Below, one piece after another: positions 1 through 26,349 of a DNA stretch of 26,349 bases. The DNA lies in IMG/VR virus record IMGVR_UViG_3300044845_000022, positions 1 to 26,349 of that record. One strand, given 5' to 3'. This stretch comes from a virus. Each line of letters starts with the position of its first letter. The first letter of the stretch is position 1. The notes under the pieces are model-generated. The model did not search any database. It saw only the letters and a program-made list of their open reading frames with translations, and was not told the origin of the DNA. The translations under genes were made by a program, and so were the position numbers.

Positions 1-91
1 CGGCGGCAATTCCGCCAATTTCGGTTGGCATTCCTTCGCCGGTGGCCCTTGCATGGACAGTTCCGGTGAATGTTCTTTTTTCTTGTTTCAT
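1..91 (-). CDS. Prohead protease, N-terminal fragment (duplicate of the right-end gene)
   Basis: The ATG lies at 91-89 and the frame runs off the window start after about 30 codons. It is the same sequence as the first codons of the complete protease gene at 26298-25687. The ATG shares one base with the portal stop codon (TAATG), which suggests coupled translation. This is not a separate gene; it is the overlap copy. Confidence 0.9.
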   Translation of the reverse strand, partial: MKQEKRTFTGTVHARATGEGMPTEIGGIAA

Positions 92-142
92 TATAAATTG
101 GTTTGATTATTGATGCCGCTTGGGTTGTTTGTTTTATCGACT
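1..142. repeat. Left copy of the terminal overlap that closes the genome
   Basis: Bases 1-142 are repeated at 26208-26349 with one difference (G at 127, A at 26334). The repeat covers the start of the prohead protease gene and the end of the portal gene, which join correctly across it. This is what an assembler produces from a circular or circularly permuted molecule. It is read here as an assembly overlap and not as a biological terminal repeat, because it has no boundary feature and ends in mid-gene. Confidence 0.9.
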
Positions 143-1374
143 GATGCCATTAGTTGTTCAATTTTCGCATCCATAAATGCATCCATTTTGGATGATGGCA
201 TCAAATTGGCTTCGATCAAATATTCGTCGCCTCCTTCAAATCCATTTGCATCTTCGAATTCGCGGGCCTCATTCCTTGACAACCAACCACCGCGGATTCC
301 TTTATTGTAGAAATCGGCGCGATCATTTGCGCTGGCCCTTAGCAATGAATTGAAATTGAATTTGAAATAATAAACCGACTTGTCATATTCGGTTAACAAT
401 TTGCGCTGAAATTCTTGTTCGATATTGATCGCATATGCCATCAATGTCCGCATATAGAAATCTTGATATTCTTGTTCCACCGATGATTGTGTCCCATCCT
501 TGGCACCAATCATTGATGCTGGCACCCCAAAAATCCGCGCGATTTCTTCGGAATCAAATTTCCTTGTGTCCAAATATTGCGCTTCCTCCGGTGTCAATGA
601 CAATTTTTCCATCTTGATGCCTTGTGGCAACACTGTTGATCGCGCCGCCCCATCAATAACATCATCCAATGATTTTTTCAATGGTCCGGCTTGTTCCGGT
701 TTGATTTGCGAATCCGATGTCAAAAGGAATTTTAACACCCCATTTTTGTAAACACCCGCATTTCCTGAAATTGCCGCCAAATCAATTCCCAATGTTTCGG
801 CATGCAAAACAATTGGTGAAACACCGGCCAATGGATTGTCCAAACATTGACCTTTAAAATGCAACATGTCAACCGCCGGAATAACCGATGGGTAACCCGG
901 CGCGCTGCACTTATAGAACAATTGGCCGTCTTGCAATGCCGGTGTAATGAAATCAGGTGAAATCGGATGCAATTCGACGGCCAAAAATCTTGCATCGCGG
1001 TTGATGAATGCATATGCATTCCCGCGCAATGCCAAATCGGATGTCATATATTTCATGAAATCGAATTGTGTCTGATATGCATTTGGCTCATTCAAAACCG
1101 GTGTTGTGTAGTGAATCACCACAGTTTCGCGGGATTTGCCATCAAATTTGTACAATTTAAGGTTCAAACCGGCGATTCCATCGGCAATCACTCGAACACA
1201 TGCATGGACTGATGCAATTGATAATGCCGTCCGCGGATTGACCGCCTGACCGCTTTTTGTTTGATAGCCAAAAACACTATTCAAAGAATTCATCAACCAT
1301 TCGGTTGGTTGCGATAATGACGACCGCTTTTCAATTCCTTTGAACCCAAACAACCTTTTTACACTAAATTGCAT
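91..1374 (-). CDS. Portal protein, HK97 family
   Basis: This 427-residue protein should form the dodecameric ring at one capsid vertex through which DNA is packaged and to which the tail connects. Length and sequence pattern fit the HK97-type portal family. Near residues 50-75 there is the segment ALSIASVHACVRVIADGIAG, matching the typical portal 'sAVwACVrvIAd' region. In the C-terminal half, FGVPASMIG followed by a Gln/Glu-rich helix (SSVEQEYQDFY) matches the conserved family segment before the crown. It lies after the large terminase and directly before the prohead protease (TAATG overlap), the standard packaging-head order. The last residues are Asn/Thr-rich and probably disordered. The ATG at 1374 has no clear ribosome-binding site, as is usual here. 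Confidence 0.93.
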   Translation of the reverse strand: MQFSVKRLFGFKGIEKRSSLSQPTEWLMNSLNSVFGYQTKSGQAVNPRTALSIASVHACVRVIADGIAGLNLKLYKFDGKSRETVVIHYTTPVLNEPNAYQTQFDFMKYMTSDLALRGNAYAFINRDARFLAVELHPISPDFITPALQDGQLFYKCSAPGYPSVIPAVDMLHFKGQCLDNPLAGVSPIVLHAETLGIDLAAISGNAGVYKNGVLKFLLTSDSQIKPEQAGPLKKSLDDVIDGAARSTVLPQGIKMEKLSLTPEEAQYLDTRKFDSEEIARIFGVPASMIGAKDGTQSSVEQEYQDFYMRTLMAYAINIEQEFQRKLLTEYDKSVYYFKFNFNSLLRASANDRADFYNKGIRGGWLSRNEAREFEDANGFEGGDEYLIEANLMPSSKMDAFMDAKIEQLMASVDKTNNPSGINNQTNL

Positions 1375-1414
1375 GGGGCGAATTTATTTTGTTTCCAATT
1401 AACATTTGCAACAA

Positions 1415-1612
1415 TTATCGATTTGTTTTGAGCCATCGCGACAACATGGATCGAAAAACTGTGTAATCGCGGAACCTTGGGCGATCAAAAACCGCCTTGT
1501 GTCTTTTTTCAATTTCTTCATATGATTCGCGATATGTCTTGTGTTTTGGTAATTCCTTGTAGTATTCATTCATGAATTCATCAAGATATGTTAACCATGC
1601 ATCGGATTTCAT
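1415..1612 (-). CDS. Small hypothetical protein between terminase and portal
   Basis: A 65-residue, charged protein, rich in Lys, Arg, Glu and aromatic residues, with no membrane segment or signal peptide and no family I recognise. It is probably mostly helical. It starts at an ATG 12 bases after the TerL stop and ends 40 bases before the portal start, so it is co-transcribed with the packaging genes. Its position is conserved-looking operon space with no competing frame on either strand, which supports a real gene. A packaging or head accessory role is only a guess from position. Confidence 0.7.
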   Translation of the reverse strand: MKSDAWLTYLDEFMNEYYKELPKHKTYRESYEEIEKRHKAVFDRPRFRDYTVFRSMLSRWLKTNR

Positions 1613-1624
1613 CTTTTTATTTTT

Positions 1625-3262
1625 TTATAGTGATACAAACCAAAAATCGGTGTTTTGTTCCTTGGCCGCCGATTGCATCGCGGTCCCTAATGCCATCACA
1701 ACTGAAACCGGCCCATCCACTTTGTCACCTGATTTGGCTTTGTCGATTTTGACATTGCCGGCCGGATCGGTTCGCAATAAGACATTCGACATCATCCATC
1801 GGGTGACGGGGTTGCCGGCATGCCTTAATTGTTTATTCTTCACCATTCTTTCCAATTCCTTGGTTGGTGTTGACATGCTTACAAAACCTTGACCAAATGG
1901 AAACATTGTGATGCCTTCATTTTGTAATTCAATAACCAACTGCGATGCATTGAATCTATCGAATGCAATGTCCTTGATGTCATATTCCGTCGCTAACTGC
2001 ACAATTTTGGCCTTAATGAATGAATAATCCGTCACATTGCCTTCGGTTGCAACAATAAAGCCATCGGCGATCCATTGCCGGATTGAATTGCCCGCCGCAT
2101 CATTTCTTTTGCGCGCTGAATCTTCGGGTAAAAAATACCATGTCCGGATCGCATGCATTGCTGGGAAATATAGTGTTAATGCACAAAAATCGCCGGTTGA
2201 TGCCAAATCCAATCCGCCAAAACAATATTCACCTTTCAAATCATCATCGCCACTGCATTCGCGCCAAATGTCATCAGCGATCCAAGTCAATTCGGTGTCG
2301 GTCCAAACATTTAACAATTTAGTTTTGAATTCAACTTCTTTGCCCGCATATTCTTTCGCCTCGGTCAATGCTTGTTCCAATTTCCTTGGGTATACCGAAA
2401 CACCCCAATTTGGATTGGCCTTCGCCCAAACTTTGTCATCCATCCAATCATCGCCGGAATCAAGGGTATAAATCATTGAAAACAATGCATCATCTTTGAT
2501 CGCGCCATTCAAGACATTCACACAATATCCGCGATGGCGGAAACATGCCGATTCCTTATTGAATCCGGCGGTTGTGATGGTAAACAACAAAGGTTGTCGC
2601 CTTGCACCCATTGAATTGAAAATTACATTGTACAATTCATCATTAGGATGTGCATGGTATTCATCAATCACCGCCATATGGGTGTTCAATCCATCTTGTT
2701 TGTTTGGATTCCATTCAAGGGGTTTGTACAAATTTTGTTCGTGAATGATCCGGCGGTTGTTCACTGAATTGTTGACGATCACCGCATCTTTCAACCAATC
2801 GGTGTTTTGGCACATGCGGACCGATTCGCCAAAAACCATCATCGCCTGATCCAACTTTGTCGCCGCTGAATAAATTTGCGCACCCGCTTCATCATCAGCA
2901 ATCAAGCCATAAAGCATGACGGCGGATGAAAAGGTTGATTTGCCATTCTTTCGCGGAACTTCAATATAGGCGCGGCTAAATCTTCGCGATCCATCAGGAT
3001 TCAAAAATCCAAAAAGATTCCAAATGATGAAGGTTTGCCATGGTTCCAATATAAATTTATTGCCGGCATGCTCACCGGTGGTGTGTTCCAATTCTTCAAT
3101 GAAATTGATGGCATGCATTGCATAACCTTCATTGAAATCATATTTGCCCAAATCATCAATATATCTTTGACATGCCGATTTCACCAATTCACATGCATGA
3201 ATTTTTCCTGAAATGACATCCAAGGAATATTGATGGCCCTTATTTTGGAACTTGGGATTCAA
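1625..3262 (-). CDS. terL: Terminase large subunit (ATPase and nuclease)
   Basis: The DNA-packaging motor, 545 residues. The ATPase domain has a Walker A-like VPRKNGKST at 102-110 and Walker B with catalytic acid MAVIDEYH at 196-203. An RNase H-fold nuclease follows, with plausible metal-binding aspartates D352 (GGLDLASTGDF), D435 (IAFDRF) and D516 (GDKVDGPVS). The family is Terminase_1 (HK97/phiE125-like), often found in cos phages. Odd point: no ATG is available at the right place. The frame opens after a TAG stop about 15 bases upstream, and the only plausible start is TTG at 3262; the next ATG is codon 48, which would remove conserved N-terminal sequence. The start overlaps the end of the 74-residue gene by 23 bases, so initiation may depend on coupling. 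Confidence 0.95.
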   Translation of the reverse strand: MNPKFQNKGHQYSLDVISGKIHACELVKSACQRYIDDLGKYDFNEGYAMHAINFIEELEHTTGEHAGNKFILEPWQTFIIWNLFGFLNPDGSRRFSRAYIEVPRKNGKSTFSSAVMLYGLIADDEAGAQIYSAATKLDQAMMVFGESVRMCQNTDWLKDAVIVNNSVNNRRIIHEQNLYKPLEWNPNKQDGLNTHMAVIDEYHAHPNDELYNVIFNSMGARRQPLLFTITTAGFNKESACFRHRGYCVNVLNGAIKDDALFSMIYTLDSGDDWMDDKVWAKANPNWGVSVYPRKLEQALTEAKEYAGKEVEFKTKLLNVWTDTELTWIADDIWRECSGDDDLKGEYCFGGLDLASTGDFCALTLYFPAMHAIRTWYFLPEDSARKRNDAAGNSIRQWIADGFIVATEGNVTDYSFIKAKIVQLATEYDIKDIAFDRFNASQLVIELQNEGITMFPFGQGFVSMSTPTKELERMVKNKQLRHAGNPVTRWMMSNVLLRTDPAGNVKIDKAKSGDKVDGPVSVVMALGTAMQSAAKEQNTDFWFVSL

Positions 3263-3464
3263 ACAATGCGATTGCTAAATTTGCCAAATATTGATTTCGG
3301 TATAAATGCGGTTGAATTGACCACAATCCATTTTTATCACAACACCTGAATTCGCCACCTTGACTGCGGGTGATAATGAAATGTTGTCCAAAGGTTTCAA
3401 CCTTAAATTCCAATGTGATGCCTTTTGAATCAATTTCAAATGCGGCTAATATCTTTTTTGCCAT
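3240..3464 (-). CDS. Small hypothetical protein between the terminase subunits
   Basis: A 74-residue protein of mixed alpha/beta character, with no membrane segment and no recognised family. It contains two adjacent cysteines (FRCCDKNG) but no second metal-ligand pair. The ATG shares a base with the TerS stop (TAATG), and its 3' end overlaps TerL, so translation of TerS, this gene and TerL is likely coupled. Its position between the two terminase genes hints at a packaging accessory role, but nothing in the sequence shows one. Confidence 0.75.
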   Translation of the reverse strand: MAKKILAAFEIDSKGITLEFKVETFGQHFIITRSQGGEFRCCDKNGLWSIQPHLYRNQYLANLAIALFESQVPK

Positions 3465-3931
3465 TATGCTGATTTTTTCTTTAATAGTTCCAATTTTGTC
3501 ACTGGCTTTGCATTTGTGTTTGGAATGCGCGCCCGCGCTGATGGGGTGACACCGATCAATTGTCCTAACTGCATTGCTTGCTTAACCAAATTTTGTTTTG
3601 TTGTGAACCATGGATTGACTTTTGGCCCCTGATCGGTTTCAATTACCATCCCTTGTTTTTCCACAACCTTCACCGCCTCATAATAGTTGGCCATGGTTTC
3701 AGAATACATTGCGATGATTCCCAAATCCACCCCGACCAACATATTGATCTTTTTTAATTCCATGCACATTTCATCAAAAACTTTTTTGGCAATTGGTGAT
3801 TTGAATTCGATTTCGGTTGTTGGTTGTTCTGTTGTCATGGTTAATTGCATTTCATTTTCAATAATCCACCTTTTATCGGTCGTTCCTTGAATCTTTTTCA
3901 GTTCGGTTGGTAGTTTGGGTCGCCCTCTCAT
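3464..3931 (-). CDS. terS: Terminase small subunit, P27 family
   Basis: This 155-residue protein would recognise the packaging start site on phage DNA and hand it to TerL. It begins MRGRPKLPTELKKIQGT, the characteristic basic opening of P27-type small terminases. The middle is a helical region with a MANYYEAVKVV segment, and the end has the LGVTPSARARI-like pattern (here IGVTPSARARIP) typical of the family. The Lys-rich C-terminus may contact DNA or TerL. It lies just downstream of a 121 bp gap and an HNH nuclease gene, which is the usual arrangement at cos ends of HK97-like phages. Confidence 0.9.
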   Translation of the reverse strand: MRGRPKLPTELKKIQGTTDKRWIIENEMQLTMTTEQPTTEIEFKSPIAKKVFDEMCMELKKINMLVGVDLGIIAMYSETMANYYEAVKVVEKQGMVIETDQGPKVNPWFTTKQNLVKQAMQLGQLIGVTPSARARIPNTNAKPVTKLELLKKKSA

Positions 3932-4052
3932 TTTGATGCTCTTAAATCGCCTTAAAATTGATTTCTCGCGGATGTGAGAAAGATTGACCCAGTGGTTTGG
4001 GGTCGGTGTGTGTAGATATCAAACCCCCCTATGGGGTCAAATGGGGTATAAT
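3932..4052 (-). other. Non-coding gap between HNH and terS; candidate cos or packaging site
   Basis: This 121 bp gap is one of the longest non-coding stretches. It contains clustered G/C runs unlike the surrounding sequence: GGGGTC twice and GGGGT a third time on the plus strand within about 50 bases, and an inverted ACCCC/GGGGT pair around 4023-4036. The position between HNH and TerS is where cos lies in HK97-type phages, so a packaging signal is reasonable. No TAnnTTTG box was seen on the minus strand here. The cos call is inference from position and base composition only. Confidence 0.3.
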
Positions 4053-4340
4053 TCATAACCTTGATTCCTTTCCTGACTTAACCGCATGACATGAATTGCA
4101 CAATGGTTGCAAGTTATCGCGGTCGGTAAATGATCCACCCAATCGAACCGGATTGATATGATCAACCATTTGTGCGGTGGTGATGTTGTCATTGCTTCGG
4201 CATTCGCGGCACAATGGTTCGTCGCGCAATACTGATTGCCTAATGGCCCGCCATGCGGTTGTATTGTATCTTGGTTCCCGATGGCGATGCGCGGTGTGAA
4301 CATTCGGTCGATGGATCTTTGATGATGGCATGATGGGCAT
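4053..4340 (-). CDS. HNH endonuclease, packaging-associated type
   Basis: A 95-residue stand-alone HNH nuclease. It has a structural zinc site of two CxxC pairs (C44-C47 and C81-C84), the catalytic DH pair D60-H61 (MVDHINPV), N77 and H85 (NLQPLCNSCHAVKS). This size and architecture match the HNH proteins next to the terminase in HK97-like phages (HK97 gp74-like), which assist TerL in cleaving packaged DNA. The gene lies between the methyltransferase and terS. ATGs at 4340 and 4331 are both possible starts. Another frame is open in the same region (4303-4037) but encodes nothing recognisable. Confidence 0.9.
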   Translation of the reverse strand: MPIMPSSKIHRPNVHTAHRHREPRYNTTAWRAIRQSVLRDEPLCRECRSNDNITTAQMVDHINPVRLGGSFTDRDNLQPLCNSCHAVKSGKESRL

Positions 4341-4373
4341 GATGCAAAGTTATATTAAATTATTTGTAAACAA

Positions 4374-5819
4374 TTACAACAATGATTCATTGTCACATTG
4401 CTGAATGGCTTTGAATATTTCGAATGCAACTTGTGGAACTATGGCATTGCCGAATCCTTTGACGGATTCTTGTCGCCACTTTGAAAAGGTAATTCCGTCC
4501 AGTTCGGTGGGAACCCCATCATCTCCGCTACAAATTGGGGATTGAGATGGGAACGCGTCCCAAGAATGTCGTTGACCTGTGAACCCAAATCGTCCCCTTT
4601 CCAATTCTCTGTTTTCCAATGCATTCTTTCGTCCGTTGCTTTCGGTGTTGGCAGTATTCCCATTGACATTGCTCGTGTTAATGTCACCGAGTGCATACTC
4701 CCTTCCTTCACTTGTGTTGATTTCATTGTTGCCGTTGCGTTCGTTGAATCCATTGCCGTTGGTGTTGGCAACATCCCCATCCATTCTATTGATGATTGTT
4801 CCATCATTCTTGCATTCATTTGTTCCGTAACTTGAAATATCTCTGCAATCTTTTGCCATTCCTCTATGCTTGGGTGACTGAATCCTTTTGAATCCTTTCT
4901 GAACCAATGTTCCACTGTTGATAATTTTACATTTATCAATTGTGATAATTCCTTTGAATTCGTTATGCCTCTGATCCAATCTACAAATTCCTTTTGTGGT
5001 GGTAAATTTGTTCTTTTCATCATTGGTTTGTTCGCTAATTCTTGGGCCAACTGTGGATTGCTTTTCAGATATTCCATTTGTATTGCATCCGTCAATGTCT
5101 TTTGAATTGGTTGCCCACTCGAACGATGTGTTGCCCCCATTAACATTTTGGCTGATCCCGTCATGTCCCCATCTTTGCTCGAATCCATCGCGGTTGGTGT
5201 TGGTAGCATTCCAGATTCCACAACATCCCGCAACTTTACACCCCACCTCACTCCCTCCTTGTTGGTTCTGAAATAATTCCCATTCTCCATTTGAACATTG
5301 TTCACACAACCACCCTCGATGTCCGCGGTCCTTGGCGTAGGCAACAAACCATATTCGTTCCCTTCGGTGTGGCGCATTGACACCGGCCGCAGGTATAACA
5401 ACGGGCGCGACTTGATACCCAAGATTTTCCAACTCAACACACACCTCGTCGAATACCATTCCCCCATTCCAACTAAGTAACCCGCGAACATTTTCGCCCA
5501 CAACGAAACGCGGGGAAATTTCTCGTATTGCTCTAAGCATTTCGGGCCACAAATGGCGGTCATCTTCTTTGCCTTTGCGCTTTCCGGCTGATGAATATGG
5601 TTGGCATGGGAATCCCCCAGTGAGAATATCAATTTTGTTTGCATATTTTGTAAAATCAGTTTTTGTTATATCTTCAAATGATTCGGCCTTGGGCCAATAA
5701 TGTTTCAATATTTTTTGTCCAAATGGGTTCCACTCGCAATGGAATACATTTTCCCATCCCATCCATTCGGCCGCTAAATCAAACCCACCAATTCCGGAAA
5801 ACAATGATCCATGTTTCAT
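4374..5819 (-). CDS. DNA (cytosine-5) methyltransferase, overlapped by a second gene in frame +1
   Basis: This 481-residue enzyme should transfer methyl groups from S-adenosylmethionine to cytosine C5 in a specific DNA site. Motifs in order: I FSGIGGFDLA (7-16, cofactor), IV GGFPCQPYS (68-76, catalytic Cys72), VI ENVRG (109-113), VIII RRERIWFVA (152-160) and X GNAIVPQVA (457-465). The part between VIII and X, where target recognition lies, is long and low in complexity, rich in Asn, Thr and Gly, with repeats such as ATNTNRDGF (205-213), ANTNGNGF (351-358) and ANTESNGR (390-397). It does not look like a normal compact target-recognition domain. The same DNA encodes LPTP repeats in the +1 frame, so the odd composition may be a by-product of dual coding. 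It overlaps the helicase stop by ATGA. Likely roles are protection from host restriction or marking of phage DNA. Confidence 0.93.
   Translation of the reverse strand: MKHGSLFSGIGGFDLAAEWMGWENVFHCEWNPFGQKILKHYWPKAESFEDITKTDFTKYANKIDILTGGFPCQPYSSAGKRKGKEDDRHLWPEMLRAIREISPRFVVGENVRGLLSWNGGMVFDEVCVELENLGYQVAPVVIPAAGVNAPHRRERIWFVAYAKDRGHRGWLCEQCSNGEWELFQNQQGGSEVGCKVAGCCGIWNATNTNRDGFEQRWGHDGISQNVNGGNTSFEWATNSKDIDGCNTNGISEKQSTVGPRISEQTNDEKNKFTTTKGICRLDQRHNEFKGIITIDKCKIINSGTLVQKGFKRIQSPKHRGMAKDCRDISSYGTNECKNDGTIINRMDGDVANTNGNGFNERNGNNEINTSEGREYALGDINTSNVNGNTANTESNGRKNALENRELERGRFGFTGQRHSWDAFPSQSPICSGDDGVPTELDGITFSKWRQESVKGFGNAIVPQVAFEIFKAIQQCDNESLL
4439..5644 (-). CDS. Overlapping-frame protein with LPTP repeats and an HTH-like segment, inside the methyltransferase gene
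   Basis: A 401-codon frame with its own ATG at 5644 lies entirely inside the methyltransferase gene, in the +1 frame. The product looks like a real protein: four repeats of the LPTP(T/R/K)(A/T) type at residues 101, 147, 292 and 331, an N-terminal aromatic-rich block (FAGYLVGMGEWYSTR, 53-67), a segment resembling a helix-turn-helix (about 219-270, with KELSQLINVKLSTVEHWFR), and a C-terminal LNPQFVAEMMGFPPNWTELP block (367-386). From memory, proteins with the same PTPT repeats and MGFP ending are deposited next to or inside phage C5 methyltransferase genes; this could not be checked. Function is unknown. A target-recognition partner or regulator of the methyltransferase is a hypothesis. A stop codon (TAA) just upstream in this frame argues for its own start, not frameshifting. 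Confidence 0.7.
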   Translation of the reverse strand: MQTKLIFSLGDSHANHIHQPESAKAKKMTAICGPKCLEQYEKFPRVSLWAKMFAGYLVGMGEWYSTRCVLSWKILGIKSRPLLYLRPVSMRHTEGNEYGLLPTPRTADIEGGCVNNVQMENGNYFRTNKEGVRWGVKLRDVVESGMLPTPTAMDSSKDGDMTGSAKMLMGATHRSSGQPIQKTLTDAIQMEYLKSNPQLAQELANKPMMKRTNLPPQKEFVDWIRGITNSKELSQLINVKLSTVEHWFRKDSKGFSHPSIEEWQKIAEIFQVTEQMNARMMEQSSIEWMGMLPTPTAMDSTNATATMKSTQVKEGSMHSVTLTRAMSMGILPTPKATDERMHWKTENWKGDDLGSQVNDILGTRSHLNPQFVAEMMGFPPNWTELPFQSGDKNPSKDSAMP

Positions 5820-7054
5820 CCTAAAATTTCGGTGTACTTGGTTAACATCCCATCAAAGGTGACCGGAATCATTCCTGATTCGCCATGTCTATTCTTTGCC
5901 ACAATCAATTCAGCATCTTCAATTGGCGGTCGGTCCCTCTCATAATAGGCCGGACGGAATGGAAACAAGACCGCATCGGCATCTTGTTCTATCGCACCTG
6001 ATTCCCTAAGGTCACTAAGCATGGGCCGCTTATCGCTTCTTTCTTCGGGTTTCCTTGACAACTGTGCCAATATCATCACAGTGCAATTCAATTCCTTTGC
6101 CAGCAACTTCAACCCCCTTGATATTTCGGCGATTTCTTGTTCCCTTGAATGCGCTTTGTTCACTCTAATCAATTGAATATAATCAATGATGATCAGGTCT
6201 AACCCATGCTTTGCCTTATGCAATTTGCATTTGCCGCGGATCATGGCCAATGATGTGTCGGCATCATCATCGATGTGGAATGTCATTGGCGGTTGTTTCA
6301 TGAATGCTTCAACCACTTTCATTTCATGTTCAAACATTGTATTGTTTCGGATCCGGTGGTTTGCGATTTGACCAACCAAACTGATATATCTTTTCGCCAA
6401 TTGCTCATTTGACATTTCAAGGGATAGGAATAACACCCGCCCGCCCTTCAATGCAAAGTCATGGGCAAAGGTTAATGCAATTGCAGTTTTTCCCATGCCC
6501 GGCCTACCAGCAACAACAATCAAATCGCCGGCATTATACCCACCAATTGTCGAATCCAATTTGTTCCATCCCGATGATTTGCCGGTCAATTTTTCACCCC
6601 TTGCCATTGATTGGCGAATGGATGTCATGACATTGGATGACACCGCATTGATATCTTTCGGATCATTTCCGACATCAACAACTGATTCATCCAATGCGGA
6701 CTGCAATTTGCTTTTGATATCCAACAACCCACCATCCCAATTGGTTGTTTGTATTTTTGTTTTTAACCCATCCAAGATATAGTCATATTGAATTTCAATG
6801 ATTTGTTTCCTGATATCCGCACCGGACCACACCGATTCGCGATATTGAATTGCCTTGATCAGTTGTTTGCGGTCCAAATGCTTATTCATTGTCATTGGAT
6901 CAACAACATCACCCAGCATGTACACCCTTTGCATGGATGCGATGATTGATTGGTTGTCGGCATCCTTGAACCATTTTGGATTGATCTTGGGCAAATGGTG
7001 ATGCAATTGCTGATAAAACAATATTTGTCCGATTATATATTCTTCATTCTTCAT
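5816..7054 (-). CDS. dnaB: Replicative DNA helicase, DnaB family
   Basis: A hexameric helicase, 412 residues, that unwinds phage DNA at the fork. A reduced N-terminal helical domain (about 1-100) with the YIIGQILFYQQ opening is followed by a linker and a RecA-like ATPase. Walker A is GRPGMGKT (183-190), Walker B LIIIDYIQLI (287-296), with further DnaB signatures QLSRKPEERSDKRPMLSDLR (331-350), SGAIEQDADAV (352-362) and VAKNRHGESG (385-394) near the C-terminus. It is slightly shorter than bacterial DnaB, mostly in the N-terminal domain, as in many phage helicases. The ATG overlaps the upstream small gene (ATGA), and its stop overlaps the methyltransferase start. Loader candidates are encoded just upstream. 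Confidence 0.95.
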   Translation of the reverse strand: MKNEEYIIGQILFYQQLHHHLPKINPKWFKDADNQSIIASMQRVYMLGDVVDPMTMNKHLDRKQLIKAIQYRESVWSGADIRKQIIEIQYDYILDGLKTKIQTTNWDGGLLDIKSKLQSALDESVVDVGNDPKDINAVSSNVMTSIRQSMARGEKLTGKSSGWNKLDSTIGGYNAGDLIVVAGRPGMGKTAIALTFAHDFALKGGRVLFLSLEMSNEQLAKRYISLVGQIANHRIRNNTMFEHEMKVVEAFMKQPPMTFHIDDDADTSLAMIRGKCKLHKAKHGLDLIIIDYIQLIRVNKAHSREQEIAEISRGLKLLAKELNCTVMILAQLSRKPEERSDKRPMLSDLRESGAIEQDADAVLFPFRPAYYERDRPPIEDAELIVAKNRHGESGMIPVTFDGMLTKYTEILG

Positions 7055-7209
7055 TGGATTTGTATCTTTAGGGATTTGACAAATTTATCGAATTGTTCTT
7101 GGGTTACACCCTTGGGTCGATGCATGATGACCAAATTGGTCCGCTTGAATTCATCGAATTTGGAAATGATCCATGCATTGCGCGATGGCTGAATTTTATA
7201 TTTCGCCAT
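7051..7209 (-). CDS. Small hypothetical protein upstream of the helicase
   Basis: A 52-residue protein starting at the ATG at 7209 (MAKYKIQPSRNAW). It contains a motif RPKGVTQEQFDKFVKSLK near the C-terminus that looks like an amphipathic helix. No family is recognised. It overlaps the preceding 40-residue gene by 14 bases and the helicase by ATGA, so it sits in a tightly coupled chain. The frame can be extended upstream to 7266, but that would cover most of the 40-residue gene. A role in replication is suggested only by position. Confidence 0.65.
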   Translation of the reverse strand: MAKYKIQPSRNAWIISKFDEFKRTNLVIMHRPKGVTQEQFDKFVKSLKIQIQ

Positions 7210-7318
7210 TGGCTTGGCTGATAAATAGTGAGCATTCATAATATGTCCCGATGAATATGATTTCACCGCCGGACATCACCGCAAATTTGTTGTGTTTTAA
7301 TTCAGATATAAACATCAT
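7196..7318 (-). CDS. Very small hypothetical protein (40 residues)
   Basis: Two adjacent ATGs at 7318 and 7315 overlap the stop of the preceding replication gene (ATGATG, coupled start). The product is 40 residues with a hydrophobic beta-like pattern (KFAVMSGGEIIFIGTYYECS), but no clear membrane helix. Unrecognised. The overlaps at both ends and the lack of any other frame filling this gap support it as a real gene; there is no other evidence. Confidence 0.5.
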   Translation of the reverse strand: MMFISELKHNKFAVMSGGEIIFIGTYYECSLFISQANGEI

Positions 7319-7899
7319 AATTTTTTGTACATTGGTTGTGTTTGTTCCTTTTCGGATGATGCATAAATGCCGGACCAATTGTTCGCAATCGAATGGGTGA
7401 TGTCTTGCATGGCTTGTTTTTCATTTGTGTATTTTTTCATTTTGTCGATTAGTTGTTGCAATCCAATTTTTGTGTATTTCTGTCTTTTTTCTTTTTTGTA
7501 GTTCAACCATAGTTCCAAAGGTTTCACCAAATGCGATGGAACATCGCCCATCGGGATGGCTTTTTCCCTTTTCTTTTTTATATCATTATCATTATCATTA
7601 TCATTATCGGCATTTTTGGTATGATTTGGTATGCGGTCGCATGCGGTCGCATCCCATCGCATCTTTGCATTTTCTGAATTTCTTTTGCGAATTGAATCAT
7701 ATTTCATCAAATCCCTTTTCAATTGTTGTTTGATCGGTTCAAATGCAATGTTGGTGATTACATTGTCAGTGGATGGATTTTGATCATTGACATATTGCAA
7801 AATATGCTTGAATAAATTGCCGGCTTGTTCGTCGCTTAATTGCTGAATTGTATGAATGATATCACAATACAATAAAAATGATTTTTTATTTTCCGCCAT
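7315..7899 (-). CDS. DUF6291-like phage replication protein, possible helicase loader
   Basis: A 194-residue protein. The N-terminal about 90 residues, MAENKKSFLLYCD with QLSDEQAGNLFKHILQYVN and later a KRNSENAKMRWD segment, resemble the DUF6291-type domain of phage replication regions. A flexible linker of alternating Asn-Asp follows (about residues 98-107), encoded by a hexanucleotide repeat. The C-terminal about 75 residues (PLELWLNYKKEKRQ, then GLQQLIDKMKKYT) look like the helical C-terminal part of phage replisome organisers. It lies between the DnaA-like and DnaB genes, so a role in loading the helicase is likely but inferred from context. The assignment to DUF6291 is from memory of sequence pattern. 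Confidence 0.7.
   Translation of the reverse strand: MAENKKSFLLYCDIIHTIQQLSDEQAGNLFKHILQYVNDQNPSTDNVITNIAFEPIKQQLKRDLMKYDSIRKRNSENAKMRWDATACDRIPNHTKNADNDNDNDNDIKKKREKAIPMGDVPSHLVKPLELWLNYKKEKRQKYTKIGLQQLIDKMKKYTNEKQAMQDITHSIANNWSGIYASSEKEQTQPMYKKL
7581..7608. repeat. Hexanucleotide tandem repeat (TATCAT, four units plus TATC)
   Basis: Four perfect tandem copies of TATCAT followed by TATC. On the minus strand it encodes the alternating Asn-Asp linker of the DUF6291-like protein. Since the unit is six bases, copy-number change would lengthen or shorten the linker without shifting the frame. Confidence 0.9.
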
Positions 7900-7902
7900 G
7901 AT

Positions 7903-8343
7903 TCAAAATTGCAAAGGAATATATTGATTGCCATCATGCCATTCGCAAATAATTTTTCCGGTCATGGCTTGTCGAATTTCTTTCATTGACTTAAATATTG
8001 GCCCTGATTCATCATGCATAAATACATATTTTACAACACCTTCTTTCATGAATAAATCTTCAAAAAGGGTGTAATTTATCAAATCACTGACTTTTAATTT
8101 ATTCGAACCTTTGACATGGAAATAAGTCATGACATATTTTGGTTTCCTTTTATCCAGCCAAACAAAATCAGGAATGGACCTGATGAATTGGTGTGTCTTG
8201 AAAAAACCATCAATCGGATCATTCTTTTCATCAAACCCAAACCGCTGCAATTTATATCCTTTATCGGCCATATATTTCATGAATAAATCTTCCGCAATAT
8301 TTGGCACTGAATTTCTTTCCTGATAATTATTATTTGCATTCAT
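7903..8343 (-). CDS. Hypothetical protein, possible PD-(D/E)XK-fold nuclease
   Basis: A 146-residue protein with no named family that I can assign. Features suggest the restriction-endonuclease-like fold: an early acidic helix (PNIAEDLFMKYM, about 14-25), an IPDFVW strand with an aspartate, then a YFHVKGSNKLK segment that could be the final xVK strand with its catalytic lysine. The spacing E...PD...VK fits the superfamily loosely. It overlaps the DnaA-like gene by 14 bases and ends 3 bases before the DUF6291-like start, so it is in the replication cluster. It could be a resolvase-like or exonuclease-like enzyme acting with RecT; that is inference. It could equally be a non-catalytic relative. 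Confidence 0.6.
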   Translation of the reverse strand: MNANNNYQERNSVPNIAEDLFMKYMADKGYKLQRFGFDEKNDPIDGFFKTHQFIRSIPDFVWLDKRKPKYVMTYFHVKGSNKLKVSDLINYTLFEDLFMKEGVVKYVFMHDESGPIFKSMKEIRQAMTGKIICEWHDGNQYIPLQF

Positions 8344-8848
8344 CGGTGTTTATATTTAGTTGTGTTAGGACATTGTGATGCATCGCCTTGGCTGATTTGT
8401 TAAACAACAACCAATCTTCGAATGCACCGCATGCATGGATGATAGTTGAATGATCGCGGCCCATCTTTTTGCCAATTTCTTTGAATGTAAAATTGAATTG
8501 TTTGCGCAAAACATAGCAATACAAATGGCGCATCATGATTGTATCACCATCGCGCATGCGACCCAATATTCGGGCCGGTGTCATCGAACCAACTTCACAA
8601 ATGACTTGCAAAACTCGATTCAACAAATCCATGCGGGATGCAAAGATATTTTCCTTATCAATTGCCTGATCAACATATTTCGACCGGAATACAACTTTCG
8701 GTTTGATTATTTCAGTTTTAAGAACTGCAATTTCCCTTTCATATTGTTCGCGGATCTTGATGATTTCATTTTCTAACCTTTGAATTTTACTTTTTTGTTT
8801 TATATATTCCGGGAAATAATCTTTTAATTCGGTCATCAGTTGTTTCAT
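8330..8848 (-). CDS. Stand-alone DnaA domain IV (origin-binding) protein with coiled coil
   Basis: A 172-residue protein. The C-terminal half matches the DNA-binding domain IV of DnaA: MMRHLYCYVLRKQFNFTFKEIGKKMG, then the signature GRDHSTIIHAC (130-140), the helix-turn-helix that reads DnaA boxes. The AAA+ ATPase of true DnaA is absent. The N-terminal about 48 residues instead form a charged heptad-like helix (KQKSKIQRLENEIIKIREQY), probably a coiled coil for dimerisation. It may bind the phage origin or host DnaA boxes and recruit the helicase system encoded just downstream. The start at 8848 overlaps the preceding gene by 62 bases; a second ATG at 8836 is possible. Confidence 0.85.
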   Translation of the reverse strand: MKQLMTELKDYFPEYIKQKSKIQRLENEIIKIREQYEREIAVLKTEIIKPKVVFRSKYVDQAIDKENIFASRMDLLNRVLQVICEVGSMTPARILGRMRDGDTIMMRHLYCYVLRKQFNFTFKEIGKKMGRDHSTIIHACGAFEDWLLFNKSAKAMHHNVLTQLNINTDECK

Positions 8849-9011
8849 TGTTTAATATTGTGTTTTTACCATCATAATGCACCGCGCGCAATGTCATCAG
8901 TTCAAATGGTTTGATTGTGTCCAGCGCATTCATTAATTGTTTGTTTGTGATTGTTTCTTGATCCTTGAATAATTCCGCAATCATTTCGGTTGGTGTTTTG
9001 TCCATCTTCAT
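8787..9011 (-). CDS. Small hypothetical early protein (74 residues)
   Basis: 74 residues, starting at an ATG that overlaps the previous stop (ATGA), with a second in-frame ATG two codons later. Probably helical in the first half (TPTEMIAELFKDQETITNKQ). No membrane segment or known motif. It overlaps the DnaA-like gene by 62 bases in another frame. Unrecognised; listed as real because both overlapping genes are chained and no alternative frame fills the interval. Confidence 0.6.
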   Translation of the reverse strand: MKMDKTPTEMIAELFKDQETITNKQLMNALDTIKPFELMTLRAVHYDGKNTILNNETTDDRIKRLFPGIYKTKK

Positions 9012-9268
9012 TTTCTTTCCTGATAAAAATATCGCATGTAATTCAAAAAGGAATCAAACATCAAATCATTCCATGAATGGCGCAATGCGACGATTTCGGT
9101 TTCCATCAATTCAACCGCTTTGTCCCGATGCTTTTTTGTGATTTCGATCAATGACGAAATGGATGAATCTTTCTTTGCGAATGGTTCCAACATTTCCAAT
9201 TGCTTATCAAAATAACTGACAAACTCATGCATTGGTGTTTTTGGCTTATTACTTCCTTTCATTTGCAT
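9008..9268 (-). CDS. Small hypothetical early protein (86 residues)
   Basis: A helical, charged protein. The longest open frame begins with TTG at 9292, but ATGs at 9268 and 9262 are more credible; 9268 is used here. The first residues are basic (KGSNKPKTPMHEF), and the rest forms long amphipathic helices (LEMLEPFAKKDSSISSLIEI). No family recognised. It ends in an ATGA overlap with the next gene and overlaps the preceding 33-residue membrane peptide by 20 bases. Confidence 0.6.
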   Translation of the reverse strand: MQMKGSNKPKTPMHEFVSYFDKQLEMLEPFAKKDSSISSLIEITKKHRDKAVELMETEIVALRHSWNDLMFDSFLNYMRYFYQERK

Positions 9269-9350
9269 CTTCTTTGCCGGTTTGATACCCAACTATGAAT
9301 GCGACCAATATCATGGCGCAAATCACAAATAATTCAAGCACATCCATCAT
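9249..9350 (-). CDS. Tiny single-span membrane peptide (33 residues)
   Basis: Two in-frame ATGs at 9350 and 9347 open a 33-codon frame ending TAATAA. The peptide has one strongly hydrophobic stretch (LELFVICAMILVAFIVGY) followed by a charged tail (KEDANERK), so it would be a single-pass inner-membrane peptide with the tail inside. It overlaps the 59-residue gene upstream by 17 bases and the next gene downstream. No family known to me. A role in superinfection exclusion or membrane targeting would be speculation. Confidence 0.55.
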   Translation of the reverse strand: MMDVLELFVICAMILVAFIVGYQTGKEDANERK

Positions 9351-9513
9351 TCCAATATTCCTCTAAACTATTCGGGTGATACCCCATTGCCAGCGCAATG
9401 GCTTTGACTGTTTCCATGAATTCATGAAGATCAGCGCGATGGGTTGTTTCAATGGAAATGGTTTCGCCCCAATGTTCCACAGTGATTTTGAATTTGTCAT
9501 CAATGATATTCAT
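9334..9513 (-). CDS. Small hypothetical protein (59 residues)
   Basis: The ATG at 9513 overlaps the previous stop (ATGA). The product MNIIDDKFKITVEHWGETI... is 59 residues, beta-rich at the start and helical in the middle (ADLHEFMETVKAIALAMGY). It ends with an acidic, aromatic tail (SLEEYWNDGCA). The pattern of a short beta-hairpin followed by a helix is often seen in small phage early proteins. Unrecognised. Confidence 0.6.
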   Translation of the reverse strand: MNIIDDKFKITVEHWGETISIETTHRADLHEFMETVKAIALAMGYHPNSLEEYWNDGCA

Positions 9514-9689
9514 AATTCGACCCCCTCGATTTGATAAATGCGCTTTGCATTTGAGAATCCGGCATTGTATGCCATTTGATTTTCGATTTTTTCAGCCATC
9601 ACCCATCTTTCAATTTCGGTTTGTGATGGCACTGAATCCGGATGGTGTAATTTCAACCATGCGATCAGGTTTTCAATTGGTGTTTTCAT
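9510..9689 (-). CDS. Small hypothetical protein (59 residues)
   Basis: The frame MKTPIENLIAWLKLHHPD... starts at 9689, inside the end of the 82-residue gene, and ends with ATGA onto the next gene. It contains TEIERWVMAEKIENQMAYNAG, a helix pattern resembling the 'AKxMEKxQIxDAYxxG' type repeat found in small unnamed proteins of Bacteroidota phages; the neighbouring 82-residue protein has a similar segment. No function known. Confidence 0.6.
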   Translation of the reverse strand: MKTPIENLIAWLKLHHPDSVPSQTEIERWVMAEKIENQMAYNAGFSNAKRIYQIEGVEL

Positions 9690-9921
9690 TTGTTTCTTTA
9701 TTTAATTTGTTTAATTCTTTTTCAATATTCCACTTTATTAATTCCAAACATCTTTTATAACCCTCCGAATAACCATCTGCATAACTCATTTCCTTTCCCG
9801 CAATTTCCATTTCTTTGGCTTTGTTGATGTCATCATAAATTTCAGCATATGCCTCCTTGTTTGCCAATCTCAAAGTTTCCGACAACCACTCCACTGCCGT
9901 TTGTTGTTTATTGTTTGTCAT
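9673..9921 (-). CDS. Small hypothetical protein with a TAVEWL opening (82 residues)
   Basis: 82 residues: QTAVEWLSETLRLANKEAY near the start, then INKAKEMEIAGKEMSYADGY, then a helical Lys/Glu-rich tail. The 'QTAVEWL...AKEME...AYxxGY' pattern is one I associate with common unnamed early proteins in phages of Flavobacteriia and relatives; this is recall and was not checked. It overlaps the winged-helix gene by 14 bases and the next gene by 17. Function unknown. Confidence 0.7.
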   Translation of the reverse strand: MTNNKQQTAVEWLSETLRLANKEAYAEIYDDINKAKEMEIAGKEMSYADGYSEGYKRCLELIKWNIEKELNKLNKETNENTN

Positions 9922-10324
9922 TGCTCATGTAAATTTCAACTTTCAAATAATTGATCAGGAATGCGAACACCTGATTGTCAATCCATCCGCATTTTAAGGC
10001 CCTTTCCGCCCATTGCAATCGCTTTTGCATGTCGATATGCTTTGCATGACTTTCGATGCCATCAATGTCGCTTAATGCGACCCATTGCGAATAAATGCTG
10101 TTATCCATGGTGATTTGACCGGACTTCCTGATCAGGCCATCGGATTCCAATGATGACAATGAAGATGTCACCGATTGGTGTGATCCGCATTCCAATATCA
10201 ATGATCGGGTTGAAATCGATGGCGCATTCTTTATTTTCCAATAAATTTCGGCGCGCATGTTTGCGATGTGACCTTCATCGATGCCTCGAAGAAAAGTTAA
10301 AATTTTAGGGGTATTATTTTTCAT
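9908..10324 (-). CDS. Probable winged-helix DNA-binding protein
   Basis: 138 residues. The N-terminal about 80 residues have the pattern of a winged helix: MRAEIYWKIKNAPSISTRSLILEC, then HQSVTSSLSSLESDGLIRKSGQI, which reads as helix, recognition helix and beta wing. The C-terminal half (MQKRLQWAERALKCGWID...) is helical and could be a dimerisation or effector part. It lies early in the minus-strand operon. It could be the regulator that binds the paired operator-like repeat in the control region, but that link is inference. It could also be a replication accessory factor. Confidence 0.65.
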   Translation of the reverse strand: MKNNTPKILTFLRGIDEGHIANMRAEIYWKIKNAPSISTRSLILECGSHQSVTSSLSSLESDGLIRKSGQITMDNSIYSQWVALSDIDGIESHAKHIDMQKRLQWAERALKCGWIDNQVFAFLINYLKVEIYMSNDKQ

Positions 10325-10335
10325 CTTATAGGTTG

Positions 10336-10692
10336 TTATTTTTTTGCTGATTTCAACTTTTGGGTTAATTTTTCGGCCCTGACTTGCCTTTTATACAATT
10401 TATCCCATTCCCGCTTTTTGGTTTGGTTTGCTTTGAACACCGACAATTCCGATTGTAAATTGGTGTTTTGTTCAATCAAATCATTGTGCGAATTCACCCA
10501 TGTATTCAGGATGTCGCATTTTTGGTTCAATTTACTTTTGATATCCAGCGCATTTAATTCCGCTTCGGTGCATGCCTTAGTCAATCGAAAAACTTGCTTT
10601 GTCAATCCCCTGACTTGGGCGCGGCTTGCATTGTAGGCCAATGCAGTCACAATGAATGACATGAAAGATACAAATGCCGCTAAATTTATCAT
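10336..10692 (-). CDS. Membrane-anchored coiled-coil protein
   Basis: 118 residues from the ATG at 10692, which overlaps the preceding stop (ATGA); an ATG at 10701 adds three residues. The N-terminal stretch INLAAFVSFMSFIVTALAY is a membrane helix, followed by a long charged heptad-patterned region (about 30-105) and a Lys-rich end. The layout resembles i-spanin (Rz-like) or other membrane-anchored coiled-coil proteins. The early position, away from the lysis block, argues against a spanin. No family assigned. Confidence 0.65.
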   Translation of the reverse strand: MINLAAFVSFMSFIVTALAYNASRAQVRGLTKQVFRLTKACTEAELNALDIKSKLNQKCDILNTWVNSHNDLIEQNTNLQSELSVFKANQTKKREWDKLYKRQVRAEKLTQKLKSAKK

Positions 10693-10901
10693 GACCGACA
10701 TCCCTTTCCTTTGTAAAATTTGTGTTGATAAATGGTTTGGGTGTATTCGTCGAATGTCGGCAAATACTTGTCTTTCTCGAATTCATAGGGTTTGGCTTCC
10801 GGCATCCGGTTGATGTCCTTTGAATACTGCTTTAATTTCCACACAATAAACATCGCCGCAATGGCAATGGGTGTGATGATGATTAGGTAGATTAAATCCA
10901 T
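10689..10901 (-). CDS. Small N-terminally membrane-anchored protein, first gene of the early operon
   Basis: 70 residues from the ATG at 10901. The frame can be extended to a TTG at 10928, which is less likely. It opens with MDLIYLIIITPIAIAAMFIV, a clear membrane helix, followed by a soluble charged tail ending KFYKGKGCRS. It is the first gene after the minus-strand early promoter box and ends with an ATGA overlap. With the next gene it forms a pair of membrane-anchored early proteins; host takeover or exclusion roles are possible but not shown. Confidence 0.65.
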   Translation of the reverse strand: MDLIYLIIITPIAIAAMFIVWKLKQYSKDINRMPEAKPYEFEKDKYLPTFDEYTQTIYQHKFYKGKGCRS

Positions 10902-10975
10902 ATTTGTTTGTTTTATTTGTTGATGCAATGTTAAAAGACATTTTTACACAATGCAACATTTATTGATAAATATTT

Positions 10976-10983
10976 CAAATTTA
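10976..10983 (-). promoter_or_regulatory. Early minus-strand promoter -7 box (TAAATTTG)
   Basis: TAAATTTG on the minus strand matches the Bacteroidota -7 consensus TAnnTTTG. It lies about 75 bases before the first early gene. A TTTG at 11001-10998 is only 14 bases upstream, short of the usual 19-21, so the -33 element is weak. No better candidate for the early operon was found. Confidence 0.5.
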
Positions 10984-10998
10984 TGACAATTATATGAC

Positions 10999-11018
10999 AA
11001 AAAAAGGGGCCACCCCCT
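10999..11018 (-). terminator. Rho-independent terminator for minus-strand late transcripts
   Basis: On the minus strand, AGGGG-GTGG-CCCCT forms a five-pair GC hairpin followed directly by a T run to 10999. An alternative larger stem AAGGGG/CCCCTT (11032-11027 with 11009-11004) ends at the same T run. The hairpin is preceded by A and not followed by T on the plus strand, so it acts in the minus direction only. It would end the tail-lysis transcript after that transcript has crossed recT in antisense. Confidence 0.7.
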
Positions 11019-11089
11019 AATGATGACCCCTTCGAACAAATGAAAAACAACAAATACTGTGATGAACTCGCGCAAAATTACAAATAAAA

Positions 11090-11120
11090 TTTGCAAACAA
11101 ATGTTGCATTCTTATCTTTG
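11090..11120 (+). promoter_or_regulatory. recT promoter, near-perfect Bacteroidota consensus
   Basis: TTTG at 11090-11093, 19 bases, then TATCTTTG at 11113-11120 fits TTTG-N19-TAnnTTTG exactly. The recT ATG begins only 8 bases after the box, so the transcript should be leaderless or nearly so. The right copy of the 12 bp inverted repeat occupies the spacer, so a bound protein would block RNA polymerase. Confidence 0.75.
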
Positions 11121-11128
11121 CCATCCCT

Positions 11129-11695
11129 ATGGAAAACAATGAATTAACAATCGCCCCGCAAAACACCGGTGAATCCGGCCAAGTTTTTGCCCCCGCGCAA
11201 TTTGAACATGCGCAAAGAATCGCCAAATTATTGTCATCGTCTGACCTTGTTCCCAACCAATACAAAGGGAATATCGCCAATACTATGGTGGCCCTTGAAA
11301 TGGCATTTCGAATGAATGCATCGCCTTTGATGGTTATGCAAAACCTTCACATCATCCATGGTCGCCCATCTTGGGCATCATCTTTCATCATCGCATCAAT
11401 TAATTCATGCGGGAAATTTGGAACCCTCCGGTTCAAATCAGATGACAAATCATGTCGCGCCATTGCAACTGATCGCAGTACCGGTGAAATTATCGAAGGA
11501 CCATTGGTGACAATGGAAATGGCAAAACAAGAAGGATGGATTGATAAGGCCGGTTCCAAATGGAAAACCATGCCGGAATTGATGCTGAAATATAGGGCTG
11601 CGGCTTTTTTTGGTCGCCTCTATTGCCCCGAAATTATGATGGGGTTATATAGTGCCGATGAAACCATTGATATTGTCGCAAATCAATCGAAATGA
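11129..11695 (+). CDS. recT: RecT-family single-strand annealing protein
   Basis: A 188-residue protein that should bind single-stranded DNA and anneal complementary strands during phage recombination or replication. The core pattern is clear: NTMVALEMAFRMNASPLMVMQ (51-71), HGRPSWASSFIIASIN (77-92), WKTMPELMLKYRAAAFFGRLY (145-165) and a final CPEIMMGLYSADE (166-178), matching the conserved middle of RecT/Red-beta-like proteins. It is shorter than E. coli RecT, lacking N- and C-terminal extensions. It is the only plus-strand gene, has its own promoter, and ends base-to-base against the convergent lysin gene. No RecE-like exonuclease lies beside it; the nuclease-like gene at 7903-8343 is a possible partner. 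Confidence 0.85.
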   Translation: MENNELTIAPQNTGESGQVFAPAQFEHAQRIAKLLSSSDLVPNQYKGNIANTMVALEMAFRMNASPLMVMQNLHIIHGRPSWASSFIIASINSCGKFGTLRFKSDDKSCRAIATDRSTGEIIEGPLVTMEMAKQEGWIDKAGSKWKTMPELMLKYRAAAFFGRLYCPEIMMGLYSADETIDIVANQSK

Positions 11696-12256
11696 TTATT
11701 TGATCAACAAATCTTTTGAATCAATAAGAGTGTATGAAAAGCGGTTGCCATGATAGGCGGCCGCTTTTTTCATTAATATCATAAATTTGTTGAAATCTTG
11801 GGTCCGCTTGAATACCTGACAACCTTCGGACCAATTGTTGACCAATGCCGAATCAATACCGGCTTTGTGAATGTTGATTCCAAAAATTCCGGTTTGGGTG
11901 TTTTGCTCATTATAAATTCCATCTTTGATGTCATCGCGATATACAGTCAATGGACCGCATTGTTTTAATGCTTCATATTTGCCTTGATGCAATCCGATGG
12001 CATGGGACCCGCGATATTGTCCCGCCTTAACCCTTGCAGTTCCCGCGCCATTGTCGGTTGTGATGGCCCATTCGCTGATCATCCAATTGTCCTTTTCTTT
12101 GTAGGCCACAACCATTTTATCATCAAATTGATTTGTGACCCGCTGGCCGGTTGCTGAATTCCTTATGCCAATGATGTTAACATTATAGTCACCATTTTCA
12201 AAGAATTTGTGACCTAATTTGGCCATTGTCGCTTTTAATATTGCAATTGTAATCAT
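11696..12256 (-). CDS. Putative lysin, L,D-transpeptidase (YkuD)-like
   Basis: 186 residues from the ATG at 12256, one base after the phosphoesterase stop; an ATG at 12307 in the same frame would overlap that gene by 50 bases. A GINIHKAG segment followed by NNWSEGCQVF resembles the YkuD active site, where a His and an S-x-G-C motif with catalytic Cys sit on neighbouring strands. Members act on peptidoglycan cross-links, and in phages related domains serve as endolysins. It is the last gene of the lysis block after holin-like proteins, and no other lysin was found, so this is the best endolysin candidate. There is no signal peptide. The fold assignment rests on a short motif. Confidence 0.6.
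   Translation of the reverse strand: MITIAILKATMAKLGHKFFENGDYNVNIIGIRNSATGQRVTNQFDDKMVVAYKEKDNWMISEWAITTDNGAGTARVKAGQYRGSHAIGLHQGKYEALKQCGPLTVYRDDIKDGIYNEQNTQTGIFGINIHKAGIDSALVNNWSEGCQVFKRTQDFNKFMILMKKAAAYHGNRFSYTLIDSKDLLIK
11737..11770 (+). terminator. recT terminator, located inside the convergent lysin gene
   Basis: AAAAGCGG at 11737-11744 pairs with CCGCTTTT at 11761-11768, with an inner GCC/GGC pair, and is followed by more T to 11770. On the plus strand this is a strong rho-independent terminator about 40 bases past the recT stop. The minus strand has a shorter T tract (TTTT), so partial attenuation of the lysin transcript is possible. The hairpin is also lysin coding sequence. Confidence 0.7.
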
Positions 12257-12257
12257 G

Positions 12258-13100
12258 TCAATTTGTTTTGTAGGTATGCGCTGCAATGCGATTTGTGCAA
12301 TCTTCATCGCGATATGGTTTTAATTCCAACCATCGACCGCCCAATGGTTTTGGTGGCGCACCTCTTTCGATATGCCATCCCTTTGATCCATCTTGATATT
12401 CTTCTTTGTATGCTGGTGTTCTAATCATCAGGACATCGCGCAAAACAATTGTGTCCTTTTGGGTCAACCTTTCCATTGTATATGTCATTTCCATTGATTC
12501 ATGGACATGGCCCATCCAAATAGCATCGGCACCCTCAATCATTGTCATCATCCGGTTAAATTGGATTGAACCTTTTGTGACAACACCGCCCCCACCTGAT
12601 CCATGAAAATATTTGATTTTGAATGGTGTTGATGACCGATCGGTGCGCCTGAATCTATAAATGACCCATCCACCATAACCGCCAATTTCAATTGATGATT
12701 TGGTGTTGGCATTTAACAATGTCACCAACCTTTCAATCAAATCGGTTTCACAGTGTTTCAATATGCTGGTTTCATGGTTGCCATAACCAATGACCTTGAT
12801 ATTTTGCGCATATGGTGCAAACCATTCGGCCGCGGTTTCAACCAAGGAATCAAGATATTTGGCATTGTTGTGTTCCGGCCTCATGTCAGATTTTGACCGG
12901 CGGCCATCATATTTGCCTTGCATTGCGCAAAACAAATCGCCATTGATCAGGATGTCATGACCTCCGGCCACCGCTTCATCCAAATGCCTTTTCAATAATT
13001 GGCGATCACAATGCGGATTGTCCCAATGCAAATCACTAATTAACAAAATGCGCCGATGCTTGAAATCGCAATTGATTTCAATGATGGCTTTTTGTTTCAT
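12258..13100 (-). CDS. Calcineurin-like metallophosphoesterase
   Basis: 280 residues with the full set of metal-binding motifs: ISDLHWD (D23, H25), NGDLF (D55), YGNHE (N108, H109), YFHG (H166) and MGHVHE (H198, H200). Such enzymes cleave phosphate esters with a two-metal centre. The region from residue 168 is Gly-rich (GSGGGGVVTKG). The substrate cannot be read from sequence; nucleic acid, nucleotide or cell-surface phosphodiesters are all possible. It lies between small membrane proteins and the putative lysin, ending one base before the lysin ATG. Metallophosphoesterases at this place occur in other Bacteroidota phages as far as I recall. Cytoplasmic; no signal peptide seen. Confidence 0.92.
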   Translation of the reverse strand: MKQKAIIEINCDFKHRRILLISDLHWDNPHCDRQLLKRHLDEAVAGGHDILINGDLFCAMQGKYDGRRSKSDMRPEHNNAKYLDSLVETAAEWFAPYAQNIKVIGYGNHETSILKHCETDLIERLVTLLNANTKSSIEIGGYGGWVIYRFRRTDRSSTPFKIKYFHGSGGGGVVTKGSIQFNRMMTMIEGADAIWMGHVHESMEMTYTMERLTQKDTIVLRDVLMIRTPAYKEEYQDGSKGWHIERGAPPKPLGGRWLELKPYRDEDCTNRIAAHTYKTN

Positions 13101-13106
13101 AAAAAC

Positions 13107-13307
13107 TTAGTGAAAGAAGTTGGTCAGGAATTTTCCTAAAATACCGGCGATTTGTGTGATCAACATCACTTTTGGATTGTCACCAAATTGTGTTGAAACA
13201 AGTGCGGAACCAACTAATAATGCATCACCAACTTTGCGAAATTTTGCGGGTGTTGGTTTATAATAACCATTAACCCCGAATTCTGTTTTTTTTGTGTATA
13301 TGCTCAT
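13107..13307 (-). CDS. Small membrane-associated protein, possible holin or holin partner
   Basis: 66 residues from the ATG at 13307 (MSIYTKKTEFGVNGYYKPTP). An upstream ATG at 13334 is in frame but would overlap the 40-residue gene, so 13307 is preferred. The middle and end are hydrophobic (GDALLVGSALVST and VMLITQIAGILGKFLTNFF), consistent with one or two membrane or amphipathic helices. The 'FGVNGYYKPTPxKxRKxGDALL' pattern is one I recall from other Bacteroidota phages without a named function. The lysis-block position supports a membrane role. Confidence 0.65.
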   Translation of the reverse strand: MSIYTKKTEFGVNGYYKPTPAKFRKVGDALLVGSALVSTQFGDNPKVMLITQIAGILGKFLTNFFH

Positions 13308-13317
13308 GATATTGTTT

Positions 13318-13440
13318 TTAACCTTGACCGACATTCGGTTTCGATGATTTGTGTTTATTTATATGCTTTGTGTGACGGCGCAATTTCTTTCGCGGTTTCG
13401 CTTTGAATGTACCGGATGTTGATGCTTTAACCTTTGCCAT
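13318..13440 (-). CDS. Very basic 40-residue protein
   Basis: A short frame starting at 13440 overlaps the end of the holin-like gene by 14 bases and stops at 13318. The product, beginning MAKVKASTSGTFKAKPRK, is extremely rich in Lys, Arg and His and ends NVGQG. It has no hydrophobic stretch. It fills the gap between two membrane genes precisely. Similar short basic proteins sit near lysis genes in other Bacteroidota phages as I recall. DNA binding or surface binding is possible, but no function is known. Confidence 0.6.
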   Translation of the reverse strand: MAKVKASTSGTFKAKPRKKLRRHTKHINKHKSSKPNVGQG

Positions 13441-13618
13441 CTAATTTATCAATTTTTTTACCCCAATAAATAATCGCCAAAATGCCCGATATAATACCAA
13501 GCAACCCCACACCAAAGGTAACCAAAGGTTGATAAATTTGCGCAAAAGTGATGATTGCACTTGATCCGCTGATTCCGGTTGCGATTGCCGCGGTTGTGTC
13601 ATTTTGAAAATGTTTCAT
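13427..13618 (-). CDS. Holin-like protein with two membrane helices
   Basis: 63 residues. Two hydrophobic segments (about 10-28 and 31-52, the second containing LVTFGVGLLGIISGILAII) separated by a short turn, and a charged C-terminus (WGKKIDKLDGKG). Size and two-helix layout match class II holins, which open the inner membrane at the end of infection and release or activate the lysin. The start shares a base with the stop of the preceding gene. It heads the lysis block. Identification rests on topology and position, not family similarity. Confidence 0.65.
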   Translation of the reverse strand: MKHFQNDTTAAIATGISGSSAIITFAQIYQPLVTFGVGLLGIISGILAIIYWGKKIDKLDGKG

Positions 13619-14007
13619 TATTTGATTGGTTCAATGGGTTCCGGTAATTTGCAAAATTCAGATTCAGGATATTTAGCGCAAAAACTTTTTAGATACAAAC
13701 TCTCATCACCGCTGAATGTATGCACCCCACACGGATTTGGATAAACCGCATACGGCTCAAACTCTTTCGGCACTTCTGCATAGAATAAAATATCAACCGC
13801 CCATTTGTCGGATAAAACTGCGGGGGTAATAACTTCTAAATCTTTAAGAACGGCGGGGGTAATTACAATAAATCCTATTTCAACAACCGCACAATCTTTC
13901 CAACTTTGGACTTTTGTCCCGTCGGGTGTGGTTGTAGTTGTTTCTATTAACTTGCGAAGGGTTGCCCATTGTGTAGGGGTGAACTCGAATTTCAAAAAGG
14001 TTTTCAT
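13618..14007 (-). CDS. Hypothetical protein downstream of the fibre genes
   Basis: 129 residues, starting 3 bases after the fibre C-terminal gene. The N-terminus is mixed, with FEFTPTQWATLRKLIETTTTTPDG. A short internal duplication, ITPAVLKD then ITPAVLSD (about 50-68), comes from a repeated DNA segment (13817-13830 and 13850-13863). The C-terminal part has several Cys and many Pro and Glu (CGVHTFSG, FCAKYPESEFCKLPEPIEPIK), suggesting an exposed tail. A fibre assembly or accessory role is possible from position. Unrecognised. Confidence 0.7.
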   Translation of the reverse strand: MKTFLKFEFTPTQWATLRKLIETTTTTPDGTKVQSWKDCAVVEIGFIVITPAVLKDLEVITPAVLSDKWAVDILFYAEVPKEFEPYAVYPNPCGVHTFSGDESLYLKSFCAKYPESEFCKLPEPIEPIK

Positions 14008-14010
14008 TGC

Positions 14011-14529
14011 TTAGGTTGTTAGGGCGATACATTCTGCATCGGTTAATGCGGTTGGGAAAAAAATTAATTGTTTAGTCGCTTGGCTTCCATATTCTCCATT
14101 ATTTACACGAATAGCGTTTTTCACTCCAACTGCGGTATCACTATAAACAGTTCCTTTTACACCATTTACAAACGCAACTACATTAGTGCCGTCATAGCGA
14201 ATGGCTATTTTTACATTTGCGCCTACTGCTGGTGTAATTGTAAATAAATTCTGACTATAACCATCATTAAAACTTTGAACTTGCGGACCGTTACCACATA
14301 TCGTTATAGCGTTACCATCTGCAAAAAATGCATTCCCGACGCTTGAGCCAGCAAATAATGAAATTAAATATTGACCATTTGGACTATCTATTTTTGTAGC
14401 CTCAAACTCATAAAACAAAGTACCAGCGGTTGAGGTGTTGCCAAAGCCGCCTTTTTGGTAGGTATCCGCCACCCTTGTGGCACTTGCTGATGTGGTTGGT
14501 CCTATATAACTCGTTGCATAACTTCCCAT
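14011..14529 (-). CDS. Tail fibre C-terminal part, lectin-like domain, separated from its N-terminal part
   Basis: 172 residues. The opening MGSYATSYIGPTTSASATRVAD is not a typical protein start: it is the continuation of the fibre gene ended at 15100, matching the linker that follows the second repeat there. The rest is a beta-sandwich of LamG/ConA-lectin-like type (LFYEFEATKID, VKIAIRYDGTNVVAFVNGV, then LIFFPTALTDAECIALTT), probably for binding host-surface glycan. The ATG is 4 bases after the homing-endonuclease stop, so reinitiation could produce it as a separate chain. It then may assemble with the N-terminal part without a covalent link. Confidence 0.8.
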   Translation of the reverse strand: MGSYATSYIGPTTSASATRVADTYQKGGFGNTSTAGTLFYEFEATKIDSPNGQYLISLFAGSSVGNAFFADGNAITICGNGPQVQSFNDGYSQNLFTITPAVGANVKIAIRYDGTNVVAFVNGVKGTVYSDTAVGVKNAIRVNNGEYGSQATKQLIFFPTALTDAECIALTT

Positions 14530-14533
14530 TTCC

Positions 14534-15058
14534 TTAGTTGTTTAAGTATGACCATTTTTTGTTTGCTGACTTGTTGCCGTTCTTGATTGCAAGACGCACG
14601 GCGTGTGAACTTAATCCGTGGGCGTACGCTGCCGATTTTGCAGTTTCGTATACATTCCCAATTTCGTCAATTACTGGTTTCATTTTGTGTTGTTTTGCCT
14701 CACGGTCTTTTTGTAGTGTTTCAATGGTACGCTTTTTTATTTCCTTTGGGTATCTATTCAATGCCCTTGAATGCCGTATATTCTCGCTATGGGTACACCA
14801 TTCTAAATTTGCAACTTCATTATTCAATCGGTTGCAATCTTTGTGGTTTACTTCCGCTTTGTTCTCTGGGTTCTCAATAAACGCCTTTGCAACTAATCTA
14901 TGCGCCATTTCATATTTGCGCTGATAATTGCCCATACTCATTGAATAGCACACATAACCATTTGCGCCTACATTGCCCTTCAATATGTATTCCCCGTGTC
15001 TCAATTTTCCCGTGTTACTTATTTCGTATTTTTCGTTTACAAATTTCCATATTTCCAT
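14534..15058 (-). CDS. HNH homing endonuclease inserted in the fibre gene
   Basis: 174 residues. An N-terminal NUMOD4-like part (MEIWKFVNEKYEISNTGKLR), an HNH core (MAHRLVAKAF at 51-60, then EVNHKDCNRLNN at 70-80 and NLEWCTHSENIRHS at 84-97, with H53, N71-H72 and N93 as likely active residues), and a C-terminal NUMOD1/IENR1-like DNA-recognition helix region (SAAYAHGLSSHAVRLAIKNG). Such enzymes cut an uninterrupted allele and spread their own gene by repair. It occupies 525 of the 573 bases that split the fibre gene, leaving too little sequence for a normal group I intron, so it looks like a free-standing homing gene. Confidence 0.9.
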   Translation of the reverse strand: MEIWKFVNEKYEISNTGKLRHGEYILKGNVGANGYVCYSMSMGNYQRKYEMAHRLVAKAFIENPENKAEVNHKDCNRLNNEVANLEWCTHSENIRHSRALNRYPKEIKKRTIETLQKDREAKQHKMKPVIDEIGNVYETAKSAAYAHGLSSHAVRLAIKNGNKSANKKWSYLNN

Positions 15059-15062
15059 AGTA

Positions 15063-15070
15063 CAAATATA
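15063..15070 (-). promoter_or_regulatory. Possible -7 box of the homing endonuclease (TATATTTG)
   Basis: TATATTTG on the minus strand matches TAnnTTTG and ends 4 bases before the endonuclease ATG. The homing gene may bring its own promoter and make a leaderless message. There is no TTTG at the right distance upstream. A perfect 12 bp palindrome GTATAATTATAC lies about 15 bases further upstream. Confidence 0.35.
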
Positions 15071-15099
15071 CGCTATTTCGTTGGTATAATTATACTACA

Positions 15100-16278
15100 T
15101 TATTCTATTTGTGCGCCCCAAGCGAAAATACCTTTTACCCCGTCTGCACTTGAAACGATAGCACTGCCATTTGTTTGTGCGACATAAATATGCGGTTCGC
15201 CAAGCGTTGAAGTTGTTGTAAATGTAAAAATACACCTATACCACCCATTGCCCATATTTTGTATTGATGAACTACCACTTCCCGTAATTGAACCAACTAC
15301 ACCAGTCGATAAATCAAACCAAGCGTATTGCCCACCATCCACTCTAACCAATCCAAAATTATACCCCGCTGCTTTTAAGTATACACTATATGTATAAACA
15401 GTAGAATTTGACAAAGATAAATTTTGATAAATTCCCCCCGAATCGGTAGTAGATGCTTGTTGAATTATTTTATCAGCATTCTGCGTTCCGTCGGGTGATG
15501 TTGTATTATTTGCAGCAATTGAACTTCTAAAAGTTACCCAAGCCGCATTGTCCAATTGTTCTGAATACAAACACAAATTCGTACTCTGCTTTTCCAACAA
15601 CAAACTCGGACACCCGCCCCCGCCATTTTGATAAGTTAATCGTGGAACATTTAATCTGTCGGTAGTGGGGAAATAGGGTTTGGCGGTTGAGCCGATGTTT
15701 AGTTGACATCCCCACGCCCACATCGTTCCGATTGTGCTTGTTGCCGCTAATACCCACGCTTGAATTTCATAGCATCCGCTTGGTGTTGTAAATGTTCTTT
15801 CTATTTTTACCCAAGCACCCAATACAACACTACTTGAATAATTATAGTATTCAATGTTTGTCAAATTTGTATTGTCATAAAATCTGCCTTGTTGCCCCAA
15901 TGCCGTTCCACCATAAACATAAAAACTCCAAGTATAAACGGTATTCGGTAGAACAGAAATAGTTTGTTTGACATCACACCCGTTGACTGAAATTGTAAAT
16001 TTATCTGCCGTTAAAGTTCCATTTGGGGCGGTTATATCGTTTGCCGTAACCGTTACATTTGCCAAAGTCCAAACGGCGTTGCTAAAATCCTCGCTATACT
16101 GCGCTAAACTCCACGGGCAAACCTCCACCAACCCCGCACTATTTATTCGGGTTCCGTTGGATGCTCGGGTAAATGACAAATCCCCGCTTCCGTCGGTTGG
16201 TACTGCTGAATATACGATGTCCTCTTTATACCCGCTCGGTATCATTACCAAACTCGCACTATTTAATAAGTCGCTCAT
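15100..16278 (-). CDS. Tail fibre N-terminal part with two carbohydrate-binding-like repeats
   Basis: 392 residues. It opens LLNSASLVMIPSGYKED, then DGSGDLSFTRASNGTRINS, a pattern common in fibre-like proteins of Bacteroidota phages and prophages. Two repeats follow, each starting YSE-x(3)-NA-x-W (YSEDFSNAVW near 62 and YSEQLDNAAW near 240) and ending in a WGxQ segment (WGCQLNIGST and WGAQIE). They resemble carbohydrate-binding beta-sandwich modules. The frame stops right after WGAQIE, whereas repeat 1 continues into a GSTAKPYFPTTD linker. The missing continuation is found at the start of the gene at 14529, so this is a split gene. Base use looks different from the rest of the genome, suggesting recent exchange of the fibre. 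Confidence 0.8.
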   Translation of the reverse strand: MSDLLNSASLVMIPSGYKEDIVYSAVPTDGSGDLSFTRASNGTRINSAGLVEVCPWSLAQYSEDFSNAVWTLANVTVTANDITAPNGTLTADKFTISVNGCDVKQTISVLPNTVYTWSFYVYGGTALGQQGRFYDNTNLTNIEYYNYSSSVVLGAWVKIERTFTTPSGCYEIQAWVLAATSTIGTMWAWGCQLNIGSTAKPYFPTTDRLNVPRLTYQNGGGGCPSLLLEKQSTNLCLYSEQLDNAAWVTFRSSIAANNTTSPDGTQNADKIIQQASTTDSGGIYQNLSLSNSTVYTYSVYLKAAGYNFGLVRVDGGQYAWFDLSTGVVGSITGSGSSSIQNMGNGWYRCIFTFTTTSTLGEPHIYVAQTNGSAIVSSADGVKGIFAWGAQIE

Positions 16279-16279
16279 T

Positions 16280-16438
16280 TTATAAGTTGTTTAATTTATT
16301 CAACAAACATGAAATACCCTCATAATAACCGCCATCGGCGGTGATGCGCGCTTTGTAAGCCAATACAATGGACCAACCTTGGCCCCTATAATTCGCCCCG
16401 CCTCGCGTGCCAATTCCGAGTGTTTGCGATGTTAACAT
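16280..16438 (-). CDS. Small tail-associated protein with an ADGGYYEG motif (52 residues)
   Basis: A 52-codon frame starts at the ATG at 16438 and stops one base before the fibre ATG. Residues 28-52 (YKARITADGGYYEG then ISCLLNKLNNL) match residues 36-60 of the large tail-tip protein (YAARVLAAGGYQEG then SSCLLTKLQSL) at 16 of 25 positions by my count. Such 'ARVxADGGxxE...CL' segments recur in Bacteroidota phage tail proteins, as far as I recall. It is probably a structural or assembly element of the fibre module; function not known. Confidence 0.6.
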   Translation of the reverse strand: MLTSQTLGIGTRGGANYRGQGWSIVLAYKARITADGGYYEGISCLLNKLNNL

Positions 16439-16447
16439 GATATTTGA

Positions 16448-16729
16448 TTAATAACCAATAACCGATCCGGATGAAATAACAAATCCAACAATTTTGAAAC
16501 CTTTTCCGGCGGGCAAATATGCGCCTTGTTGAAAAGTGATCGATGACATCCCGCGCGCACTCAAAACATTGGTGCCGCTTGATTCATTGTCGCCTTGAAC
16601 CGAAAATGATGTAAAAATTGTGTCCTCTTGTGGGACGATTGCGTCATAGGAAACACCGGTCACTGTTGCGGCCCCATGTCTTTTGAATCCTTGTGAACCC
16701 GCGATGATATCTGCGCTTGCTTGTGCCAT
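16448..16729 (-). CDS. Small tail-region structural protein (93 residues)
   Basis: 93 residues, beginning MAQASADIIAGSQGFKRHGA and continuing as short beta strands with many Ser, Gly and Val. No membrane segment or Cys. A compact beta fold is likely. It lies between the large tail-tip protein and the fibre module, 44 bases after the former, and a possible -7 box (16744-16737) stands just before its ATG. Similar openings occur in other Bacteroidota phages as I recall, without function. A minor tail or decoration role is inferred from position. Confidence 0.65.
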   Translation of the reverse strand: MAQASADIIAGSQGFKRHGAATVTGVSYDAIVPQEDTIFTSFSVQGDNESSGTNVLSARGMSSITFQQGAYLPAGKGFKIVGFVISSGSVIGY

Positions 16730-16736
16730 AATGGTT

Positions 16737-16744
16737 CAAAAATA
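16737..16744 (-). promoter_or_regulatory. Possible -7 box before the fibre module (TATTTTTG)
   Basis: TATTTTTG fits TAnnTTTG and ends 7 bases before the ATG at 16729. A GTTGC lies about 22 bases upstream as a weak -33 element. TTTG is a common word in this genome, so this may be chance. If real, it would give the fibre and lysis genes extra late transcription. Confidence 0.3.
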
Positions 16745-16773
16745 ATCGCATGACATTAAACATTTGCAACTAT

Positions 16774-19290
16774 TTATGGCGCGGTGGCGATGATATACCA
16801 TGCCGACCCATCACAAATAATTGTTTTTGATGCATAATTTGTATTGATGTCTAAATGATCAACCCCATTGATTGTTTGTCCGGCATATGCATTGACGACC
16901 GCATGATGCGCTGAACCTAACTTCACAAAATAATATTTTTTGCCTTTTTGTTCGGCAACCGCTGGCAAATTGATTGTGATTGTTCCACCGGCCCCATTCA
17001 ACAAATGACCTTCGAATGCCAAATCTAATGAATGGGTCCCGGCGGTGTATGTCTTGAATGTTCCATGTTCCTGAACCAACCATGTCACCGAATCAGTGGA
17101 ATCGGTATATTTCAACATCACTTCCCATTGTGTTGTTTGTGTGGGTTGTGTTGTTGGTGCTTGATCAGCATAATTCACCAAATGTTCCAACACCTGATTT
17201 GGAACCGCTGAAATTGATCCATTCAAATTGGCAACCGCAGTTTCGGTATAATTTAAGCGATCACCCAAATTGCCGGTTGTCGATTGGTTAACCCTTAATC
17301 CTTCGCCGGATGATGTCGAATTTGTGTAAACCGGTGAAATGGCCAACCATTCGCCATCCCATTGTTCGGACCTCGCATCGAATCGCACACCATTCAAAAC
17401 CCATGCATAATTATCAAAATACAAAGATTTGATTGATGTCAATGTCCCTGAATCAACCCAATTGCCCCGAATGACCGGTAAAAAATCGGCATAAACCGAT
17501 GCCATTTGCAATCCCAACATTTTTGTAATTGTTCCATGGGTGATTGAATCCCATCCGCCATACCAATCCGATGCCAACACATCGATTGTTCCATTGTTGA
17601 CCAACCAATTTCCAAGGCCATAAGGCAATGCATCGGTATAATATACCGGATCCAATATGACCGGTGATGAATTCACCAAATTGGCGGTGGCTGCGGTTGT
17701 TATTTCAGTTATATCAAAAGTATAATCCGCATTTTTATATGGCGATGCATCGGCAAATGAAACTTGAATTGATCCCCAAAAATCCTTGGTTGCTGAATTT
17801 CCATTTTTCCATTTGCCACCACTTGAATAAGGCAATACATTTCCATGCACTTCTAATTCAATGCGCATTTCGGTAAATCCGGCCGGCGCGGTTGTGCATG
17901 TCAATTCAAATTCGGATGTGATCCAACCACCTTTGATGTTGTTGGTTGGCATTCTATACAATTGGGTTATCACACTACCCGTCACCCAATATCCATTGTT
18001 ATTCAATACCTTGATATTGCCACCTGAATCTAACAATTTAATTCGATAATAAAGATCTGTTGAATCTTCAACATATGTCACACCGGCATCAACAATCGAC
18101 CTTTTCAATGACTTTGCCATCAGGCGGATTCGCATAGGTGCATCATCCGGTGTTGATCCGGTTGGAACATCATAAACCCGCAATTCCAAAATGGATGATG
18201 CGCGATCATTATAATTGCGCAATTGCTTTGCAAGGTTTTGCCGCTTTGTGTTAATGGTGACCGATTGGGCCGCTGGTTGATAATACAAAGAAGGTTTTGC
18301 CATCCACAATGGTCGGACATCATTGCCGATTGTTTGGCGGTGTGTGTAGGTTGTTGTTCCTATATATTGCGCGGTGTATGAATACCGCCTTAAATTGATT
18401 GTGGTGGCACTATTATATGCAGTTGGTGGTATTATATAATATGCACCAAGTTCGTGGATTAGGCGCGCCCCAAACATCAACAATACATTTTCCAATGCTT
18501 GTTTGCATGATATATAGTTCGGCTCAATCAACCAACCGACGGCATCAACTATTTTAACATCACTAAATGGATCAAAGTTGGTCAAAAAGGTGTATTCATC
18601 CACTTTGTACATGTCGATTCCCAATCGGGATGCATGCGATTCCCGCAACAAAACACCTTCATATAAATATTCGGTTTGTGTTCCATTAATGGCCCAATAT
18701 TCCCATAAATCAAATGATTCTAAACACCGGCGGATCAATTGTGAAATTGTGATTTTACCACTACTAAACCATGCCGATTTTACCTTGAATCCATCCATCA
18801 ATTCCAATCCATCAACCGCCACCAATTCGATGATCGGTTTTGATTCTATTGATTCCCGCAATCGGGTCATTTGGTCCGCCAATACTCGACCAACATACCA
18901 CATGACATCATCGCGATAAATAATCATCGCCCATGCGGTTTCCGCCATGGTTTGAATTGCAATGAAATCATCCAAGGTTGTTTGATCAGGCATCACCCAT
19001 TGCGCAGTTGCGCGGGATGATCTGACAAAATTTTCATATACTGAATCGCCTTCGCCTTGTCTTTCAATGCTGAAACCATTGCCGGCCAATTTTAATTCGG
19101 TGGATAAATTAAGCGATTGTAATTTGGTTAAAAGACATGATGATCCTTCTTGGTAACCTCCGGCGGCCAATACCCTTGCGGCATATAATCGCGCGGTGAT
19201 TTCGGGTGTTGTTCCTGATGGATCATCCCATAATTCAATGCGATAAGTTACATTTTGAATACTTTTGAAGGAACCGACATATTTTCTCAT
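16774..19290 (-). CDS. Large tail-tip / minor tail protein with a fibre-like C-terminal domain
   Basis: 838 residues. The N-terminal part (about 1-130) contains the YAARVLAAGGYQEG motif shared with the 52-residue protein. The middle (about 130-560) is a long mixed region (MIIYRDDVMWYVGRVLADQM, ELVAVDGLELMDGFKVKSAW) typical of hub or tip proteins found after the tape measure in Bacteroidota siphophages. The C-terminal about 100 residues (GGTITINLPAVAEQKGKKYYFVKL, with an INGVDHL strand and a SAWYIIATAP end) look like the small beta domain at the tips of fibres. It probably connects tail tube to fibres and contacts the host. Its ATG overlaps the tape measure stop (TAATG). Confidence 0.75.
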   Translation of the reverse strand: MRKYVGSFKSIQNVTYRIELWDDPSGTTPEITARLYAARVLAAGGYQEGSSCLLTKLQSLNLSTELKLAGNGFSIERQGEGDSVYENFVRSSRATAQWVMPDQTTLDDFIAIQTMAETAWAMIIYRDDVMWYVGRVLADQMTRLRESIESKPIIELVAVDGLELMDGFKVKSAWFSSGKITISQLIRRCLESFDLWEYWAINGTQTEYLYEGVLLRESHASRLGIDMYKVDEYTFLTNFDPFSDVKIVDAVGWLIEPNYISCKQALENVLLMFGARLIHELGAYYIIPPTAYNSATTINLRRYSYTAQYIGTTTYTHRQTIGNDVRPLWMAKPSLYYQPAAQSVTINTKRQNLAKQLRNYNDRASSILELRVYDVPTGSTPDDAPMRIRLMAKSLKRSIVDAGVTYVEDSTDLYYRIKLLDSGGNIKVLNNNGYWVTGSVITQLYRMPTNNIKGGWITSEFELTCTTAPAGFTEMRIELEVHGNVLPYSSGGKWKNGNSATKDFWGSIQVSFADASPYKNADYTFDITEITTAATANLVNSSPVILDPVYYTDALPYGLGNWLVNNGTIDVLASDWYGGWDSITHGTITKMLGLQMASVYADFLPVIRGNWVDSGTLTSIKSLYFDNYAWVLNGVRFDARSEQWDGEWLAISPVYTNSTSSGEGLRVNQSTTGNLGDRLNYTETAVANLNGSISAVPNQVLEHLVNYADQAPTTQPTQTTQWEVMLKYTDSTDSVTWLVQEHGTFKTYTAGTHSLDLAFEGHLLNGAGGTITINLPAVAEQKGKKYYFVKLGSAHHAVVNAYAGQTINGVDHLDINTNYASKTIICDGSAWYIIATAP

Positions 19291-21113
19291 TACCCGCGCT
19301 TTGAATCTTTATTGTATCTTTCTAAAACAATCGCCAAATCGCGACCCTGAATTGTTGTGGATGCGATGAATCCACCGGATGATTGTTCGGGTTTCATTAG
19401 TGTTTTTAATTTGTCTAATGGTGCAATGACTTCGGGGTTTGAACTTGCACCGGGGTATTCACCCATCAATCCCAATGTCGGCCCGCTGACAATACCACCA
19501 TCGGCAAATGCTGGCACTGATGGACCGGCTTTCAATTGTGATGAAACCGCGGTTCCCAATGCAACCATTGCGATACCGGCGGCGACTGCGGCGGCCGGAT
19601 TAACAAATGCTGTCTTAAATTTCGAAATCGAAATACCATATGCAATCAATTGTTTTCCGACTGTTTTAATAAAGTTCGCAATTGAACCCAAAATTACTTT
19701 TGCAAAATCTTCAAATGGATTGCCTTGACCTGACAATGCATTTCCTAATGCCTCGCCCAATCCAATTGCCAAATCTTCACCAAGGGTTTCAACTGACTTT
19801 GAAATGTCGGTTGTCAATTGATCCATGTCTTGAACAATCTTTGATCGGCTTTTATCATCAATTTTAACTTGAATCAATACCGGTGGAACTGCGGTTCCGG
19901 CAATCATATTTGTTCCGCTGAATTGTTTTGATTTCAACAAATCCGATGCGGCCTTTTCTTTTATTTTTTTGTTTTGATCAATAAAGAATTTTTCAGCATC
20001 ATTGGTTGCTTGCCCTTGGGCTTTGATCAATGCGATTGAATCATCAAATTCTTTTTGTTGCGCCTTCTTTTTTGCTTCGCGCCTTTTGTCGGCATTGGCA
20101 ATTGATTGGCTTGTTTGCAGTTCTTCGATTTTTCCTTCGGTTTCTGCTATATTTCGGCTAATTTGTAAATATTGTGCCGAATATTTGTCATAACCGGCCA
20201 AATTGGATTCCAAATTGGATTTCCTTTTTTGCCAAAATGCAATTTCAATTTGTGTTTGTTCCTTATCACTTGCACCGCGCAATTTGGCGGCATCCAATTC
20301 TTTCTTCAACAATTGATCGGCGATTTCCATCCCGTTCTTCGATGCTTCTTTGGATGATTCCGCTTGCTTGTTATATGCCTCGGTTAATGTATTAACCGCT
20401 TTTGTTGTGTCTTTTGTTTTGTCCTTGACATTGGAAAATGCTGATGCAATCAATCCGATTGCAACCAAGATTGCGCCCGCGCCGGTTGCTATTAATGCGC
20501 CGGCATAAACCCGCGCCGCAACTGTTGCTTGACCCATCACATAGGTTTGAATTCTCATTGCTGCGGTGTTCAAACCAACCATGAATGCGCTTTCCGCTTG
20601 CAAATTACTTTGAAGCGCTTGCAATCCATTAACCAAAGCCAATGCACCTTGCAATTGAACCATTGTTTTTTGCAAATCCTTTGATTCAATTCCCATCAAT
20701 GCGGCGGCACCTTCAACCGCGCTAAATGCACCGGCCAAACCTTGAACACCACCCAACACCGCATCCAATCGCCTTGTATCACTCGCAAAATATCCAATTT
20801 CCGCCCGCATGTCACCAACTGAATCTTTGATCCGGCCGGCTTCTTTGATCACCTCATTTGCAAATTGTTGGAATTCAGGACCCAATGATCGGGCCGTCAT
20901 TGCAATATTTTGCATTTGTCGCACAGTTGCCATTGATGGCTTTGATGCGGCCAACTTCGCAAACTGATCTTGCATCCCTTTGATGGCCTCACCGGTCGCG
21001 CCTGACAAATCTTTGCCGGCTTTTTGGGTTGCAACAACCGCCGCATCCAATCCCTTTTTAAGGTTTTGAATATCGGCCCCGATGATAATATTGAGTGATT
21101 GGGATTTGGCCAT
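19290..21113 (-). CDS. Tail tape measure protein
   Basis: 607 residues, setting tail length and later passing with the DNA into the cell. The N-terminal LNIIIGADIQNLKKGLDAAVVATQKAGKDL is a typical tape measure opening. Long helical, Lys/Glu/Gln-rich segments (about 240-370) flank a hydrophobic stretch (ATGAGAILVAIGLIASAF, about 208-225); a second hydrophobic stretch lies near 510-530 (AAVAAGIAMVALGTAV). The C-terminus has a PAFADGGIVSGPTLGLMGEY segment, seen at the end of many tape measures. Moderate length implies a rather short tail. It follows the frameshifted chaperones and the DUF3168-like gene. Confidence 0.92.
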   Translation of the reverse strand: MAKSQSLNIIIGADIQNLKKGLDAAVVATQKAGKDLSGATGEAIKGMQDQFAKLAASKPSMATVRQMQNIAMTARSLGPEFQQFANEVIKEAGRIKDSVGDMRAEIGYFASDTRRLDAVLGGVQGLAGAFSAVEGAAALMGIESKDLQKTMVQLQGALALVNGLQALQSNLQAESAFMVGLNTAAMRIQTYVMGQATVAARVYAGALIATGAGAILVAIGLIASAFSNVKDKTKDTTKAVNTLTEAYNKQAESSKEASKNGMEIADQLLKKELDAAKLRGASDKEQTQIEIAFWQKRKSNLESNLAGYDKYSAQYLQISRNIAETEGKIEELQTSQSIANADKRREAKKKAQQKEFDDSIALIKAQGQATNDAEKFFIDQNKKIKEKAASDLLKSKQFSGTNMIAGTAVPPVLIQVKIDDKSRSKIVQDMDQLTTDISKSVETLGEDLAIGLGEALGNALSGQGNPFEDFAKVILGSIANFIKTVGKQLIAYGISISKFKTAFVNPAAAVAAGIAMVALGTAVSSQLKAGPSVPAFADGGIVSGPTLGLMGEYPGASSNPEVIAPLDKLKTLMKPEQSSGGFIASTTIQGRDLAIVLERYNKDSKRG

Positions 21114-21514
21114 TATTTGTTGTAATTAATGATATAATCTTGGGCAATATGATAAATTCCCGCAAATCCCGCATTATCTTCACTCATATGCGCTTCGCCA
21201 TCATATTCGCATGTTTGTACAAATACCGAATTGAATGTCGCCGGCAATGTCAATTGCATCGCATTTCTGACAAGATCGGCAACCTGAACTGCGCTTTGAT
21301 AAGATGTTCCAAATGAATTGATCTGAACCCTTGCAAAATCACTTTCCGATGGTCCCGATTTGGATGGGTGTGGAACCAATGAAACCAATTGATAAGAAAT
21401 CGCCGGAAATGATGATTCTTGTGGGATCCTCAATGGATTGATTCGGGTCGAAACAACCGCCGTCAATGCTGCATTATTGGATAAAATATTATAAACTGCA
21501 TTTATTGCTTTCAT
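21113..21514 (-). CDS. Tail terminator / completion protein, DUF3168-like
   Basis: 133 residues. The pattern VYNILSNNAALTAVVSTRI followed by FPAISYQLVS matches the DUF3168-type tail completion proteins, which cap the tail tube and join it to the head. The C-terminal part VQTCEYDGEAHMSEDNAGFAGIYHIAQDY fits the final strands of that fold. Odd position: these genes usually precede the major tail protein, whereas here it lies between the chaperones and the tape measure. The ATG overlaps the chaperone stop (ATGA), and its stop overlaps the tape measure start (TAATG). Confidence 0.8.
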   Translation of the reverse strand: MKAINAVYNILSNNAALTAVVSTRINPLRIPQESSFPAISYQLVSLVPHPSKSGPSESDFARVQINSFGTSYQSAVQVADLVRNAMQLTLPATFNSVFVQTCEYDGEAHMSEDNAGFAGIYHIAQDYIINYNK

Positions 21515-21855
21515 GCTTCGGCTGGCGGGGTTAACTTCGCAAATATATCCGCATATTGAGTAATTTTTGCAACAATATCATCAGGTTCAATGATTTCCCA
21601 TGGGAATGCCATCAACTTGTTTGGGGCGATGGGTTTTTTCAAATGGGGTGACATAATTGTTGCCGCCATCCATCGCGACATTTCCCATTGATTTTGAAAT
21701 TCTTGATATTGTGCATTGCGCATGCCAACCAATCGGGCGCGCCAATATCTTGGTGAACACCGACCGAAATCAAATTCATTCATGCCCATTTCGCCGAATG
21801 CAATTTGTTCGACTTTGCGCCATGTCAATGGTGGGCCTTCATTGCTGGCACTTAC
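21511..21855 (-). CDS. Tail assembly chaperone, second part, expressed by -1 frameshift
   Basis: This frame has no ATG of its own at the right place: the longest methionine-like start is a TTG at 21828. It is in the -1 frame relative to the upstream chaperone and is open without stop from 21855, exactly at the slippery site. Shifted translation gives ...EEKK-VSASNEGPPLTWRKVEQ..., adding 114 residues to the first 110 for a 224-residue fusion. The sequence (FGRCSPRYWRARLVGMRNAQYQ, then WEMSRWMAATIMSPHL) fits phage tail assembly chaperone second domains that bind tail tube and tape measure. Confidence 0.85.
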   Translation of the reverse strand, partial: VSASNEGPPLTWRKVEQIAFGEMGMNEFDFGRCSPRYWRARLVGMRNAQYQEFQNQWEMSRWMAATIMSPHLKKPIAPNKLMAFPWEIIEPDDIVAKITQYADIFAKLTPPAEA

Positions 21856-22184
21856 TTTTTTTCTTCGCCTTCTTCGATGGTGAAAAAATCGGTGATGGCT
21901 TGTGAAAAACCATTCATAGCCGGCAATAATTCGGTGTATTTTGTAATTTTTCTACCGATTTGTGATTCGGTCAAAAATGGCGATTGCTTTCCATCAATTT
22001 CATAACCTTCCAAAATGCCATAAAATGCACAAACCAATGACAAATCCAAAGTTTTTGCCATGTCCAAATGCTTTTGCAAATCTGCGAATGATTCCATGCC
22101 AATGTGCGACATCACATTGCGCAATGAATTCATGTTAAAAATAAGGGGATGAATTTCACCCCCTATTTCAATTTTGTTTTTCAT
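21852..22184 (-). CDS. Tail assembly chaperone, first part (unshifted product)
   Basis: 110 residues, between major tail protein and tape measure, the fixed place of the lambda G-type chaperone. It is helical and opens with IEIGGEIHPLIFNMNSL. It ends in an acidic tail EEGEEKK encoded over the slippery sequence, with the stop TAA immediately after. Normal termination gives the short protein; a fraction of ribosomes shifts to -1 and makes the fusion. Both forms are normally needed to coat the tape measure before tail tube assembly. Confidence 0.88.
   Translation of the reverse strand: MKNKIEIGGEIHPLIFNMNSLRNVMSHIGMESFADLQKHLDMAKTLDLSLVCAFYGILEGYEIDGKQSPFLTESQIGRKITKYTELLPAMNGFSQAITDFFTIEEGEEKK
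21855..21861 (-). other. Programmed -1 frameshift site (A AAA AAG)
   Basis: The minus strand reads GAA AAA AAG TAA in the zero frame, so the heptamer A-AAA-AAG is positioned in the X-XXY-YYZ register, with the zero-frame stop directly following. It is the same heptamer as the E. coli dnaX site. The next frame is open to 21511. No downstream stem was worked out. Confidence 0.88.
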
Positions 22185-22208
22185 GCCTCAAATATAGGCA
22201 AATTTTAA

Positions 22209-22640
22209 TTAAATAGTTGAAACAGTCAATGCGCCGGTTCCTTGAATCGATGCAGTGAAAGTTGAAACCGCATTTTGTGGGGCGGTCAATTTCAAATCAT
22301 TAAACAATGCTGATCCGCTTAATTTCAAATCGCCGGAAACATTTGATGTCATGACAATTGTCACCGATGTTCCGGCCAATAAATCAGTGATTATTTCTTT
22401 CCAACTGATTAATGCACCAACTGATCCATCTTCTTCAAACATACCTTCAACCGACATTGTATATCCATACTCACCCGCGATATATTCTTTCGCGCCGGCT
22501 GAATCTTTGTTAGTTGTTTCGATCATGTCTTTAGTGATTGTAAAATCATTCGATGTCGCATTGGCGATCTTTGTTAGTGTTCCGCTTACATCTTTGTAAA
22601 TAGCGATTAATGTTCCATTGGTGATTCCGGTGGTTGCCAT
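22209..22640 (-). CDS. Major tail tube protein
   Basis: 143 residues, probably the tail tube subunit. The opening MATTGITNGTLIAIYKDVSG, the central KEYIAGEYGYTMSVEGMFEED and the C-terminal TAPQNAVSTFTASIQGTGAL match the TP901-1-type major tail protein pattern. Rich in Thr, Ser and beta strands, without Cys. Upstream is a very A/T-rich 20-base leader without a Shine-Dalgarno sequence, a common strong-expression context in Bacteroidota. Position before the chaperones agrees. Confidence 0.88.
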   Translation of the reverse strand: MATTGITNGTLIAIYKDVSGTLTKIANATSNDFTITKDMIETTNKDSAGAKEYIAGEYGYTMSVEGMFEEDGSVGALISWKEIITDLLAGTSVTIVMTSNVSGDLKLSGSALFNDLKLTAPQNAVSTFTASIQGTGALTVSTI

Positions 22641-22659
22641 ATTATTATTTTTTTATATT

Positions 22660-23106
22660 TTATTTTGTTGAAATATTGTGTTTTTTAGCCAAATCAATAA
22701 TGCGCTTTCTAATATTCTCATTGATCGCTTCGGCAATTCTATTTTTATGCATGTCAAATGCTGGTCGCATAAATGGGTGCATTGGAATCCGGCCGCGATG
22801 CGCCCCCGATTTTGTGAATCTTTCCGCCTGACCTCCAAATTCATACCACAATGCCAAATATCCATGTTCACTGCGCAAATTGGGCGCAATCATCACTGTG
22901 TACTTATATTTCGCATCTGAATTCGATATAAACCCGATTGAACTTGCCAATTGTCCTGAATCATGCGGGGCCAATGATTTTGCGGTGTCGATGACTGGCC
23001 TTGCCAATTCTCGAATATCTGCGCGCAATTTTTCGGTGTCAATTTCAACACCAATTTTTTGCAATGCATCAATTGTTTCCGCCAATCCTTGAACCTGATT
23101 TTTCAT
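22660..23106 (-). CDS. HK97 gp10-like head-tail connector protein
   Basis: 148 residues. The first half is helical (ETIDALQKIGVEIDTEKLRADIRELAR). Characteristic of the family are the segments DSGQLASSIGF, LALWYEFGG, then RIPMHPFMRPAFD. It belongs to the neck or tail-completion proteins between the head closure protein and the tail tube. The start overlaps the head closure gene (ATGA). Positively charged C-terminal helix (KRIIDLAKKHNISTK). Confidence 0.88.
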   Translation of the reverse strand: MKNQVQGLAETIDALQKIGVEIDTEKLRADIRELARPVIDTAKSLAPHDSGQLASSIGFISNSDAKYKYTVMIAPNLRSEHGYLALWYEFGGQAERFTKSGAHRGRIPMHPFMRPAFDMHKNRIAEAINENIRKRIIDLAKKHNISTK

Positions 23107-23423
23107 TCCACCAATTCGCCTTGAATCTTCAAATACATGTCGCGATCAATATTCGCGATGTTTATAATATTGAAATTTTTTGAATCCCAAACAATGCGGT
23201 GTTTCACTTGAACCGATGAATTGTACCGGATGGTGAATTGCACTGTTTGTTTGTGTTCCCTTCGGTCCGCATCAACACTTTCGCTTCCTGATTCCGCTTC
23301 TTGAATTCGGGTCCATGCGGTCGCATATTCGGACCATGATTGCAATTTTTCACCGGTGTTTGAATCAATGCTTTCTGAATAAGATTGCAAAGAAACCAAT
23401 TGATCCATCAACCCGGCGTTCAT
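23103..23423 (-). CDS. Head closure / head-tail joining protein
   Basis: 106 residues of the phage head-tail adaptor family (HK97 gp7 / SPP1 gp16-like), which form a ring under the connector and close the head after packaging. The pattern MNAGLMDQLVSLQSYSES, EYATAWTRIQEA and the final KNFNIINIANIDRDMYLKIQ is typical. It overlaps the neighbouring genes by ATGA at both ends. Confidence 0.88.
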   Translation of the reverse strand: MNAGLMDQLVSLQSYSESIDSNTGEKLQSWSEYATAWTRIQEAESGSESVDADRREHKQTVQFTIRYNSSVQVKHRIVWDSKNFNIINIANIDRDMYLKIQGELVE

Positions 23424-24079
23424 GATAATACACTTATTTTATAAGCATCCAATAAATATTGGAACCCGAAATTCAATGGTGAATTTTGAACCCCAACTGT
23501 GATGGCTTGGCGATTGTCATAATATTGACCAACCAATAACAATGCCGCATGCTTGATTGATGCGGGGCAAAGTTTATCAGGATCAACACCGGCGGTTCCC
23601 GCTGGTTCAAAACCTTCGGTAACCTCGATGATATATTTGATCAAATCATCAGTGACTGATGTCGGCGATGATTCGATGAATACATTGCGCGAAAACAATC
23701 CCATCGGATCGGTTGATGAAATCCATGCATTTGCATCGAATTCGGTCAATGCTTGTGAACTATTCAAATAGTAAACCTTCAAAATGGCCAAAATCCGACT
23801 ATTTAAGCGAAAATAATTGCCGGATGGTATATTCAATCCATTGATCGGATTGACCATCGCCGGCGCGCCGGTAAACCCATCAAATGCATACCGCGCAGTT
23901 CCTTTCCTGATGGAATAACCCAAATAGGCGGAACATGATTCGATTGCCATTGAAATCAAGTTGGTGATATATGTATCATCTGAACTCGATGTCACGCGCA
24001 AATGTTGTTTGGCCTCCGCTAAACTGACATAATCAGTTGCGGCATTGGCGAATGCGGTGTATCTTCTTGCAACAAACAT
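23420..24079 (-). CDS. Head-tail connector, gp6-like
   Basis: 219 residues. The N-terminal DYVSLAEAKQHLRV, followed by DDTYITNLISMAIESCSAYLG, is the standard opening of gp6-type connectors (phage_connect family), which form the ring just below the portal. The family is usually about 100 residues; here a middle part (about 80-160) is added, as in the longer phiE125 gp8-type relatives. The C-terminal part KHAALLLVGQYYDNRQAIT is the conserved last helix. It lies just downstream of a 67-residue gene, in the classical head order. Confidence 0.88.
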   Translation of the reverse strand: MFVARRYTAFANAATDYVSLAEAKQHLRVTSSSDDTYITNLISMAIESCSAYLGYSIRKGTARYAFDGFTGAPAMVNPINGLNIPSGNYFRLNSRILAILKVYYLNSSQALTEFDANAWISSTDPMGLFSRNVFIESSPTSVTDDLIKYIIEVTEGFEPAGTAGVDPDKLCPASIKHAALLLVGQYYDNRQAITVGVQNSPLNFGFQYLLDAYKISVLS

Positions 24080-24080
24080 T

Positions 24081-24284
24081 TTATTCGGCGTCTAATTCGG
24101 TTTCGGGATTGATCGGTTTCTTTTTGCTCAATTTTGGCTTTTCAATTATTTCATCTTCAACGACTTCAATTGCGCCGGCCTCCAATAACAATTCGCATTG
24201 TTTGGAATCCATTTCAACAATTTCGCCCGCATTATAAGACAAATTGAATTTGCCGGTTGGGTTAATCAAAAATTTCACTTTCAT
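24081..24284 (-). CDS. Small head-region protein (67 residues)
   Basis: The frame extends to TTG at 24302, but the first ATG at 24284 (MKVKFLINPTGKFNLSYNAG) is the better start and lies just after the hairpin region. A short beta-like domain (GEIVEMDSKQCELLLEAGAIEVV) is followed by a Lys/Glu/Pro-rich tail. The pattern with 'YNxGEIxEMDxxQAxxLLEAGAIE' resembles short proteins found after capsid genes in several phages. It could be a minor head component. Unrecognised by name. Confidence 0.7.
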   Translation of the reverse strand: MKVKFLINPTGKFNLSYNAGEIVEMDSKQCELLLEAGAIEVVEDEIIEKPKLSKKKPINPETELDAE

Positions 24285-24287
24285 GGC

Positions 24288-24340
24288 CCATGGGTGATAC
24301 AATCAAGATCACCCATGGCATGCGGATAAACCCCCGCATG
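24288..24340. other. Two stacked hairpins between the capsid gene and the next gene
   Basis: CCATGGGTGAT (24288-24298) and its exact complement at 24308-24318 form an 11-pair stem with a 9-base loop. CATGCGG (24319-24325) and CCGCATG (24334-24340) form a second 7-pair stem, starting one base later. Minus-strand transcripts would fold both between the capsid stop and the next ATG (24284). There is no T run on that side, so this is more likely a processing, stability or translation-control element than a terminator. Confidence 0.7.
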
Positions 24341-24358
24341 GGTTTTGATTTGTTGTTA

Positions 24359-25672
24359 TTAAGCAACAATATCTTTACACACTGCGAATGCAGCGGGATT
24401 CAACAAATTTGTGTCCAAATAAGCATTCAAAACAACATTTGTCAAACCGGCGGTTGCACCTGAATAAGGATCAACAGTCAATTCCATTCCACCCCATGAA
24501 GCGATGGCCATTTTGCTGAAATCACCAAAGATCATTGCTGACAATGTAGATGAAGAACCTTTGGTCAAAGTTGAAGGAACCAAAGTTGTTGTTGCAACAT
24601 TGTAACCATTCAAATCTGTTCCACCTGATGCCCAAATGAAGTTTCCTTCAACACCTGATGCCTGACGGCTTGTTGTTTGCAATTTTGCCTTCACCAATGG
24701 GTTTGTCAAATAAGAAACACCATTTCCATTGGCATTTTCAACCGCTTTCATCAAGTTCACAACATCAGCCCAAACCGGTGCAGCACCATTGGCATTTGTT
24801 GCATTTGATGTCGCGCCTCCGGCAAAAGTTACATTCACATTGGCATTTGCAATGATTCCGGTTGGCTCATTTGATCCACCACCTTTGATTGCAGCACTTT
24901 CCAATGATTGCGCCATTGCATTCAATAACCAATTACGAACATACCCATCAATTGAATTGCTTGATTGCAACATCAACTGATTTGACACCTGAATATAAGC
25001 GGCCAATCTTTTTGGACTAAATGTAATTTTGCTAAATGCTGGTGACTTTTCAGTCGCGGTTCCATTTTCAGTATTCCAACCCGCTGATGGCAAAGTTGAT
25101 GCAGTTGGTAAATCCAAGTTTCCAACCAACCCACTAAGTTGCTGAACACCTAATCCGGCCAACACAGTTTTTGGCAACAATACATCAATGATTGAACCAA
25201 CTGATGTTTGAACATTCACACCACCTTCAGAACCTGATGTTCCACCGGTTGCACTCATGTCGCGCTTGAATACTTCAGAAGGGATTTTGATGCTATGTGC
25301 AGAAACACTCACACCACTTCTTTGGAATTCTTCGCCACCCATTGCACTGAATTCACCTTCAACACCTTCGCGACGGCCGGTGATGGCCATTTCCATTGCG
25401 CGCTTGAATGAATAATCCTTTGCCATGTTGCTTTTTTCCTTTTCTTCGCTGCGGCTGGCACTATGTCCGGCGGCTTGCGCTGCAAGGTTTTGCAATTTTT
25501 CAAGGGTTTCAACCTCTGATTTGATTGCACCTAAGCGGGCTTCAATTTCGGTCAAACGGCTAGTTTCTGAATCGGCCATTGAACGGGCTTCCTTTTCAAT
25601 GGTTGTTTGCAAAGTTGCCAATTCACCAAGTAAACGGCCTCTTTCTTCTTTTAATGCTTTGATTTTATTCAT
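24359..25672 (-). CDS. Major capsid protein, HK97 fold
   Basis: 437 residues. Residues about 1-80 are a charged coiled coil (LKEERGRLLGELATLQTTIE), the delta-domain scaffold, probably removed by the prohead protease. The shell part begins near residue 85 (AKDYSFKRAMEMAITG). The middle includes VGSIIDVLLPKTVLAGLG and SAGWNTENGTATEKSPAFSKI. The end, with GDFSKMAIASWGGMELTVDPY and NLLNPAAFAVCKD, matches the conserved HK97 C-terminal strands. It lies just after the protease. The 3' side carries the two hairpins. Confidence 0.95.
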   Translation of the reverse strand: MNKIKALKEERGRLLGELATLQTTIEKEARSMADSETSRLTEIEARLGAIKSEVETLEKLQNLAAQAAGHSASRSEEKEKSNMAKDYSFKRAMEMAITGRREGVEGEFSAMGGEEFQRSGVSVSAHSIKIPSEVFKRDMSATGGTSGSEGGVNVQTSVGSIIDVLLPKTVLAGLGVQQLSGLVGNLDLPTASTLPSAGWNTENGTATEKSPAFSKITFSPKRLAAYIQVSNQLMLQSSNSIDGYVRNWLLNAMAQSLESAAIKGGGSNEPTGIIANANVNVTFAGGATSNATNANGAAPVWADVVNLMKAVENANGNGVSYLTNPLVKAKLQTTSRQASGVEGNFIWASGGTDLNGYNVATTTLVPSTLTKGSSSTLSAMIFGDFSKMAIASWGGMELTVDPYSGATAGLTNVVLNAYLDTNLLNPAAFAVCKDIVA

Positions 25673-25686
25673 GATTTTTAGTTTTT

Positions 25687-26298
25687 TTATAAGTTAGTAT
25701 ATCGCGCCAATGCCAATTTCAAAATGTCGGCACTGACATTGCTTCTTTTTGCTGATTCGATTTCCAAATCCTGATCGCGCATTGCGATAATGGATCTTGC
25801 ATCGGCTTCGGTTTCTTCATATGCCGGATATGTCACCGGTGAAACATCAAACAATTGATCAATCATTTTGATTGTTCTTTTGCCCATGTTGCCATATTTT
25901 TCGCTTTCGGTCCATACTTGTTCTTTGATGGTAAATGCAAATGATGATTGTGTGATATCACCGCGCATGATTGATCGAACAACTGACATATGTGTCGGGT
26001 TTTCATAATCAGGAATCCAAGTATATTCCAAATTTCCATCAGCATTGACAAAAACATTGCATGTGTTCGCCTTTGTCCGGCCCAATATCAATTCCGATTC
26101 ATGATTAAATAAACACCGAATGTCATATTCGCCACTTAAACAATAATCAAATGCACCGGTCAATATCACTTCTTCGAACATGCCCAAATCAGTCACCGAA
26201 TTCACAACGGCGGCAATTCCGCCAATTTCGGTTGGCATTCCTTCGCCGGTGGCCCTTGCATGGACAGTTCCGGTGAATGTTCTTTTTTCTTGTTTCAT
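25687..26298 (-). CDS. Prohead protease, S78/U35-type serine protease
   Basis: 203 residues. The protease would cut the delta domain from the capsid protein and then itself. Likely active residues are H66 in LFNHESELILGRT and the serine in the TQSSFAF segment (S118 or S119), matching the Caudovirales prohead protease family. The C-terminal part carries a typical DVSPVTYPAYEETEADAR motif at about 150-167. It starts at 26298 with its ATG sharing a base with the portal stop in the overlapping copy, and ends 14 bases before the capsid gene. The N-terminal part is repeated at window positions 1-91. Confidence 0.93.
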   Translation of the reverse strand: MKQEKRTFTGTVHARATGEGMPTEIGGIAAVVNSVTDLGMFEEVILTGAFDYCLSGEYDIRCLFNHESELILGRTKANTCNVFVNADGNLEYTWIPDYENPTHMSVVRSIMRGDITQSSFAFTIKEQVWTESEKYGNMGKRTIKMIDQLFDVSPVTYPAYEETEADARSIIAMRDQDLEIESAKRSNVSADILKLALARYTNL

Positions 26299-26349
26299 TA
26301 TAAATTGGTTTGATTATTGATGCCGCTTGGGTTATTTGTTTTATCGACT
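26208..26349. repeat. Right copy of the terminal overlap
   Basis: Identical to bases 1-142 except A at 26334 where the left copy has G at 127. The change alters AAC to AAT in the portal gene, a silent Asn codon change. One copy should be removed when the circular map is drawn. Confidence 0.9.
26298..26349 (-). CDS. Portal protein, C-terminal fragment (duplicate of the left-end gene)
   Basis: The last 16 or so codons of the portal frame and its TAA stop (26300-26298), running in from beyond the window end. It duplicates the end of the complete portal gene at 91-1374, with one silent difference. Confidence 0.9.
   Translation of the reverse strand, partial: VDKTNNPSGINNQTNL

Follow-up and report, generated by a model that had tools for sequence, protein, structure and literature searches.

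A tail fibre gene in two pieces

The locus examined here raises the question of whether two tail fibre ORFs with an HNH homing-endonuclease gene between them are the pieces of one formerly continuous gene, and whether the intervening DNA is spliced out or leaves the fibre as two separate chains. The window, that is, the whole stretch of DNA analyzed, is a complete virus record of 26,349 bases in which the fibre and HNH genes belong to a minus-strand tail operon. The N-terminal part of the fibre (U; 15100-16278, minus strand) is an ORF of 392 aa that ends in ...FAWGAQIE and takes its TAA stop from the inserted cassette. The cassette itself (14530-15102, minus strand), delimited by comparison of 16 of 16 contigs and of empty sites, consists of this TAA, a 41-base leader, the HNH ORF (14534-15058, minus strand; 174 aa) and a 4-base spacer. 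Immediately 5′ of it lies the first half of the insertion site, TGGGGCGCACAAATAGAA (WGAQIE; 15103-15120, minus strand), as recognized by site comparison. At the other end, the HNH stop is followed after 4 bases by the ATG of the C-terminal part of the fibre (D; MGSYATSYIGPTT...), with the GGAA spacer and ATG at 14527-14533 (minus strand). Supported both as an ORF and by a structure model, D (14011-14529, minus strand; 172 aa) starts with MGSYATSYI and opens on the linker GSYATSYIGPTTSASATRVAD (14464-14526, minus strand), which forms the 3′ half of the insertion site and of which approximately the first 30-75 bases move with the cassette.

An ORF check upheld the coordinates and reading frames that an earlier, sequence-only reading of this DNA had assigned to U, the HNH gene and the C-terminal part. 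That reading also gave the make-up of the insert, and its total of 573 bases, the 525 bases of HNH gene and the 4 bases thereafter stood, while the 43 bases placed ahead of the gene had to be corrected to 44 (TAA plus 41). In place of a single codon of the continuous gene, the split allele has the 576 bases of TAA...ATG, a net gain of 573. Two further features to which attention had been drawn did not survive comparison. The trinucleotide GAA present at both edges is not a target-site duplication, since the 3′ copy varies (the spacer is GGAA, GAAA, GACA or AATT across the 16 cassettes) and the 5′ copy is a conserved Glu codon. A 12-bp palindrome, GTATAATTATAC (15084-15095, minus strand), was ruled out as an operator, being imperfect in several cassettes (GTATAAATATAC, GCGTAATTATAC) and not conserved between them.

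Uninterrupted fibre genes in related phages

Searching IMG/VR with U returned 67 loci, and this search together with a pattern search for the linker yielded 32 uninterrupted sites with the motif WGxQxE-x-[GS]..TSYI. The residue that the cassette replaces was mostly Ala and never Met at these sites, while TGGGGCGCACAA was found in all 16 split alleles versus 15 of the 32 uninterrupted ones. The linker parallel proposed previously, WGAQIE-x-GSYATSYI, is real, and is intact at all 32 uninterrupted sites. In a sister phage (L043), a single complete ORF encodes a 567-aa fibre, with residues 1-395 and 398-566 aligning to U and D of the window, respectively. On the upstream side of the fibre these two phages share 96.7% DNA identity across 5.2 kb, and on the downstream side 92.7-96.5%; their 838-aa tail proteins are 98.6% identical and the 93-aa neighbour is 100% identical. 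The fibre of a cultured flavobacterial virus, Nonlabens phage P12024S, is likewise uninterrupted and carries WGAQIEQGSTASSYIPT.

No split and continuous pair with matching modules on both sides was found, the best continuous partner reaching 66% in U and 64% in D, so that the empty site is defined by alignment of the motif and not by identical sequence. Comparison at this level confirms that the fibre gene of the window is an insertion-split version of one continuous gene, as had been suggested. The opposite pattern, homologues in which the two parts are always separate and never fused, was also looked for and was not borne out, fused homologues being common, L043 and P12024S included.

Recurrence of the cassette

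Fifteen further contigs, each from a different metagenome (judged by the sample number within the contig name), also contained the cassette, and a search with its non-coding leader recovered the same contig set minus one. All 16 contigs had the order U-TAA, 41 bases, HNH (174 aa), 4 bases and ATG-D, with invariant spacing. Although the 4-base spacer took the four forms given above, the ATG was constant in 16 of 16 split alleles, and counted over distinct alleles it was present in 11 of 11 split versus 0 of 32 continuous forms (p = 2e-10). Moreover, the D ORF was open and intact (168-174 aa) in each of the 14 contigs, of the 16, that were long enough. That 15 independent contigs should share one codon and one spacing is far more than chance could produce. 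The most divergent cassette (L015:3652-4176) encodes an HNH protein of about 78% identity, and its leader and 3′ end have also diverged. It nonetheless retains the stop, start and spacing, indicating that the split arrangement is not recent.

The cassette gene does encode an HNH homing endonuclease, a point on which Pfam HNH_3 (37.3 bits versus a cut-off of 24.8; E = 2e-9), PHROG 59 (HNH endonuclease; E = 1.8e-36) and the HNH homing endonuclease in PDB entry 1u3e (E = 6.6e-9) all agreed with the initial assignment. We take the latter to be I-HmuI, the SPO1 intron endonuclease. The N-terminus of the protein is NUMOD4-like, scoring under the NUMOD4 cut-off in Pfam, and the C-terminal part resembles NUMOD1 by eye only, with no Pfam match there. 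Purifying selection acts on the HNH gene, for which dN/dS was 0.03-0.35 between pairs, with codon-level constraint all along its length. The gene resides inside its presumed target, for which relatives carry uninterrupted alleles (16 filled versus 32 uninterrupted sites). Searches of cultured phages exposed distant relatives only, and those of cellular genomes two distant matches only; the distant HNH relatives at L017-L030 were located elsewhere, outside the fibre gene concerned.

Additional features were noted elsewhere in the window. A second HNH gene, of 95 aa (PF01844; 4053-4340, minus strand), adjoins the terminase genes. Also on the minus strand, an ORF of 401 aa (4439-5644) without a Pfam match overlaps, in another frame, most of the 481-aa ORF (4374-5819) of a C5-cytosine methyltransferase.

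Splicing, separate genes or a dead remnant

What is one continuous gene in relatives is here a pair of ORFs on either side of a homing endonuclease gene, and we consider it very probable that a free-standing HNH homing endonuclease invaded the fibre gene and gave rise to a genes-in-pieces adhesin. If the insert were instead a compact self-splicing intron, of group I or another type, with an ORF overlapping its ribozyme core, a single fibre chain would be restored. I-HmuI, the relative of known structure, is encoded in a group I intron, the net insert length is divisible by three, and in some pairs the ends of the cassette are its best-conserved parts. Group I introns have a ribozyme core (P3-P8), a U-G 5′ splice site and a terminal G. 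However, Rfam returned no intron match and no such core, even at permissive thresholds, anywhere in the window or in four other cassettes, only 44 + 4 bases of the cassette are non-coding, and folding energies were near those of shuffled sequences (z = -1.6 to +0.8). A long-range helix in the consensus fold, joining the 5′ and 3′ ends, was considered as an intron sign and rejected: shuffles did equally well in most cassettes, covariation was lacking, and the helix was broken at three pairs in L015, the most divergent cassette. There is also no conserved U ahead of a possible 5′ splice site, the 3′ end is variable, and substitutions in the ORF are constrained at codon level throughout. Finally, a spliced intron would not need the in-frame stop at its start and the ATG at its end that all 16 cassettes possess. 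With Rfam, folding, covariation and splice-site logic all negative, there is no recognizable intron, in keeping with the earlier view that too little sequence lies outside the gene for an ordinary group I intron core, and we regard splicing as very improbable.

Intergenic locations are on record for some homing endonuclease genes (PMC2988022), and U and D could on that precedent always have been two genes with an ordinary free-standing HNH gene in the gap, the fused forms having arisen later. This order of events is scarcely conceivable given that continuous forms are widespread and diverse, extending to distant relatives and the cultured flavobacterial phage, that split forms devoid of the HNH gene were not seen, and that the split falls at one exact codon in a conserved motif. 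Another reading accepts the insertion and holds that it truncated the fibre, with the downstream ORF an unmade or unused remnant. Structure models place the end of U at a domain boundary, such that it could be a working shorter fibre, and dN/dS for D between the window and L012 was 0.36-0.40 from 19 changes, no more than a hint that D remains under selection when split. Against this, D is intact with its ATG at a fixed distance in 14 of 14 complete contigs, even though their cassettes have diverged to 75% identity, and that ATG is specific to split alleles, being found in none of the 32 continuous ones. A dead C-terminal part is on this evidence improbable, and the HNH invasion that left the fibre gene in two pieces, both presumably in use, is the reading that we develop below.

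Fibre domains and likely expression of the two parts

U contains two carbohydrate-binding-like beta-sandwich modules, with a weak Pfam match to CBM_4_9, and matches a tail-protein PHROG. In an AlphaFold model of the continuous L043 fibre (overall pLDDT 70, pTM 0.37; used for domain boundaries only), the insertion point falls after E395, where strand 387-396 ends, and is directly followed by a low-confidence stretch (398-428), with the next domain beginning around residue 430. The model of D from the window (pLDDT 74) has values under 50 at residues 1-6 and 10-20, and the remainder adopts a jelly-roll of the widespread concanavalin A-like type, as in CBM40 modules and pentraxins, a moderate similarity that concerns the fold only. 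D is accordingly predicted to comprise a jelly-roll adhesin domain after some 20 disordered linker residues; a search for close relatives gave it no match in cultured phages. In these models each chain keeps its domains whole, which would account for the tolerance of the split. Among cultured phages, the fibre and capsid proteins come closest to those of flavobacterial phages, at 30-34% identity, and the host is likely a member of the Bacteroidota.

With respect to expression, the TAnnTTTG box that had been pointed out in the leader, TATATTTG (15063-15070, minus strand), is of the Bacteroidota -7 type and in each of the 16 cassettes lies 4 bases 5′ of the HNH ATG. It is possibly a leaderless promoter of the HNH gene. 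TAnnTTTG was not enriched across the whole window (35 versus 26.8 ± 5), and hence only the conservation and fixed spacing of the box count. The minus strand of the window has three copies of the arrangement TAnnTTTG-N4-ATG (ATG at 4340, 15058 and 22184), two of them ahead of HNH genes, and this repetition suggests leaderless transcripts or a shared promoter arrangement. Neighbouring genes in the operon are often coupled stop to start (-4, -1, +1, +3 and +6 bases); with similar coupling so common, a start of D by re-initiation fits. Translation of D would then hinge on an intact HNH frame, which would shield the nuclease gene from decay.

Reassortment of fibre modules around the cassette

The HNH proteins were 75-100% identical in amino acids between cassette contigs; identities in the flanks were mostly 31-49% for the last 150 aa of U and mostly 31-57% for D. 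At the nucleotide level, similarity started sharply about 18 bases 5′ of the insertion and stopped about 30-75 bases past the start of D. Individual pairs shared one flank and not the other: L006 and L012 have U in common (99%) but not D (37%), L009 and L010 are 100% identical in U and HNH but only 57% in D, and the window and L012 have D in common (94%) but not U (45%). In L004, the backbone is 92-97% and the cassette 92.6% identical to the window, but U and D are divergent. Overall, U distances and D distances were uncorrelated (r about 0). Distances in the 3′ part of the HNH gene tracked those in the initial 27 bases of D (r = 0.77-0.85, p ≤ 0.004), while their correlation with the rest of D was gone once the outlier L015 was excluded, which indicates that the cassette and a short 3′ flank move as a unit. 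The mobility of the cassette is independent of its flanks, in that near-identical cassettes occur in unrelated U and D contexts and the same U occurs with different cassettes.

Modules are exchanged among continuous alleles too: L037 and L060 are 86% identical in U and 42% in D, demonstrating that shuffling can proceed without the nuclease. A second conserved island, at approximately 15464-15714, spans the first fibre linker (WGCQLNIGSTAKPYFPTTDRLNVPRL...) and is about 80-95% identical despite differing flanking domains. Judged by its sequence, this island is a module joint lacking any nuclease.

In the mechanism that we propose, the HNH endonuclease would cut the uninterrupted WGAQ(x)E|xGSYATSYI linker, its presumed target, and repair would copy the cassette in. 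The insertion lies at a conserved codon where the final beta-strand of one domain ends, just 5′ of the flexible linker. The cassette brings with it the upstream TAA stop, the likely promoter box, the HNH gene and the ATG 4 bases past the HNH stop, and would thereby turn one fibre chain into two separately translated chains, which we infer to assemble in the virion. As the flanking domains have diverged too far to provide homology, this repair, or ordinary recombination at the joint, would swap whole fibre modules. A further idea, which we put forward as speculative and rather unlikely, is that the cassette acts as a portable joint for adhesin exchange, with homing swapping binding modules and a selfish nuclease driving fibre change. 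If true, a split at the edge of a module, together with the stop and start signals, would make the C-terminal adhesin a separately encoded, swappable gene, and cuts at uninterrupted linkers that offer scant homology on their fibre side would cause homing to replace binding modules as wholes.

Comparison with known systems

We found no earlier report of a tail fibre or adhesin gene split by an HNH gene at a module joint in the literature searched, which was limited and lacked most subscription journals. I-HmuI (1u3e), a related HNH enzyme that likewise has 174 aa, is intron-borne, whereas the cassette of the window has no detectable intron. The nearest precedent in mechanism is the ribonucleotide reductase gene nrdA of phage Aeh1, in which the free-standing HNH homing endonuclease gene mobE separates two coding regions with no intron (PMC2988022), and the comparison made with it beforehand was apt in that respect: there, as in the window fibre, a gene is split by a free-standing HNH gene instead of an intron. 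The Aeh1 target, however, is an essential enzyme, in contrast to the variable, host-binding fibre. Moreover, unlike in Aeh1, the split here lies in a flexible interdomain linker, recurs in many phages and is flanked by modules that are reassorted. Reassembly is established for NrdA and is predicted for the two fibre chains.

Other split genes beside homing endonucleases are gene 60/39 of T4, a topoisomerase gene, with mobA and gene 43 of Aeromonas phage 25 with seg43, for the latter of which the order of events is described as unclear (PMC2988022). These also involve two chains encoded next to a homing endonuclease, but in other target genes and with no link to adhesin module exchange. At a larger scale, Barth, Dunham and Seed (2023) described nuclease genes at the edges of exchanged phage blocks (HEG islands) and reported interrupted genes, including spliced tape-measure genes, with no mention of tail fibres in the main text (PMC10448857). 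HEG islands mark boundaries between blocks of genes, whereas the cassette sits inside one gene, between two adhesin domains; they include spliced interruptions, and that of the fibre appears to be unspliced as far as can be told.

Two testable questions are raised by this locus, namely whether a fibre made of two chains can function and whether the shuffling of fibre modules is driven by homing endonucleases. Phages that are nearly identical carry either the split or the continuous allele, and the split falls exactly at the domain linker that is used for module exchange. While the known gene-splitting homing endonucleases of phages hit conserved enzymes, the one found here has repeatedly entered the most variable kind of gene, that of the host-binding fibre.
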